Positions 1 through 64,000 of a DNA stretch of 64,000 bases are shown here, in pieces. Source of the stretch: Balneolaceae bacterium (GTDB lineage Bacteria; Bacteroidota; Rhodothermia; Balneolales; Balneolaceae). The notes under the pieces were generated by a model. It saw only the letters and a list, made by a program, of their open reading frames with translations. It made no database searches and had not been told where the DNA came from. Location of the stretch: NCBI GenBank assembly GCA_034521495.1, contig JAXHMK010000009.1, positions 365,001 through 429,000 of the forward strand. Direction: 5' to 3'. How positions within the stretch are numbered: position 1 is the first letter of the stretch; each line of letters begins with the position of its first letter. The position numbers and the translations under genes are program-made.

Positions 1-2
1 AC

Positions 3-965
3 CTTGGCCGGGATATTGGATTTTTTATTCACGATAGTTCCAATGGGGGCATAGACGTTCAGGAATATTATAATAATCTCGGCCTCTACATGCTTCCGTA
101 TGGTAAAAACAAAATCGATATCGAAGTTCCGGAATCTCATCGTTTGGAGCCAGAAACTACCGGTGTTACGATGATGTTGGATATTTTACACAGAAGCAGA
201 TTGCAATTCCCTGGTATGAGTACAGGTCATTTAAAGCGTATGATGGATGAAGCTCTGGATCATTGTAAGACCAGGATTGTTGGAGGTATGAGCCTGTTTA
301 ATTACGATCAGGTGAAAGAACGCCTTGCGAGACTGCAATCATACTTCACTATAAGCTCTGCTATGAGTTATTTTACGAGCACCAATGTATCTTTACAGCA
401 GAATACATCACGCATGGATGTAGCAGCAAACTCAATTAAAAGTGTAGTTACAGATTATATGCATGAGGCATCACAGTCTTTATTACAGCTTGTTGGGGCA
501 AAAGGGTACAGATTAGATCACATTGCAGGTCGTGCTATGGTAGACAGCCGCCCGTTTCAAATTTTTGAGGGATCCAATGATATACTCTATCAGCAGATTT
601 CAGAGTCTGTATTGAAAATGATGAGAAAATCAAAAGAAACTAATCTCTATAATTTTCTAAAAGATTATTCACTTACCGAAAACTCCGCTGAACATTTTAA
701 GGAAACTCTCAACTTTGATGTTGATTTTAAAATGGCTCAGCGAAAACTGGTTCAATTAGGCCGGGCTCTCGGCAGATTGGTTTCAATGGAAATGACGATA
801 AGACTTGGAGAAAATGGTTTTAACAGTGATATGATATCTAACAGCCTCAAGGTTGTGAAATCTGAAATCAATTCTCTGTTGTCAACTTATTCTTTTGCCG
901 AATCGGGGTCTGTTATAGAAGATTATGATGACAGTAGTTCGTGGCTCAAATTTGTAAATTCATAA
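3..965 (+). CDS. Acyl-CoA dehydrogenase family protein, 3' part
   Basis: The reading frame is open from the window edge, so the 5' end lies outside and the first internal ATG at 90 is not the start. Seen: 320 codons of mostly helical sequence with the motif FQIFEGSNDILYQQ around position 555-600. This matches the C-terminal FAD/acyl-CoA contact region of acyl-CoA dehydrogenases, where an (I/F)-(Y/F)-E-G-(T/S)-N-(D/E)-I signature is typical. About 110 residues follow this motif, so it belongs to the longer acyl-CoA dehydrogenases with a C-terminal extension. Family role: FAD-dependent alpha,beta-dehydrogenation of acyl-CoA esters in the cytosol. The substrate cannot be told. The next gene begins about 12 bp after the stop, suggesting co-transcription. 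Confidence 0.85.
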   Translation, partial: LGRDIGFFIHDSSNGGIDVQEYYNNLGLYMLPYGKNKIDIEVPESHRLEPETTGVTMMLDILHRSRLQFPGMSTGHLKRMMDEALDHCKTRIVGGMSLFNYDQVKERLARLQSYFTISSAMSYFTSTNVSLQQNTSRMDVAANSIKSVVTDYMHEASQSLLQLVGAKGYRLDHIAGRAMVDSRPFQIFEGSNDILYQQISESVLKMMRKSKETNLYNFLKDYSLTENSAEHFKETLNFDVDFKMAQRKLVQLGRALGRLVSMEMTIRLGENGFNSDMISNSLKVVKSEINSLLSTYSFAESGSVIEDYDDSSSWLKFVNS

Positions 966-977
966 AAACTTAAACGA

Positions 978-1668
978 GTGTCACACATTGTTGTACTATC
1001 GGGTGCAGGAATAAGTGCCGATAGTGGTTTAGCTACTTTCAGAGATGCCGGGGGTCTTTGGGAAGGATATAACATAGAAGAAGTCGCATCGATAGATGGC
1101 TGGCATCGTGATAAAGAGAAAAGTCCTGAAATTTTATAATAAACGGAGAGAACAGGTTTTTAAGGCTGATCCGAATCCGGGCCACTATGCTATTGCTAAT
1201 CTTGAAGAGGAGTTTGAAGTTTCTGTAATAACACAAAATGTAGATGATCTTCATGAACGAGCAGGTTCAACAAATGTACTACATTTGCACGGTTTATTAA
1301 GTGAAGCAAGAAGTGAAGATGATCCTGAAATTGTCGTAGAGATAGGTTCAGATCCTATTGAGTTGGGTGATAAGGCTCCGGATGGTACTCAACTTCGGCC
1401 AAACATTGTTTGGTTTGGTGAACCAGTCCCGATGATTGAGAAAGCTGCAGAGAAAGTTACAGGAGCTGATATATTTATTGTTGTTGGAACATCATTGGCG
1501 GTGTATCCTGCAGCAGGACTTGTGAACTATTCACCCAGTGGAATTCCAAAATATTTAGTTGATCCATCTGAAACAGAAATGAGAATTACATCTGATTGGG
1601 AGCATATTCAGAAAACAGCAGCGATTGGGCTCCCTTCATTAGCAAAAAAATTATCAAATAACACATAA
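978..1668 (+). pseudogene. cobB: Sir2-family NAD-dependent protein deacylase, frameshifted
   Basis: Two overlapping frames together make one sirtuin. Frame A starts at GTG 978 and reads VSHIVVLSGAGISADSG then TFRDAGGLWEGY, the sirtuin NAD-binding GAGxS and FRDAxGLW motifs, but stops at 1137-1139. Frame B carries the rest: TQNVDDLH, the catalytic HLHG, QLRPNIVWFGE and the VVGTS motif, ending at 1668. Removing one A from the AAAA run at 1119-1122 joins them without loss (...DKEKVLKFYNKRREQ). So there is a single-base insertion, either a true mutation or a sequencing error. No zinc-binding cysteines are seen, as in many Bacteroidota sirtuins. Role if intact: NAD-dependent lysine deacylation. The downstream ATG at 1096 would give a product lacking the NAD-binding N-terminus. 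The following gene abuts the stop. Confidence 0.85.
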
Positions 1669-2529
1669 ATGTCTGAACACAAAGCAACTGATAAAGAGAA
1701 AGAAGCTCTTGAAAAATATTTATTGCAATTTTTAAATCTTGAAAAGCATTTTCCACTTCTTCCCGGAATTAAAAATGAAGAATCGATTGCAGGATTGATG
1801 GGAATCAGTGTAGATGAGTTACAAAATCTACGTTCAGTTTTTGCTGAAAATGCAAAAGAATCTGCCCTCGAACTATTAAAAGAAGAAGATGTACTTGAAT
1901 GGGTGGATCAGCTTCCATTTGAAAAGGATGATACGATTGTAGCATTTGGTGACTCATCGACAGATGACCTTCAGGGATGGTTCGAAATTTTTAAAAACAT
2001 TCTGGATATAACTATCGAAGGTGCTGACTTTACATTCATAAATGCAGGACTTTCATACAATACTACTTCCGAAGCCCTCCGAAGAATGAATCGCGATGTG
2101 CTTTCTCATGAACCCGATTGGGTAATTGTTAATTTGGGTACGTATGATGTGATCCGGCCATCGTATTTTCAAAATAGAACGTTGATTCCTCTTTCAGAGT
2201 CATGGGAAAATCTTTCCACTATTGAAGATGCCATTGGAACTGTAACTGAGAATCCGCCTGTCTGGATTACACCTACACCAATCATTCCGGGCCTTTTGGA
2301 TGAGATGGAACTCTTTGATTTTGATATCAATGATCAGGATTTAGCTGCCGTGAGAGAAGTAATTACAGGTAAAAAAGGATATATCGTGGACCCTCTGGGA
2401 CACAGAATGGGTAATCCACCCGAAGCGTGGTATTTCTTGAGTGATGGGATTAATCCTTCTATTTCCGGACACACAAATACAGTGAAAGAACTTTTGAAAA
2501 GCCTGGCAACTGCGAAGGTGAGAGAATAA
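1669..2529 (+). CDS. SGNH/GDSL hydrolase-like protein with altered catalytic blocks
   Basis: A 286-residue protein whose ATG directly follows the stop of the sirtuin frame. After a helical N-terminus of about 80 residues it shows AFGDSSTDD (block I GDS, with the nucleophile Ser). It then has NLGTYDV where block III normally reads GxND, and SDGINPSISGH where block V normally reads DxxHP. Thus the block III Asn position is Tyr and the block V His position is Asn, although a histidine lies five residues further on. No signal peptide is evident, so it is probably cytosolic. It is either a catalytically divergent esterase/lipase or a non-enzymatic relative. The fold assignment rests on the spacing of these three blocks and is moderate. 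Confidence 0.6.
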   Translation: MSEHKATDKEKEALEKYLLQFLNLEKHFPLLPGIKNEESIAGLMGISVDELQNLRSVFAENAKESALELLKEEDVLEWVDQLPFEKDDTIVAFGDSSTDDLQGWFEIFKNILDITIEGADFTFINAGLSYNTTSEALRRMNRDVLSHEPDWVIVNLGTYDVIRPSYFQNRTLIPLSESWENLSTIEDAIGTVTENPPVWITPTPIIPGLLDEMELFDFDINDQDLAAVREVITGKKGYIVDPLGHRMGNPPEAWYFLSDGINPSISGHTNTVKELLKSLATAKVRE

Positions 2530-2531
2530 TA

Positions 2532-3191
2532 TCAGAAAGAAGTTCGAACCGAAAATAGCTGTAAAGCAGGAGTAGTGTCTACTCCAAGGAAGTTTTCGGA
2601 TGCACTCATGTATTGAAATATTTCTGGCTGAAGAAGAGATAGTGAAGTGTTCTCCCCATCAACCTGGAAAAGTGAGGATCGATTTAAAAGTTGATTAGAA
2701 ACGAAATCATCATTCCGTTCGGCAATGATGAAACTGTCCACAAGTCCTACTCCAAATCCGGACCAGGCTCCAATACTCGCTCCATACTGGAGACCGTCGA
2801 GAATAGATTCATTACCAATTAGCATCACGGCTGACCCAAGAGCGGCTCCCACACCGGCTCCATAAATGGTGTCCAGGAGAATAATAATGGAGGAGTTCGT
2901 TCCATCATTAAACAAACCGGAAATAAAAAACTGTTGGCCTTTTGGGAGAGTTGAGACATCATAAATAGCCAGTCCGGTACCGGCAATAATTCCGGAACCC
3001 AAACCAATCCTGAGAGGAGTAAAATCATTACTATTCTGAAGGCCCATAGTTGCCGTTCCAAGTATGGTGCCAGTCAAAGCGCCATTCAGCATATTTTCAC
3101 CAATCAATCTGGCAGACTGTGCCTGTGATTTTAAAAATGAACTACAGATAAGGAAGCCTGTAAAAAATATTAGCAGAAGATACTTTCTCAT
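2532..3191 (-). CDS. Secreted glycine-rich hypothetical protein
   Basis: A 219-residue protein with a clear N-terminal signal peptide (MRKYLLLIFFTGFLICSSF, cleavage probably after the AQ-rich stretch SQAQS). The mature part has several hydrophobic, glycine-rich segments (GALTGTILGTATMG, GLGSGIIAGTGLAIYD, YGAGVGAALGSAVMLIG, YGASIGAWSGFGVGLVDS) resembling glycine-zipper membrane segments, then a more polar C-terminus ending in an aromatic residue. It is likely an outer-membrane or periplasmic membrane-associated protein. I do not recognise the family. Its stop lies 2 bp from that of the convergent SGNH-like gene, and it follows the SDR gene in the same direction, 17 bp downstream. Confidence 0.6.
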   Translation of the reverse strand: MRKYLLLIFFTGFLICSSFLKSQAQSARLIGENMLNGALTGTILGTATMGLQNSNDFTPLRIGLGSGIIAGTGLAIYDVSTLPKGQQFFISGLFNDGTNSSIIILLDTIYGAGVGAALGSAVMLIGNESILDGLQYGASIGAWSGFGVGLVDSFIIAERNDDFVSNQLLNRSSLFQVDGENTSLSLLQPEIFQYMSASENFLGVDTTPALQLFSVRTSF

Positions 3192-3208
3192 AAAAGAGGA
3201 CAGTTATT

Positions 3209-3904
3209 TTATTCTGGGTTATTCAATGCAATGGGCAAAATTTTACCGTTAATAAATGTATCAGCTTTTATGGTAAAATCACCAATATATCGGGCCATTT
3301 CTGCTGGGTTTACAGGAGCTTCAATTCCGGGAAAAGCTGTTTCAAGCATTTCGGTCTGAACAGCTCCAAGGCAGAGACAATTTGCTTTTATATTATAATC
3401 AGCAAGTTCCAGTGCCATACATTCTGTTAAAATTGCCAAAGCTCCTTTCACTGTACTGTATGCGCTTAAACCCGGAAATTTTTCACTTCCCTGGAATCCA
3501 CCCATACTGCTGATATTTACAATGTGAGAATTCTTATTGAACATTGAAATAAGTGATCTTGTCAGCCTGACCGGAGCCATTAAATTAACAGATATCTGTC
3601 GTTCCCAATCCTTATCAGACTGTTCCAAAAAAGGTTTATTGATTAGTAAACCTGCATTGTGTATCAATCCGTCGATTGCGAGCTGATGATTTTCCAGATG
3701 TTCTTTTATCTGGTAAGCAGCTCCGTCTTGAGTAATATCAAGGGATAATGGAAAAATTTGTTCCGGGGCGTATGCTCTGAGTTGATTCAGTTTATCCTCC
3801 GAGCGGGCAATTGCTGTAATACTACAATTCTGATTAGCAAGGTACTTTGCAGTTTCGTTTCCAATACCTTTGCTCGCTCCTGTTATTAGTATATGCTTAG
3901 ACAT
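3209..3904 (-). CDS. SDR-family NAD(P)-dependent oxidoreductase
   Basis: A Rossmann-fold short-chain dehydrogenase of about 231 residues. It has the cofactor motif TGASKGIG at the N-terminus, the structural motif HNAGLL, a catalytic Ser region NISSMGG and the active-site YSTVK (YxxxK), all in the usual order and spacing. I chose the ATG at 3904 (MSKHILITG) over one six codons upstream at 3922, because classical SDRs start just before the first beta strand. Family role: reversible NAD(P)H-linked oxidation or reduction of alcohol/carbonyl groups. The substrate is unknown, and FabG-like and YciK-like enzymes are both possible. It probably shares a transcript with the secreted protein downstream. 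Confidence 0.85.
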   Translation of the reverse strand: MSKHILITGASKGIGNETAKYLANQNCSITAIARSEDKLNQLRAYAPEQIFPLSLDITQDGAAYQIKEHLENHQLAIDGLIHNAGLLINKPFLEQSDKDWERQISVNLMAPVRLTRSLISMFNKNSHIVNISSMGGFQGSEKFPGLSAYSTVKGALAILTECMALELADYNIKANCLCLGAVQTEMLETAFPGIEAPVNPAEMARYIGDFTIKADTFINGKILPIALNNPE

Positions 3905-4022
3905 AATGAAATGTTTATTCAAGGAATAGCTTTTTTACAATTACAAAATAGTGCAGAAATCATTCAAATGTGAAATAAAGCTTGAAAGCACATTCATAAA
4001 ATCCGATTTTAAATATGTATGG

Positions 4023-4085
4023 TGATTTTCTGCTATGGGAAGAGTTGAATCAGAAAATCACAAATATCAGGTTCATTAACCTGAT
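4023..4085 (+). promoter_or_regulatory. Two successive inverted repeats before the hisC-like gene
   Basis: TGATTTTCTG at 4023-4032 pairs with CAGAAAATCA at 4051-4060 (10 bp, no mismatch). Immediately downstream ATCAGGTT at 4066-4073 pairs with AACCTGAT at 4078-4085. The second ends 9 bp before the ATG at 4095. Two perfect dyads side by side in a leader suggest an RNA structure or operator controlling the aminotransferase/E1 unit. No known riboswitch consensus was recognised. Confidence 0.45.
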
Positions 4086-4094
4086 GAGATTCTT

Positions 4095-5210
4095 ATGAAG
4101 ATTGAAAATTTTGTCCCTGAGAATATACGTTTACTACAACCTTACAAAGCCGGAAGTACTATTGCTGAGGTTAGAAAGAGATATCAACCCCGGCAAATTT
4201 CGAAACTGGCTTCCAATGAGAACAGGATGGGTTGCAGCGAACATGTTTTGACTGCAATTCAACAAGTTTCAGGTGATATTCAAGATTACCCGGATCCTCT
4301 TGCAAGTGATTTAAGAAAGAAGATTGCGGATTTTCATAATGTTTCGGAATCTGAAGTTTTGCTTGCCGCAGGATCAGAAAGTATTATTGCCCTTCTTTGC
4401 AGAACGTTTTTTAAGGATAATGAGCATGCAATTACTGCTAATGCTACTTTTGTTGGATTTTTTGTGCAAAGTGGTGTTCGAGGAGTTCATCTAAAAAAAA
4501 TATCTCTTACTAAGGATTTTCGGTTTGATGTGGATGCCATTCTTCATTCTGTGGATAGCAGGACAAAGATGATTTACATCGCAAATCCTAATAATCCTAC
4601 CGGAACCTACATCACAAAAAAAGAATACAAGAGATTACGAGAAAAAATTCCTGAAAATGTTCTCTTGGTGATGGATGAAGCCTATCACGAGTATGCACAA
4701 TCTGTACGGAATTATCCGGACTCTCTGAAATCCAGGCAGCAGAATGTCGTAACACTCCGGACGTTTTCAAAAGCGTACGGACTGGCAGGGATGAGAGTGG
4801 GTTACGCCATTGCAGATGAAAGGCTGATTGAGCAGATGATTAAAACGAAGTTAACGTTTGAACCAACTACCTTGGGACAAACAGCGGCCTTTGCTGCACT
4901 GGAAGATCAAGCCTTTATTGAGAAGAGTGTACAACGGGTTGATGAAGAACGAAGTAAACTGTACGATTTTTTTGATGAGTATGGAGTTAACTATTTACCG
5001 TCTATCTCAAACTCTGTGATGATAATTTTGAAAGACGAAGATGAGGCCAAATTATTCACTCAAAACATGATGCAGCGGGGAGTAATTCTTCGACGAACAG
5101 ATGCGTTTGGCTTGCCAAATTGCATTCGTATAACCATTGGAACAGAGCAGGAAATGAACCATTTTAAAGAGAGTTTTTTGAATATTTATGACGCAACGAA
5201 ATCCAAATAA
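4095..5210 (+). CDS. hisC: Class I/II aminotransferase, histidinol-phosphate aminotransferase-like
   Basis: A PLP-dependent aminotransferase of 371 residues, the usual length for HisC. Seen: KLASNENRMG near the N-terminus (the substrate-phosphate and Asn region), the NPNNPTGT motif, MDEAYHEY with the PLP-contacting Asp, and the Schiff-base lysine in TFSKAYGLAGMRVGY. Family role: glutamate-dependent formation of histidinol phosphate. Close relatives act on aromatic or other amino acids, so the substrate is not certain. No other his gene is nearby. Instead it is followed within 12 bp by a 2-oxoacid dehydrogenase E1 gene, so an alternative is a transaminase feeding a 2-oxoacid to that enzyme. 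It is preceded by two dyad repeats. Confidence 0.8.
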   Translation: MKIENFVPENIRLLQPYKAGSTIAEVRKRYQPRQISKLASNENRMGCSEHVLTAIQQVSGDIQDYPDPLASDLRKKIADFHNVSESEVLLAAGSESIIALLCRTFFKDNEHAITANATFVGFFVQSGVRGVHLKKISLTKDFRFDVDAILHSVDSRTKMIYIANPNNPTGTYITKKEYKRLREKIPENVLLVMDEAYHEYAQSVRNYPDSLKSRQQNVVTLRTFSKAYGLAGMRVGYAIADERLIEQMIKTKLTFEPTTLGQTAAFAALEDQAFIEKSVQRVDEERSKLYDFFDEYGVNYLPSISNSVMIILKDEDEAKLFTQNMMQRGVILRRTDAFGLPNCIRITIGTEQEMNHFKESFLNIYDATKSK

Positions 5211-5222
5211 TTGAGATGTTAC

Positions 5223-7289
5223 ATGAGTACTAAAACTACGGAAAAACAAAAAAAGGTTGACTGGAAACGGGTTGCACGTCTCATGCTTCTATCTCGGGCT
5301 ATTGATGATATTGAAGAGAACGAGCTGGTTCCGGATAAAAAAATTCTCTACCAGTTTTCAGCAAGGGGGCATGAACTTGTCCAGATTCTGCTTGGAATGA
5401 ATGTAACGAATCCCAAAGATGCAGTGAGTGCATATTACAGGTCTCGCCCGCTGATGCTGACACTTGGTCTGTCGGCTGAGGATGCAATTGCCTCAGATAT
5501 GGCAAAGTCGGGAGGATATAGTGATGGCCGTGATATCGGGGTTGTCTGTAATATGCCAAACAAAGATGGACCACTGGTTTTACCTTTGGCCGGTGATGTG
5601 GGATCTCAATACACACCGGGGGCCGGGTATGGGCAGGCGATTCAATTTCTATCACAAACAGAAGAAGAGAAATACAACCAGGCGATTTCGGTGATTTGTG
5701 GGGGAGATGGATCTGTAGCAACCAATGGATTTTGGTCAGCATTGACGATGGCAACCACTCTCAATCTGCCAGTTCTCTTTTTTATTGAGGATAATGGTTA
5801 TGGAATTTCGGTTGAGAGCAGATTTCAAACGCCGGGTGGAAATATTGCAAATAACCTGTACTCATTTAAAAATCTCAAAATTTATAAAGGGGATGGAACA
5901 AATCCCGAAGAAGCCTCAGAGATTATTCAGGAATCAACAGAATATGTTCGAAATCATAACGGCCCGGCTTTACTTCGTTTGACAGTTCCGAGACTGAATG
6001 GTCATTCTTACCAGGATAATCAGGCATATAAAAGTGAAGAACTCCTCGAAAAAGAGGAGGAAAATGATCCGCAAAAAAAGTTGAAGAATTTTTTGATTCC
6101 TGATTTTGTATCAGAAGAGGATTGGAGCGATCTTGAAACAGAGACGAAAATGAGGGTTAGAAAAGCCACGGAAGAAGCTTGGAATCGTCCATCACCCTCA
6201 GAAGATCATCTGAAAGAATCACTGTATCAGGATGGAATGGAGATCCAAAAAGTTGGGGGATTATATAGCAATGGATTTGAGTTTTCGAAAACTTCTACTG
6301 AGCCTCAGTCCGGGAAGCAGCGAATCAACATGGTGGAGTCGATCAGGAAAACACTGGAACATGAACTGGAGATCAACGAAAAGGTATTGGTGTTTGGTGA
6401 AGACGTAGGGAAAAAAGGCGGTGTTCATGCCGTTACTTCCGGATTGCAGACAAAATTTGGTGAAGACCGGGTATTCGATACGAGTTTATCAGAAGAGGGA
6501 ATTATCGGCCGATCGGTTGGATTGGCCTATGCCGGGTTTCTGCCGGTCGCTGAAATTCAGTTTCGAAAGTATGCAGATCCTGCCACAGAGCAGCTTAAAA
6601 ATGCCGGCACGATTCGCTGGCGAACGGCAAACAAATTTGCAGCCCCGATGGTAGTTCGTATGCCGGGTGGTTTTGCAAAGTGTGGTGATCCCTGGCACAG
6701 TGAATCAAACGAGGCGTTCTTTGCAAAGATGATCGGCTGGCAACTGGTTATGCCCTCGAATGCCCAGGATGCAGCCGGACTCCTGCGATCGGCCATGAGA
6801 GATAACAATCCCACCATCTTTTTTGAGCATCGAAATCTGCTGGATTCAAAATATGCCAGAACACCATATCCCGGAGATGATTTTGTGGTTCCGATTGGGA
6901 AGGCAAAAAAGCTGACAGATGGTTCAGATCTCACAATGATAACATGGGGAGCGATGTGTGAGCGATGCGAGAAGGCAGCAGATCAAATAGATGTTTCAGT
7001 TGAGATCATTGACCTTCGAACTATTTTCCCATGGGATAAAGAGATGGTTTTTGAATCGGTGAAGAAAACGAATCGATGCCTGATTGTTCATGAGGACAAT
7101 CGAACGGGTGGATTTGGTGCTGAAATCAGTGCTACCATTTCGGATGAACTTTTTAAATTCCTGGATGCACCGGTGCAGCGACTTGCCTTTCCTGACGTTC
7201 CGGTACCTTACAACATTGATTTAATGAATTCGGTGATGCCGGACGCAGGAAAGATTGCTGATAAAATTCAGGAGCTACTTACATTCTGA
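5223..7289 (+). CDS. 2-oxoacid dehydrogenase E1, fused alpha and beta subunits
   Basis: A thiamine-diphosphate enzyme of 688 residues combining both E1 halves. The N-terminal half (about 1-350) is E1 alpha with the ThDP motif GGDGSVATNGF...FFIEDN. The C-terminal half starts near residue 375 with E1 beta signatures (VFGEDVG, EEGIIGRSVGLA, MPGGF, IDLRTIFPWD). I took ATG 5223 (MSTKTTEKQ) rather than the TTG at 5211, which directly follows the previous stop. Family role: decarboxylation of a 2-oxoacid and acyl transfer to a lipoyl E2, here most like branched-chain 2-oxoacid dehydrogenase. No E2 or E3 is nearby, so they must be encoded elsewhere. A strong hairpin follows the stop. Confidence 0.88.
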   Translation: MSTKTTEKQKKVDWKRVARLMLLSRAIDDIEENELVPDKKILYQFSARGHELVQILLGMNVTNPKDAVSAYYRSRPLMLTLGLSAEDAIASDMAKSGGYSDGRDIGVVCNMPNKDGPLVLPLAGDVGSQYTPGAGYGQAIQFLSQTEEEKYNQAISVICGGDGSVATNGFWSALTMATTLNLPVLFFIEDNGYGISVESRFQTPGGNIANNLYSFKNLKIYKGDGTNPEEASEIIQESTEYVRNHNGPALLRLTVPRLNGHSYQDNQAYKSEELLEKEEENDPQKKLKNFLIPDFVSEEDWSDLETETKMRVRKATEEAWNRPSPSEDHLKESLYQDGMEIQKVGGLYSNGFEFSKTSTEPQSGKQRINMVESIRKTLEHELEINEKVLVFGEDVGKKGGVHAVTSGLQTKFGEDRVFDTSLSEEGIIGRSVGLAYAGFLPVAEIQFRKYADPATEQLKNAGTIRWRTANKFAAPMVVRMPGGFAKCGDPWHSESNEAFFAKMIGWQLVMPSNAQDAAGLLRSAMRDNNPTIFFEHRNLLDSKYARTPYPGDDFVVPIGKAKKLTDGSDLTMITWGAMCERCEKAADQIDVSVEIIDLRTIFPWDKEMVFESVKKTNRCLIVHEDNRTGGFGAEISATISDELFKFLDAPVQRLAFPDVPVPYNIDLMNSVMPDAGKIADKIQELLTF

Positions 7290-7322
7290 AGATCCGCGAA
7301 GTTTTTGAAACTTCGCGGATCT
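7290..7322. terminator. Perfect palindrome between convergent genes (copy 1)
   Basis: AGATCCGCGAAGTTT at 7290-7304 and its exact complement at 7308-7322, with a 3-base loop. It begins right after the E1 stop and faces glpD from the other side, so it could end transcription in both directions. A T-rich stretch follows on the plus strand. Nearly the same palindrome recurs after pyrG at 39582-39616. Confidence 0.75.
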
Positions 7323-7335
7323 TTAACCAAATTTT

Positions 7336-8901
7336 TTATTGCAGAATATATGCCTTAGCCACTTCCTCATACTTTTCAACCTGTTCATCAATCCAGGCCT
7401 GATCCTTATCCATTTCATTAGCCATCAATTTTGCTACTTCAGGAGCCATCTCTACACTGGCTTGTGCATCGAGAAGTAAGGCCCGGGTTCTGCGAGCGAG
7501 AACATCTTCCACTGTCATAGCCATTTCGTTTCGAACACCCCAAACAACTTCAGCTTTCAGGTAGGGCAGACGTTCGTGAAGTGGTTCACCCAGCTCTTTA
7601 TTTTCTTTGACGAGCTTGTTGATTTCGATACGGTCTGAACCGTAATGATGGAGTGGATCATCGGGATCTATATTCTTAAGCCAGCCGTGAATTCGCAGGT
7701 TTTCTGTAACACATTCCTGAACATTCAATCCTGCAACTGTTGCTGCCTGATCTACCGTATCTTGTGCCATTTTACGATAGGTGGTCCATTTACCACCTGC
7801 AATCGTTACCAGGCCCGATTCAGAAATCATCAGGGAATGATCTCTTGATATCGATGATGTATCCTTTCCATCCCCGGCTTTCACCAGAGGGCGTAGTCCT
7901 GCAAAGACACTTCGAACATCTTTGCGTGTTGGATTTCCCGTTAAATACTGGGTGGCATGTTTTAGTATAAAATCAATCTCTTCTTCCTGGGCTTTGGGTT
8001 CAAGTGTTGGAGCATCTACGGGTGTATCTGTAGTTCCTACAACAAGTTTTCCGTTCCAGGGCACAGCAAATAAAACGCGTCCGTCATCTGTATGAGGAAC
8101 CATGATAGCCGATTCTCCCGGTGAAAACTTTTTATCGATAACTAAGTGAACACCCTGGCTTGGTGCAATAATGGGTTTCTTCTCAGGATTGTCCATTTGT
8201 AAAATGTTATCCGTAAAAACTCCGGTAGCATTTACAACAACACGTCCGTTAATATCAAATGTATCGCCGGATAACTGATCTTCTACCGTTACCCCATCTA
8301 CCATATTATTTGATTTTAACAGTCCCGTTACTTTCAGGTAATTCAGCATGGTAGCATCATGATCGGCAGCTGTTTGAACAAGGTTGATAGCCATGCGCGA
8401 ATCATCAAACTGACCGTCGTAATAGATTACACCGCCTCGTAATCCCTCACGTTCAAGTGTTGGCAGATGTTCAATCGTATCCTCAAGGGATAGATTTTTT
8501 GATGGCCCCAACCCAAGTTTACCGGCCAGCATATCATACACTTTCATGCCAACACCATAAAAAGGACCTTCCCACCAATCGTAATTTGGAACAATAAACG
8601 ATTGATTGTGAACAAGATGAGGAGCGTTTTGAATCAGTAAACCACGCTCCCGAAGTGCCTCAAGTACCAAAGAAACATTTCCCTGTTGAAGATACCGAAC
8701 ACCGCCATGCACAAGTTTTGTAGAGCGACTCGAAGTTCCCTTAGAAAAATCATGCTGTTCCAGGAGTAAGGTACTGTAACCTCTGGTTGCAGAATCAACG
8801 GCAACTCCGAGTCCTGTTGCACCACCGCCAATAATAATTACATCAAAATAACCCGCCTTTTCTTTGGCGGTTTTTAGCATTTCTGATCTGTTCAATAGCA
8901 T
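7336..8901 (-). CDS. glpD: Glycerol-3-phosphate dehydrogenase, FAD-dependent
   Basis: 521 residues. The FAD-binding GGGATGLG motif is at residues 25-32, followed by TSSRSTKLVHGGVRYL, a hallmark of GlpD, then the NATGVFTD and GTTDTP segments and a C-terminal helical domain (DAC_C type). Role: oxidation of sn-glycerol 3-phosphate to dihydroxyacetone phosphate, passing electrons to quinone at the inner face of the cytoplasmic membrane. It lies downstream of glpK in the same direction with about 280 bp of repeat-filled spacer, and together they form a glycerol catabolic unit. No glycerol facilitator gene is in the window. Confidence 0.93.
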   Translation of the reverse strand: MLLNRSEMLKTAKEKAGYFDVIIIGGGATGLGVAVDSATRGYSTLLLEQHDFSKGTSSRSTKLVHGGVRYLQQGNVSLVLEALRERGLLIQNAPHLVHNQSFIVPNYDWWEGPFYGVGMKVYDMLAGKLGLGPSKNLSLEDTIEHLPTLEREGLRGGVIYYDGQFDDSRMAINLVQTAADHDATMLNYLKVTGLLKSNNMVDGVTVEDQLSGDTFDINGRVVVNATGVFTDNILQMDNPEKKPIIAPSQGVHLVIDKKFSPGESAIMVPHTDDGRVLFAVPWNGKLVVGTTDTPVDAPTLEPKAQEEEIDFILKHATQYLTGNPTRKDVRSVFAGLRPLVKAGDGKDTSSISRDHSLMISESGLVTIAGGKWTTYRKMAQDTVDQAATVAGLNVQECVTENLRIHGWLKNIDPDDPLHHYGSDRIEINKLVKENKELGEPLHERLPYLKAEVVWGVRNEMAMTVEDVLARRTRALLLDAQASVEMAPEVAKLMANEMDKDQAWIDEQVEKYEEVAKAYILQ

Positions 8902-9181
8902 TTTTTAAATATTTAAGAGTAAAATTATCATCAAAAATTTTCACATCTGATTCCCAAGCTCCTGCTTGGGAATCAATGAGTTGGAAGCTCTGCTTCCGTT
9001 AAGCGGAGCTTCGGCATGAGAAAATTAATCTCCCTTTCAAGGAAGTCAGAGTTTTTCAATTGTTCTTGAAAAACTCAGAGGGGTGTTTGGGTCAACGGAA
9101 CATCCCCCGAGTTCATTCGCTACCCCGAAGGGATGCCTTGGGCAAACGCTCATTTTACTTTCCCCATTCAAAGGAGAAGTT
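8902..9181. repeat. glpK-glpD spacer with several hairpins
   Basis: About 280 bp without a gene. It contains an 11-bp stem (GATTCCCAAGC and complement) at 8949-8974 around TCCT, a GGAAGC/GCTTCC stem at 8983-8997, and GAGTTTTTCA/TGAAAAACTC at 9049-9076. A stretch at about 9110-9175 contains GAGTTCATTCGCT and AAACGCTCATTT, words that recur in the same order after nagB at 17378-17415. It reads as a mosaic of small palindromic repeats and may reduce read-through from glpK into glpD. Confidence 0.6.
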
Positions 9182-10693
9182 CTACATATCAAAATCCAAT
9201 TTCTCAGACCAGGCCCGCGTAGCTTTAAGTGCTTTTTTCCATCCATCAATCAATTTTCCTGCTTTCTGTTTATCCATCTCAGCATCAAAACGCTGATCTT
9301 CCCGCCATTGTTCATTAATTTCTTCATGATCTTTCCAGTACCCCACGGCAAGACCTGCCAGGTAGGCTGCTCCAAGTGCAGTTGTCTCCAGGATTTTTGG
9401 ACGAATGACAGGTGCCTGCAAAATATCGGCCTGGAACTGCATCAACAAGTTGTTGGCCGTGGCTCCACCATCAACCCGAAGCTCTTTTATTTCAATTCCG
9501 GAATCAGACTGCATCGCTTTCAAAACATCCATCGCCTGGTAGGCAATTCCTTCGAGAGCAGCCCGGGCAATGTGACCTGAATTTGAGCCGCGTGTCAACC
9601 CCACCATGGTACCTCGGGCATGCTGATCCCAATGAGGTGCACCAAGTCCGGCAAATGCAGGAACAAGATACACGCCGTCATTATCATCTACGGATTTGGC
9701 AAGTTTTTCTACATCGGCAGATTTTCGAATCAATCCAAGTTCATCCCGAAGCCATTGTACCACCGCACCGGCTATAAAAATACTTCCTTCAAGGGCGTAT
9801 TCAACCTTTCCATCAATCTCCCAGGCAACGGTTGTAAGAAGATTATTTTTCGATTTGATAGGTTTCTTACCGGTGTTCATCATCATAAAACATCCGGTTC
9901 CGTATGTGTTTTTCACCATCCCTTTTTCAATACAACGCTGACCAAAAAGGGCTGCCTGCTGATCACCCGCAATCCCGGCAATCGGCACCTCAGCATTTAA
10001 TACAGTGGAGTTGGTATTGGCATACACTTCGCTCGACGATTTTACTTCAGGAAGAAGACTTTTGGGAATATCAAGTAACTCAAGGAGTTCAGTATCCCAC
10101 TCCATATCGTTGATATTATAGATCATAGTTCGGGATGCGTTGGTTACATCCGTTACATGAGTTTTGCCGTTTGTAAAGTTCCAGATCAGCCAGGTGTCCA
10201 TTGTACCGAATGCCAGCTCACCATCCTCGGCTCGCTCCCGAACTCCATCAACGTTATCAAGTATCCATTTAATTTTAGTACCAGAAAAGTAGGAGTCGAT
10301 CACCAACCCCGTTTTTTCCTGGATCATGTCTGCATAGCCATCGCTTTTTAGTTGGTCACAATAATCAGAAGTTCGCCGATCCTGCCAAACAATGGCATTG
10401 TACACAGGTTTGCCGGTTTTTCGGTCCCATATAAGCGTGGTTTCACGTTGATTTGTAATTCCAATTCCGGCAACATTTGAACCATCAATCCCTGCACCTG
10501 TGATCGCTTCTGTGGCAACACCGGCCTGGGTCGACCAAATCTCTTGTCCGTCGTGTTCTACCCATCCGGCTTTGGGATAGATCTGTTTGAACTCTTTCTG
10601 AGCGGTGGATACAATTTCACCTTTGTGATTGAATACAATGGCCCTTGAGCTGGTGGTTCCCTGATCGAGAGCTAAAATAAACTGTGTTGCCAT
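9182..10693 (-). CDS. glpK: Glycerol kinase
   Basis: 503 residues, the usual length. [11 protein letters not shown] near the N-terminus is the phosphate-binding loop of FGGY kinases. Later come [36 protein letters not shown] and [19 protein letters not shown], all typical of GlpK. The start at 10693 is preferred over an in-frame ATG 43 codons upstream, because [13 protein letters not shown] matches known N-termini and CCAGGAG sits about 8 bp before it, one of the few good Shine-Dalgarno sites here. Role: ATP-dependent phosphorylation of glycerol to sn-glycerol 3-phosphate, the substrate of GlpD encoded next. A LacI regulator gene is divergent upstream with a 187-bp shared region. Confidence 0.95.
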
Positions 10694-10880
10694 GTTATAA
10701 ACTCCTGGTTGGTTAGCGATATTTAAACTATAAATGCCAATTTGTGAAACCGCTTCCTGAAAATCAATAATACTGTCAGTTGATTTATGGGACTTTGAAA
10801 GATTAGAGAAAATTATTTCCAATTATAAATTTGTTTTAGTAATTATTGTTAAGCCTAACCTATATCAAAAAAGACAAATT

Positions 10881-11906
10881 GTGGGTTCAGAAGTAACATT
10901 AAAACAAATTGCTGAAGAGCTGGGTATTTCAGCTATGACGGTTTCGCGGGCGATTAATAACCGTTCAAATGTAGATGGAAAGACGAAAGAACGGATTCTC
11001 AGGAAAGCCAGGGAAATGGGATACACACCCAATTACATTGCAAAAAGCCTGGTTTCTAAAAAAACATTTACGATTGGGGTGGTTGTGCCGGAGATTGCAC
11101 ACTCCTTTTTTGCTGAAGCTATTCAGGGTATCGAAGAGGTGACATTTAAAGGTAATTACCAATTGATTTTGACCCACTCTGCAGAAGATAAGGAACGGGA
11201 ACGCCAGGCCCTTGAGACACTACAATCAAAGAGAGTAGATGGTATTTTGGTCTCCTCTGCCGAGACGGTTGATGATCACACTACCTACAAAAAAATTGTG
11301 AAATCGAATACGGCGCTTGTGTTTTTTGATCGATGCGTTGAAGAGATCGGGGCCAGCTGTGTGAGTGTGGATGACCGAAATGGAGCTTATAACATTACAA
11401 AGCACTTAATTGATCACGGGTATAAAACAATTGCTCATCTGTCCGGCCCCTTAAATTTGAAAATCAGCCGGGAGCGCCTTGCCGGATATAAAAAAGCTTT
11501 AAGCGAAGAGAATATTTTGATTGATGAAAATCTGATCGTTGAGTCAGGCTTCAGGGAAAAAGGGGGATACGAGGCGATGAACCGGTTGCTTGATACACAC
11601 GAAAATGATTCTCCAAGAGCGGTTTTTGCGATTAATGATCCTGCTGCTTTCGGGGCAATGGAGGCTATATATAAACGTGGTTTGTCAATACCCGAAGATA
11701 TTGCTATCGTCGGTTTTTCGGATGATATCCGGGCTGATTTGATGAAAAGTCCGTTAACAACAGTAAAACAATCCTCTTTTGAATTGGGCAAGAGAGCAGC
11801 CCAAAAACTGATCAGGTTGATCGAAAATGAGAATGAGCATTCAGAAAATATTGAAGTACTTACAAGCCTTAAAATCAGGCAGTCCTGCGGGTGTGCAGAT
11901 GGCTGA
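10881..11906 (+). CDS. LacI-family transcriptional regulator
   Basis: 341 residues, GTG start. The helix-turn-helix at residues about 5-29 (VTLKQIAEELGISAMTVSRAINN) is followed by a hinge helix and a periplasmic-binding-protein-like sugar domain (IGVVVPEIAHSFFAEAIQGIE; VDGILVSSAE; FDRCVEEIGASCVSVDD; AIVGFSDD). Role: repressor whose DNA binding is released or enabled by a small ligand. It stands between glpK (divergent) and the symporter-galK-galT genes (same direction), so galactose control is the simplest reading, supported by the LacI-type dyad at 11983-11998. Control of glpKD cannot be excluded. Confidence 0.88.
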   Translation: MGSEVTLKQIAEELGISAMTVSRAINNRSNVDGKTKERILRKAREMGYTPNYIAKSLVSKKTFTIGVVVPEIAHSFFAEAIQGIEEVTFKGNYQLILTHSAEDKERERQALETLQSKRVDGILVSSAETVDDHTTYKKIVKSNTALVFFDRCVEEIGASCVSVDDRNGAYNITKHLIDHGYKTIAHLSGPLNLKISRERLAGYKKALSEENILIDENLIVESGFREKGGYEAMNRLLDTHENDSPRAVFAINDPAAFGAMEAIYKRGLSIPEDIAIVGFSDDIRADLMKSPLTTVKQSSFELGKRAAQKLIRLIENENEHSENIEVLTSLKIRQSCGCADG

Positions 11907-11982
11907 TATGATTTGAAGCAATTATTGAGTTTTAGGAAGCCTATAATTTTTTGGTGAAAATTGTAACAGGAATCGTATTTTT

Positions 11983-11998
11983 ATGTTATCGTTAACAT
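11983..11998. promoter_or_regulatory. LacI-type operator candidate before the sugar symporter
   Basis: ATGTTATCGTTAACAT: arms ATGTTA and TAACAT around a central CG, the layout bound by LacI/GalR proteins. It lies 107 bp before the symporter ATG and 77 bp after the lacI stop, so it is placed to control the symporter-galK-galT unit. Binding by the adjacent regulator is inferred. Confidence 0.55.
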
Positions 11999-12104
11999 CC
12001 ATAAATTTAGATTGCTTAGAAAATTAAACTCTATACCATAACAGTTGATGGGGTTGTCTTTTGCAGCTATGAATCATTGATACAACCGGAAACTTTATTC
12101 ACAG

Positions 12105-13742
12105 ATGGAATTCTCCCTGATTGATACCATTGTATTTTGTACTTATGCCTTTGTGATTGTTGCTCTTGGCCTGTGGGTATCAAGGGATAAAGAAGGCCAC
12201 CAAAAAAATGCTACAGATTATTTTTTGGCCGGTAAATCTCTTCCCTGGTGGGCAATCGGGGCTTCACTGATTGCCGCAAATATCTCTGCCGAACAAATTA
12301 TCGGAATGTCGGGCTCTGGTTTTGCCGTTGGCCTTGCTATCGCTTCCTATGAATGGATGGGAGCGGTAACGCTGATCGTGGTCGGTAAATACTTCTTACC
12401 CATCTTTATTGAAAAGAAAATTTTCACCATTCCCGAATTTGTTGAACAACGGTTTAATACAACGCTAAAAACCATCCTGGCAGTTTTCTGGATTGCACTG
12501 TTTGTCTTTGTAAATCTTACCACCGTACTCTATTTGGGTGCATTAGCCCTTGATACCATTATGGGCACAGGGGATGGCAGCCTCATGATTTATGCGCTTC
12601 TTGGCCTGTCCGCCATTGCTGCTGCCTATTCGCTGTATGGGGGACTTTCTGCTGTGGCCTGGACTGATGTATTGCAAGTCGGTTTGCTTGTGCTGGGCGG
12701 ATTTGTAGTTACCTTTGCCGGCCTCTATAATGTTACTCCCGAAGGGGGCATTCTAAATGGTTTTGTACATATTTATGATGTCGCGGGAGAAAAATTTACG
12801 ATGATTCTGGATCGATCAAATCCGGAATTTAGTAATCTGCCGGGCATCGCTGTTTTAATCGGGGGCATGTGGGTAGCTAATCTGTATTATTGGGGATTTA
12901 ATCAGTATATCATTCAACGGACACTCGCCGCAAAATCTCTCAAAGAATCACAAAAGGGCATCATTTTTGCCGGTTTTTTGAAGTTGCTAATACCTCTGAT
13001 CGTTGTAATTCCCGGTATTATTGTCTATGTGTTATACACCCAGCCCGAAGGCACTGCGCAAATCACGGGTGTTGTTGATGTTTTTACCAGGCCGGATGGA
13101 ACTGTTCAATACGATAATGCCTATCCGTGGCTTATGAAGGTGTTTCTCACGCCCGGCTTTTTGGGATTGGTCGTGGCAGCACTTGCGGCCGCTATTGTAT
13201 CGTCAATGGCTTCCATGCTGAATTCCGTTGCCACGATATTTACAATGGATATCTATATCCCGTATATCAGGAAAGATGCTACGGATAAACAAACGGTAAA
13301 CATGGGAAGAATTTCGGCCGGGGTTGCATTGATTACCGCTGGCCTTATGGCCCCGCAACTGGACAACGTACCCCAGGTTTTTCAATATATCCAGGAATAT
13401 ACAGGTATGGTTAGTCCTGGAATACTGGCTGTATTTTTAATGGGATTATTTTGGAAAAAAACGACATCAAAAGGTGCTATCTACGGGGTGCTGGCATCAA
13501 TTGTTATTGCCGTCTTTTTGAAATCGCCGGTTGTACAGTTACCATTTTTAGATCAGATGTTTTATACCCTCATCAGCACCATGGCAATTATTGCAGGTGT
13601 CAGCTTAACAACGAATCCTTACGATGAAGATCCGAAAGCTATTCACACAACCGCAGATATGTTTAAAACCAGCCATGCTTTTAATATCGGTGCCTACATT
13701 ATATTGATTATCACAGCTATACTGTATGCAGCATTCTGGTAA
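12105..13742 (+). CDS. Sodium/solute symporter (SSS family), probably sugar
   Basis: 545 residues with about fourteen hydrophobic helices. The segment ATDYFLAGKSLPWWAIGASL followed by NISAEQIIGMSGSGF matches the first transmembrane helices of SSS-family transporters such as the Vibrio galactose transporter vSGLT. FTIPEFVEQRFN and the core repeat also fit. Role: sodium-coupled uptake at the cytoplasmic membrane. Its place ahead of galK and galT, and its likeness to vSGLT, argue for galactose or a related monosaccharide. A LacI-type dyad lies upstream. An 87-bp element bounded by inverted repeats separates it from galK. Confidence 0.87.
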   Translation: MEFSLIDTIVFCTYAFVIVALGLWVSRDKEGHQKNATDYFLAGKSLPWWAIGASLIAANISAEQIIGMSGSGFAVGLAIASYEWMGAVTLIVVGKYFLPIFIEKKIFTIPEFVEQRFNTTLKTILAVFWIALFVFVNLTTVLYLGALALDTIMGTGDGSLMIYALLGLSAIAAAYSLYGGLSAVAWTDVLQVGLLVLGGFVVTFAGLYNVTPEGGILNGFVHIYDVAGEKFTMILDRSNPEFSNLPGIAVLIGGMWVANLYYWGFNQYIIQRTLAAKSLKESQKGIIFAGFLKLLIPLIVVIPGIIVYVLYTQPEGTAQITGVVDVFTRPDGTVQYDNAYPWLMKVFLTPGFLGLVVAALAAAIVSSMASMLNSVATIFTMDIYIPYIRKDATDKQTVNMGRISAGVALITAGLMAPQLDNVPQVFQYIQEYTGMVSPGILAVFLMGLFWKKTTSKGAIYGVLASIVIAVFLKSPVVQLPFLDQMFYTLISTMAIIAGVSLTTNPYDEDPKAIHTTADMFKTSHAFNIGAYIILIITAILYAAFW

Positions 13743-13755
13743 GTGGATTACATTA

Positions 13756-13842
13756 GACTTCCGAAGTTTTCCGGTCCCATATCAAGTACATGTGTTTTAA
13801 AAATTTAAAAACGAATTGAAATCAATAAAAACTTCAGAAGTC
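13756..13842. repeat. 87-bp element with terminal inverted repeats between symporter and galK
   Basis: GACTTCCGAAGTTTT at 13756-13770 and AAAACTTCAGAAGTC at 13828-13842 are inverted copies with one mismatch, and each arm is itself nearly palindromic. The 57 bases between are AT-rich and non-coding. It fills almost all of the 113-bp gap between the two genes. It could be a small mobile palindromic element or a transcript-processing structure lowering galKT relative to the transporter. Confidence 0.5.
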
Positions 13843-13855
13843 TTTGGTTTGATTT

Positions 13856-15025
13856 ATGAAAGAGATGGTAAAAAAAATCTATAACGACTTTAAATCACGG
13901 TTTGATACAGAACCCATTCTGATTCAATCACCCGGCCGGGTGAACCTGATTGGAGAGCATACCGATTACAACGAAGGCTTCGTTCTGCCCGCTGCCATTG
14001 ATAAAGTGATTGTACTGGGATGTGCCGCAAATGAATCAAAAAAAGCCCGCCTTCACTCAATTGATATGAAAGAATCCTTTGAGGTTGATTTAAGTAAAGA
14101 TCTTGAAAAAAGTGATTATCACTGGGCGAATTATATTCTTGGCGTTGTGGATCAGCTCAAAATAAGAGGGGACAAGATTGAGGGGTTTGATTGTGTATTT
14201 GGAGGTGATATACCCATTGGAGCCGGCCTTTCATCATCAGCAGCACTGGAAGGTGGCGTAGTGTTGGGATTATCGAAACTTTTTGATCTGTCGATCTCGA
14301 AAACAGAGATGGCCAAAATCGGCCAGGCGGCTGAGAACCATTTTGTGGGTATGCAATGCGGCATCATGGACCAATTTGCAAATCTTCATGGCAAAGAGGG
14401 GCATGCCCTGAAACTGGATTGCCGATCTCTCGAATTCGAACTCTACCCGTTTCACCGGTCAGATATCAAGATCATTTTGTGTGATACGAATGTGCATCGG
14501 GAGCTGACATCCTCAGAATACAACATCCGTAGGCAACAGTGTGAGGAAGGAGTTCAAATCCTGAAACAATTTGATTATGATATCAAGAGTTTGCGGGATG
14601 TGAGTATGCAAATGTTGAAAAAGCATATGGGTGATTTTACACCGGTCGTATTCGAACGATGTATCTTTATCCTGGAAGAAAACAAACGGGTTGAAGCGGC
14701 TTGTGAAGCATTGACGAATGATGATTTGGAAACGTTCGGCAAGCTAATGTATGAATCTCACTACGGACTGAGAGATCTGTACGAAGTAAGCTGCAAAGAG
14801 CTGGATGTTCTCGTTGAAATTACCGAAAAGCTGGAGGGGGTTTTTGGCTCTCGCATGATGGGCGGCGGATTTGGCGGATGTACCATCAATCTTGTAAAAG
14901 AAGAGTTTGTTGATGAGTTTATCCGATCTGTAGAAAGAAAATATAGTGAGAAAATCGGTGATGATTTAGAGATTTACCAGGCTTCCATAAATGATGGGAC
15001 AAAACAAATTTTTAGAGAGTCTTGA
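13856..15025 (+). CDS. galK: Galactokinase
   Basis: 389 residues. The galactokinase signature GRVNLIGEHTDYNEG is at residues 27-41. The GHMP kinase ATP loop GGDIPIGAGLSSSAAL lies near residue 115-130, and the C-terminal GHMP motif MGGGFGGCTINLV near residue 340. All expected blocks are present, and the length is normal. Role: ATP-dependent phosphorylation of alpha-D-galactose to galactose 1-phosphate, first step of the Leloir pathway in the cytosol. The galT start follows three bases after its stop, so the two are co-transcribed. No galE or galM was found in the window. Confidence 0.95.
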   Translation: MKEMVKKIYNDFKSRFDTEPILIQSPGRVNLIGEHTDYNEGFVLPAAIDKVIVLGCAANESKKARLHSIDMKESFEVDLSKDLEKSDYHWANYILGVVDQLKIRGDKIEGFDCVFGGDIPIGAGLSSSAALEGGVVLGLSKLFDLSISKTEMAKIGQAAENHFVGMQCGIMDQFANLHGKEGHALKLDCRSLEFELYPFHRSDIKIILCDTNVHRELTSSEYNIRRQQCEEGVQILKQFDYDIKSLRDVSMQMLKKHMGDFTPVVFERCIFILEENKRVEAACEALTNDDLETFGKLMYESHYGLRDLYEVSCKELDVLVEITEKLEGVFGSRMMGGGFGGCTINLVKEEFVDEFIRSVERKYSEKIGDDLEIYQASINDGTKQIFRES

Positions 15026-15028
15026 TTT

Positions 15029-16081
15029 ATGAATTTAGATCTTACAGAACATTCGCATCGCAGATATAATATTCTTACAGGAGAGTGGGTACAGGTCAGC
15101 CCGCATCGGACAAAACGTCCCTGGCAGGGTAAAACGGAAGATCAGGCGAAAGATTTTAAGCCTGAATACGATCCTGAATGTTATTTATGTCCGGGAAATT
15201 CAAGAGCTGGTGGAAAACAAAATCCCGATTATGAAAACACCTTTGTTTTTACGAATGATTTCAGTGCCCTGAAACCGGAAACTCCGTCAGAGATTTTAAA
15301 TGAAGATGATCTGCTCATCGCCAAAGGAGAAAAAGGAATTTGCAGGGTGATCTGTTTTTCCCCTCGACATGATCTGACGCTGCCAGAGATGGAGAACTCA
15401 CAAATTCGGGAAGTTGTCGATCTCTGGACGAAAGAATATCAAGAGCTTGGGAATCGAGAGTATATTAACTATGTGCAGATTTTTGAGAATAAGGGGGAGA
15501 TTATGGGGTGCAGTAATCCGCATCCGCACGGGCAAATCTGGGCACAGGAAACGATTCCCGATGAACCGGCCAAAGAGCTGAAACAGTTTACAGATCACTT
15601 CAAAAAAAATGGCCGGACTCTTCTTTCTGATTATCTGAATCTTGAACTCAAAAAGAACGAAAGAATCGTTGTTGAGAATGATAATTTTGTGGTTGTAGTC
15701 CCATTCTGGGCATTCTGGCCGTTTGAAACGCTGTTAATCAGCAAGCGGCCCTTCGGAAGATTTACAGATATGACTGAAGCCGAAAAAGATTCACTGGCTG
15801 ACATCATCCAAAAAATAACCATCAAATACGATAACCTGTTTGAAGTCTCCTTTCCCTATTCGGCCGGTTTTCATCCCGCTCCAACCGATGGAAATGATCA
15901 TCCCGAATGGCATTTTCACATGCATTTCTATCCGCCGTTACTTCGATCTGCAACCGTGAAAAAATTCAGAGTTGGATACGAAATGCTGGGAACGCCTCAG
16001 AGGGATATCACGCCTGAGTATAGTGCTGATTTACTTCGGGAGTTGTCCACAGTTCACTATAAAGAGAATCGAGTGGGATGA
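15029..16081 (+). CDS. galT: Galactose-1-phosphate uridylyltransferase
   Basis: 350 residues of the HIT superfamily. The catalytic motif [11 protein letters not shown], with the nucleophilic second His, lies at about residues 162-172. The N-terminal [21 protein letters not shown] and the C-terminal [14 protein letters not shown] are typical of GalT. CYLCPG near residue 52 supplies the cysteines of the usual metal site. Role: exchange of UMP between UDP-glucose and galactose 1-phosphate, giving UDP-galactose and glucose 1-phosphate. It is the last gene of the symporter-galK-galT unit, and a long hairpin-rich spacer follows. Confidence 0.95.
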
Positions 16082-16571
16082 TCATGTGTGCAGGGGCATG
16101 ACATATCGCTATCGAAAGGGTGCCATCCCTCTCGGGATTCTATTGACGGAAGTATTGCTTTTAACCCCCAACTGAAGTTGAGGGCTACTGCGTGTCATCC
16201 GCCAGCCGGCGGATTTGGAATTTTGCTTGAGTCTTCACTTTTAAATTTTTTGGCAATAATTATTCACAATGAAGTTTTTAATAGTATGACAGGGTTCATT
16301 GGTGGAAAAGAATAAAATATGATTCAGCATTTCAACCCAAAGTCCCGCCCTTGCGGGACGATAGTTAATAGGCCCCGGTTTTAACCGGGGTTAAATGTCA
16401 GCGCAAACCTATCAAAAGTCCCTTTCGGGACGAAACTCTTAAACTCTTAAACATGTGAAGATGAGCATTCGGAATGATTAAACCCGGCTTCTTTGGAACT
16501 TCCAAAAATAAATTGCTTTTATACGTGTTGTATTTTAAAATTACACGTGTACATCAGATAATCATTCAGCT
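16082..16571. repeat. Array of six short palindromes
   Basis: 490 bp without a gene. Stem-loops are seen at 16125-16138 (ATCCC/GGGAT), 16165-16184 (CCCCCAACT/AGTTGAGGG, one mismatch), 16197-16214 (ATCCGCC/GGCGGAT), 16342-16359 (GTCCCGC/GCGGGAC), 16373-16390 (CCCCGGTT/AACCGGGG) and 16418-16431 (GTCCC/GGGAC). They differ in sequence but share the design of a GC-rich arm with a loop of 2-4 bases. This looks like a landing zone for REP-like elements. No transposase is present. Confidence 0.65.
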
Positions 16572-16829
16572 ATGAAAAAGAAACTTACTCTTACGATTGA
16601 AGAATCGGTTAAAAACCGGGCCAGGAAATATGCAGACCGGCATGATACCAGTATTTCCGATATGGTGGAAAATTATCTGGAGTCCGTAACAAAAGAGGAA
16701 CCAGGATTTACACCTGAGCCGGGTTCCTGGACAGAATCCATGATTGGGGTGGCAAAGCTTTCTCCTGAAAATGAACGGTTGAGCTACAAAGAAATCAAAC
16801 AGAAGGAAATCCTGAAAAAACATGGCTGA
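16572..16829 (+). CDS. Antitoxin-like protein, DUF6364/VapB type
   Basis: 85 residues. KKKLTLTIEESVKNRARKYAD then HDTSISDMVENYLESV is the beta-strand plus two helices of a ribbon-helix-helix DNA-binding domain, as in DUF6364 and VapB-like antitoxins. The charged C-terminal half would wrap the toxin. Its stop overlaps the next gene's start by 8 bp, the classic antitoxin-toxin arrangement. Role: neutralises the PIN toxin and represses its own promoter. Confidence 0.8.
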   Translation: MKKKLTLTIEESVKNRARKYADRHDTSISDMVENYLESVTKEEPGFTPEPGSWTESMIGVAKLSPENERLSYKEIKQKEILKKHG

Positions 16830-17241
16830 CCGTGTTCTTCTTGATGTAAATGTTTGTTTAGATGTATTGTTAAAAAGAGAACCGTTTTGGGAGGATTCGG
16901 CCAAAATTTTTCTGGCAGCAGAAAGAGATCAAATCGCGGGCAGGGTATCTGCTATTTCATTTGATACGATGTTTTACATTCTTCGTTCAGATCTTGGATC
17001 TGCGAAAGCACAAGCAGAACTGAAACGATTGCGAACACATATTCAGATTTCTGCAGTAGATACTTCAGTAGTTGATCATGCATTGAATGCGGAATGGAGT
17101 GATTTGGAAGATGCTCTCCAATATTACTCAGCAAAATTCAGCAAATGCAAAGCTATCATTACCCGAAACAAGAGAGATTATCCGAAGAAATCCAATCTAC
17201 CAATATTCACTCCTGTTGAATTTATTTCAAGTTATTTATAA
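16822..17241 (+). CDS. PIN-domain toxin, VapC type
   Basis: 139 residues. The PIN fold is indicated by LLDVNVCLDVLLKREPF at the N-terminus (first catalytic Asp in LDVN), by SDLEDALQYYSA with the conserved acidic pair near residues 91-95, and by AIITRNKRDYP with the last Asp. Family role: magnesium-dependent ribonuclease that cuts tRNA or rRNA and stops growth when free of antitoxin. It sits between the galactose and GlcNAc clusters beside a repeat array, consistent with acquisition by transfer. Confidence 0.85.
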   Translation: MADRVLLDVNVCLDVLLKREPFWEDSAKIFLAAERDQIAGRVSAISFDTMFYILRSDLGSAKAQAELKRLRTHIQISAVDTSVVDHALNAEWSDLEDALQYYSAKFSKCKAIITRNKRDYPKKSNLPIFTPVEFISSYL

Positions 17242-17369
17242 CCGATGTTTTTTTGAGGATTTGTATGAGATCCGGGTTTCCACTTTCTTATTTTGGTCGA
17301 TTTTTGGTCGGAATAGAGAAGGAGTTAGGGGATGGATCGCCAAAAAAGGTTCAAAATCTGAATCCGAGA

Positions 17370-17432
17370 AACACACCCCGAGTTCATTCGCTAAACGCTC
17401 ATTTCACCTTCCCCTCTCAAGAGGGGAGATTT
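17370..17432. repeat. Dispersed repeat after nagB, shared with the region after glpK
   Basis: The words CCCCGAGTTCATTCGCT, AAACGCTCATTT and TTCCCC occur in the same order as at about 9108-9165, with a small extra insert in the glpK copy. Here they continue into CCCCTCTCAAGAGGGGAGA, a hairpin at 17412-17430. In both places the element lies just beyond the stop codon of a leftward gene, so it may serve as terminator. It is an intergenic repeat family with two copies in the window. Confidence 0.6.
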
Positions 17433-17435
17433 TTC

Positions 17436-19376
17436 CTAATCAAGAAAATGATACCGCACAAAACCCTCGATCGCTTCATATTCGGCCAATCCGAGGTCAT
17501 CATAAACCTCAGCTGTTCCGCGGTTTCGGTCTTCGGAGCGTTGCCAAAATTCTCTGGTATCTGATCCTGGAAAAAGCGGCCGGTCTTTTTGGGATTGATG
17601 CTTGAAGATGGCCCGGCGTTTTCGTTTCAACTCCTGCGGACTCAGTGGAACGGCCATTTCAATTTCGTTCACATCCCATTCCTGCCATGCACCGCGGTAG
17701 AGCCACACCCAGCAATCTTTCGCCCAGTTATCGTTTTTTACGATGTCGAGTGCTTCAAAAATGGCTTTCAGGCAAACACGATGGGTTCCGTGCGGATCAG
17801 ACAGATCACCGGCAGCATAGATTTGATGTGGTTTTACTTCCCGAAGAAGGTCAACGGTAATCTGAACATCTTCATCGGAAATTGGCTTTTTCTTCACGCG
17901 GCCGGTTTCATAAAATGGCATCTCCATGAAGTGCATATTTTCATCAGGAACACCGCAATAGCGTCCGCCGGCTTTCGCTTCACCGCGCCGGATCAAGCCT
18001 TTTATCTTTTTCACTTCCGGCGAATCAACCTGGCCGGGTTTTTTGGATTTCAGGAACTCGTTAATTTTTCGAAATAATTTGTCTGCCTTTTGATCTTTCA
18101 TATCAAATGCTTCGGCGTAATCGAGTACGAAATCAGCAAAACGAACCACGTCATCATCAAAAACCGCAATATTTCCGGATGTTTGATAGGCAATGTGAAC
18201 CTCGTGTCCGTGATCGACCAGCCTGATCAGCGTTCCTCCCATGGAGATCACGTCGTCATCGGGATGGGGACTAAAAATGAGTGCACGTTTAGGAAATGGT
18301 TCCCTTCTCTCGGGACGGTATTTGTCATCTTCGTTTGGCTTTCCACCCGGCCAGCCGGTGATAGTATGCTGCAACTCATTGAAAACCTTAATATTGATAT
18401 TGTAGGCAGGTCCCTGTGTGGTAATCAGGTCGGCCATGCCGTTTTCGTTGTAGTTTTCGTCAGTTAGTTTGAGTATCGGTTTGTCCAGTTTCCGGCAAAG
18501 CCAAACTACAGCTTTTCGAATCAGATTATCGTCCCAATCACAGGGAGAAAGCAGCCATGGTGTATTGATCCGCATCAATTTTTCAGAAGCGGCGGTATCA
18601 AGTACTATAGCTGTATTCTCATGCTCCTGCAGGTAGGTGGCGGGAATATTTTCCCTTATTTCACCTTCCACAGTTTCTTTGATAATGCTCGCCTTGCCTT
18701 CGCCCCATGCCATCAGGATGATTTTTTTCGATTTCAGGATGGTTCCAACTCCCATTGTAATAGCCCGGCGCGGCACATATTCTTCTCCAAAGAAATCACT
18801 TGCGGCATCCTTCCGGGTGATCTTGTCCAAAGTAATCAGGCGTGTGGGAGAATCAGGGCGTGATCCTGGTTCGTTAAAGCCAATGTGTCCGGTTCGTCCA
18901 ATTCCCAAAAGCTGAATGTCAATGCCTCCGGCTGCATCGATTTTGGCTTCGTATTTGTCACAATATTTATAAATATCTTCTTCAGGGATTGTTCCGTCTG
19001 GAATGTGAACCTGGTCTTCGGGAATATCAATCGAATTAAAAAGATGCTCGTGCATAAAACGAACGTAACTTTGCAGCGAGTCCGGTTCTATGGGATAATA
19101 TTCATCAAGATTAAATGTAATTACATTTTTAAAACTCAGTCCTTCTTCTTCGTGTAACCGAACTAATTCATCGTAAACGGCAACGGGTGTAGAACCGGTT
19201 GCAAGCCCCAAAACGGCATTTTCATTCTTTTTTTCTTTTTCTCTGATGAGTGAAGCAATTTCATGTGCAATGGCTGTGGAAGCCTCAGAACTGTTTTTAT
19301 AAATAACAGTTGGAATATTTTCGTAATAGGTGAGGCGTTTATTAATAGAATTTAACTTCTGCTGTAAGCTTTCCAT
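17436..19376 (-). CDS. nagB: Glucosamine-6-phosphate deaminase fused to a PIG-L/LmbE-type deacetylase domain
   Basis: 646 residues, over twice the length of plain NagB. Residues about 1-270 are NagB: GLATGSTPVAVYDEL, FNLDEYYPIEPDSLQSY and GHIGFNEPGSRPDS carry the active-site Asp, His and Glu. From about residue 365 a second domain begins with IFSPHPDDDVISMGG, and near residue 527 comes DPHGTHR. Together these give the zinc-binding and catalytic residues of PIG-L/LmbE N-deacetylases. Role: GlcN-6-P to fructose 6-phosphate plus ammonia. The second domain may remove acetyl from a GlcNAc compound. Such fusions are known in Bacteroidota. It is divergent from the ROK kinase with a LacI-type operator between, and no nagA is present. 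Confidence 0.9.
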   Translation of the reverse strand: MESLQQKLNSINKRLTYYENIPTVIYKNSSEASTAIAHEIASLIREKEKKNENAVLGLATGSTPVAVYDELVRLHEEEGLSFKNVITFNLDEYYPIEPDSLQSYVRFMHEHLFNSIDIPEDQVHIPDGTIPEEDIYKYCDKYEAKIDAAGGIDIQLLGIGRTGHIGFNEPGSRPDSPTRLITLDKITRKDAASDFFGEEYVPRRAITMGVGTILKSKKIILMAWGEGKASIIKETVEGEIRENIPATYLQEHENTAIVLDTAASEKLMRINTPWLLSPCDWDDNLIRKAVVWLCRKLDKPILKLTDENYNENGMADLITTQGPAYNINIKVFNELQHTITGWPGGKPNEDDKYRPERREPFPKRALIFSPHPDDDVISMGGTLIRLVDHGHEVHIAYQTSGNIAVFDDDVVRFADFVLDYAEAFDMKDQKADKLFRKINEFLKSKKPGQVDSPEVKKIKGLIRRGEAKAGGRYCGVPDENMHFMEMPFYETGRVKKKPISDEDVQITVDLLREVKPHQIYAAGDLSDPHGTHRVCLKAIFEALDIVKNDNWAKDCWVWLYRGAWQEWDVNEIEMAVPLSPQELKRKRRAIFKHQSQKDRPLFPGSDTREFWQRSEDRNRGTAEVYDDLGLAEYEAIEGFVRYHFLD

Positions 19377-19462
19377 CGATAGTTAGTTTCAATTCAGTTG
19401 GTTGTTATGAAGATATCAGTACTTACGAATTCTAATATACGCATTAAAGAAAAGAGAGTGGA

Positions 19463-19478
19463 TTGGAATCGGTTCCAA
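19463..19478. promoter_or_regulatory. LacI-type operator candidate for the GlcNAc cluster
   Basis: TTGGAATCGGTTCCAA has 6-bp perfect arms TTGGAA and TTCCAA around a central CG, a textbook LacI/GalR dyad. It sits 87 bp from the nagB start and 153 bp from the ROK kinase start, in the 254-bp divergent region, so it could control both sides. The most likely ligand-responsive protein is the LacI regulator encoded at 23361-24383 in the same cluster. Confidence 0.65.
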
Positions 19479-19630
19479 ATATAAAAAACAAAGTCTAATA
19501 AATTTGCTTTTAAAGGATTAATGATGATTTTTAAGATTGTGATAAATAAGTAAGATATAACATAAAACAAATGCGATTGTTGTGAGAGGTGAGCTTCTTC
19601 AACATTGTTTAAATTCTATAAACGTATGTC

Positions 19631-20608
19631 ATGGAGTTAGTTGCGGGAATTGATTTAGGAGGTACAGATACAAAATTTGGTTTAGTGAGTCGCGAGGGTA
19701 AATTATTTGCCTATCAATCTATACCAACAAATGTAGATATTGGATACGAGCTATTCTTTGAACAGTTGAGTGATTCGGTACAGGATATGGTGGAAGCACT
19801 TGGGCCCGGTTATAAACTGGTTGGTGTAAGTGTTGGAGCACCTACGGGCAGCCAGAAAAATGGTACGATCGATAACGCCTCAAATTTAAGCTGGCCAAGA
19901 AAGCTGCCGGTGGCCAATATACTATCGGCAAATTTTAATCTGCCTGTTTCTGTCTCCAACGATGCCAATGCGGCGGCTGTGGGAGAAATGCTTTTTGGCG
20001 TGGCAAAGCATAAAAAGAATTTTCTCTGTGTGACTCTTGGCACCGGCTTGGGATGCGGAATAGTTGTGGACGGAGATTTAGTACTCGGCTCACGCGGACA
20101 TGCCGGAGAACTGGGACACGTAACAATTTCAGGTAATGCAAGAAAATGTGGTTGTGGCCGGAAAGGATGTTTGGAAACATATGCCTCTGCTACCGGAATT
20201 TTAAGAACAGCAAAGGAACTGATAGCGATCGAAGAATATCCAAATTCTATTTTACAATTCTCTGAGAATGGATCTTTTACGGCTAAAAATATTACTAAAG
20301 CTGCACAAGAGGGGGATGAACTGGCACTGCGGGCTTTTGAAATAACCGGCCGGTATTTGGGAAAAACCCTGGCAAATACAGTTGCTTTGTTAAATCCTGA
20401 ACTTATTGTTCTTACCGGGGGATTATCGCGTTCTAAAGAGTTGATACTGGAACCAACACAGAGATATATGGAAGAAAATCTCCTTGATATTTACAAGGGA
20501 ACAGTAGAACTGAAACTCTCCGAAATAAGTGGTAAGAAAACAGCTATACTTGGTACCGCCGCTTTTATGTGGTTGAAACTGGACAGCCTTAGCAAACAGA
20601 CCGTATAG
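19631..20608 (+). CDS. ROK-family sugar kinase
   Basis: 325 residues. GIDLGGTDTKFGLV near the N-terminus is the ATP phosphate loop. SNDANAAAVGE and TLGTGLGCGIVVDG follow, then GHAGELGHVT with the ROK signature His, and the zinc cluster CGCGRKGC at about residues 173-180. Role: phosphorylation of a hexose with ATP, in this context most probably GlcNAc to GlcNAc-6-P, although glucokinase activity is equally typical of the family. It is the first rightward gene after the operator, followed 62 bp later by the hexosaminidase gene. Confidence 0.88.
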   Translation: MELVAGIDLGGTDTKFGLVSREGKLFAYQSIPTNVDIGYELFFEQLSDSVQDMVEALGPGYKLVGVSVGAPTGSQKNGTIDNASNLSWPRKLPVANILSANFNLPVSVSNDANAAAVGEMLFGVAKHKKNFLCVTLGTGLGCGIVVDGDLVLGSRGHAGELGHVTISGNARKCGCGRKGCLETYASATGILRTAKELIAIEEYPNSILQFSENGSFTAKNITKAAQEGDELALRAFEITGRYLGKTLANTVALLNPELIVLTGGLSRSKELILEPTQRYMEENLLDIYKGTVELKLSEISGKKTAILGTAAFMWLKLDSLSKQTV

Positions 20609-20670
20609 TTATTTCTGGATTTGAGGATATTTTAAAACATTTGTTAAACTTTTCAGTCATTTAGATATTT

Positions 20671-23259
20671 ATGAATTTCACATTAACAAAAGCATACCTG
20701 TTTTTTACAACTCTGACTCTTCTTTTAATTGCGGGTTGTAGCTCGCAGCAAGAGAATGATGATTCCCAATATTCTCTTTCCAAGGAGATTAATCATTCTC
20801 CAATTGAGATTACATGGAACCTGATCTCAAATTTCGAGGAGAATAATCAACTCCGCGCTTCACTTGCATTTCGTAACACAGGAAGTGAAACATTCACTCC
20901 TGCCGGGTGGACACTCTACCTGAATTCAATCCGTGTTTTGGATGCTGAAAGCTTTTTACCGGAGTTTGAAGTAACGCATATTAGCGGGGATTTCTTTAAG
21001 CTTGAACCTACCGATTCGTTTAACCCGATTCCGGCCGGAGAAGAATTTGTAAAGGAGTACAAAGCACAATTTCATGCCATCAAAAAAACCGATGCTCCAC
21101 AGGGATTCTATTTTGTATATGATGACCGAATTGAAGAGGTGACTGAAGTTTCGGTTGAACCATTTGTGGGAGAAGAGCAGGTGAATCGGAACCAGGGCGA
21201 TAATCTTGAGATTCCAACGGCAGGTAGCCGATACCGTGAAAATGAACAACTCACTACACTAACACCCGATCAGGTAAGTAAAATCACTCCAACCCCGTCA
21301 TCCTTAGAAATGGGGGATGGCAGTTATGAATTGACGAATGGAATTACAATTAGCTACGCACAGGATGTTTTAGAAGAAGCAGAATATTTGAGTAGCCTTT
21401 TATCTGAAGAGTACAACATTGAAAATACGGTTGAACAGCTGAACGGTGAGTGGAACGGATCAGGAATTTTATTGAATCTTGATCCGGCTGTAGATGAGAA
21501 CGAAGAGGCATATTCTCTCCAAATCACTGATGATGGAATTGAGTTATCATCATCGGGGAATGCTGGAATATTTTATGCTATTCAGAGTCTCCGGTCGCTC
21601 ATATCAAACCGGGATAGTGGCGATATGGAACTGGCAGCGGTTCAAATATTCGATCAGCCCGGTTTTGATTATCGCGGAATGCATCTCGATGTAGCCCGAA
21701 ATTTTCAAGACAAAGAAAGTGTATTGCGTCTCCTGGAAGTGATGGGAATGTACAAGCTTAACAAATTTCACTTTCACCTGACGGATGACGAAGGCTGGCG
21801 GTTGGCCATTGACGAACTGCCTGAGCTGACAGAGGTTGGCGGACGACGCGGCCACACAGAAACCGAAGAACATTTCCTCGCTCCATCGTATGGATCAGGA
21901 CCGGATCCTACACCGGGAGAATCGTTTGGAAGCGGCTGGTATTCTCGAGATGAATATATCGAGATTTTGCAATTTGCTGGTCAGCGGCACATTGAAGTGA
22001 TCCCCGAAATTGACGTTCCCGGTCATGCCCGTGCTGCCATTAAAGGGATGGAAGTTCGGTTTAATCGCCTTTCTGAATTTGGAGAATCGGAGCAGGCTGA
22101 GATGTATCGCTTGGCCGATCCTGCAGATGAATCGGAATATATGTCTGTTCAGAATTTTGATGATAACGTGATGAATGTCTGCCGGGAATCTACCTATAAT
22201 TTTATGGGACTGATTTTTGACGAGGTGATCGCTATGCATGAAGAAGCGGGGGTCCCGTTGAACATGATTCATGTTGGAGGGGATGAGGTTCCCGAAGGGG
22301 CTTGGACAGAGTCACCTGCTTGCGATCTGTATATGGAGGAGCATTCTATTGATAAAGCCGCAGACCTGTTTGGACACTTTTTTACCAGATTAGAATCAAT
22401 GCTTGAGGAGCGCGGTTTGCAGATGGCCGGATGGGAGGAAGTGGGTCTCGATGAAGATCATAGTGGCCCCAAAGAAGATGCTGAATACAAGGAAAACGTT
22501 GTCCCATATGTATGGTCGAGTATCTGGGGATCAGGACGGGAAGATTATGCTTACATGCTTGCGAATGCCGGGTATAATGTTGTGATGTCAAACGCATCAA
22601 ACCTCTACCTGGATATGGCCTACAATAAATCGTGGCAGGAACCGGGTTTTTACTGGGCAGCTATGTTCGACACGAAGGATACCTACTCTTTCATTCCTTA
22701 CGATCTCTACAAAAATGCCGAGCATGATAATTACGGAAACCCGGTCGATCCAAGCCAGTATGATGATGCTATTCAGTTGAGCGAAACGGGCAGAAGTAAC
22801 ATTTTAGGAATCCAGGGACAGCTTTGGTCTGAAACGGTTAATGAACCTCAGCGATGGGAATATATGGTTCTGCCGCGCTTGCTCGGGCTTGCTGAACGGG
22901 CATGGGTTGGAAATCCCTCTTGGGGAGAGATGGAAAATCTGACTCAACTTCGGTCTGAACGCGATGCCGCATGGAATGAATTCGCAAATCGCGTGGGGCA
23001 GTACGAGCTTGACAGGCTCGATAATATTTTTAATGATATAAACTACAGATTACCGGTACCGGGCGCCGTAATTGAAGATGGTGTTCTCATGGTTAATAGT
23101 GCTTATCCAGGACTTGAAATTCGGTATGAAATTAATGGAACCCCGAATTCAGATTCCCCCATATATCAGGGTCCCGTAGAGATCAATGAAGGAGATTCAG
23201 TTACGATCTCAATATTCAATTCTGCAGGAAGATCAAGCCGGAAAGTTTCAGTTCAGTAA
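20671..23259 (+). CDS. Beta-N-acetylhexosaminidase (GH20), lipoprotein
   Basis: 862 residues. A lipoprotein signal ends in LLIAGC with the lipidated Cys at about residue 23. Then comes an N-terminal carbohydrate-binding domain of hexosaminidases (NLISNFEENNQLRASLAFRN). A GH20b alpha/beta domain precedes the GH20 barrel (FDYRGMHLDVARNFQ; KFHFHLTDDEGWRLAID). The catalytic Asp-Glu pair is in HVGGDEVPEG near residues 534-543. A C-terminal chitobiase-type domain follows. Role: release of terminal GlcNAc or GalNAc from chitin oligomers, glycans or peptidoglycan fragments in the periplasm or at the cell surface. With the adjacent kinase and NagB it makes a GlcNAc utilisation path. Confidence 0.93.
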   Translation: MNFTLTKAYLFFTTLTLLLIAGCSSQQENDDSQYSLSKEINHSPIEITWNLISNFEENNQLRASLAFRNTGSETFTPAGWTLYLNSIRVLDAESFLPEFEVTHISGDFFKLEPTDSFNPIPAGEEFVKEYKAQFHAIKKTDAPQGFYFVYDDRIEEVTEVSVEPFVGEEQVNRNQGDNLEIPTAGSRYRENEQLTTLTPDQVSKITPTPSSLEMGDGSYELTNGITISYAQDVLEEAEYLSSLLSEEYNIENTVEQLNGEWNGSGILLNLDPAVDENEEAYSLQITDDGIELSSSGNAGIFYAIQSLRSLISNRDSGDMELAAVQIFDQPGFDYRGMHLDVARNFQDKESVLRLLEVMGMYKLNKFHFHLTDDEGWRLAIDELPELTEVGGRRGHTETEEHFLAPSYGSGPDPTPGESFGSGWYSRDEYIEILQFAGQRHIEVIPEIDVPGHARAAIKGMEVRFNRLSEFGESEQAEMYRLADPADESEYMSVQNFDDNVMNVCRESTYNFMGLIFDEVIAMHEEAGVPLNMIHVGGDEVPEGAWTESPACDLYMEEHSIDKAADLFGHFFTRLESMLEERGLQMAGWEEVGLDEDHSGPKEDAEYKENVVPYVWSSIWGSGREDYAYMLANAGYNVVMSNASNLYLDMAYNKSWQEPGFYWAAMFDTKDTYSFIPYDLYKNAEHDNYGNPVDPSQYDDAIQLSETGRSNILGIQGQLWSETVNEPQRWEYMVLPRLLGLAERAWVGNPSWGEMENLTQLRSERDAAWNEFANRVGQYELDRLDNIFNDINYRLPVPGAVIEDGVLMVNSAYPGLEIRYEINGTPNSDSPIYQGPVEINEGDSVTISIFNSAGRSSRKVSVQ

Positions 23260-23342
23260 CTGTTGCTGATTTTTGAGCAACTAATTTGATATTATTTCAG
23301 TTAGTAAAGCAGATACTGTAGTTCTGATTGCCGCAGAGGTTA

Positions 23343-23357
23343 ACTCAATATTTGAGT
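23343..23357. promoter_or_regulatory. Small dyad just before the lacI start
   Basis: ACTCAATATTTGAGT, with 6-bp arms and a 3-base centre, ends 3 bp before the ATG at 23361. It covers the place of a ribosome-binding site and could be an autoregulatory site or an RNA hairpin. It lacks the central CG of the other LacI-type sites here. Confidence 0.25.
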
Positions 23358-23360
23358 GGA

Positions 23361-24383
23361 ATGGAAAGGTTAAACATCGATAAAGTTGCCAAGCTTGCTC
23401 ATGTGTCGAGGTCTGTCGTATCGAGAGTGCTGAATAACCATCCCAATGTAAGTGATGAAGCCCGTAAACGGGTAATGAAAGTAGTTGAAGAGTATAATTA
23501 CCGCCCCAATTCGGTAGCGCGAAGTTTGGCCACAAGCAGTACGCATCAGATTGGAGTCTTGTCGGGCATTTTTGGGGAAGAAAGTCTTGGGAACGGTTAT
23601 TGGACCCTTCTCTATCTTGGGATTTTCGAGGAGTGTATTCGGCATGGATATTATGTACGGCTTTCCTTTTACGGTGCTGATATGAAGAAAGAACTTCATG
23701 ATCTGATACTAAATGAACACCATCTCGACGGTGTAATTTGCCTCAACGAAGAGGTGACTGAGTTTACGTTAAATACGTTTGCAGATGCTGACATCCCATT
23801 GGTTTTGGTAGGTCACAATCCCAAATATCCCGAAATATCCTCCGTGGATGTTGATAACTATGAAGCGGCATATAAAGCCACAGATCATCTTGTGCAGTTG
23901 GGGCATAAAAATATCGGTGGCATCTTTGGCGATCAAAATGTTCAGGAAACTGAACACCGGATGAGAGGCTACCGCGACGCTCTGGAAAATGGGGGAATTA
24001 AACCAAAAGATAATTATACAGTTGTAGGAAGTTATTCGCAGCACGACGGGCACGATACGATGGAGGAGTGGATTACGGACTACCCCGATATGACAGCAGT
24101 TTTCTGTGCAAGTGATACACTGGCAATGGGCGCCCTGTTGGCACTTTATGAAAATAATATCCCTGTACCGGAGAAATTTTCAGTGGTTGGCTTCGATGGT
24201 CTTCCGATAGCTAAATATATGATTCCTCCGCTCACCACCATTGCACAACCCACCTATGGAAAAGGAGAAAAAGCAGCACATCTTTTAATTGAACAGATTA
24301 AAAACAGAGATGCAGAGGTAACTCATGCCAGCCTCAAACCGGAACTACTGGTGCGTAAAAGTACATCGCGGTTCTCTAAATGA
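23361..24383 (+). CDS. LacI-family transcriptional regulator, probable GlcNAc cluster repressor
   Basis: 340 residues from the ATG at 23361 (MERLNIDKVAKLAHVSRSVVSRVLNN). A TTG eleven codons upstream is possible but would add a tail not usual for the family. The HTH is at residues 4-24. The sugar-binding part shows HQIGVLSGIFGEE, DGVICLNEEV, HLVQLGHKNIGGI, FCASDTLAMGAL and VVGFDGLP. Role: ligand-responsive repressor. It is the last gene of the GlcNAc cluster, 101 bp after the hexosaminidase, and the dyad at 19463-19478 is its most likely target. Its stop lies 6 bp from the convergent crotonase gene. Confidence 0.88.
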   Translation: MERLNIDKVAKLAHVSRSVVSRVLNNHPNVSDEARKRVMKVVEEYNYRPNSVARSLATSSTHQIGVLSGIFGEESLGNGYWTLLYLGIFEECIRHGYYVRLSFYGADMKKELHDLILNEHHLDGVICLNEEVTEFTLNTFADADIPLVLVGHNPKYPEISSVDVDNYEAAYKATDHLVQLGHKNIGGIFGDQNVQETEHRMRGYRDALENGGIKPKDNYTVVGSYSQHDGHDTMEEWITDYPDMTAVFCASDTLAMGALLALYENNIPVPEKFSVVGFDGLPIAKYMIPPLTTIAQPTYGKGEKAAHLLIEQIKNRDAEVTHASLKPELLVRKSTSRFSK

Positions 24384-24389
24384 GGTTTC

Positions 24390-25196
24390 TTATTTTTTCT
24401 TCTTAAAATCAGAAATTGTTCTTTTTGTGAATTCCGAGAGGACCAAACGACCGCTGATTTCAGCTCGTTGTTCAAGTGTGGCATGCCAGTGTCCGGTTCC
24501 CTGCCACATGATATCTTTGAGGTGAGTTAGTGCATCGAGATTACTGGACGCGAAATTTTGTGTCATTTCATTTACTGCATTGTCAAGTTCTTCTTTACTA
24601 TCCATAACTTTGTTGTACAGACCATTTCTTAATGCCCAGTGAGCATCATACCAGGTTTTTGCGTCCAGTGATAAGGTGGCAAATGCAGATGTTCCCAGTT
24701 TCCTGCCAACGGCCGGTCCCACCACAAATGGGCCGATTCCGAGCGAGAGTTCGCTCAAACGAACAGAAGCATTTTCCTGGGCTATGGCAAAATCAGAAGC
24801 AGCGATGATCCCGATTCCTCCGCCTACCGTTTTTCCGTGAACGCGCGAAATGATCATTTTAGGGCAGGTTCTCATCGCATTAATCACATTTGCAAATCCC
24901 ATGAAAAACTCTTTCCCTTCCTCTTCGGTAGTAATGGATGTCATTTCATCAAAAGAAGCACCGGCGCAAAAGGCCCCGTCGCCGCCGCTTTGTATGACAA
25001 TTGCATGAGTCTTTTCCTTTGCTCCGGCTTCTTTAATCGTTTCGGTGAGTTTTTTCAAAATATTTCCGGGAAGTGAATTTCCCTTGGGATGAAAAAATTC
25101 AATGGTCCCGATCTGTCCTTCTGTTGAATAAGATACATATCCTTCGCCGTTTTCAATCATGGTAGTTTGTTTATTCTGTAGATTAATTGTACTCAT
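24390..25196 (-). CDS. Enoyl-CoA hydratase/isomerase (crotonase) family protein
   Basis: 268 residues. AFCAGASFDEM gives the first oxyanion-hole region and VHGKTVGGGIGIIAASDFAIA the second, in standard spacing. SVRLSELSLGIGPFVVGPAVGRKLG carries the Glu position used by some hydratases. Start at 25196 (MSTINLQNK), with an ATG twelve codons later as the alternative. Family role: hydration, isomerisation or hydrolysis of acyl-CoA through an enolate. The substrate is undetermined. Upstream lies a heptanucleotide tandem repeat. Confidence 0.85.
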   Translation of the reverse strand: MSTINLQNKQTTMIENGEGYVSYSTEGQIGTIEFFHPKGNSLPGNILKKLTETIKEAGAKEKTHAIVIQSGGDGAFCAGASFDEMTSITTEEEGKEFFMGFANVINAMRTCPKMIISRVHGKTVGGGIGIIAASDFAIAQENASVRLSELSLGIGPFVVGPAVGRKLGTSAFATLSLDAKTWYDAHWALRNGLYNKVMDSKEELDNAVNEMTQNFASSNLDALTHLKDIMWQGTGHWHATLEQRAEISGRLVLSEFTKRTISDFKKKK

Positions 25197-25649
25197 GTGA
25201 TGTTCTTAAAATGCTAATGAATAAACAAATAGTTTTAAACCATGATTCGCAAATTTTAGCAGGGAGCAGGGAGCAGGGAGCAGGGAGCAGGGAGCAGGGA
25301 GCAGGGAGCAGGGAGCAGGATTTTACTCGTTCCGAAGGTCCTCCTTCGGAACGCCAACCCAAAGCTCCGTTTCCATTCACTCGTCATACAACATAACAGC
25401 AACTCAACCCTCCAGACGTTTTACCAGAAGCAGAGAGCTTTCAAAAGGAATGTTCCGAAGGAGACTTTCGAAACAAGTAGGTAAGAAAGCCAGAGGCGAG
25501 GGAGAGGAGTATCTATTCCCGTCTGTTTTAGCGGACAAGGGAACGACCGGAAATCAAAAGGCTTTAGCCACATCTGTTTGTGCAAGATGATTTACAGTTC
25601 CGGAAATCACATCAAAAACCCCATGCTTCAGTACAAGTATCCAACGCAT
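25197..25649. other. Gene-free spacer with hairpins
   Basis: 453 bp between the crotonase and YyaL-type genes. Besides the tandem repeat listed separately it contains a perfect stem GTTCCGAAGG/CCTTCGGAAC around TCCT at 25329-25352. A looser copy lies at about 25449-25473 (TGTTCCGAAGGAGAC then TTTCGAAACA). No convincing ORF was found on either strand. Confidence 0.55.
25258..25320. repeat. Heptanucleotide tandem repeat (AGGGAGC), about nine copies
   Basis: Eight complete and identical AGGGAGC units run from 25261 to 25316, with partial units at both ends. The array starts 64 bp upstream of the crotonase ATG on the minus strand, so it lies in or beside its promoter or leader. Identical units suggest recent slippage and therefore variable copy number. 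Confidence 0.9.
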
Positions 25650-27698
25650 CTATATCTCAGCTTCCAGAATTTTCTCCAGCTTGGGGAGTGTATGAACCGG
25701 CGCTTCGCATTTGAAGTTTTTGCATACATAGATCATCAGAAGATCGTCTATCTTATAATTTTCTGTAAAAGGAGCCACTTTTTGGAGACTGGAGGCATTT
25801 TCAGGTGTTTTGACCAGTATGGCTGAGCCCATAGGCGTTTTATTGCGGCACATTTCAAGAGGACCATCCAGAAGGCTGTTCATTTCAGTAGTTGTCATTA
25901 CAATTTCAACCAGCTCCGATTTTGAGATCTGAAACGCATGAACGGCAAATGTATAACCCGTGGGTGCTTCTTTGATCTGCTCTGTAAAGGCTCCAAACAG
26001 CCTCGAGATTCGGCTTTCAAATTTGGGTTCACCGGTCAGTCGTGAGAGCCGAAGCAGATTTAAAACTGCCACCGAGTTTGATGAGGGAAGTGCCCCGTCG
26101 TAAATCTCTTTCTGCCGGCCGAGCAGCTCTTCAGCACCAGAAGCGGTGAAAAAGTAACCGCCATATTCATAATCCAGGAAATCTTTATCAAACTGCTTCT
26201 GTACGTCCACGGCTTTTTCCAGGTAATCAGGTTTAAATGTGGCTTCGTACAATTCAATCAACCCAAAAATAGTAAACGCATAATCATCCGCCATACCGTC
26301 GATATCTGCCTCGCCGTCTTTCAATCTGTGAAGTAGTTTAGACTCTATCGTGAGGCAATTTTTTTTGATAACAGACCAGGCTTTCTCAGCTTTTTCAATA
26401 AACTTTTTTTCGTTGAAAATAGTACCAGCTTTGGCCAGTGCTGCAATCATCAAACCATTCCAGTCGGTCAGGATTTTGTCATCCAGCAGAGGACGTTCCC
26501 GCTTCTCTCTTTCTGCTTTGAGTTTTTCAAGTACCTGTTCAATTTTTTGCTGTTGTCCTTTCTTCAAAGTTTCCTGAAGATGCGGAATATTTTTCCCGTT
26601 TTTCCGGCCGGTGGCTTCATCACGAAAATTACCATCCTTCTGGATATTGTATAACTGTTTGAATAGCTCAGCTTCCGATTTTTCCAATACTGAATCGATC
26701 TCTTCCGTTTCCCATACATAAAATTTACCCTCTTCGCCTTCGCTGTCGGCATCCTCGGCAGAATAGAAAGCGCCATTTTCTGAAGTCAGGCAATCATCAA
26801 CATACTCAACAATTTCGTAAGCAGTCTGTTTGAAGAGCGGATCTTCGGTTTCTTTCCATCCTTCGGCGTAGGCCATCAACAGCATCGCCTGGTCGTACAA
26901 CATCTTTTCGAAATGGGGAAGGAGCCATTTGTGATCGGTAGAGTAACGGTGGAACCCAAATCCAACATGATCCCACAAACCGCCCAGACGCATTTTTTTG
27001 AGAGTGTGATGAACCATCTGCAGCGCATCTTTCTCATCGTTCAACCGAGAATAATTCAACAGGAACAGTAAATTATGCGGGGAGGGAAACTTCGGCTGTG
27101 AAGAAAATCCGCCCTCTTCTGAATCGTACTTTTGTGATAATTGTTGATAGGTTTGTTCTGGCAAATCATCCGGCAGATGACCCTTGCCTTTCCCAATATC
27201 CAGGCTTTTTGAAAATCCCTGTTCAATCTTCTCAACGGATTGAAGGACATTTTCCCGGTCTGATTCCCACGCTTTTTTAATGGCCGGTACAAAATCCAGC
27301 ATTCCCATTCGGTTTTGCCGAGATTCTTTGGGCAGATACGTAGCTGCATAAAACGGTTTTTTATCCGGGGTCATCACGATGGTAAGCGGCCATCCGCCCT
27401 GTCCGGTCAGCATCTGGCAGATGGTCATGTAAGTATTATCAATATCGGGACGCTCCTCGCGATCTACTTTTATATTGATGAACGCATCATTCATCAATTC
27501 GGCCACCTGTTCATCCTCAAAACTTTCATGGGCCATTACGTGGCACCAATGGCAAGTGGCATACCCAATAGACAGAAAAATCGGTTTGTCTTCAGCTTTA
27601 GCCTTTTCAAATGCTTCTTCTCCCCAGGGATACCAATCCACAGGATTTTCAGCATGTTGTTTGAGATAAGGACTTTTTGTTTGAGCGAGACGGTTCAT
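25650..27698 (-). CDS. Thioredoxin-domain protein of the YyaL/DUF255 family
   Basis: 682 residues, the full family length. The N-terminal thioredoxin-like part opens with [18 protein letters not shown], and the family motif [10 protein letters not shown] has cysteines at residues 49 and 52. REERPDID and [11 protein letters not shown] follow. The rest is a predicted six-hairpin (alpha/alpha)6 domain with [18 protein letters not shown]-type and [18 protein letters not shown] motifs. The family is conserved from bacteria to human SPATA20, and its biochemical role is not firmly established. Cytosolic by absence of a signal peptide. Confidence 0.88.
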
Positions 27699-27848
27699 CT
27701 TTTGTGTTTATTTGATTGTTTTCTTGAAAACAAGGTAGCCATTGAAACCGTTGCAATTCAGGGATTAAGATATTTCTAATACAGGTGAGAATTCTTTTTC
27801 TCAAATTCATGCTGATTTATTCATCAGAAAAGAATTTTTTAGAACAGC

Positions 27849-28229
27849 ATGCTAATTGAGATAAGCGGTCAAACGTCCCATGAAAAAAAGCTGATTCAGC
27901 TCGAGACACTTTTAAATATCGAGATCCCCATTGCAGGATTTATCTTTGTAATTTGGTGGATCATCCCAAGCGGAATTCTGTTTTTGATATTCGCAGCGGC
28001 TGTCATTTTATTTCCCATTTTTACTATCGCTATGGCCGTACTGCTTTTTCAACTAAGAAAATTTGGTTGGTTTTCTGCTTTGATGCTTTTTGTAGTTGCT
28101 CCACTTTGCGTGGCTCCTTTTTTCTCTGATGGTTCTGCCACTTATCCCATGTTCTACGTTCTACCACTGGCATTCTTCGCCTTTTATTCGATTACATTAA
28201 GAGTGGTAGTGTCCACCTGGGATGAATAA
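27849..28229 (+). CDS. Small membrane protein of unknown function
   Basis: 126 residues with about four hydrophobic segments (PIAGFIFVIWWIIPSG; LIFAAAVILFPIFTIAMAVLLF; GWFSALMLFVVAPLCVAPFF; MFYVLPLAFFAFYSITLRVV) after a short polar N-terminus. I recognise no family. It lies between the divergent YyaL-type gene and an amidohydrolase gene read in the same direction 72 bp later. Confidence 0.55.
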   Translation: MLIEISGQTSHEKKLIQLETLLNIEIPIAGFIFVIWWIIPSGILFLIFAAAVILFPIFTIAMAVLLFQLRKFGWFSALMLFVVAPLCVAPFFSDGSATYPMFYVLPLAFFAFYSITLRVVVSTWDE

Positions 28230-28301
28230 AATTGGCAAACCCCTTGTTTTTAAATAGATTAAAAGCTGTTGTTAACTCTCTCAAAAAATGCACTTAAGGA
28301 T

Positions 28302-29759
28302 ATGAAAAGGTTTACGATACTGCTCACTTTTCTCATTTTATTATTAACCGCATGCCAATCTAATCAGGCCGAATATGAAAATGCTACCATCATTCAAAAC
28401 ATCACAGCTATTGATGCTGAAAATGGTGTGAATGAAAATCAGACAGTCGTTATTCAAGATGGAAAGATTGTTGAGGTTGGTTCATCAAATGAGCTTTCTG
28501 TTTCCGCTGAGAATAATCAGATTATCGATGGTTCGGGGAAATATTTGATTCCGGGTTTATGGGATGCACATGTCCATTTTTCTTATATCGAAGAGTTGGC
28601 GCCGAGCATGTTCGATCTGTTTTTGGCCTATGGAATTACCAGTGTTCGGGATACGGGCGGACGAATTGAGTTTGTGAAACAGTGGAAAAATCGGTCGGTG
28701 GAAAATCCAACAGAAACACCGCGAGTGATGATTGCCGGTCCGCTACTGGACGGCGAGCCAAATGTGTATGACGGTAGCAGTCCCGGCCGGCCACCGCTTT
28801 CGGTTGGTTTAGAAACAGTAGAAGACGTAACAGAAATGGTCAACAGGTTGGACAGTATTGGTGTGGATCTGCTGAAAGCATACGAGATGCTGACCCCCGA
28901 ACAGTTTGAAGAAGTAATTCGCCTCTCAGAAGAAAAAGGACTGAAAGTGACCGGCCACGTACCGTTGAGTATGAATGCGGTGAGTGCATCCAATGCGGGA
29001 TTGAACAGCATGGAGCATATGAGAAATTTGGAAGTGTCGATGGCCTCAAATTGGGAGGAACTGCAAGAGCAGCGATTGGCGATGTTGGAAGAGGGACAAG
29101 ACGATCCCGGCGGGGTTTTACGATCCCGAATTCATTCGGCTATGCGTGAGACTGCTATTGAAAATTATGACGAAGAGCGGGCCGATGTAGTCTTGCAAAT
29201 TCTTGCAGGAAATGATACCTGGCAAATTCCAACTCTTGCCTTGAATACCCGATCGGTTGAAAAGTTTTATACCGATTCGGAATGGCAGGAGACGTTTACA
29301 CTTCTACCGGATTCCATCGAACAGGAGTGGTACAGAAGTGCCGAAGAAGCTGCCCAGGAAGAAGTTTCTGAATTTGGCGCTGAGTACAGCAACTGGCTGT
29401 TCAACATGGCAGGTAAAATTAATGCAGCGGGGATACCCATGATGGCCGGAACCGATACCCCAATTGGACTTTTAACTCCGGGACGAAGCCTGCATCATGA
29501 ACTGAAAGTGATGGTTGATGCCGGGCTCACCCCAATGGAAGTTCTGCAATCGGCCACTCTAAATCCCGCCCGCTATTTCGAGATGGAAAGTGAATTAGGC
29601 ACCATCGATGAAGGGAAATGGGCCGATCTGCTGATTTTGGATGCCAATCCGTTGGAGGATATTGAAAATACGCTGGAGATTCATTCCGTTATTAAGCAGG
29701 GAGAGGTGTACGATAATGAGGTGTTGGATGGAATTTTAGAAAGGTTGAGAAATAATTAA
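28302..29759 (+). CDS. Amidohydrolase-family lipoprotein
   Basis: 485 residues from ATG 28302. An upstream in-frame TTG is less likely because the lipoprotein signal MKRFTILLTFLILLLTAC starts here, with the lipidated Cys at residue 18. The metal-binding motif IPGLWDAHVHF, the later VTGHVPLS with a His, the MEHMR segment and GTDTPIG near the C-terminal part define a metal-dependent amidohydrolase with an imidazolonepropionase/prolidase-like fold. Role: hydrolysis of an amide or peptide-like bond in the periplasm. The substrate is unknown. Confidence 0.85.
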   Translation: MKRFTILLTFLILLLTACQSNQAEYENATIIQNITAIDAENGVNENQTVVIQDGKIVEVGSSNELSVSAENNQIIDGSGKYLIPGLWDAHVHFSYIEELAPSMFDLFLAYGITSVRDTGGRIEFVKQWKNRSVENPTETPRVMIAGPLLDGEPNVYDGSSPGRPPLSVGLETVEDVTEMVNRLDSIGVDLLKAYEMLTPEQFEEVIRLSEEKGLKVTGHVPLSMNAVSASNAGLNSMEHMRNLEVSMASNWEELQEQRLAMLEEGQDDPGGVLRSRIHSAMRETAIENYDEERADVVLQILAGNDTWQIPTLALNTRSVEKFYTDSEWQETFTLLPDSIEQEWYRSAEEAAQEEVSEFGAEYSNWLFNMAGKINAAGIPMMAGTDTPIGLLTPGRSLHHELKVMVDAGLTPMEVLQSATLNPARYFEMESELGTIDEGKWADLLILDANPLEDIENTLEIHSVIKQGEVYDNEVLDGILERLRNN

Positions 29760-29830
29760 CCAAAAAAACCAAGTATCAAATTTCCGCAAAGTGCTCCTTT
29801 CGGGATAAATAACAAATCACAAATATTTGC

Positions 29831-29864
29831 ATGGCGCAAGCGTCCCCGCTTGTGCCCGTTGTAC
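29831..29864. repeat. Palindromic repeat GCGCAAGCG/CGCTTGTGC (copy 1)
   Basis: ATGGCGCAAGCG and its near complement CGCTTGTGC around a 4-base loop, followed by CCGTTGTAC. Related copies in the opposite orientation are at 32894-32917 and 53835-53858. The trailing TGCCCGTTGTAC is also the complement of the head of the 139-bp units at 33470. It lies in the 117-bp gap after the amidohydrolase. Confidence 0.7.
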
Positions 29865-29876
29865 AGACTTTTGGTT

Positions 29877-30095
29877 TTAATCCGAATAATCAAAAACGGG
29901 GGTTTCTACGGTTTTCCTTGGAGTGACATTTCCCCTGATTTTCTTTTGGATATGCTCGACCGTTTCTGGAGCAAAATACTGTTCACCGGTCTCTTCATTA
30001 ACACGGGCTGGAACATTTTCAATGATATAAAATTTTCCATCCAGCTCAAGACTGTAGGTTACATTTCGTTCAGATAATTTTTCTTCTGCACTCAT
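29877..30095 (-). CDS. YgiT/MqsA-like antitoxin without zinc ligands
   Basis: 72 residues. VTYSLELDGKFYIIENVPARV then TGEQYFAPETVEHIQKKI is the pattern of YgiT-type zinc-finger antitoxin domains. However, the expected Cys pairs are absent: the place of CxxCGE reads NEETGE and no N-terminal CxxC is present. The start overlaps the end of the upstream DUF4258 gene by 4 bp (ATGA), so the two are translated together. Role: likely antitoxin of the DUF4258 partner. No helix-turn-helix is visible. Confidence 0.7.
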   Translation of the reverse strand: MSAEEKLSERNVTYSLELDGKFYIIENVPARVNEETGEQYFAPETVEHIQKKIRGNVTPRKTVETPVFDYSD

Positions 30096-30409
30096 GGATT
30101 TCTCCGCTTTTCAAAGTTGATCCATTTATCAGGATCAGGTTCATACAAAGTAACAATTTTCAAAACCGTACGCGAAGGGTAACTGCACTGAATATGAAGC
30201 AGCCTCTTTTGTTTGGTGTACCCGAGAATGAGACAGCTTGGGCCATATTTATCATTTGGATAATCTTCAATGATTTTTGCTTCTGTGTTTATCGCCTGTT
30301 TTAATTCCTGTACAGAAATATTACGAATAATACTTTGATCAACAGCATGTCTTGAAAATTCAAATTGATCATGCATTACTTTTTTCTGTATTTCGTAAAG
30401 TGATGGCAT
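30092..30409 (-). CDS. DUF4258-domain protein, probable toxin
   Basis: 105 residues. The pattern FEFSRHAVDQSIIRNISVQEL, then IIEDYPNDKYGPSCLILGY, then LLHIQCSYPSRTVLKIVTLYEPDPDKW fits DUF4258, a small RelE/BrnT-like fold with conserved HA and YxPDxxxW residues. Family members are mostly found next to YgiT-like antitoxins, as here, and are thought to be ribonuclease-type toxins. The toxin gene comes first, as in mqsRA. Confidence 0.78.
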   Translation of the reverse strand: MPSLYEIQKKVMHDQFEFSRHAVDQSIIRNISVQELKQAINTEAKIIEDYPNDKYGPSCLILGYTKQKRLLHIQCSYPSRTVLKIVTLYEPDPDKWINFEKRRNP

Positions 30410-30576
30410 TCAAAACGAATTGTTGGATTCAATTGTACTTTCGATCCATCTGTAGCAGACCTTACAATGTAAAAAAGTAGATAAACTTCATTTTAGTATT
30501 TCATTTATTACAATTTGGATGGAGTTTAGATCTCAGCGATTTCTGATAAGCCATGAATTGATATGTGATTTACTGT

Positions 30577-31407
30577 TCAATAATCCCTGAGATAATTTGA
30601 CTTCGGATCATTCAAAATACTTTCCCAGGAGCCATACGTGGGATTACCGAGAATAAACCATTTACGCCCCCAGTGTTCGCTGTACTCATCAACCAATTCG
30701 GCTCGCTCTTCGGGTGTGATATTACTTTTGACATCCGGCAGGAAGTCTCCCAGATCATCGCCGAATAACATGATGATCCGGTGGTTGGATGCTACTTCTT
30801 CTCTTCTGGATTCTTTCTCGGATGTCCAACCCGGTTGTTCGCCCCTCAACATCAGATGCTCCGCATCCACTTCGTTGATTCCAACCTTCAGCAGATTGTC
30901 AATCGTATCCTGTTCCTGGGGACATTCAGGTCCGCCTTCTGATCTCGCCATACACTCCCGATTGGTGATATAAATCACATCCACCTGCAAATCTGCCATA
31001 CTGTTAATAAAGTCCACAGCTCCCGGAACGGCCGTCGCCGCTTCCATTGCAACCCATTCATCCCAGGTTTCAGGATTGAACTCTTCATCATCCAATACCA
31101 ACTGAGCCTGGTATTTAGAATTGTCCAGCACCGTCTCATCGATATCCAGGATGATGGCGGGTGGTTTTAGTGAATAATTTGACCCCTGCTCCAAAGCCGC
31201 TGTCCACGACTTATCCCGCAGCGCTACGCCGATATTACTCTCGGCACTGTTGTATGCTTGAATGGCATTTGCCTCATACTCCGCCGCCGTCTGAACCCAA
31301 AGCGTACTGTTGAAATTGTTATTTGTGATTTCGGGTTGGGTTGTGGCGCAGCCTGTTAGGAGGGCAGTGATTGTGAGGATTGAAAGGAAGAGAAATTTAA
31401 ATTTCAT
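30577..31407 (-). CDS. Acid phosphatase / 5'-nucleotidase, lipoprotein e(P4) family
   Basis: 276 residues. A lipoprotein signal ends LTGC with Cys near residue 19. The HAD nucleophile motif ILDIDETVLDNS has the catalytic DxD. VDVIYITNRE is motif II, and LMLFGDDLGDF carries the acidic C-terminal motif of class C (DDDD-type) acid phosphatases. Role: removal of phosphate from nucleoside monophosphates, including NMN in Haemophilus e(P4), at the outer membrane. This supports nucleoside and phosphate uptake. A small antitoxin-like gene lies 63 bp upstream in the same direction. Confidence 0.9.
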   Translation of the reverse strand: MKFKFLFLSILTITALLTGCATTQPEITNNNFNSTLWVQTAAEYEANAIQAYNSAESNIGVALRDKSWTAALEQGSNYSLKPPAIILDIDETVLDNSKYQAQLVLDDEEFNPETWDEWVAMEAATAVPGAVDFINSMADLQVDVIYITNRECMARSEGGPECPQEQDTIDNLLKVGINEVDAEHLMLRGEQPGWTSEKESRREEVASNHRIIMLFGDDLGDFLPDVKSNITPEERAELVDEYSEHWGRKWFILGNPTYGSWESILNDPKSNYLRDY

Positions 31408-31470
31408 TCTTCTTATAAAATTTTTCAGTGTCAGGTTAATTCAGTTCAGTAAAGGTTAGTTCAATCTATT

Positions 31471-31650
31471 CTAATCAAGCCAGTGTGACATTCGTTTTTT
31501 AGCCTCAGAATGTGTAATAGTTCGGTCTTCAAGAATCGCTTTTTCACCTTTTATTAAACCTTTAAGAAGCAATAATTTCTTTTGATTCTCTTTCTCTTTT
31601 TCACTGAGTTCCTTTAGAAGTTTTGTCAACTGATGTTTTAAAGCAATCAT
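31471..31650 (-). CDS. 59-residue antitoxin-like small protein
   Basis: ATG at 31650 (MIALKHQLTK...) to TAG at 31471-31473. The middle is a strongly charged helix (LLKELSEKEKENQKKLLLLK). It is followed by a C-terminus reading AILEDRTITHSEAKKRMSHWLD. The closing pattern T-H-x-EAKKRMxxWL is common at the end of small Phd/ParD-like antitoxins, so I read it as an antitoxin or orphan remnant. No toxin gene adjoins it. Codon use looks native. Confidence 0.6.
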   Translation of the reverse strand: MIALKHQLTKLLKELSEKEKENQKKLLLLKGLIKGEKAILEDRTITHSEAKKRMSHWLD

Positions 31651-31990
31651 AGATTATATTTTAATTTGGGTAGGTGTTTTTGTCAACTTAGTCACTTTAC
31701 AAGGATGTTACGAGTCTAAAACTAAGAAACAAATGTCATCGGCTCAGACGAGTCGGCATTCCATGGGCCCTGCATCTTGCATCCTACCTCACTCGTCCAC
31801 CTTCAAATTTCTCAAGTTCTCTCCATTATCCAAGAAAATTCTTAGGGCTTAACCAAAAGTTTAGAGTTACCACTCAAAATCTTTAAAAGTTGTATTTACC
31901 AGACGCTACTGTTATAATTTAAATAATATTGCTTTTCAGAGTGCAAAGCAGAAACTACTGAACAGTAAAATTACTAAGCATTCAATTAGC
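31651..31990. other. Gene-free spacer with an mgsA fragment
   Basis: 340 bp between the small antitoxin-like gene and a 69-residue gene. The only recognisable content is the duplicated piece of the mgsA 3' end at 31789-31833, on the minus strand. The remainder is AT-rich with no ORF or clear repeat. Confidence 0.5.
31789..31833 (-). pseudogene. Duplicated fragment of the mgsA 3' end
   Basis: On the minus strand this reads LDNGENLRNLKVDE then a stop. The intact mgsA at 32250 ends VDYGERLRNLKVDE then a stop. The nucleotide match is high over about 45 bp but not perfect. Both copies point the same way, about 460 bp apart, so they are direct repeats flanking the small gene at 31991-32200. This is the geometry of an attachment site duplicated by an element inserted at a gene's 3' end, or of a decayed tandem duplication. 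Confidence 0.7.
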
Positions 31991-32200
31991 ATGGATAAGG
32001 AAGATTTACAGTCCTTAAAAGTTGACAGAAAGGTTTTACAAGTGGATTCCCTGAAGGATGAATCCAACGATAAAACCTATTGGCATTCCCGAACACCTCA
32101 AGAACGTTTGAAGCATATGGAAAGATTACGAAGGATAAACTATGGAGATGACGCTGCCGGCCGACTTCAAAGAGTTTTTGAAGTTATTCAAAGATCATGA
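31991..32200 (+). CDS. Small hypothetical protein, TPQERL type
   Basis: 69 residues. The core TYWHSRTPQERLKHMERLRRINYG then GRLQRVFEVI resembles short proteins (YW-x-S/K-TPQERL-x-x-x-LRR) often encoded ahead of nucleotidyltransferase-like or other small partner genes in possible toxin-antitoxin pairs. No partner follows here: mgsA is convergent 50 bp away. The role is not known. It is enclosed by direct repeats of the mgsA 3' end, suggesting recent arrival. Confidence 0.6.
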   Translation: MDKEDLQSLKVDRKVLQVDSLKDESNDKTYWHSRTPQERLKHMERLRRINYGDDAAGRLQRVFEVIQRS

Positions 32201-32249
32201 AATCAAGTAAGAACAATCCGCACTCCACAACCCCCAAACCGCCATCCAT

Positions 32250-32738
32250 CTACTCGTCTACTTTCAAATTCCTCAACCTCTCTCCATAATCCACCACAAA
32301 TCGCTCGTACGGCTTTTCCAGCAGTTCAGATGAAATCAGGAAATCGGCAGACGATCGGCTGCACGCCAGGGGAATGTTGTACACCACACAGATTCTGAGC
32401 AGGGCTTTAACGTCCACATCATGCGGTTGGGCCTGGAGCGGATCCCAGAAGAAGATGAGGATGTCGAGTTTGCCGTCGGCGATGGTGGCTCCGAGCTGGA
32501 GGTCTCCGCCCAGCGGCCCACTCATAAAACGGTGGACTTCAAGTCCCAGTTTTTCCTCAATCAAACCGCCGGTAGTTCCGGTACCGTAGAGTTCATGGTC
32601 TTTCAGAGTGCCGCGGTTGTAATCAACCCAATCGATCAGGTCTCGTTTGCGGTAATCGTGGGCTACCAGCCCGATTCGCTTTTTCTTTCCCATCGTAGAT
32701 GTGTGGGATGCTATACTTGGATGTGGTTTTTTAGCCAT
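32250..32738 (-). CDS. mgsA: Methylglyoxal synthase
   Basis: 162 residues from the ATG at 32738 (MAKKPHPS). A longer in-frame extension upstream has no family counterpart, and MGKKKRIGLV fifteen codons later is a possible alternative start. Seen: LVAHDYRK with the phosphate-site His/Asp region, LYGTGTTGGLIEEKLG, RFMSGPLGGDLQLG with the catalytic Asp region, FFWDPLQAQPHDVDVKALLRI and the substrate-binding SADFLISS. Role: conversion of dihydroxyacetone phosphate to methylglyoxal plus phosphate, a bypass that frees phosphate when triose phosphates pile up. The nearby glycerol genes produce its substrate. Confidence 0.93.
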   Translation of the reverse strand: MAKKPHPSIASHTSTMGKKKRIGLVAHDYRKRDLIDWVDYNRGTLKDHELYGTGTTGGLIEEKLGLEVHRFMSGPLGGDLQLGATIADGKLDILIFFWDPLQAQPHDVDVKALLRICVVYNIPLACSRSSADFLISSELLEKPYERFVVDYGERLRNLKVDE

Positions 32739-32893
32739 TATAATATTTGTGTAATGAGAAGTATGTATCGAAAGGTAGCGAACAATTGAGGCCACTAAAA
32801 CACAAAATCGCAAAAAATTTAGTGATTTTATATTAACGTGAATTTGAGATAGCGTCCCGAAGCATTGGGGTGCTTTCTTAATAGTTAGTTAGA

Positions 32894-32917
32894 GCACAAG
32901 CGAGACGCTTGCGCCAT
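32894..32917. repeat. Palindromic repeat GCACAAGCG/CGCTTGCGC (copy 2)
   Basis: AGCACAAGCGAGACGCTTGC and the following GCCATC match the copy at 53835-53858 base for base over about 26 bases. The copy at 29831-29855 is a reverse-oriented relative. It lies upstream of ndk in the 297-bp region between mgsA and ndk. Confidence 0.75.
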
Positions 32918-33035
32918 CACATGCCTATCCGAGAGATTAATCGAGCAAACTCATTTCGTGATTTTCTGCATTAAACAGTATCTTTCCTGACTTAAAATCA
33001 CAGAAATTAAAAATATCAAAAGTATAGTATTTACT

Positions 33036-33467
33036 ATGGCAGTAGAACGAACATTGACGATCCTGAAACCCGATTGTGTACGAAAAAACCTGATCGGAGA
33101 AGTAACCAAACGAATTCAGGAAGCGGGATTCAAAATCGTAGCGATGAAAATGACAAGACTTACTGAAGACACCGCCGGTGGATTTTACGCGGTTCACAAA
33201 GAGAGGCCATTTTTCGGCGAACTTGTTGAGTTTATGAGCAGCGGACCATGTGTGCCGATGATCCTCGAGAAAGAGAACGCGATTGCAGATTTCCGCGAAC
33301 TGATTGGCGCAACCAATCCCGAGGAAGCGGACGAAGGAACCATCCGAGCAGACTTTGCCGACAGCGTTGGAGAAAATATCGTTCATGGATCTGACTCTGT
33401 AGAAAATGGAAAAATTGAAGCCAACTATTTCTTTGCAGAATCTGAAGTAGTGGCGAATAAGGCGTAA
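33036..33467 (+). CDS. ndk: Nucleoside diphosphate kinase
   Basis: 143 residues, full length. [20 protein letters not shown] at the N-terminus, [18 protein letters not shown], the [17 protein letters not shown] block and the active-site NIVHGSDS, whose His is phosphorylated, are all present. Role: transfer of gamma-phosphate between nucleoside tri- and diphosphates in the cytosol. It is followed at once by a triplicated 139-bp repeat. Confidence 0.95.
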
Positions 33468-33469
33468 TG

Positions 33470-33887
33470 TACAACGGGCAGCTTGCCCGTTACTTATAAA
33501 TATGAATTCCATTACAAAATGATGTGCAGGAGAAACGAATGAATAATTGCACACTCCAACTGTAGTAATCGTTTCAATGTTAACAGGTGCCGGACAGGCT
33601 GTCCGGCGTACAACGGGCAGCTTGCCCGTTACTTATAAATATGAATTCCACTACAAAATGATGTGCAGGAGAAATGAATGAATAATTGCACACTCCAACT
33701 GTAGCGATCGTGTCAATGTTAACAGGTGCCGGACAGGCTGTCCGGCGTACAACGGGCAGCTTGCCCGTTACTTATAAATATGAATTCCACTACAAAATGA
33801 AGTGTAGGAGAAATGAATGAAATAATTACACACTCCAACTGTAGTAATCGTGTCAATGGTAACAGGTGCCGGACAGGCTGTCCGGCG
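33470..33887. repeat. Three tandem copies of a 139-bp palindrome-bearing unit
   Basis: Units start at 33470, 33609 and 33748 (139, 139 and 140 bp) and differ at only a few positions. Each opens with the palindrome AACGGGCAGCTTGCCCGTT and closes with GCCGGACAGGCTGTCCGGC. Between them is AT-rich sequence containing GAATTCCA, AGGAGAAA and, in units 1 and 2, an 8-codon ORF (MNNCTLQL). A one-base insertion breaks that ORF in unit 3. They fill the gap between ndk and the muramidase gene. Confidence 0.92.
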
Positions 33888-33911
33888 TACATTTAACCAA
33901 TCCAATATAAA

Positions 33912-35156
33912 ATGCTTATCCAATTTAGATTTCTACTTCTGACTCTTCTCTCTTTCACACTCATTTCTTGCGGCCAACCCAATGGATCGACAACCGAAGA
34001 ATCCGAACCGACGAAAGTCAGAACCGGAGCGGAGATGCTGATCGAAGATCACTTGGATGATTTGGAAGGGCAGCGTGTTGGACTGGTGATGAACCCCACC
34101 GCCCGAATTGGCGATACGCACATGTTGGATACGCTAATGGCGCTGGATGTGAATGTCTCAGCTCTGTTTGCGCCGGAACATGGATTTCGCGGAGAGGCCG
34201 GAGCGGGGGAAAAAATTGAAGATGGCGTGGATCAGGAAACAGGTTTGCCGGTCTTTTCGCTCTACGGAGATACCCGAAAACCTACTCCTGAAATGCTGGA
34301 GGAAGTGGATCTTCTGATTTTCGACATGCAGGATGTCGGTGCTCGATTTTACACCTACAACGCCACGATGGGTTTGGTGATCGAAGCTGCAGCGGACGCC
34401 GGAGTTCCGGTTTGGATTTTGGATCGGCCGAATCCGGCAGGGGGCAATTATGTAAGCGGCTGGCTGATGGAGGATGAGTATCAGTCATTTGTTGGAGCGT
34501 ACCCGATTCCTGTAGCTCATGGGCTGACGCTCGGTGAACTGGCCCAAATGGCGATAGGTGAAAATTGGTTGGATACGGAAGCTCAACCAGATGTCCGCGT
34601 GATAGAAATGGAGGGCTGGACCCGCGATATGAAATGGCCGGATACAGGTTTGGATTGGGTGGCCCCATCACCAAATCTGCCCACATTTGATCACGCCTAT
34701 ATGTACCTGGGAACGGTTTTTTTTGAGGGGACAAGCTTATCAGAAGGGCGCGGAACGGATGATCCCTTTTTAACCGCAGGTGCACCCGCGACATATCTTT
34801 CTGATGGTGATCTGGAGAAACTCAACAATCTCTCTGAAGATGTTTCAGTTGAGGCGGCGGAATTTACACCGAAATCCATTCCGGGTGTGGCGATTAGTCC
34901 GAAGCACCAGGATAGAGTTTGTAATGGAGTGAAGATTTCACTGAATGGCTATGACTTTGATCCCGTAAGAACCGGGCTTACTATTTTCACAACCCTTGTT
35001 CAATCGACACCGGAGTATGAAACGCGGGATTTTATTTACCTGTTGGCCGGCTCAACAGAAATTGACCCATTGATGAGTGATGAACTTGCTGTCGAAGAGT
35101 TAGATTTTCAGTTGGACGCTTTTCTTGAAAAGAGAAAAGCATACTTACTGTACTGA
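33912..35156 (+). CDS. namZ: Exo-beta-N-acetylmuramidase NamZ-like lipoprotein (DUF1343)
   Basis: 414 residues. The lipoprotein signal ends TLISC with Cys near residue 20. DUF1343 motifs follow: GQRVGLVMNPTARIG, LFAPEHGFRGEAGAGE, FSLYGDTRKPTPEML, DMQDVGARFYTYNATM, ILDRPNPAGG, AYPIPVAHGLTLGELA and SPNLPTFDHAYMYLGTVFFEGT. Characterised members (Bacillus NamZ) release terminal MurNAc from peptidoglycan fragments. Role: periplasmic breakdown of wall fragments, complementing the GH20 hexosaminidase at 20671. Preceded by the triplicate repeat. Confidence 0.9.
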   Translation: MLIQFRFLLLTLLSFTLISCGQPNGSTTEESEPTKVRTGAEMLIEDHLDDLEGQRVGLVMNPTARIGDTHMLDTLMALDVNVSALFAPEHGFRGEAGAGEKIEDGVDQETGLPVFSLYGDTRKPTPEMLEEVDLLIFDMQDVGARFYTYNATMGLVIEAAADAGVPVWILDRPNPAGGNYVSGWLMEDEYQSFVGAYPIPVAHGLTLGELAQMAIGENWLDTEAQPDVRVIEMEGWTRDMKWPDTGLDWVAPSPNLPTFDHAYMYLGTVFFEGTSLSEGRGTDDPFLTAGAPATYLSDGDLEKLNNLSEDVSVEAAEFTPKSIPGVAISPKHQDRVCNGVKISLNGYDFDPVRTGLTIFTTLVQSTPEYETRDFIYLLAGSTEIDPLMSDELAVEELDFQLDAFLEKRKAYLLY

Positions 35157-35518
35157 AATGGGAAATATCTATTACCATCAGCTTTAAACGTGTTTAGCGC
35201 ATGAAAGACTCCTTGTTCCAGGCCATTCATCGTTTCGCCCTCTCCCCCAACCCCTCTCCCGCGGGGAGAGGGGCGAAGGGGTGAGGGTGAAAAACGGTCT
35301 GTACCAAGAGATTGGCTTTTTTCGTCTGTCAGATCGCTAAACAGGTACGAAGCCAACGGTAATAGATTTTGAGAAAAGTTTCTGTTGTGTTTTCCTCAGA
35401 GTTGCAGCTACTAAGAGATGGTATTTTTCTCAACAGAATAAAATTATGTTCTATCAAGTGGTAAGTGTATGTAGATAAGGTTTTGTACTGGCACTAAAAA
35501 TACCATGTCTCTCACACA
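35157..35518. repeat. Gene-free spacer with a GC-rich hairpin and an 89-bp inverted-repeat element
   Basis: CCCCTCTCCC at 35251-35260 pairs with GGGAGAGGGG at 35264-35273, flanked by further C-rich and G-rich tracts. This is a strong bidirectional terminator for the convergent muramidase and rlmB genes and a common type of intergenic repeat. Further on, ATGGTATTTTT at 35418-35428 and AAAAATACCAT at 35496-35506 are perfect 11-bp inverted repeats bounding 89 bp. No ORF was found. Confidence 0.6.
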
Positions 35519-36262
35519 TCACTTCATCTTCTGCCGGCGCCATTCGTAACAAACCAATGCGGCGCTTACGGATGCATTTAGTGATTCAACATTGTTGTAC
35601 ATGGGAATCGACAGAAGAAAATCGCAGTGTTCGCCGGTTTTTTGTCTCATCCCACGGCCTTCATTTCCAATCACAAAAGCCATGGGTACGTCGAACGTCT
35701 GCTCCCAGAGGAGAGAATCTCCGTCCATATCCAGGCCGGCAATCCAGAATTTGTTGTCTTTCAGTTTCAGGATGGCCTGATTTAAATTAACAGCCCGGAC
35801 GATTGGAATCCGTCCTGCAGTTCCCGCACTGGTTTTGTAGACGGCGGCACTCACTGGTGCTTGCCGATGTTTGGGCACAATCACAGCATCCATCCCGGAA
35901 GCGGCAGCGGTTCGTAAAATGGCACCGAAGTTGTGTGGATCTTCAATCTCATCCAGCAGTAGAATTCCGGTATGTTGGTCCGGTTCAATACGTTCCAGCC
36001 AATCTTCAAACTCTTCGTATTGAATTTGGCTGACAGCTGCCACAATTCCCTGGTCATTTACTTTCCCGACCAACTCATAAAGTTTGGAGCCGGGAACCTC
36101 AGCCACAGGAACTCGGTTATCAGAAGCAAGAGATAAGATAGTGGAGAAAGATTGCTTGTTTAGCTTCCTGTTGATGTAAATTTTCTCTACTTCCCCGGCT
36201 CGGTTTTGGAGAAGTTCTTCAACAGGATTTCGTCCGTAAATAAATTCGTTTGATTCGTCCAA
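35519..36262 (-). CDS. rlmB: 23S rRNA (guanosine-2'-O-)-methyltransferase RlmB
   Basis: 247 residues. An N-terminal substrate-binding domain (FIYGRNPVEELLQN; ...KLYELVGKVNDQGIVAAV) precedes the SpoU/TrmH knot methyltransferase. The latter has motif 1 LLLDEIEDPHNFGAILRTAAASG, motif 2 AFVIGNEGRGMRQ and motif 3 LSIPMYNNVESLNASVSAAL, all complete. Role: SAM-dependent 2'-O-methylation of a guanosine in 23S rRNA (G2251 in E. coli). Other SpoU enzymes with the same N-terminal domain are alternatives. Confidence 0.9.
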   Translation of the reverse strand: MDESNEFIYGRNPVEELLQNRAGEVEKIYINRKLNKQSFSTILSLASDNRVPVAEVPGSKLYELVGKVNDQGIVAAVSQIQYEEFEDWLERIEPDQHTGILLLDEIEDPHNFGAILRTAAASGMDAVIVPKHRQAPVSAAVYKTSAGTAGRIPIVRAVNLNQAILKLKDNKFWIAGLDMDGDSLLWEQTFDVPMAFVIGNEGRGMRQKTGEHCDFLLSIPMYNNVESLNASVSAALVCYEWRRQKMK

Positions 36263-36335
36263 TGAATTCTAAAACTTTTCTTAATGATGAACACTTCGTA
36301 CTTTTAATAATGGTGTTTGAAAAAGACTCAATCTT

Positions 36336-36683
36336 ATGACAGATCAACCCAAAAAAACAACCTCGTCTTATAAAGATCTGCAGCTGCAAGTTAGCAACTC
36401 CAGAAAGGGACCACTTAATCGGTTTTTGCTGCTGTTATCAAATATTCAAACTTTCATTCCATTACTGTCAGGTGTTCTGTTAATTTTAACAGGCCTGACA
36501 CTGGTAAGTATAACCATTTTAGGATTTATAACACCACTTTGGATTTCGGCTATATTGACCTTACTGGGAAGTATTTCAACAATGGTAGGCGGATTTTTAA
36601 TCTACCAGGTACTTTCCACTCAGAATTCGTTTGAGACACTTATTAACAAGGCTATTCGGCGTGTGGTAGATTCTCAAAATTAA
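36336..36683 (+). CDS. Small membrane protein, unknown
   Basis: 115 residues. A polar N-terminus is followed by two adjacent hydrophobic helices (FIPLLSGVLLILTGLTLVSI and the following ISAILTLLGSISTMVGGFLIY) and a charged C-terminal helix. No family recognised. It is the first of a rightward group with a second small membrane protein 16 bp later and a glycerophosphodiesterase 15 bp after that, so these are probably co-transcribed. Confidence 0.6.
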   Translation: MTDQPKKTTSSYKDLQLQVSNSRKGPLNRFLLLLSNIQTFIPLLSGVLLILTGLTLVSITILGFITPLWISAILTLLGSISTMVGGFLIYQVLSTQNSFETLINKAIRRVVDSQN

Positions 36684-36699
36684 TCATTCATAAATATCT

Positions 36700-37020
36700 A
36701 TGAACGAGAAAGAACGGTTTGAGATGTATGAGAGAGTTCATCTGCGAAAACATGAAGATCTGCCGGATGAAGAAAAAATTTCAAAGCTTGAGAGAAAACA
36801 TCGTTCTAAGTGGATTCAGATTATATTTAATGTAGTAGTGATTACAGGGTTGGTCTATGGATACCTGGTTGGTTACCGACCTTTTGCTGAATGGGTTTAT
36901 TATGTTCTCGGATTTATTTTTGTTTTGAATGTTGTGCTTTTATACTGGCAAAAAAACCAGGTTGAAGAGCTTGCGGCTTACCTGGAAAGAAAACCGGGAA
37001 CCAATTCATCCGTTTCGTGA
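36700..37020 (+). CDS. Small membrane protein with charged N-terminus, unknown
   Basis: 106 residues. A strongly charged N-terminal helix (MNEKERFEMYERVHLRKHEDL) is followed by two transmembrane helices (IIFNVVVITGLVYGYLVGY; FAEWVYYVLGFIFVLNVVLLYW) and a short polar tail. No family recognised. It is closely packed between another small membrane protein and the glycerophosphodiesterase gene, so a membrane-lipid related role is possible but not shown. Confidence 0.6.
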   Translation: MNEKERFEMYERVHLRKHEDLPDEEKISKLERKHRSKWIQIIFNVVVITGLVYGYLVGYRPFAEWVYYVLGFIFVLNVVLLYWQKNQVEELAAYLERKPGTNSSVS

Positions 37021-37035
37021 TTTTTTCCCGAAATT

Positions 37036-37827
37036 ATGTCAAAATCCACTCTCACACATCTGGCTGAGAAAAAATTTCTTGTGATTGCCCACCGGGGAGC
37101 CAGCCATTATGCACCCGAAAATACGATCTCTGCATTTAAATTAGCCCACAAGATGAAGGCTGATATGATTGAACTGGATGTTCAGCTATCGAAAGATGGC
37201 GTTCCGGTAGTATTTCACGATTATAAGCTGAATCGTCATTCTAATGGAAATGGAGTTGTATCCTCTTTTTTGTTTGATGAACTCCAGCAACTGGATGCCG
37301 GAAAATGGTTTTCGATTGAGTTTATGGGGGAGAAGATCCCTTCACTTGAAGAAGTTTTGAGGTGGGCTGCCGGGAAGATTCTTGTCAATATCGAAATCAA
37401 AAAAGAAGCGGTTGGTGACTTGCAAGAAGGTGGAGTAGAGGAAAAAGTTGCAGAACTGGTTCATCAATTGGGAATGGAAAGGAATGTCATTATCTCCAGT
37501 TTTGATTACCGGGCGGTAGATCGCACCAAAAAAATTGCCCCGGAGATGCTTACCGGGCTGCTCTATCACCAGAAAAAACGAGATAATCAGACACCTGTAG
37601 AGTTATTGAAGAAATACGAAGCTGATTTTTTCCATTGCAGTAAATCAGAAATGAGTAATAAGTGGCGAATGGAATTAAAGAGTTCAGAGAAACGATTTTT
37701 GATCTACACTGTGAATAGAAAAAAAGCGATGAGAAGGTGGATTGAAAATGGAGCCTTTGGAATATTTTCAAACAGGCCGGATCAATTGAGAGCAGTTGTG
37801 GAGGAATATTTTGAAAAATCTGCCTAA
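37036..37827 (+). CDS. Glycerophosphodiester phosphodiesterase
   Basis: 263 residues. FLVIAHRGASHYAPENTISAF carries the catalytic HRG and the PEN motif, and IELDVQLSKDGVPVVFHD has the ExD and second His of the GDPD barrel. NIEIKKEA and IISSFDYRAV complete the metal and core motifs. No signal peptide, so cytosolic. Role: hydrolysis of glycerophosphodiesters to sn-glycerol 3-phosphate and an alcohol. The product would feed GlpD, encoded at 7336-8901. Confidence 0.9.
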   Translation: MSKSTLTHLAEKKFLVIAHRGASHYAPENTISAFKLAHKMKADMIELDVQLSKDGVPVVFHDYKLNRHSNGNGVVSSFLFDELQQLDAGKWFSIEFMGEKIPSLEEVLRWAAGKILVNIEIKKEAVGDLQEGGVEEKVAELVHQLGMERNVIISSFDYRAVDRTKKIAPEMLTGLLYHQKKRDNQTPVELLKKYEADFFHCSKSEMSNKWRMELKSSEKRFLIYTVNRKKAMRRWIENGAFGIFSNRPDQLRAVVEEYFEKSA

Positions 37828-37835
37828 AAAAATAA

Positions 37836-39572
<1,737 letters not shown>

Positions 39573-39581
39573 AAAGTATAT

Positions 39582-39616
39582 AGATCCGCGAAGTCTTTCG
39601 GAGACTTCGCGGATCT
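39582..39616. terminator. Perfect palindrome after pyrG (copy 2)
   Basis: AGATCCGCGAAGTCT at 39582-39596 and its exact complement at 39602-39616 around TTCGG. It differs from the copy at 7290-7322 by one compensated base pair and the loop. The compensated change means the stem is kept while the sequence drifts. It should end pyrG transcription, leaving the Nudix gene to its own promoter. Confidence 0.75.
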
Positions 39617-39645
39617 TCCCCCTCTCTAATCTTTAATCTTTTGCA

Positions 39646-40152
39646 TTGCCCAACTCCCAGTTCTCAAATAAAGTCCGAGTCAGAGTCTGTGCGGTCATCG
39701 TGCAAGAGTCGTCAATTCTTCTCGCTAAAATCAATTCGCCAACACGCTCTGAACCGATCTGGATGCCGCCGGGCGGGGGCGTGGAGTTGGGAGAAAGCCT
39801 TGAAGAAGCACTACATCGGGAAATTTCTGAAGAGACCGGATTTGAGGTAGAGAAAAAACAGTTGCTCTGGATTCACGAGTTTATTGAAGAGCCGTATCAC
39901 GCCATTGAGTTTTATTTTCGATGTGATGTGACTGGCGGAGAATTAAAAAAGGGATTAGATCCGGAACTTGAATCGAATGAACAGATGCTTCTTGATCTGG
40001 ATTTTATTCCATTCGATGAAAACAAGAGTTATTCTATCGAACCACAATTCATCAAAGAGTTCTGCAAAAACGGTGGTCAGTTTTTTGATGAAGTAAGGCA
40101 TCTAAAAAATCCCCCTTTGAAGGGGGCGCAGGGGGATGACCTTGCGTTGTGA
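39646..40152 (+). CDS. Nudix hydrolase with TTG start
   Basis: 168 residues. The Nudix box is complete: GGGVELGESLEEALHREI followed by SEETGF. The frame has no ATG before the domain and a stop at 39634, so TTG 39646 is the only upstream start and gives a normal N-terminus (MPNSQFSNKVRVRVCAVIV). The last dozen or so codons (after EVRHLKN) are written by an intergenic-type repeat, CCCCCTTTGAAGGGGG, so the tail PPLKGAQGDDLAL is probably acquired. Family role: hydrolysis of a nucleoside diphosphate linked to another moiety. Substrate unknown. Confidence 0.8.
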   Translation: MPNSQFSNKVRVRVCAVIVQESSILLAKINSPTRSEPIWMPPGGGVELGESLEEALHREISEETGFEVEKKQLLWIHEFIEEPYHAIEFYFRCDVTGGELKKGLDPELESNEQMLLDLDFIPFDENKSYSIEPQFIKEFCKNGGQFFDEVRHLKNPPLKGAQGDDLAL

Positions 40153-40253
40153 ATGCTATCCCCCAAACCGACGAGAGTAATTTCCCATAATCCATGGTAG
40201 ACCGCTACCCTTTTCTTTATATTAAAATCTATTTTTAAAGCCTACAGATATTT

Positions 40254-41918
40254 ATGCGAATCATATTTTTACTGGCGAGTTTAATTTTGCTTTCCGCCTG
40301 CTCCAATCAAACCGAAACAGGATTCGTTTATCACAATGTGAACGGATATACATTGCAGGATGGTGAACTTCATCAGTTTGAGGCATTGGTTGTTGAAAAT
40401 GGAAAAGTAGTTGCCACCGGAAATGCAGGGGAGATTTTGAATAACTATTCTGACTTTGAGAAGATCAATGGAAATGGACATACACTTCTCCCCGGTTTGA
40501 TTGATGCTCATGCCCACGTGATGGGACTTGGAATCCAGGAGTTGGATGTGAATGTTGGCGGAATAGAATCGCTGGATGAAACGCTTCAGAAGATTGAAGA
40601 ATTTGCAATCGAACATCCCAATCGCGAATGGATTACAGGCCGGGGATGGAACCAGGTTCTCTGGGAAGAAAACGAATTTCCAACTGCGTTAGATCTGGAT
40701 GAAATTGTTTCTGATCGACCTGTATTTTTAACCCGAATTGACGGCCACGCTGGTTGGGCAAACAGCAGAGCGATGGAATTGGCGGGGATTAATCAGGACA
40801 CCGAAAATCCCGGGGGCGGACGCATCATCCGAAATGAAAGGGGAGAGGCAACCGGCGTATTTATAGATGCGGCTATGAATCTCATCGAAAATGAGATCCC
40901 TGAAAGAACAGAAGAGGATCGTCGAGAAGCGTTGCAACTGGCAATGAATGAGATGTCGAAACACGGTATTACTTCCGTACATGATGCTGGTATTGATGTT
41001 CAGACATGGAATCGCTATAAAGAATTTGCCGACAAAGGCGAATTGATAACCCGCATCTATGCGATGATTTCAGGAACCGGCAGTACATTCGATCAGCTTT
41101 CTGAAAACGGGCCAATAGAAGGTTATTCCAATGATTTACTTTCGCTGAGAAGTGTTAAACTCTATTCAGATGGTGCCCTTGGAAGCCGGGGTGCTGCAAT
41201 GCTGGATGATTACAGTGATGATTCCGGTAACCAGGGGCTTCTGTTTAACTCACAAGAAGAGATGAATCAGATGCTTTTAAAGGGCGCATCCAAAGGCTAT
41301 CAAATGAATGTACATGCCATTGGGGATGCCGGAAACCGGCAGGTTCTCAACGGGTTTGAGTATATCGAAAATGAACTGGGTGACCAGAGTCATATGAGAC
41401 ACAGAATTGAGCATGCCCAGGTGGTTGCGTTGGAGGATATTCCAAGATTTAAAGAGCTTGGGTTGATTGCATCCATGCAGCCGACTCACGCCACCAGCGA
41501 TATGAATATGGCGGAGGATCGAATCGGCTCAGAACGAATTCAGGGAGCGTATGCATGGCAGAAATTTTTAGACCAGGGAACGGTCATTGCAGCCGGATCT
41601 GACTTTCCGGTGGAAGATGTGAATCCGTTTTATGGTCTTTACTCAGCTGTCACGCGGAAAGATCACGAAGGCAGGCCGCCGGAGGGTTGGTACAGCGAAC
41701 AGAGTTTAAGCAGAATTGAAGCCCTTCGAGCCTTCACCATCGATGCCGCCTATGCGGCCCACCAGGAACATCTGATTGGAACGCTGGAATCCGGTAAATG
41801 GGCAGATTTTATTGTAATTGACCGTGACTATTTTGAAGTTCCCGCTTCCGAAATCTGGCAGATTGAGGTTTTAGAAACCTGGGTAGCCGGAAAAAAAGTT
41901 TATCAAAAAGAGAATTAG
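40254..41918 (+). CDS. Amidohydrolase 3 (YtcJ-like) lipoprotein
   Basis: 554 residues. The lipoprotein signal ends LLSAC with Cys at residue 16. The metal-site motif LLPGLIDAHAHVMGLG, then FLTRIDGHAGWANS, KLYSDGALGSRGAAM, MNVHAIGDAGNRQVL, RHRIEHAQVV and AAGSDFPVE are the ordered blocks of the YtcJ/amidohydrolase 3 family. Role: hydrolysis of an N-acyl or related bond in the periplasm. Substrate unknown. nadE starts one base after its stop, giving tight coupling. Confidence 0.88.
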   Translation: MRIIFLLASLILLSACSNQTETGFVYHNVNGYTLQDGELHQFEALVVENGKVVATGNAGEILNNYSDFEKINGNGHTLLPGLIDAHAHVMGLGIQELDVNVGGIESLDETLQKIEEFAIEHPNREWITGRGWNQVLWEENEFPTALDLDEIVSDRPVFLTRIDGHAGWANSRAMELAGINQDTENPGGGRIIRNERGEATGVFIDAAMNLIENEIPERTEEDRREALQLAMNEMSKHGITSVHDAGIDVQTWNRYKEFADKGELITRIYAMISGTGSTFDQLSENGPIEGYSNDLLSLRSVKLYSDGALGSRGAAMLDDYSDDSGNQGLLFNSQEEMNQMLLKGASKGYQMNVHAIGDAGNRQVLNGFEYIENELGDQSHMRHRIEHAQVVALEDIPRFKELGLIASMQPTHATSDMNMAEDRIGSERIQGAYAWQKFLDQGTVIAAGSDFPVEDVNPFYGLYSAVTRKDHEGRPPEGWYSEQSLSRIEALRAFTIDAAYAAHQEHLIGTLESGKWADFIVIDRDYFEVPASEIWQIEVLETWVAGKKVYQKEN

Positions 41919-41919
41919 T

Positions 41920-43599
41920 ATGAAAATTCGAGTTAAGCAGTTAAACCCAACTGTTGGTGCTCTTGAGGCCAACAGCAACATGATTTTAGAAACTCTGGAA
42001 CGAGCTGAAGCGGACGGCATTGATCTGCTGATCTTGCCCGAAATGGTGCTCATTGGTTATCCGGCGCAGGATATTTTGGAGAACAAAGCGTTCCAGCGGT
42101 CGGTTTATGAGCATAACGAGCATCTCATACAGGCCACAAACAATACGGCTCTTCTTTTCGGAAGTATCACAAAAAATGAAGGTGTAGGGAGGCAGATGTA
42201 CAACACTGCACTTCTGGCCAGAGAAGGTGAATTATTAGGTAAAACTCATAAAACGCTGCTGCCAACGTATGATGTTTTTGATGACCTGAGATATTTCGAG
42301 CCGAACGATACGTTTCAATGCCTGGAACTCGATGGAGCCAAACTGGGTGTGACCATCTGCGAAGATATCTGGTACAACGAGAATGAGGTTCAGTATCACA
42401 CTTATGAAACTGATCCGGCACAGTTGTTAAAAGAAAACGGTGCTCAAATGATTATTAACATCTCTGCCTCTCCGTTTACTAAAACGAAGCATGAAAACCG
42501 AAAAGAGATGCTTCAGAATCATGCCAAAAAGATGAATATGCCCGTTTTATATTGCAACCAGACAGGCGCTCAAACGGAGGTTTTGTTTGATGGCGACTCC
42601 ATGGCAATTAATACAGATGGAAAAATTGTAGCAGGTTGTGATGCATTTTTTGCCGGGCAATTCGATCTTGAGTGGAATGTGGAAGAAAATGGAATTGCGG
42701 CCCGTAGTAATAATAAAGTATACAACTACCCTGAAAAAGGTCCTGAACGAATGTTTAAGGCACTAAAAATGGGTGTGTATGATTACATACATAAATTGGG
42801 TATCACTCAAAAAACCATTCTTGGCTTAAGCGGGGGAATTGATTCCGCTTTAACCTGTGTAATTACAGCGGAGGCACTTGGCGCTGAAAACGTGAAAGCA
42901 CTAACTATGCCAAGCACGTTTTCCAGTGAGGGGAGTATTTCCGATTCAGAAAAACTGGCAAAAAATCTTGGCATGGAACTGCATGAAGTGCCTATTCAAT
43001 CCATATTTGATGAATTCAATGATCAGCTTAAACCAATTTTTAAAGGAACTGAATTTGGCGTGGCTGAGGAAAATATTCAGAGTAGAATTCGGGGTCTGCT
43101 TTTAATGGCCTGTGCCAATAAGTTCAACTATTTTTTAATGACAACCGGTAATAAATCTGAATATGCTGTTGGATATGCCACCCTGTATGGTGATATGAAT
43201 GGTGCTCTCGCAGTGATTGGCGATCTGTATAAAACCCAGGTGTATGAAATGGCCCGGTGGTTGAATGACGAGTATTATAAAAAGGAAGTGATACCGGAAG
43301 CCACGATTACGAAAGCTCCCAGTGCTGAACTCAGGCCGGATCAAAAAGACACCGACAGCCTGCCTGAATATGATGTGTTGGATGATATACTTTATCGTTA
43401 TATTGAACTGCAAGAGGGAGCACAATATATCATTGATGATGGTTATGATGAAAAAACGGTTAAAAAGGTCATTCGGCTTGTTGAAGCGAATGAGTTTAAA
43501 CGCAATCAGGCTGCTCCCATTTTAAAAATTAGTTCCAAAGCATTTGGTATGGGCCGTAGATGGCCAATTGTTCAGAAATGGACGGCTAATAATAAATGA
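41920..43599 (+). CDS. nadE: NAD synthase, glutamine-hydrolysing
   Basis: 559 residues. An N-terminal nitrilase-type glutaminase carries LLILPEMVLIGYP (Glu), GKTHKTLLPTYDVFDD (Lys) and VTICEDIWYNE (Cys). A C-terminal synthetase domain has the P-loop ILGLSGGIDSALTCVI, MPSTFSSEGSISD and the KAPSAELRPDQKD loop. Role: ATP-dependent amidation of nicotinic acid adenine dinucleotide to NAD using glutamine. It begins one base after the amidohydrolase stop. Confidence 0.95.
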   Translation: MKIRVKQLNPTVGALEANSNMILETLERAEADGIDLLILPEMVLIGYPAQDILENKAFQRSVYEHNEHLIQATNNTALLFGSITKNEGVGRQMYNTALLAREGELLGKTHKTLLPTYDVFDDLRYFEPNDTFQCLELDGAKLGVTICEDIWYNENEVQYHTYETDPAQLLKENGAQMIINISASPFTKTKHENRKEMLQNHAKKMNMPVLYCNQTGAQTEVLFDGDSMAINTDGKIVAGCDAFFAGQFDLEWNVEENGIAARSNNKVYNYPEKGPERMFKALKMGVYDYIHKLGITQKTILGLSGGIDSALTCVITAEALGAENVKALTMPSTFSSEGSISDSEKLAKNLGMELHEVPIQSIFDEFNDQLKPIFKGTEFGVAEENIQSRIRGLLLMACANKFNYFLMTTGNKSEYAVGYATLYGDMNGALAVIGDLYKTQVYEMARWLNDEYYKKEVIPEATITKAPSAELRPDQKDTDSLPEYDVLDDILYRYIELQEGAQYIIDDGYDEKTVKKVIRLVEANEFKRNQAAPILKISSKAFGMGRRWPIVQKWTANNK

Positions 43600-43722
43600 T
43601 GAAAATTCTCTGCAATTGAATTGACAATTGGTTCGTTTTTCAACTTTTTGTTAGGGATATATCCTTATACTCAATCTTTTCAGGATTAAATTTAAACTCG
43701 GTTAACTAATATTCACATATCC

Positions 43723-45702
43723 ATGAAACAGTTCCTCCTAATTCTCTCTTTTAGTCTGATTGGAAACATAGCTTACTCACAAAATCAGGCTCAAGAGGAG
43801 GCAGAAGCTGAAGTACCCGTTAAATTGCTCCCCTACACAAATCCACTCACCAACAGCCGCGACGAAGTGGAGGTTGAAACCGATACACAGAAAGTAACTG
43901 AAGTTGACAAGGAGATCCTGAGGAGAATTTCTAATGCCTATAAAATGCATGTACTGGCAATTGACGCACAGGTGCAGGGAGATCTGGTTCAGGCTGAAGA
44001 TTATATAAACAAAGCGTTTGCAGCTATTCAATCTATGATGGATGATTTTCCGGAGGTACAGAACAATCGTCGATTTACGGAGTTGTATCGATCTGTAATG
44101 GCGGAGCACAGTGAGTTTTATGGGATTGAAGAGGTAAAAAATGGAGCTGAAGGTGAGATATTTGCGATCCGCGAAGAACTGTTTTCTGAAAAAAACGACT
44201 GGATAGCTGAAGGGTACACATTGCCAGAAAACCTTACTTTCAACAAAACGGAAGTTCCGCTGGTAGAAAATCAGCATGTAAACCGGCATTTGATATACTA
44301 CACTCAAAAACGTCCCGATGTGATGGAGCGATGGCTGGAGCGTTCAGAATATTATTTTCCAATGATGGAGCGAATCTTCGAAGAGGAAGGTGTACCGACT
44401 GAATTGGTGCATCTCTCTATGATTGAAAGTGGATTGGTACCCACCGCACGAAGCTGGGCGGCCGCTGTTGGCATGTGGCAATTTATTCGTGCTACAGGGT
44501 CTGTTTACGGACTTGAAGCGAACTGGTGGATTGATGAACGGCGAGATCCAATCAAAGCAACAAGGGCCGCTGCACGACATCTGAAAGATCTTTACGAAGT
44601 TTGGGGCGACTGGCACCTGGCCATGGCGAATTATAACATCAGCCCGAGAGGATTAAAAAGAGCGATTCGAGCTGCAGGAGGCGAAGAAAACTACTGGGTG
44701 GCTTATCCCTATCTGCCGCGTGAGACCCGGGGATATGTTCCCGGCTTTATTGCTACAACAATGATCGCTATGAACCCTGAAGAGTTTGGCTTTCAACGAA
44801 ATTATGGCCGCGAAGCTTATTCCTATGAAATTGCTGAAGTGGATGGCTTGATGCCCCTTGAAAAATTGGCTGAAGCAGCCGGTATTTCAGTGGAAGAATT
44901 AAAAGATCTAAACCCCGAACTTTTACGATGGGCAACTCCTCCCGGCGGTAAATATCCGTTAAAAATCCCTACAGGCATCAAAGAAGATTTCTTAGCTGCT
45001 TACCAGGAAATTCCGCAAGAGGAACGAACCACGGATGTAGCTATGCATACGGTTAGCCGTGGTGAAACACTTGGATATATCGCACAGCGTTACGGTACAT
45101 CAGTCCGTTCGCTCTTTGCAACAAATGAAGGATTGAGCAGCACGATTCATCCCGGGCAGACAATTGTGGTTCCGGTTGCTTCCGGTTCAGACGAGCAGAT
45201 TTCGGCAACCCGTCCGTCTAACCAGGGAACATCGTCCTCATCAAGCAGCCGGCGAAAAGCTTCGGCACCATCGAACACAACCGGGGTAACTTATACCGTT
45301 AAAAGTGGTGATACTATCGGGCATGTAGCGGAGTGGTATGATGTACGCGCATGGCAAATCCGATCCTGGAACGGAAGTGGAAATACTATCCGCGTCGGTC
45401 AACGGTTAACAATTTACGTACCGAATAACCGGGTTAGCTATTATCAGAATATTGATGGACTTGCATTTGCTCAAAAACAGGAGATTGAACGGCGACAGCG
45501 CTCCGGTGAAAACATCTTTGATCTTCAGATTGGTGATTCTTCCGGTTCCGGAGATACAATCACATACACGGTTCGTCGGAATGATACGTTAACAAGTATA
45601 GCGAACCGATATGGTGTAACAGTCAACGATATCAAAAATCAAAATAATTTGAGCGGTTCCCGGATCTATGCCGGTCAAACCCTGAAGATCACAAAGAGGT
45701 AA
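43723..45702 (+). CDS. Lytic transglycosylase with three LysM domains (MltD-like)
   Basis: 659 residues. A signal peptide (MKQFLLILSFSLIGNIAYSQ) is followed by a helical region. The SLT catalytic domain has the Glu in VHLSMIESGLVPTARSW near residue 235, GMWQFIRATG and DWHLAMANYNISP. Then come LysM repeats at about 448-485 (HTVSRGETLGYIAQRYG), 525-565 (YTVKSGDTIGHVAEWYD) and 615-657 (YTVRRNDTLTSIANRYG), with a Ser/Thr-rich linker after the first. Role: non-hydrolytic cleavage of peptidoglycan glycan strands, with LysM binding to the wall. The S41 protease gene starts 9 bp later. Confidence 0.93.
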   Translation: MKQFLLILSFSLIGNIAYSQNQAQEEAEAEVPVKLLPYTNPLTNSRDEVEVETDTQKVTEVDKEILRRISNAYKMHVLAIDAQVQGDLVQAEDYINKAFAAIQSMMDDFPEVQNNRRFTELYRSVMAEHSEFYGIEEVKNGAEGEIFAIREELFSEKNDWIAEGYTLPENLTFNKTEVPLVENQHVNRHLIYYTQKRPDVMERWLERSEYYFPMMERIFEEEGVPTELVHLSMIESGLVPTARSWAAAVGMWQFIRATGSVYGLEANWWIDERRDPIKATRAAARHLKDLYEVWGDWHLAMANYNISPRGLKRAIRAAGGEENYWVAYPYLPRETRGYVPGFIATTMIAMNPEEFGFQRNYGREAYSYEIAEVDGLMPLEKLAEAAGISVEELKDLNPELLRWATPPGGKYPLKIPTGIKEDFLAAYQEIPQEERTTDVAMHTVSRGETLGYIAQRYGTSVRSLFATNEGLSSTIHPGQTIVVPVASGSDEQISATRPSNQGTSSSSSSRRKASAPSNTTGVTYTVKSGDTIGHVAEWYDVRAWQIRSWNGSGNTIRVGQRLTIYVPNNRVSYYQNIDGLAFAQKQEIERRQRSGENIFDLQIGDSSGSGDTITYTVRRNDTLTSIANRYGVTVNDIKNQNNLSGSRIYAGQTLKITKR

Positions 45703-45711
45703 ACTGAGTGC

Positions 45712-47364
45712 ATGAAATATGCCCGAAAAGCTATAGTATTTATTTTACTGGCCGCAGTTCTAATATTTAGTGCGGCCTTTGTATATCAAAGCGATCTGTT
45801 TTTCCAGATCAAAAAAAATCTCACCATTTTTAGTGATGTCTACAAAGAAGTAGCTATTCAATATGTAGATGATGTTAGCCCTGAAACGTTGATGGAGCGG
45901 AGCATAAACTCTATGCTGGAAACTCTTGACCCCTACACCGTTTATATTGATGAAGGAGAACAGCGGCAGATGGAGATTTTGTCGTCAGGGTCCTATGGCG
46001 GTATCGGGATTGATGCAGGATATCGGGGAGATCAGATTGTAATAATAGCACCGCTTGACGGGTATCCTGCCCAGCGAGCGGGTTTAAGGCCGGGTGATAT
46101 TATTAAAGAGATTGATGGTGTGAGAGTTGTAGACTTAACCCCCGAAGAAGTGCAACAATTAACGGTTGGGGATATAGGGTCAGAAATTAATCTAAAAATT
46201 CAGCGCCCGGGTTTTGAACAGGAGATGGATTTTACGCTGACTCGTGAACGCATTGAAGTTAAAAACATCCGATATGCTGCAAAAATCGGAGAGGATCAGA
46301 ATTTTGGATATATACAATTGGTACGCTTTGGCCAGGGAACCTCTGAGGAGATTCGGCAAACACTTCTTGAAATGAAGAATTCGGGTTCGTTTGAGGGATT
46401 GATTCTCGATCTGAGAAATAATCCGGGGGGACTTCTGAACGAAGCAGTTTCACTGGTGGATAAATTTATTGAGCCCGGAGTTACGGTGGTAGAGACTCGC
46501 GGCCGCCTGGAATCTCACAACAGTACACTCGTTTCCCAGGAGCCCGCTATGTTCGAAGAACTACCACTTGTGGTGCTCATCAATAATGGAAGTGCCAGTG
46601 CTTCGGAAGTTGTTGCCGGTGCCCTGCAAGATCTGGACCGGGCACTAATCGCAGGCGAAACCAGTTTTGGAAAAGGCTTGGTACAAACAGTTCGACCGCT
46701 TTCGTACAATACTTCGTTAAAAATCACGGTATCAAAATATTACATTCCCAGCGGGCGCAGTATACAGTCTGTGGATTATCTTCACTCAGGTTCAGAGGAT
46801 AACAACAGATCTGTTCCCGATTCTTTGCGACGCGCGTTTAAAACAAAAAATGGCCGGGTGGTGTACGATGGAAACGGCATCAAACCGGATATTGAGTTCC
46901 AGGATGATCCCTCCTCTATGCTCGATCTTGCGCTCCAAAAAAACAATCGCTATTTCTTTTTTGTGAACGATCTGCTTGCCAAATCCGGTGATTCAGCTCA
47001 ACAGGATATTCCATCGGATCTGTTCAGCCAGTTTACAACATATTTAATAGAAGATGGATTTACATACGAGATGCCTGTGGATCAGCATTTAGCTGCATTA
47101 GAATCAAATATTGGAAATTTTTCTCAGGAAGAATCTGCCAGGGAAAATGTAGATGAATTAAATGCTTTATTGAGGGATTATAAAATTTCACAAATCTATC
47201 AGAATGAAGAGATGATCGACAGGAAATTGAAAGAGGAGTGGATTTCTCAAACCATGGAAGATGAGCAGAGAATTAAAGCTGTGCTGGAGCTGGATGAACT
47301 TGTAAATATATCATTGGATTTTCTTGATAATCCATATCAGTATCGTACTGAGTTGAGACCATAG
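45712..47364 (+). CDS. C-terminal processing peptidase, S41 family
   Basis: 550 residues. An N-terminal membrane anchor or signal (AIVFILLAAVLIFSAAFVY) precedes a PDZ domain (GSYGGIGIDAGYRGDQ; GYPAQRAGLRPGDIIKEIDG). The S41 catalytic core shows LILDLRNNPGGLLNEA, the Ser in NNGSASASEVVAGAL and the Lys in GETSFGKGLVQTV. The C-terminal 150 residues are helical. Role: periplasmic protease that trims C-termini. Encoded beside a lytic transglycosylase, it may control wall hydrolases. Confidence 0.93.
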   Translation: MKYARKAIVFILLAAVLIFSAAFVYQSDLFFQIKKNLTIFSDVYKEVAIQYVDDVSPETLMERSINSMLETLDPYTVYIDEGEQRQMEILSSGSYGGIGIDAGYRGDQIVIIAPLDGYPAQRAGLRPGDIIKEIDGVRVVDLTPEEVQQLTVGDIGSEINLKIQRPGFEQEMDFTLTRERIEVKNIRYAAKIGEDQNFGYIQLVRFGQGTSEEIRQTLLEMKNSGSFEGLILDLRNNPGGLLNEAVSLVDKFIEPGVTVVETRGRLESHNSTLVSQEPAMFEELPLVVLINNGSASASEVVAGALQDLDRALIAGETSFGKGLVQTVRPLSYNTSLKITVSKYYIPSGRSIQSVDYLHSGSEDNNRSVPDSLRRAFKTKNGRVVYDGNGIKPDIEFQDDPSSMLDLALQKNNRYFFFVNDLLAKSGDSAQQDIPSDLFSQFTTYLIEDGFTYEMPVDQHLAALESNIGNFSQEESARENVDELNALLRDYKISQIYQNEEMIDRKLKEEWISQTMEDEQRIKAVLELDELVNISLDFLDNPYQYRTELRP

Positions 47365-47368
47365 TAAT

Positions 47369-48214
47369 TTGGGAAAAGCTGACTTACATATCCATACCAA
47401 TGCGTCTGATGGTGATCTTTCGCCCGAGGATCTTATCAAGAAAGTATCCCAAAAAAATCTTGAGGTAATTGCCATCACCGATCACGATACCATAAGCGGG
47501 TATCTTGATGCTAAAGAATTTGCCTCTGATAAAGAGATTGAACTGATTCCGGGTGTGGAGATCTCAACGGTGTGGAATGAGCGCGAGATTCACGTTTTGG
47601 CTTACGGTTTTGATGAAGAAAATGGTGATTTCCTGAGGCTCATTGCCAATCAAAAACAGGCCCGCCGAAAGCGCATGAGGGCGATAGTGGACGTTTTAAA
47701 AAGAGAAGGTATAGATATTGACTATGATGAAGTTCGTGCGGAATCTCATCCCGGAAATATCGGCCGTCCACATGCTGCATCTGTACTTATAAATAAAGGC
47801 TATGTTGCTTCGGTATCTGAGGCGTTTATCCGTTATCTTTCTACAGATAAGGTTAAACAGATAAAAACAGATTATGCGGTGCTGGAAGATGTTCTAACTA
47901 CTGTGCATGATGCCGGTGGAGTAGTTTCTGTTGCACATCCCGGCCCAATGTACACTAAAAATGAGATGAAAGATCTGCTGAAGCATCCGTTTGACGGGAT
48001 AGAATGTATACATCCCAGCCATAGTTACAAGGTTCAGAAAATATTTTTGGATCTGGCAAAATCGAACAAGCTGTTAATTACGGGCGGCAGTGATTTTCAC
48101 GGTACGGGTAAATCGGAATATGATCCCTATCTGGGCGTTGTAACTATAAGCCTGCAATTTGTAGAAGCTCTGAAGAGGTCAGCAAGATCTCGTAAAAATA
48201 TGATCGTTCAATAA
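47369..48214 (+). CDS. PHP-domain phosphoesterase
   Basis: 281 residues. GKADLHIHTNASDGDLSP has the HxH metal motif directly at the N-terminus. VIAITDHDTISGY is motif II, LIPGVEIS has the Glu of motif III, VVSVAHPG and ITGGSDFHG complete the site. The start is a TTG at 47369, 4 bp after the previous stop, because no ATG precedes the HxH motif. Relatives include YciV/TrpH (RNase AM, 3'-phosphoadenosine or 5'-3' exonuclease activities). The precise substrate cannot be told. Confidence 0.88.
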   Translation: MGKADLHIHTNASDGDLSPEDLIKKVSQKNLEVIAITDHDTISGYLDAKEFASDKEIELIPGVEISTVWNEREIHVLAYGFDEENGDFLRLIANQKQARRKRMRAIVDVLKREGIDIDYDEVRAESHPGNIGRPHAASVLINKGYVASVSEAFIRYLSTDKVKQIKTDYAVLEDVLTTVHDAGGVVSVAHPGPMYTKNEMKDLLKHPFDGIECIHPSHSYKVQKIFLDLAKSNKLLITGGSDFHGTGKSEYDPYLGVVTISLQFVEALKRSARSRKNMIVQ

Positions 48215-48216
48215 AT

Positions 48217-48699
48217 ATGACTGTATTAGAACAAAAGAAAGATATCAACTGGTCTGACATAAAAGTGGCTGTAGTGGCTGCACGTTGGAATTCATTTGTA
48301 ACAGATGAGATGCTGGAAGCTGCAATCCGGGCGTTGCAGGCAAAAGGAATTCAGGACTCTAATATTACATCCATAAGGTGTCCCGGATCATTCGAAATTC
48401 CGATTACCTGCAAGTGGTGTTTGGAACATCTGGACTCCGATGGAGTGGTAGCAATCGGGGCCGTTATCCGTGGTGGAACACCCCATTTTGATTATGTATG
48501 CGATGCTGTGACCAGAGGAATTACCGATTTGAACCTTTCATCAGGTAAACCGGTAACTTTCGGTGTATTAACCACAGACACCGTTGAACAGGCCAGGGAA
48601 CGAGCCAGCGAAGAGAAGGGAAACAAAGGTGCCGAAGCTGCACTTGCACTATGTGAAATGCTGACAATTGAGCGATCAATTGAAAGCGCATCAGGGTAA
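48217..48699 (+). CDS. ribH: 6,7-dimethyl-8-ribityllumazine synthase
   Basis: 160 residues. VAVVAARWNSFVTDEMLEAA, IRCPGSFEIP, AIGAVIRGGTPHFDYVCDAV with the catalytic His, and PVTFGVLTTDTVEQA are all in the standard order. Role: joins the ribityl-amino-uracil and dihydroxybutanone phosphate to form lumazine, the step before riboflavin. It stands alone among envelope genes. The start is 2 bp after the PHP gene stop. No FMN riboswitch was noticed. Confidence 0.95.
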   Translation: MTVLEQKKDINWSDIKVAVVAARWNSFVTDEMLEAAIRALQAKGIQDSNITSIRCPGSFEIPITCKWCLEHLDSDGVVAIGAVIRGGTPHFDYVCDAVTRGITDLNLSSGKPVTFGVLTTDTVEQARERASEEKGNKGAEAALALCEMLTIERSIESASG

Positions 48700-48762
48700 A
48701 AAACACCTTGAAATATGATGAGAATACCTCTAATATAGAGAGTTGGAAAGAAAACCATAATA

Positions 48763-49596
48763 ATGTCTTTAAAACCTTTATCACTTACAGATAATAAACA
48801 AACAGACGAGGATAAAAAGCTTCAGGAGCGTTTAAAATCTTCTGGTGCCATACCCGAACATATTGCAGTTATCATGGATGGGAATGGCCGTTGGGCACAG
48901 AAAAAAGGAAATATCCGCCTGTTTGGTCACAAAGCCGGGGTTGAGTCCGTTCGCGATATTACAGAATCTTGTGCTCAGCTTGGGGTGGGTTATCTGACTT
49001 TATACGCATTTTCTACTGAAAACTGGAATCGTCCGCCTGCTGAAATTAACGGCTTGATGAAATTATTGGTTCAGACTCTCAGGAACGAGGCTGAACGTTT
49101 GAATAAAAATGATATTAAACTTGTAACCATCGGACAAACAGAACGGCTTCCCAAAAGATGCCAAAGGCAGTTGCAGGAAGTGATTGACCTGACGGCAGAC
49201 AACGGACGTATGCAGTTGTGCCTGGCGCTGAGCTATTCGGGCCGGTGGGATATTAAAGAAGCTGTAAAGAATATTGCCGAAGAAGTTGAAAAGGGTCATT
49301 TAAAACCCGATGAAATTGATGATGATTTAATTGGTTCTTTCCTGTCAACTGCAACCGTTCCTGATCCCGATCTTATCATCCGAACAAGTGGAGAGTTCAG
49401 AATCAGTAATTTTCTGTTGTGGCAACTGGCCTACTCAGAACTGTATATTACAGAAACATACTGGCCCGATTTTAGACGAGATGAACTTTATCAGGCAATA
49501 TTTTCATTTCAAAAACGTGATCGAAGATACGGGAAAGTCAAAAACGGACATAACAAAAACATGTCCGCATCAGTTATAAACCAAATTAGATCATAA
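48763..49596 (+). CDS. uppS: Undecaprenyl diphosphate synthase
   Basis: 277 residues. HIAVIMDGNGRWAQKKG has the catalytic Asp at residue 39. GHKAGVESVRDI, LTLYAFSTENWNRP, LALSYSGRWDI and DPDLIIRTSGEFRISNFLLWQLAYSE complete the cis-prenyltransferase signature. A 30-residue polar extension precedes the core. Role: condensation of isopentenyl diphosphate onto farnesyl diphosphate to make C55 lipid carrier for wall synthesis. bamA follows 14 bp later. Confidence 0.95.
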   Translation: MSLKPLSLTDNKQTDEDKKLQERLKSSGAIPEHIAVIMDGNGRWAQKKGNIRLFGHKAGVESVRDITESCAQLGVGYLTLYAFSTENWNRPPAEINGLMKLLVQTLRNEAERLNKNDIKLVTIGQTERLPKRCQRQLQEVIDLTADNGRMQLCLALSYSGRWDIKEAVKNIAEEVEKGHLKPDEIDDDLIGSFLSTATVPDPDLIIRTSGEFRISNFLLWQLAYSELYITETYWPDFRRDELYQAIFSFQKRDRRYGKVKNGHNKNMSASVINQIRS

Positions 49597-49610
49597 AACT
49601 GAAGGTAATA

Positions 49611-52130
49611 TTGCATTACGTGTTCAATTCCAAGCACTTCTTCTATTTAATATTTTTACTGTTTTTATCTTTTTCTATAAATCAATCTGTTGTTGCGCAA
49701 GACAGTGATTCGACTTCGATTGAGATACAGGATCCAACGACCATTACACCGAGAAACTATCAAATTCGGGACATTACCCTTTCCGGATTGATAACAGCCC
49801 GTGAAAGCTATTTAATGAATAGCAGCGGACTCGAAATTGGGGAGTCTATTCAAATTCCGGGGGAACAGATTTCCTCTGCAATTCGCCAGATTTACAGAAC
49901 AGGAATTTTTTCGGACGTACAGATCAGCCATGAAAGGGTGGGTACAAACGAGGTTATTATAAATATTGAAGTTCAGGAGGAGCCCCGGCTCGAACGTTAC
50001 GAGATTACGGGTGTAAAACGATCACATCGACGCGACCTTCGGGAAAAGCTAAATTTATTGCGAGGTTTTGCGGTAACCAATTCTGTTCGTGAACAGGCGC
50101 TTATAACTATTCGCCGTTTTTTCAGAGAGGAAGGATATTGGGGAACAGAGATTAATATACGAGAAGAGCTGTCCGATGACGGACGGAACCGGCTGAGACT
50201 TGTTTTTGAAATTGATGCCGGAGAGCGGGTCAAAGTACGTGAGATCAATTTTGAAGGAAACGAACAGTTCGATGATCGAAAACTGCGGAAAGAGTTCGAT
50301 ACCATCAAACAAGATCGCTGGTGGAGAATATTTAAGCGGCACGTTTATACTCAGGAAGAATATGAAACGGGAATTGACAATGTTCTGCAATTTTACCGTG
50401 ACAATGGGCACAGAGATGTTAGGGTACTTCAGGATTCTGTGTATGTAGATGATTGGAGAAGTAAAGAAGGGGTTTATTTTGATATTCTACTCGATGAAGG
50501 ACCTCAATACAGAATCCGAAATATTGATTGGGAAGGCAACACTGTTTACACTGATGAACAGCTCACAAATTTTTTCCAGTTTCAAAAAGGAGATGTATTT
50601 AATGAAACAAGATTTTACAATAATCTTGAATTCAGCCAGGATGAGACGGATATTACAAGTCTCTATAACAACATTGGTTACCTGTTTTTCCAGGTAAATC
50701 CAAATATCGAAATTGTTCAGGGAGATTCTCTGGATGTTACGTTTGAGATTATTGAGGATGAGATTGCCACCATTCGCCGAGTCTCTTTCAGCGGAAATAC
50801 AAAAACTCATGATGATGTTGTGCGCCGTACTCTTCGTACAATACCGGGAAACACTTACAGCCGGTCAGCGATTATAAGAACCGTTCGAGAGTTAAGCCAA
50901 CTCGGCTACTTTACACAAGAAGGAATTACACCTGATATTAACCCGAATCGTGAAGAGAGTACGGTTGATATTTCTTATCAATTGGATGAATCGCAGGGAA
51001 CGGATAATTTCGAGTTTTCCGGTGGATTTGGGGGGCGCCAGATCGGGGTGATTTTATCAGCTCGTGTCAATTTCAATAACTTTTCAGTGGGACGTATGTT
51101 TGAACCCGGCGGCTGGAGTCCAATTCCTTCCGGTGATGGCCAGAAGCTGTCACTGGGTGTTCAGGTTACCGGTCGGGGTTACCAAAGTTACAGCTTTAGC
51201 TTTACGGAGCCGTGGCTTCAGGGTAAACCAACCTCGTTGGGTGTAAGCATGTCGTACAACTTCCTGAATTATAATACACGGCGGTTTACCAGTTTGGATC
51301 AGCCTGATAGAAAAAATGAGCTTTTCACTGCCAGCGTAAGTTTAGGCAAGCAATTGGATTGGCCGGATGATTACTTCTCAAGACGGCTGATTCTTACATA
51401 TAATCGATTTAACGTTCTTGGATTCAGTGGTATTTTTGAGGATGGCCAGGCTGATATTTTAACACTCCGAAGTGTTCTCTCAAGAAATTCATTGAATAAT
51501 CCGATTTCACCAAGTGCCGGATCAGAGTTCAGTATTTCTGGCGAGGTTGCTCTGCCGGTTCCGGGATTTGCCCAGTTTTATAAAATAAAATCAGGGTATC
51601 AGCATCATTACAATATTGTAGATAAACTGGTATTAAGCGGAACTGTTGATTACGGTTATATGGGCTATTTTAGTGATAATAACCGCAGCAACTTCCAGCG
51701 ATTTTACCTGGGGGGTACACAAATCCAGCAGCGCCAAAACTTCCTGAATGATAATATTGATATGCGGGGTTATCCCGGCGGATTTGACGGTGTGATTTCT
51801 CCCGTTGATGAAAATCAAAACCAAATTGGTGGTCGTGTATTTAATAAATATACGATGGAGCTTCGTTACCCGGCTGTAAGTTCAGAGCAGATCCAATTGA
51901 TTCCCTATATATTTATGGATGCTGGTAACACATTCAATACTTTAAATAAATTTGATCCGTTCAACGTGAAGCGTGCTGTAGGTTTTGGTGCCAGGATTTA
52001 TCTGCCAATATTAGGATTGGTTGACTTGAGTTATGGTTACCGCCTCGATGGAACACCGGCGTCAACAGATGGGCCGGGATTGCAGGCAGGCGAATGGGAG
52101 TTCTTGTTTAACATCGGAGCACCGTTTTAA
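49611..52130 (+). CDS. bamA: Outer membrane assembly factor BamA
   Basis: 839 residues from a TTG start with GAAGG five bases before it. A signal peptide (FFYLIFLLFLSFSINQSVVAQ) is followed by about five POTRA domains (IRDITLSGLITA; ERYEITGVKRSHRRDLREK; VREINFEGNEQFDDRKLRKEF; IRNIDWEGNTVYTDEQL; IRRVSFSGNTKTHDDVVRR). The C-terminal 16-strand barrel contains the RGYPGG surface-loop motif and ends in a terminal Phe. Role: inserts beta-barrel proteins in the outer membrane. Three periplasmic chaperone genes follow, the first one base after the stop. Confidence 0.95.
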   Translation: MHYVFNSKHFFYLIFLLFLSFSINQSVVAQDSDSTSIEIQDPTTITPRNYQIRDITLSGLITARESYLMNSSGLEIGESIQIPGEQISSAIRQIYRTGIFSDVQISHERVGTNEVIINIEVQEEPRLERYEITGVKRSHRRDLREKLNLLRGFAVTNSVREQALITIRRFFREEGYWGTEINIREELSDDGRNRLRLVFEIDAGERVKVREINFEGNEQFDDRKLRKEFDTIKQDRWWRIFKRHVYTQEEYETGIDNVLQFYRDNGHRDVRVLQDSVYVDDWRSKEGVYFDILLDEGPQYRIRNIDWEGNTVYTDEQLTNFFQFQKGDVFNETRFYNNLEFSQDETDITSLYNNIGYLFFQVNPNIEIVQGDSLDVTFEIIEDEIATIRRVSFSGNTKTHDDVVRRTLRTIPGNTYSRSAIIRTVRELSQLGYFTQEGITPDINPNREESTVDISYQLDESQGTDNFEFSGGFGGRQIGVILSARVNFNNFSVGRMFEPGGWSPIPSGDGQKLSLGVQVTGRGYQSYSFSFTEPWLQGKPTSLGVSMSYNFLNYNTRRFTSLDQPDRKNELFTASVSLGKQLDWPDDYFSRRLILTYNRFNVLGFSGIFEDGQADILTLRSVLSRNSLNNPISPSAGSEFSISGEVALPVPGFAQFYKIKSGYQHHYNIVDKLVLSGTVDYGYMGYFSDNNRSNFQRFYLGGTQIQQRQNFLNDNIDMRGYPGGFDGVISPVDENQNQIGGRVFNKYTMELRYPAVSSEQIQLIPYIFMDAGNTFNTLNKFDPFNVKRAVGFGARIYLPILGLVDLSYGYRLDGTPASTDGPGLQAGEWEFLFNIGAPF

Positions 52131-52131
52131 A

Positions 52132-52671
52132 ATGTTGTGCAAAAGATGCACATATTCGATTTTCATCGTTCTGTTTTTACTGGTTGATGTTGCAGATGGG
52201 CAAGATCAAAAAATCGGGTTTATAGATTCGGATGTCATCATGCAACAGATGCCGGAATATTCCGGGATTGAGCAACGATTGAATCTTATTTCAGAAAACT
52301 GGCAGCAGGAAATTGATGAAATGGAAGAGGAAATTGCTGAGCTTGAGCGTGAGTTTGAAGCACGGGAAATACTCTTTACCGAAGAGATTCGGCAGGAACG
52401 GCTCAACGAAATCGAACAAAGAAAAAATGAACTGGATCAATATATTGAGGAAAAATTTGGTCCGCAGGGTGAATATTACACCCGTCAAAAAGAATTGCTT
52501 GAGCCTATACAAAGATTAATTTTTGATGCGTTAACACGGGTAGCTGAACGGGATTCGTATGATTTTGTATTCGACAGAGCCGAAGATTCCCGCTTTCTCA
52601 TCACCCAGGAAGAATGGAACCTAACGGAAGATGTGATGTTAGAATTAGGGATTAATGAAACAGGAAATTGA
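52132..52671 (+). CDS. OmpH/Skp-family periplasmic chaperone, paralogue 1
   Basis: 179 residues from ATG 52132, directly after bamA. The longer in-frame ORF overlapping bamA is not the start. A signal peptide (YSIFIVLFLLVDVADG) is followed by IGFIDSDVIMQQMPEY, the OmpH strand, then a long coiled coil of E-rich helices and the closing SYDFVFDRAEDSRFLIT strand. Role: trimeric holdase for unfolded outer-membrane proteins. The coiled coil here is acidic (EEEIAELEREFEA), unlike the glutamine-rich coils of its two neighbours. Confidence 0.88.
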   Translation: MLCKRCTYSIFIVLFLLVDVADGQDQKIGFIDSDVIMQQMPEYSGIEQRLNLISENWQQEIDEMEEEIAELEREFEAREILFTEEIRQERLNEIEQRKNELDQYIEEKFGPQGEYYTRQKELLEPIQRLIFDALTRVAERDSYDFVFDRAEDSRFLITQEEWNLTEDVMLELGINETGN

Positions 52672-52714
52672 ACGATATAAGTATTAATTTTGGAGCTTTA
52701 AAAAAACAACCTTT

Positions 52715-53236
52715 ATGAAAAGACTATCTATTACATGTTTACTTTTGCTGGTGCCGCTTGCGGTCTCGGCTCAGTTAAGAGTTGCGGTTATGAATCCTGA
52801 TTCCGTTTTGGATGCAATGCCGGAAAGTGCTGAAGTTCAGGCCGAACTTGAAAGCTATATCCAGGAACGCCAAAATACGTTTCAACAACGTTATCAGGAT
52901 TGGATTGACCAGATGACTGAATATTCTGAACAAGCTGAAGCCGGTAATTTAAGCCAGGAAGAACAAGCCGAAGAAGAAGAGAGGCTTAATGAATTACAGC
53001 AAGAGCTTAACAGTTTTCAGCAAAGAATTCAGCAACAAATTCAACAAAGACAGACGGAGCTTTTTAATCCGCTTTTAATGCGGGTAGAAGAAGCCATGGC
53101 TGAAGTTTCTGAGGAGATGGGATATGATTATGTTCTTAACAAATCTTCAAATATGGGCGACCCCATAGTCTACTATACCTCAGAAAGAGCTCCGGACATC
53201 ACTCAACAAGTAATTGACAAACTTACTCAAAACTAA
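52715..53236 (+). CDS. OmpH/Skp-family periplasmic chaperone, paralogue 2
   Basis: 173 residues. The signal peptide (MKRLSITCLLLLVPLAVSAQ) precedes LRVAVMNPDSVLDAMPE. A coiled coil very rich in Gln and Glu (LQQELNSFQQRIQQQIQQ) and the C-terminal MGYDYVLNKSSNMGDPIVY strand follow. Same architecture as paralogue 1, 43 bp downstream of it. Role as for Skp. The Gln-rich tentacles suggest a different client surface. Confidence 0.88.
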   Translation: MKRLSITCLLLLVPLAVSAQLRVAVMNPDSVLDAMPESAEVQAELESYIQERQNTFQQRYQDWIDQMTEYSEQAEAGNLSQEEQAEEEERLNELQQELNSFQQRIQQQIQQRQTELFNPLLMRVEEAMAEVSEEMGYDYVLNKSSNMGDPIVYYTSERAPDITQQVIDKLTQN

Positions 53237-53253
53237 TTCGATCAAATCGTATC

Positions 53254-53811
53254 ATGAAAAAATTAAATATACTATCTATCGCAACGCTTCTTATTCTTAC
53301 AGCACTGATGGCTGTACCAACGGCCGAGGCTCAGGTAGCTGAAGGTGACATGGAAATTGGCTTTGTTGATCCCAGGGCTGTATTGCAACGAATGCCCGAG
53401 ATGAGTGCTGTTCGACAAAGAATCCAGAATTTGGCCGAAAGAAAACAAACAGAACTTGCCGAAAGACAACAGCAACTTCAATCAGAGATTGAATTGTACC
53501 AGCAGAAAGTAGGTGTTATTTCTGAAGAGGCACGTCAGACTGAAGAGCAACGCCTGACAGAGCTGGACCAGGAATTCAGGCAGATGCAATCCCAGGCTCA
53601 ACAAGAGATAGAGCAACGACGCTCAGAATTAATGGCACCGTTGCTACAGCAAATTCAGGGAGCAATTGACACAGTAGCTTCTGAGCGCGGCTTGGATTAT
53701 GTGCTCAATACGACTACCTCTACAGGTGATGTGATTATCCTATATGTCTCTCCTGATGTTGAGTCTGAGTACGACATTACTGATGCCGTTATGCAGAATC
53801 TTGGTATCTAA
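53254..53811 (+). CDS. OmpH/Skp-family periplasmic chaperone, paralogue 3
   Basis: 185 residues. Signal peptide (LLILTALMAVPTAEAQ), then IGFVDPRAVLQRMPEM, a Gln/Glu coiled coil (RQQQLQSEIELYQQKV) and GLDYVLNTTTSTGDVIILYV. It starts 17 bp after paralogue 2 and resembles it more than paralogue 1, indicating a local duplication. It is the last gene of the envelope block, followed by a terminator-like hairpin at 53876-53912. Confidence 0.88.
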   Translation: MKKLNILSIATLLILTALMAVPTAEAQVAEGDMEIGFVDPRAVLQRMPEMSAVRQRIQNLAERKQTELAERQQQLQSEIELYQQKVGVISEEARQTEEQRLTELDQEFRQMQSQAQQEIEQRRSELMAPLLQQIQGAIDTVASERGLDYVLNTTTSTGDVIILYVSPDVESEYDITDAVMQNLGI

Positions 53812-53834
53812 TAAGATTTTTTGAATGATTAGCA

Positions 53835-53858
53835 GCACAAGCGAGACGCTTGCGCCAT
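53835..53858. repeat. Palindromic repeat GCACAAGCG/CGCTTGCGC (copy 3)
   Basis: Base-for-base copy, over about 26 bases, of the element at 32894-32917. It lies 24 bp past the stop of the last OmpH gene. Confidence 0.75.
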
Positions 53859-53875
53859 CCATTTTTAAAATGATT

Positions 53876-53912
53876 TGAAAAGGCGGTCTGAATATCAGGT
53901 CGTCTTTTTTTA
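53876..53912 (+). terminator. Probable Rho-independent terminator of the bamA-ompH block
   Basis: AAAAGGCGGTCTGA pairs with TCAGGTCGTCTTTT (with G-U pairs) around ATA, followed by a run of T. Correctly placed to end the rightward envelope transcript. Confidence 0.7.
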
Positions 53913-53937
53913 TTCGCTATATCTAAAAGTGGTAAGC

Positions 53938-54085
53938 AACCTGCCAGAGTCTGAACGAAAGTGATGTCCTGGCAGTTGCGTGTTCATTGAAAGAATTGAA
54001 TGAAAGAAGTGTAGCAGATGCTGATACCCTAAGAGAGTCGAACTCTCACAGGTTTTCCGCTTCGCTCCAGACTCTGTCAGGTTCT
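53938..54085. repeat. 148-bp region bounded by inverted repeats
   Basis: The left arm starting at 53938 (AACCTGCCAGAGTCTGAACG) and the complement of the right arm ending at 54085 (AACCTGACAGAGTCTGGAGC) match except at a few positions. Inside are a further CTGCCAG/CTGGCAG pair at about 53941-53973 and GAGAGTCGAACTCTC at 54031-54045. No ORF. It looks like a small non-autonomous palindromic element between the ompH and VWA genes. Confidence 0.5.
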
Positions 54086-54098
54086 TTTGGCGAGAGTT

Positions 54099-55208
54099 TT
54101 ACTGCACTCTTTTTCTTCGATTTTTGATATAATCTTCAAAAATATACCCACCCAATTTATTGAGTGATGAATAGTAGGCTCTTCCCTTATTTGCTTCAGT
54201 AAGTTCCCTTACAAAATTTTGAAGATAGGGATCTCTGGCAATCATGAATGTTGTGATGTCGATCTGTTCTCTTCTGCAAACTACAGCTTCATCCAGCACT
54301 TTGTTGATGATTTTTCGATCCAGGCCAAAGCTGTTTTTATATATTCTGCCATTCTCAATCATACAAGATGGTTTTCCATCTGTAATCATAAAAATCTGCT
54401 TGTTCGAAAACTTCTTTCGCTGCAGAATATGTCTCGCTTTTTGTAACCCCTGCAAAGTATTTGTGTGATACGGTCCAACTTTCAAATATGGCAGGTCTTT
54501 TACTTCAATGTCCCAGGCTTCATTTCCAAACGCCACGATATCCAGCGAATCTTTTGCGTAATTATTCATGATCAGTTCAGAGAGTGCCATAGCTACTTTC
54601 TTGGCTGGAGTAATGCGATCCTCACCATACAAAATCATAGAATGGCTAACATCAATCAGAAGAACCGTAGAAACGGATGTATAGTGATCAGTATCGTACA
54701 CCTGAAGATCGTCCTCCCTCAATTGGAATTTATCGAGAGAGCTGTGCTTCAGCATGTTCATCATTGTGCCGGTACTATCGATATGAGCAGTATCATCACC
54801 TGCTTTCCAGGGTCGGGTTTCGGGTTGCCGTTCCAGGCCTTTCCCGGTAAAGTTGGTTTTGTGTTGTCCTTCTCCGCCTTTCTTTAGTTGATTAAAGATC
54901 TCTTCAAGAGCTTTTTGGCGAATACTCCGGTCTGTCTTAGACGTAGGCATCATAACCGACTCCTCTTCATCAAACCGGATATATCCTCGCTCTTTCATCT
55001 CATCTATAAAATCTCCGATGCCATACCCGTCCTCAAACTGGTCGGTAATTTCGTACTCTTCGTCTACCTGGTTGAGCCAACGGAGAGCTTGCGAAACATC
55101 ACCGCCGGAAATAGTTAACAGTTCCTGGAAAAGGTCCCAAAGAGTTTCAAAAGGCGATTTTCCGGATCGATTAAAACGATCGTCCCATTCTGAATAGATG
55201 AAATGCAT
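54099..55208 (-). CDS. VWA-domain protein
   Basis: 369 residues. A helical N-terminal half is followed from about residue 175 by a von Willebrand factor A domain. LLIDVSHSMILYGEDRITPAKKVAMALS holds the MIDAS DxSxS motif, DIVAFGNEA and FMITDGKPSCM the remaining metal residues. No signal peptide, so cytosolic. Such proteins often work with a MoxR-type AAA ATPase as metal-insertion or assembly factors. No such ATPase is adjacent here, so the partner is unknown. Confidence 0.82.
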   Translation of the reverse strand: MHFIYSEWDDRFNRSGKSPFETLWDLFQELLTISGGDVSQALRWLNQVDEEYEITDQFEDGYGIGDFIDEMKERGYIRFDEEESVMMPTSKTDRSIRQKALEEIFNQLKKGGEGQHKTNFTGKGLERQPETRPWKAGDDTAHIDSTGTMMNMLKHSSLDKFQLREDDLQVYDTDHYTSVSTVLLIDVSHSMILYGEDRITPAKKVAMALSELIMNNYAKDSLDIVAFGNEAWDIEVKDLPYLKVGPYHTNTLQGLQKARHILQRKKFSNKQIFMITDGKPSCMIENGRIYKNSFGLDRKIINKVLDEAVVCRREQIDITTFMIARDPYLQNFVRELTEANKGRAYYSSLNKLGGYIFEDYIKNRRKRVQ

Positions 55209-55403
55209 ATCTGATTTCTGCTGTCGATTTTATTTATCTTATAAACGCGTTGTGCGGTTATGGAAACAGTGTCCTTGAAAGTTCATCAAACACCAAACAC
55301 ATAGCCTATAACTTCTTTTGAGGCCAAATCATTGCATGTTGATTTGTTGTGCGACGCCTAAGAATAGTAATCATTGTTGAATGGAATTTGAAGCATAAGT
55401 TTA

Positions 55404-56027
55404 ATGGATCGATACCAGTTTGAAACGAAACTTTGGGCAGAAGGATATAAACGAGTTATGGGATTGGATGAAGTGGGGCGAGGGTGTCTGTGCGGTCCTG
55501 TGGTTGCGGCCGGTGTAATTTTAGAACCTTCATCAAAACTCAGCGAAGATGTTGCGGATAGCAAATCAATTGATGAGCCCACAAGAGTTCGGTTGGTTGA
55601 AGAGATTAAAGCCAAGGCACTTTTTTGGACCGTTCAGCAGTGTTCGGCCCGGGAAATCGATGAGATCAATATTTTAAAAGCCTCCATTCGTGCCATGATT
55701 CGTTGCTCAGAGGTTGAGGAAGCTAATCCAGATTATTTGCTGGTGGATGGAAATCGTTTTACATCTTCTGTGATTCCACATAGTTGTATCATAAAAGGAG
55801 ATGATAAATCCGTATCTATTGCGGCGGCATCTATTTTAGCCAAAGTCCATCGTGATCAGCTTATGAGAAAATTGCACGATGAGTATCCCTGCTTTGGATG
55901 GAAAACAAATGTGGGCTACCCGACCAAAGAACATTTTGAGGGGTTAAAAAACCATGGTTATACCAGGCACCACAGGCGGAGTTTTAAGTTAAGAACTGAG
56001 AAGATATATCAGGAGTCGAAAAGTTGA
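55404..56027 (+). CDS. rnhB: Ribonuclease HII
   Basis: 207 residues. VMGLDEVGRGCLCGPVVAAGVIL carries the catalytic Asp-Glu at residues 22-23. DSKSIDEPTRVRL, LLVDGNRF with the third acidic residue and SIAAASILAKVHRDQLM follow in order. Role: removes ribonucleotides misincorporated in DNA and cuts RNA-DNA hybrids. It stands alone, convergent with rodA and divergent from the VWA gene. Confidence 0.95.
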   Translation: MDRYQFETKLWAEGYKRVMGLDEVGRGCLCGPVVAAGVILEPSSKLSEDVADSKSIDEPTRVRLVEEIKAKALFWTVQQCSAREIDEINILKASIRAMIRCSEVEEANPDYLLVDGNRFTSSVIPHSCIIKGDDKSVSIAAASILAKVHRDQLMRKLHDEYPCFGWKTNVGYPTKEHFEGLKNHGYTRHHRRSFKLRTEKIYQESKS

Positions 56028-56042
56028 CGATAACTACATTTA

Positions 56043-57293
56043 CTACCTGTAGATACTGAACGATCGTTTATTTGCATCCAGATTCAGACAAATTGCCAAC
56101 ATGATGGAATTGGTCAGAAATGCAGATCCTCCATAGCTCATAAAGGGCAATGGAATTCCAATGATTGGCAGCAGAGCCGTAGCACTCCCGATATTGATGA
56201 TAAAGTGTGCGAAAAAAAGGAATGTTACACTTACAATAACTAACTGCGCAAATGGATGTTTATGATTTATTGCCATCGAAAGCATTTTCAATAACAGGAG
56301 ACTGAACAAGACTATAACAATCGATGCACCTATAAAACCAAACTCTTCGCCTATAACACAGAAGATAAAATCGGTCCACTGTTCAGGCAAAAATCGAAGC
56401 TGAGTTTGGGTTCCCTCCAGAAATCCTTTGCCATAAAGTCCGCCCGATCCGATCGCTGTTTTTGCCTGTAAAACGTTCCATCCTGCCCCGAGGGGATCAA
56501 GGGTTGGATTGGCAAAAGACTCAATCCTGGCCCTTTGATGAGGCTGAAGAACTTGTTCTAAAGCAACTTCTGTTCCGATAACAATTAAAATACCCATTGC
56601 AAGAGAGGTAAATGTGAGCCAGTTTCTTCGCTGTAAAAGAAAAATTCCTATAGTCACTATTCCAACCATAATGGCTCCCCACATCCAATCTAATATGGTA
56701 AAGTAGCCGATAAGTGCAGGTGCAATCATTAAAAGAGAAATGCCGTGAGGCAGACCCGACCAGAATAGAACGACAGGTAGAATAGCCAGGTACACGATCG
56801 CTATTCCAGCTTCGTTCTGTAGTAGTAGGAGAATAACCGGGAGCAAGAAGAAACCTACTGTTGTAAGTGCAGTTTTTAAATTTTCAGCAGAAATGTCCCG
56901 GCGGCTGGTCAGATAGTTTGCAGCTGCAAGAATGGTAGCAATTTTTGTGATTTCACCTACTTGCAAATTAAACGATCCGATTCGAAGCCAGCTCCTGGAC
57001 CCGCTTACTTCAACTCCGAAAAAGAGTGTTATGATCATTAAAAAAATACAAAAGGCATAAAACAGGTATGCTCCTCCCTGGAAGGTTCGGGGTGAAACGA
57101 ACTGTATGCCAATTAACACTACAATGGATAATCCTATCCAAATTGCCTGCTTAAAGAAATTGTTTTGAATGTATTCCGGTAAAAATTGTGATACGGGACC
57201 CTGAGTTGCGCTATAAATAGCGGCTAATCCAATCGAAAAAATACCCACCCAAATAGCAATTACCGACCAACTAAACTCTTTTGAATTAAACAT
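56043..57293 (-). CDS. rodA: Rod shape-determining glycosyltransferase RodA
   Basis: 416 residues with about ten transmembrane helices of the SEDS family. GSRSWLRIGSFNLQVGEITKIATILAAANYL has the conserved S-R-W and Q-x-G-E-x-x-K region, NEAGIAIVYLAI follows, FLPEQWTDFIFCVIGEEFGFIG is the family's central motif and GIPLPFMSYGGSAFL the C-terminal signature. Role: peptidoglycan polymerase of the elongasome, paired with PBP2. Its start overlaps the mrdA stop by one base. Confidence 0.95.
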   Translation of the reverse strand: MFNSKEFSWSVIAIWVGIFSIGLAAIYSATQGPVSQFLPEYIQNNFFKQAIWIGLSIVVLIGIQFVSPRTFQGGAYLFYAFCIFLMIITLFFGVEVSGSRSWLRIGSFNLQVGEITKIATILAAANYLTSRRDISAENLKTALTTVGFFLLPVILLLLQNEAGIAIVYLAILPVVLFWSGLPHGISLLMIAPALIGYFTILDWMWGAIMVGIVTIGIFLLQRRNWLTFTSLAMGILIVIGTEVALEQVLQPHQRARIESFANPTLDPLGAGWNVLQAKTAIGSGGLYGKGFLEGTQTQLRFLPEQWTDFIFCVIGEEFGFIGASIVIVLFSLLLLKMLSMAINHKHPFAQLVIVSVTFLFFAHFIINIGSATALLPIIGIPLPFMSYGGSAFLTNSIMLAICLNLDANKRSFSIYR

Positions 57294-59131
57294 CAGTTGG
57301 CCTCCGCAGTTTGAGTGTCTTTTGATTTAAAGTCCATCACATAATCAACCACTCGCTGCCGGTTAAGCTCCCGGGTTAAATATTTTTCAATGATGAGCGA
57401 AGCTATAGGTGCGGCAGAAATAGAGCCATATCCCGCATTTTCAATCAAAACAGCCACTGCTATTTGAGGGTTATCCATCGGTGCGAAGGCAATAAACCAG
57501 CCATGATCCTCTCCATATGGATTCTGAGAGGTGCCTGTTTTACCCGCAACTTCAATATCGGGTAAATTTGCGTAATATCGTCCGCCACCGGTGCTAACCA
57601 CGCCTCTCATACCCTTTTTTACAACTTCAAGCTGATTGGGCTTCAGCCATTCAATCTTTTCAAATACCGGATTTGTGTACTGAAACTCACCATTCTGATC
57701 TTTGATGGCGCTGACAATATGTGGCTGAACTCGATATCCGCCGTTAGCTATTGTAGATGCAGCTACCGCCATTTGAAGGGGAGAGGCAGAGACCATTCCC
57801 TGTCCAATTCCAAGACTCATCAGGTCACCAACGCCCCAGTACCGGTCACCGAATCGTTCATTCATATAGGTGCTGTCCGGTATAATCCCCGAAACTTCGA
57901 ATGGCAAATCGATATTATTTTTAGGTCCGATTCCGAAATCCTTAATCAATTCCGACCAACTGTTCAGCATACCCCGTCCGGCAATTCTATCCATCATCCA
58001 AAAGAAAAAAGTGTTACTTGAATACGTGATCGCTTTTTCGAGATTGTAATTGCCCGGATCAGCCAGATCACCATATCGTCTGCCCCGGGTATAATATCCC
58101 GGATTATAGATTTCAGTTTGTGGAGTGATCAGCCCAAGTTCCATGCCAACTAATCCCATAAATGGTTTAAAAGTTGAGCCTGGCGGCTGTCGGGATGAGA
58201 TTGCCCGATTATAAAGCGGGGTATGCGGATGCGCATTAATCTTTTGCCAATATTCAGAATCCATGCGGCCCGCCAGTTTCGATAAATCATATTGAGGAGT
58301 GCTGACCATGCTTAAAACGCCGCCCGTTTGCGGGTCGATTGCCACGATACCGCCGCGTTTATTCACCATCAGTTCTTCAGAAAGTAGCTGTAGTTCGGCA
58401 TCCAGTGATGTGATAAGATCAGATCCTTTTTGAGGAGGAATATCCAGCATGCCCTCTTCGTAAGATCCGAGTTCCTGTCCGAATGCATTAACGCGTATAT
58501 ATTCAGTGCCTGCCTCACCACGCAGATAATTATCGTAGATCATTTCAAGGCCACTTTTACCGATTTTATCTCCCAACAAGATATTGTCAGACGCCAGGTA
58601 CTCCTCACGAGTGGCTTCTCGCAGGTAGCCCATAACATGAGATGCTTTTACATCGGTGGGATAATGACGTTTACTTTCAATCTGGTGGCCTATGCCCGGA
58701 AGCCGCCAGAGATTTTCCTGGATGGCAGAAAATGTATCAAAAGATACCTCGGTAAAAAGTCTTGATGTTCGATGCCAGGAGTATTGCTGGGCTTTGGTAA
58801 TTCGTTCTTCAACCAACTCCTCTTCAACCTGCAACAGTTTTGCTAAAAGCGGAATTTTTTGTTCATCAAATCTCGAAGGTGTAATAGTTATGGAATAGAT
58901 AGGTTGATTTTCAACGAGAATCGTACCGTTTTTATCATAGATTAAACCACGGGCCGGGTTTACGACTTCCATCCTCAGAGAATTCTGCATGCTGAGCGGT
59001 GTATACGTTTCATACTCAATAATCTGAAGCTGAAATATTCGCCCCAGGAGAATGAGCAGACTGATAATAAGAACAGCGCGAAGAACTCTGCCCGAAGTGC
59101 GAACCCGATCTGCTTGTTTGTGCATGGACAT
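57293..59131 (-). CDS. mrdA: Penicillin-binding protein 2
   Basis: 612 residues. An N-terminal membrane helix (VLRAVLIISLLILLGRIFQL) precedes the pedestal domain. The transpeptidase carries the active-site Ser in PPGSTFKPF near residue 320, the SxN motif in TYSSNTFFFW and the KTG motif in VAGKTGTSQNP near residue 528. Role: crosslinking of peptidoglycan during elongation, working with RodA encoded immediately downstream. Starts at 59131. An ATG two codons later is equally possible. Confidence 0.95.
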   Translation of the reverse strand: MSMHKQADRVRTSGRVLRAVLIISLLILLGRIFQLQIIEYETYTPLSMQNSLRMEVVNPARGLIYDKNGTILVENQPIYSITITPSRFDEQKIPLLAKLLQVEEELVEERITKAQQYSWHRTSRLFTEVSFDTFSAIQENLWRLPGIGHQIESKRHYPTDVKASHVMGYLREATREEYLASDNILLGDKIGKSGLEMIYDNYLRGEAGTEYIRVNAFGQELGSYEEGMLDIPPQKGSDLITSLDAELQLLSEELMVNKRGGIVAIDPQTGGVLSMVSTPQYDLSKLAGRMDSEYWQKINAHPHTPLYNRAISSRQPPGSTFKPFMGLVGMELGLITPQTEIYNPGYYTRGRRYGDLADPGNYNLEKAITYSSNTFFFWMMDRIAGRGMLNSWSELIKDFGIGPKNNIDLPFEVSGIIPDSTYMNERFGDRYWGVGDLMSLGIGQGMVSASPLQMAVAASTIANGGYRVQPHIVSAIKDQNGEFQYTNPVFEKIEWLKPNQLEVVKKGMRGVVSTGGGRYYANLPDIEVAGKTGTSQNPYGEDHGWFIAFAPMDNPQIAVAVLIENAGYGSISAAPIASLIIEKYLTRELNRQRVVDYVMDFKSKDTQTAEAN

Positions 59132-59143
59132 AACTACATCAAC

Positions 59144-59620
59144 TTATAAATCATCTCTTACGAGATAGAGGAAACTTCCCAGGGTTGCAGTAAAAACCGA
59201 ACTTACCAGCAAGAAACTCCATAAAACGCCTGTGGTTGAGTAAAGCCCCGAAAACAGGCTGACACCGTAAAAAATCAGATTGTGAATAATGGCTGAGGTC
59301 AAAATCAAAAGAAATACCTGCCAAAAGATAAACCCGCTCTTTGAAATACGATTGAGGTATCCGTGTAGTATAAAAACCAGTAATGTTTTTGAAAACATAT
59401 GAATCCCCCATAAATCGGTAAGTGCATCCTGCAAAAATCCCAATAAGGCGGCAAATAAGAGAGCATTTGTTTTAGGTTTTTTTGCGCATATCCACAAGAT
59501 AAAAATCAGTACCAGGTCGGCTTCGGAGCCAAATATTTCGAAATGCCGCAGTAAAACCGTTTGAATACCAACAATTCCAAGTCCGATTAAAATCAACCGT
59601 ACGTTTTGGGATAATATCAA
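59144..59620 (-). CDS. mreD: Rod shape-determining protein MreD
   Basis: 158 residues, about five hydrophobic helices (LILIGLGIVGIQTVLLR; DLVLIFILWICA; LLFAALLGFLQDAL; the GIHMFSKTLLVFILHGYL segment). MreD sequences are poorly conserved, and the call rests on topology, size and position between mreC (4-bp overlap) and mrdA. Role: inner-membrane part of the MreBCD elongation complex. Confidence 0.88.
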   Translation of the reverse strand: MILSQNVRLILIGLGIVGIQTVLLRHFEIFGSEADLVLIFILWICAKKPKTNALLFAALLGFLQDALTDLWGIHMFSKTLLVFILHGYLNRISKSGFIFWQVFLLILTSAIIHNLIFYGVSLFSGLYSTTGVLWSFLLVSSVFTATLGSFLYLVRDDL

Positions 59621-60444
59621 AACAGATCCTCCTGTGCTTCATTGAGGTTCTGAATGGTGGTATCGGGTTCAAATTCAATGATAAACGCTTCTGCCACCCT
59701 CGAAAGGTCGGCAAATGCTTCAAGATATATCGTTTGAGTTTCAATACCTGAACCCGATTCGGTTTTAGTTACCCTTCCGATGGGAATACCTGATGGAAAC
59801 TGATTGCTGTATCCCGAGGTGTAGACGGTCTGCCCCGTATCTACTTGAACGGTTTCCGGGATAAATCTCAAGAGTAACTCACGGGTTGATCTTGCCGGCC
59901 AGGATACAATTCCGTAGGCCCGGTTTTCTTCAATTTGAGCACTGACCCGAAACATGGAGTTGGAATAGGGTAACACTTGCGAGTAATCTTTTGACACAAT
60001 GATCACCTGTCCGATCAAACCGTCTGAATTTATCACCGGCATTCCAACCTTAACGCCTTCATCCGTACCGGCACTGACTGTGATTGAACTGTTAATACTT
60101 ATCAAATCCTTGGCAACTACACGTACTGGAATTAGCGGGAGATCACTTTCCTCCCGCAGATTCAAGAGATCTCTCAAAACCCGATTTTGTTCTTCAACTG
60201 ACCGTAATCTATTCAGTTCATCCTGCAGTAGAATATTTTGCCTGTGCAGATATGTATTTGTGGATATGGCTTGTCTGTAAATCCGAAAATTGGAAAGCGG
60301 TTGTTCAAGATAGCTGAGGACGGTGATGGAGGCTTTACGAAGATTTTGGAGACCTCCTTCATGGCGGTTTACCATCAGGGTGATGGCGAGCAGCAGGATT
60401 ACTGCTGTAATGATGTAATCTTTAACATCCGCTAATTGTCGCAT
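59617..60444 (-). CDS. mreC: Rod shape-determining protein MreC
   Basis: 275 residues. One N-terminal membrane helix (DYIITAVILLLAITLMV), a coiled coil (LLQDELNRLRSVEEQNRVLRDLLNL) and the beta-rich periplasmic domain with PVRVVAKDLISINSSITVSAG, GMPVINSDGLIGQV and VYTSGYSNQFPSGIPIGRV. Role: links cytoplasmic MreB to periplasmic PBP2. Overlaps mreD by 4 bp and starts 18 bp after mreB. Confidence 0.93.
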   Translation of the reverse strand: MRQLADVKDYIITAVILLLAITLMVNRHEGGLQNLRKASITVLSYLEQPLSNFRIYRQAISTNTYLHRQNILLQDELNRLRSVEEQNRVLRDLLNLREESDLPLIPVRVVAKDLISINSSITVSAGTDEGVKVGMPVINSDGLIGQVIIVSKDYSQVLPYSNSMFRVSAQIEENRAYGIVSWPARSTRELLLRFIPETVQVDTGQTVYTSGYSNQFPSGIPIGRVTKTESGSGIETQTIYLEAFADLSRVAEAFIIEFEPDTTIQNLNEAQEDLF

Positions 60445-60462
60445 TCACATGTATGGAGAGTT

Positions 60463-61542
60463 TTACGTAATTACAGTTCTGTAAAAATCGAGATCTTCGA
60501 GAATTTCCCCGGTTCCTCGTACAACGGCGGTGAGTGGATCCTCAGCAATATGTACGGGGAGATCTGTTGTCTCCATAATTAATTTGTCGAGATTCTTCAG
60601 CAGGGCACCCCCGCCGGTGAGCATAATCCCACGATCCAGTATATCAGCAGATAGTTCGGGAGGTGTTTGCTCAAGTGATTTAGTTATGGATTCAACAATG
60701 GTATTTACAGATTCTGAAATTGCTTCTCTTACATCTTTTGAAGTTACCTGGCGGGTTCTGGGAACACCGTTTACAAGATCACGTCCTTTGGTAATCATCT
60801 CAAGTTCTTCATCTAAAGGAGCGGCTGAGCCAATCTCACACTTAATTTTTTCGGAGGTACGCTCTCCTATCAATAAATTATGATTTCTTCGAAAATAGTT
60901 AACAATATCATCGTTCAGTTCATCACCCCCAAGCCGAACCGACTGAGCATGTACAATTCCGGATAATGCAATAACTGCAATTTCTGTAGTTCCACCACCG
61001 ATATCCACAATCATATTACCAACCGGTTCGTGAACATCTAACCCAATTCCTATTGCCGCTGCCATCGGTTCATCCACAAGATAAACCTCTTTAGCCCCAG
61101 CATGTTCGGCACTGTCTCGTACAGCACGGCGTTCCACCTCGGTAATACCGCTTGGTACACAAACAACCATTTGTCGTGTAGTGGAATACCATTTCATCTT
61201 TACTTTCTGAATCATGTCGCGGATCAGTTGCTCGGCTACCTCAAAATCCGCAATAACACCGTCTCTGAGAGGACGCACAGTTCTGATATTACCATGCGTT
61301 TTTTCATGCATAAGGCGGGCTTCGTGTCCCGTTGCAACCGGTTCATTTCTGTTATTCAGAGCTACGATAGAGGGTTCGTTCAGAACTATACCTTGCCCTC
61401 TTGCATAAACAAGTGTATTGGCTGTGCCGAGGTCAATTGCAATATCGGTATAAAGAAAATCGAAGAGCCCGTTTTTCTTTTGTCCTTTTTTACTTCGGGG
61501 TTTAGATTTTCTGTAAGTCTTCGACATTTGGCTGGTTTCCAT
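60463..61542 (-). CDS. mreB: Rod shape-determining protein MreB
   Basis: 359 residues. IAIDLGTANTLVYARGQG is the actin-type phosphate 1 motif. VCVPSGITEVERRAVRDSAEHAGA, VDEPMAAAIGIG and MIVDIGGGTTEIAVIALSG follow, with LTGGGALLKNLD near the C-terminus. A basic N-terminal tail (SKTYRKSKPRSKKGQKK) of about 25 residues precedes the core and could help membrane contact. The ATG at 61542 was kept. A shorter start (MSKTYRK) five codons later is possible. Role: filament guiding lateral wall synthesis. Confidence 0.95.
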   Translation of the reverse strand: METSQMSKTYRKSKPRSKKGQKKNGLFDFLYTDIAIDLGTANTLVYARGQGIVLNEPSIVALNNRNEPVATGHEARLMHEKTHGNIRTVRPLRDGVIADFEVAEQLIRDMIQKVKMKWYSTTRQMVVCVPSGITEVERRAVRDSAEHAGAKEVYLVDEPMAAAIGIGLDVHEPVGNMIVDIGGGTTEIAVIALSGIVHAQSVRLGGDELNDDIVNYFRRNHNLLIGERTSEKIKCEIGSAAPLDEELEMITKGRDLVNGVPRTRQVTSKDVREAISESVNTIVESITKSLEQTPPELSADILDRGIMLTGGGALLKNLDKLIMETTDLPVHIAEDPLTAVVRGTGEILEDLDFYRTVIT

Positions 61543-61628
61543 TGCAAAATTTTGAATTCAGGGCATCACAAAAATACATTTTTAGCGATGCAGTTGCGAA
61601 CATTTGTTTTAGAAAATAATCGATTTTT

Positions 61629-63203
61629 TTAGTGTTTAAAATGCCGTATTCCGGTAAATACCATCGTCATCTTGTACTTATTTGCAGCCTCGATTACTTC
61701 CTGATCTCTTACACTTCCGCCGGGCTGAATAACGGCTGTAGCCCCCGATTGTGCTGCGGCAATCACACCATCAGCAAATGGGAAAAACGCATCGGATGCA
61801 ATTGCACTTCCTTTCAGAGAAAGATCCTCATTCATCGCCTTTCGAACGGCAATTACAGAGCTTTCAACACGGCTGGTCTGCCCGGTTCCGATACCGCATG
61901 TAGACTGATCTTTTGTATACACAATAGCGTTCGATTTTACGTGCTTCACAACTTTCCATCCAAAAAGCATGTCAGATAGTTCTTTGTCCGTTGGTTTCCG
62001 GTCGGTAACCACTTGCAGATCATCGGCGGTGATTATTTTATTGTCGAACTGTTGATAAAGTGCACCACCTACAATAGATCGCGCTGAGTACTCATTATTG
62101 TGGTCTGGAAAATTTAAAATTTTAATCAGTCGGCGATTTTTTTTCTGTTTTAGAAACTCGATAACACCGTCTTCATATTCAGGAGCCAGTATAATTTCTG
62201 TAAAAATAGAATCGATTGATGTAGCTGTTTCCATATCCAGAGGGCGGTTTGTAATTACAATTCCGCCAAATGGAGAAACGGTATCCGTAGCAAAAGCTCG
62301 TTTATACGCTTCGTTTAAATTCGATTTTGTAGAAATTCCACAAGGCACTGTATGCTTGAATATTGCCACTGTGGGATCTTCATCTTTAAAATCGCCCATG
62401 GTTCGCAGCGCACTGTCTATATCAAGATAGTTGTTGTAGCTAAGCTCTTTTCCATGGAAGCAATCGATGAACTGATCCTGCTTTCCATATACAGACGCTT
62501 TTTGATGTGGATTTTCACCATACCGAAGTACGGCGTGTTTTGGCAGCGAAATGTTGAGCTGCTCCGGTAGTTCCTGATCGTCCAGATTGTTGAAATATTG
62601 ACTGATAGCTGCATCATAATCAGCAGTATGCTCAAATGCTTTTCTTGCAAATCTCAAGCGGGAGGCATAACTAATTTTATTATCTGAATGTAACTCGTCC
62701 TGGAATTCGATGTATTGAGAAGGATCCGTTAAAATACAGACATGAGCAAAGTTTTTAGCTGCAGCACGAACCATTGTGGGTCCGCCGATATCGATATTTT
62801 CAGTTGCAGTAGCTGCATTTATATCCACATTTTTTACAACATCTTTGAACGGGTACAGATTTACAACCACAAGTTCAAAAGGTGAAATCTCCAGTTCTTC
62901 AATTTCATCGATATCGGGCTGATAACTTGTTCGTGCCAGGATTCCGCCGTGAATTTTTGGATGCAGGGTTTTTACCCGGCCATCAAGGCATTCTGCGAAT
63001 CCTGTGATTTCGCTCACATCCGTTACAGGAATTTCTGCTTTACGAATTGCTTTGGCTGTTCCGCCCGTACTTACAATTTCTACACCGGCACTGTGAAGTA
63101 TTTCGGCCAGTTCGGTAATGCCTGTTTTATCTGATACGGAAAGTAAAGCACGTTTTATTTTGAGAGGATTTTGAGGTAGAGAAGAGAGAGGTTTAAGAGA
63201 CAC
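61629..63203 (-). CDS. purH: Bifunctional AICAR formyltransferase / IMP cyclohydrolase
   Basis: 524 residues. The N-terminal MGS-like cyclohydrolase domain has ALLSVSDKTGITELA, ELVVVNLYPF and IDIGGPTMVRAAAKNF. The transformylase domain has LRYGENPHQKAS, VAIFKHTVPCGI with the catalytic Lys-His, SNAIVYTKDQSTCGIGTGQTSRV and ASDAFFPFADGV. Role: last two steps of IMP synthesis. It begins 12 bp after purN and reads toward mreB 86 bp away. Confidence 0.95.
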   Translation of the reverse strand: MSLKPLSSLPQNPLKIKRALLSVSDKTGITELAEILHSAGVEIVSTGGTAKAIRKAEIPVTDVSEITGFAECLDGRVKTLHPKIHGGILARTSYQPDIDEIEELEISPFELVVVNLYPFKDVVKNVDINAATATENIDIGGPTMVRAAAKNFAHVCILTDPSQYIEFQDELHSDNKISYASRLRFARKAFEHTADYDAAISQYFNNLDDQELPEQLNISLPKHAVLRYGENPHQKASVYGKQDQFIDCFHGKELSYNNYLDIDSALRTMGDFKDEDPTVAIFKHTVPCGISTKSNLNEAYKRAFATDTVSPFGGIVITNRPLDMETATSIDSIFTEIILAPEYEDGVIEFLKQKKNRRLIKILNFPDHNNEYSARSIVGGALYQQFDNKIITADDLQVVTDRKPTDKELSDMLFGWKVVKHVKSNAIVYTKDQSTCGIGTGQTSRVESSVIAVRKAMNEDLSLKGSAIASDAFFPFADGVIAAAQSGATAVIQPGGSVRDQEVIEAANKYKMTMVFTGIRHFKH

Positions 63204-63215
63204 TGTTCGGTTAAG

Positions 63216-63791
63216 TTATGATTGGTTGATTAATTTTTTTATGACTGATGGCAGCAGTTTATGTTCCGCTTTTAAAACTCGTTTTGCTAAAATTTCAGGT
63301 GTGTCGTTTGCATGAACCGGAACTTTTTTTTGGCTGATGATTGGACCTTTGTCGTACTCTTCATTTACAAAATGAACTGTACAACCGGTTTCTTTATCAC
63401 CGGATTCCAGCACGGCTTTGTGAACATTCAGCCCGTAAAAGCCTTTTCCTCCAAATTTTGGAAGAAGTGCCGGGTGAATGTTAATAATTTTGTTCTGAAA
63501 TTTTTTGATAACCGAATCCGGGATTTTTTTCAAAAAACCAGCGAGAACTATCAGGTCCGGGTTCCAGTCAGATAATTGTTTTTTAAGTTTAGAGGTAAAT
63601 GATTCATCATCTTTATCCTCAATGACACAAACTGGTATGTCGAAGTTTTCGGCACGTTCTATCGCTTTTATTCCAGACTTATTGACAATGAGTCCGACAA
63701 TTTTCGCACGTATTTCTCCCGAATCAATTTTATCAATGATAGCCTGCATATTTGTGCCCGATCCGGACGCAAAAATCACCAGTTTTTTCAC
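63216..63791 (-). CDS. purN: Phosphoribosylglycinamide formyltransferase
   Basis: 191 residues. VIFASGSGTNMQAIIDKI at the N-terminus binds phosphate. IVLAGFLKKIP and IINIHPALLPKFGGKGFYG carry the catalytic Asn-His, and SGDKETGCTVHFVNEEYDKGPII contains the Asp loop. Role: formyl-THF-dependent third step of purine synthesis. First gene of the leftward purN-purH-mre cluster visible here. Confidence 0.94.
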   Translation of the reverse strand: MKKLVIFASGSGTNMQAIIDKIDSGEIRAKIVGLIVNKSGIKAIERAENFDIPVCVIEDKDDESFTSKLKKQLSDWNPDLIVLAGFLKKIPDSVIKKFQNKIINIHPALLPKFGGKGFYGLNVHKAVLESGDKETGCTVHFVNEEYDKGPIISQKKVPVHANDTPEILAKRVLKAEHKLLPSVIKKLINQS

Positions 63792-63877
63792 AAAATCGGT
63801 TAAATGTTCTATATAATTGCTGACGCGGTAAAGATAAAGAATATCAGGCGGATTATTAGGACCTATTTAAAGCTTTT

Positions 63878-64000
63878 TTATAATAATAACTGCCAATAAC
63901 CAACATCAATCCATTCATCAAATTTGTATCCAATTTCTTTGAGTTGTCCAACTTTTTTGAATCCAAATTTTTCGCACATGGCAATACTTGCAGGATTTGG
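63878..64000 (-). CDS. GNAT-family N-acetyltransferase, 3' end
   Basis: The last 40 residues of a leftward gene cut by the window edge: PNPASIAMCEKFGFKKVGQL followed by KEIGYKFDEWIDVGYWQLLL and a TAA. The N-x-x-S-x-x-x-x-E/K-x-x-GF pattern is motif A/B of GNAT acetyltransferases, and the ending resembles phosphinothricin-type acetyltransferases (W-x-D-V-x-xWQ). Role: acetyl transfer from acetyl-CoA to an amine. The substrate is unknown. Confidence 0.75.
   Translation of the reverse strand, partial: PNPASIAMCEKFGFKKVGQLKEIGYKFDEWIDVGYWQLLL

Follow-up and report, generated by a model that had tools for sequence, protein, structure and literature searches.

Introduction

Deacetylases of the NagA/AgaA family (TIGR00221) have an amidohydrolase fold with no sequence relation to PIG-L proteins, and catalyse the same reaction, conversion of GlcNAc-6-P to GlcN-6-P, that we propose below for a PIG-L domain. 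In E. coli, AgaA can substitute for NagA (PMC3668189). The PIG-L enzymes closest to our subject, diacetylchitobiose deacetylases (3we7, 4xm1 and 8bgo) and BshB (6p2t), act on GlcNAc-containing small molecules, and the monomeric B. subtilis-type NagB (2bkv) is the nearest described relative of the deaminase to which this domain is fused. The combination of both domains is already catalogued as NF002557 (PRK02122, 'glucosamine-6-phosphate deaminase-like protein'), a family whose name covers the deaminase alone and gives no role for the PIG-L half. The NagB of the Flavobacterium johnsoniae chitin locus (Fjoh_4557) is probably a member. This NagB could not be expressed, its deletion left growth on chitin unaffected, with redundant copies present, and a separate NagA has been proposed for that organism (PMC5127042). 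Literature searches for a link between NagB-PIG-L/LmbE proteins and GlcNAc-6-P deacetylation found no assay of the fusion family; as far as this literature shows, the protein family is known and its C-terminal half has apparently not been described as a NagA replacement.

Results

A NagB-PIG-L fusion with two intact active sites

The window (the whole 64,000-nt stretch of Balneolaceae DNA that was analysed) contains an ATG-started ORF on the minus strand (17436..19376) encoding a protein of 646 aa, which matched NF002557 over its full length (NCBIfam, 1094 bits against a cut-off of 384, profile positions 19-652 of 653). Its NagB (GlcN-6-P deaminase) domain occupies residues 29-254 (18615..19292, minus strand), as defined by Pfam Glucosamine_iso (PF01182, E 2e-23, above the gathering score) and by alignment to 2bkv and others, and the protein also exceeded the TIGR00502 (NagB) cut-off (251.4 versus 236.9 bits). 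The PIG-L domain spans residues 361-646 (17439..18296, minus strand), based on a Pfam match at residues 366-542 (PF02585, E 5e-18, 66.4 bits versus a gathering score of 28.2) together with the match of the structural model to BshB and diacetylchitobiose deacetylase (Dac). Alignment and column counts placed Asp91, His164 and Glu169 at the positions of E. coli NagB Asp72, His143 and Glu148, while the position of E. coli Asp141 is held by Thr162 and by Asn in the best PDB match, 2bkv, indicating that the deaminase site is of the B. subtilis rather than the E. coli kind. Reading of the C-terminal motifs identified HPDDD at residues 371-375 (18252..18266, minus strand), which supplies PIG-L metal ligands and the general base, and HGTH at residues 529-532 (17781..17792, minus strand), which supplies a metal ligand and the catalytic His. 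The initial annotation, made from the sequence alone, had described a NagB-PIG-L fusion with both active sites intact and a full PIG-L metal motif in the C-terminal domain, and the ORF, the Pfam domains and the catalytic residues of both halves bore this out. The two-domain architecture is that of a named and widespread family, common in Bacteroidota, and not a one-off fusion.

An AlphaFold model of the full fusion, built with 24 sequences (mean pLDDT 78.9, pTM 0.62), aligned with 2bkv through its N half (Z 37.0, rmsd 1.1, 242 residues, 42% identity), so the fold and catalytic residues of this NagB are shared and the fusion differs by adding the C-terminal PIG-L domain. Residues 361-646 of the same model were aligned by VIA with BshB 6p2t (Z 21.8, rmsd 2.7, 207 residues) and with the Pyrococcus horikoshii diacetylchitobiose deacetylase (PhDac 3wl3, Z 21.1). 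When the C-terminal part was modelled alone, the result was poorer (pLDDT 67.9); Foldseek then ranked diacetylchitobiose deacetylases first (E 6e-9), and VIA-align left them tied with BshB. The closest solved relatives of the C-domain are thus diacetylchitobiose deacetylases and BshB, with which it shares the fold and the HPDDx/HxxH metal site, and we count this in favour of the deacetylase role proposed below. The fusion is set apart from them by an identity of only ~20-24%, an extra helical segment after HPDDD (~residues 407-473) and the attached NagB.

Gene neighbourhood and proposed pathway

Divergent from the fusion lies a gene for a ROK-family sugar kinase (19631..20608, plus strand; PF00480), whose best NCBIfam match was ROK_glcA_fam (224 bits, below the cut-off of 260) and which scored 102 bits against an N-acetylglucosamine kinase model that needs 380; it may act on GlcNAc or on glucose/GlcN. 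It is followed by genes for an exported GH20 beta-N-acetylhexosaminidase with a lipoprotein-like start (20671..23259, plus strand; PF00728, E 2.5e-96, with PF02838, PF03173 and PF03174) and a LacI-family regulator (23328..24383, plus strand; PF00356/PF13377), which belongs to the same divergent block kept in relatives. The Pfam and NCBIfam matches of these neighbours confirmed the earlier observation of a cluster with a hexosaminidase, a kinase and a GlcN-6-P deaminase but no nagA. Many Balneolaceae without NagA likewise have ROK kinase, GH20 and LacI genes on the divergent side of the fusion, an arrangement that we count in favour of NagA replacement. A GPH/sucrose-type MFS transporter often accompanies the block in Balneolaceae relatives. 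Genes for glycerol kinase and glycerol-3-phosphate dehydrogenase were also observed near the GlcNAc block (window 7336-10822), and they directly follow it in several other Balneolaceae (loci L070-L077).

With a little more confidence than doubt, we propose that the fusion is a catabolic, bifunctional GlcNAc-6-P deacetylase/GlcN-6-P deaminase. GH20 would free GlcNAc, a transporter would bring it in and the ROK kinase would turn it into GlcNAc-6-P; the metal-dependent PIG-L half would then release acetate to give GlcN-6-P, which the NagB half would convert to fructose-6-P and ammonia. The PIG-L half would thereby be a non-orthologous replacement of NagA, joined in one protein to the enzyme that acts next. 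Comparative genomics suggests this chemistry, the order of the reactions and the 6-phosphate form of the substrate, and the fusion may be of benefit to the cell, perhaps with channelling between the two halves.

The host genome encodes one short NagA-family protein, a candidate AgaA

A genome-wide search for nagA, which the initial annotation had named as a check, returned one NagA-family gene (C9:166250-167155), 216 kb from the fusion. This finding counts against NagA replacement, but the protein is of a short type (333 aa, without the first ~50 profile positions) and scored 188-189 bits, below the TIGR00221 cut-off of 225.65. It could be aligned with E. coli NagA over 277 residues and contains HLEGP, GH, THLxN and SDA motifs. 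The gene is flanked on one side by genes for an AGE epimerase and a NagB-like protein, and on the other, on the opposite strand, by genes resembling those for tagatose-bisphosphate aldolase (GatY), 1-phosphofructokinase/tagatose-6-P kinase and AgaS (345 bits to the AgaS family, below the curated cut-off of 529). Because of its short type and this AgaS/tagatose-type cluster, the gene looks like agaA, and the cluster looks like a better fit to a GalNAc/GalN (aga-type) route than to a GlcNAc route. Since AgaA can replace NagA in E. coli, the host genome alone cannot decide whether the fusion has taken over the step. Eight further PIG-L proteins in this genome also count against the replacement. 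Short NagA-like proteins (~330 aa), some of them encoded together with a NagB-like protein and a transporter of the SSS type, were observed at Balneolaceae loci L059-L067 and L001 and are candidates for an AgaA-type subfamily below the TIGR00221 cut-off.

Fusion-bearing genomes are depleted of NagA

We surveyed the fusion and NagA (called at E<=1e-25) in 392 Bacteroidota genomes, each at least 95% complete and searched for GH20 as well, and in Rhodohalobacter, the genus of the host as judged from a match to R. sulfatireducens at 93% identity. The fusion was present and NagA absent in 15/19 Rhodohalobacter genomes. Within the host's order, 65/84 genomes carried the fusion and 11 carried NagA, all 11 of them together with the fusion, and none of the 45 fusion-bearing genomes in the rest of the host's class had NagA. 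The Bacteroidota sample contained the fusion in 173 genomes, NagA in 78 and both in 48. With the reservation that these co-occurrence counts and p values ignore kinship among phylogenetically correlated genomes, NagA was absent from 125/173 fusion genomes versus 13/40 genomes with stand-alone NagB only (Fisher p 5e-6; by genus p 0.002), corresponding to a NagA frequency of 28% versus 68% (27/40), and GH20 occurred in 88/125 NagA-less genomes with the fusion versus 42/189 without it (p 2e-17).

Replacement of NagA by the C-domain would predict an unfused C-domain in the NagA-less genomes that have only stand-alone NagB. Such a domain was found in G270 alone, where the halves are adjacent genes 23 bp apart (NagB of 263 aa and PIG-L of 286 aa), an arrangement that counts in favour of replacement; the 12 other genomes had neither NagA nor the C-domain, indicating that NagB without NagA arises for other reasons too. 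The co-occurrence of NagA with the fusion in 48/173 fusion genomes counts against replacement, as do two Flavobacterium-like genomes (L127 and L128) with NagA immediately upstream of a fusion whose PIG-L site is intact, and two more (L136 and L259) in which NagA lies close to the fusion. NagA beside a fusion with an intact PIG-L site would be strange if both did the same job.

The PIG-L site outlasts the NagB site

Both active sites were kept in 132 of the 151 distinct fusion sequences, and HPDDD/HGTH was near-invariant, being retained in nearly all of them. In twelve sequences the catalytic Asp of NagB is replaced by A, S, N or Y, and in five of these the catalytic His is gone as well, while HPDDD/HGTH is unchanged. 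The twelve group into a clade from the host's class, f13 (support 0.987), and a second clade from elsewhere in Bacteroidota that comprises G279, G286, G364, G366 and a Porphyromonadaceae MAG (support 1.0). All 11 searched genomes with a dead NagB half also encode a separate NagB whose catalytic residues are intact, versus 45/162 other fusion genomes, a contrast (p 2e-6) that nevertheless rests on only two independent events. In G366, 42 bp separate this NagB gene from the fusion downstream of it. The ratio of N-half to C-half divergence was higher in the dead-NagB clades than in their live relatives (1.23 versus 0.92 and 1.47 versus 1.09), indicating a faster N half. NagA was absent from the f13 genomes and from G279 and G286, and present in G364 and G366. 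GH20 was found in none of the f13 genomes searched, so feeding by a hexosaminidase is not universal, and the sugar may come from recycling in this clade.

The opposite loss was confined to a second NagB-PIG-L paralogue. In the host genome (L022:8158-10065, C10:90163-92058) this paralogue reads HPADD, with the catalytic base lost, and HPADD occurs in the paralogue of nine genomes of the host's genus, in some of them combined with PNGTY or HGTY; the NagB site of these paralogues is intact. All nine genomes carry a main fusion copy besides, and the motifs are kept in those main copies that were read; G042, which has the paralogue type alone, retains HPDDD/HGTH. Faster evolution of the PIG-L half was not seen in HPADD compared with HPDDD paralogues (N/C ratio 0.80 versus 0.82). 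In sum, it is the PIG-L site that selection keeps, and a live NagB is still encoded in every genome checked, which is the pattern expected if PIG-L makes the substrate of NagB.

After the host paralogue come genes for a stand-alone PIG-L protein that is exported (L022:10118-11020), for a ROK kinase and for a protein of 887 aa. Some other genomes have the paralogue near SusC and a set of sigma-factor and anti-sigma-like genes. Tandem NagA paralogues were observed in G364 (L259), near a fusion with a dead NagB half and an intact PIG-L half, and in G366 (L263).

Discussion

The initial annotation had suggested that one protein may turn GlcNAc-6-P into fructose 6-phosphate and so replace NagA. The phyletic pattern, the gene context and the decoupling of the two active sites speak for this, whereas the NagA-family gene of the host and the NagA genes beside some intact fusions speak against it; support for the proposal grew over the analysis and it is plausible from comparative sequence evidence, although the host, having a NagA-family gene, is not the cleanest case. 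Our doubt slightly exceeds our confidence for the broader possibility that much of the phylum Bacteroidota relies on the NF002557 protein as its main GlcNAc-6-P deacetylase. It would be a PIG-L enzyme in the place of NagA, usually joined to the enzyme of the following step and reduced in certain lineages to a deacetylase with a dead 'deaminase' half.

The main rival explanation is that the PIG-L half deacetylates unphosphorylated GlcNAc or a chitobiose-type compound, after which the ROK kinase would phosphorylate GlcN and NagB would finish the route, with NagA still bypassed. Both sequence comparison and Foldseek place diacetylchitobiose deacetylases, of which the archaeal ones act in this way, closest among solved structures. 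The neighbouring kinase gets its best score as a ROK of the glucokinase type and a poor one as a GlcNAc kinase, and such a substrate would account for the coexistence with NagA in some operons. We still regard this as unlikely, since BshB scores equal to Dac in the structural alignment, and the use of a 6-phosphate by the fusion partner, together with the NagB directly upstream in G366, suggests that the PIG-L half yields GlcN-6-P directly. The operons of some Flavobacterium and other Bacteroidota that combine the fusion with NagA, and clade f13, which keeps the PIG-L site without GH20, would also fit a PIG-L half whose substrate is a different N-acetyl amino sugar phosphate, such as ManNAc-6-P or a MurNAc-derived compound, that arises when envelope or glycans are recycled. 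The PIG-L half would then supply NagB with GlcN-6-P or a relative and leave GlcNAc-6-P to NagA/AgaA or another enzyme. This seems rather improbable given that no other GlcNAc-6-P deacetylase was recognised in most NagA-less, hexosaminidase-bearing fusion genomes.

For the host only, the NagA-family protein could perform the GlcNAc-6-P step and leave the PIG-L half an unrelated or minor role, as its motif-bearing alignment to E. coli NagA and the replacement of NagA by AgaA in E. coli would allow; its short type and AgaS/tagatose-type cluster, and the lack of the gene in 15/19 same-genus genomes that retain the fusion, make this quite improbable. We give very little credence to the PIG-L half being a deacetylase of the bacillithiol (BshB) type or a structural remnant: it has the fold common to BshB, but its catalytic residues are near-invariant and outlast the NagB site, and family-wide loss of the PIG-L motif was not seen among the 151 distinct fusion sequences. 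The fusion scored 25.2 bits against TIGR04001 (BshB1), which has a cut-off of 182.5, and the host genome encodes a separate, dedicated BshB1 (281.6 bits), so bacillithiol does not require the fusion and a BshB role was rejected.

Many Bacteroidota feed on chitin, mucin and peptidoglycan sugars, and most fusion carriers in our sample were without a textbook GlcNAc-6-P deacetylase. Should the PIG-L half carry out the deacetylation, a gap in amino-sugar catabolism would be filled, a large protein family would acquire the function it lacks, and the deaminase name that current annotation gives to members whose NagB half is dead would prove wrong.

A distant family of ~790 aa, combining a NagB-like with a PIG-L-like domain, was also observed in seven genomes (G137, G143, G150, G215, G247, G374 and G409; loci L265-L272). 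Its members carry APHHDD and DPEG...THY motifs, and four of its genomes have neither NagA nor an NF002557 fusion.
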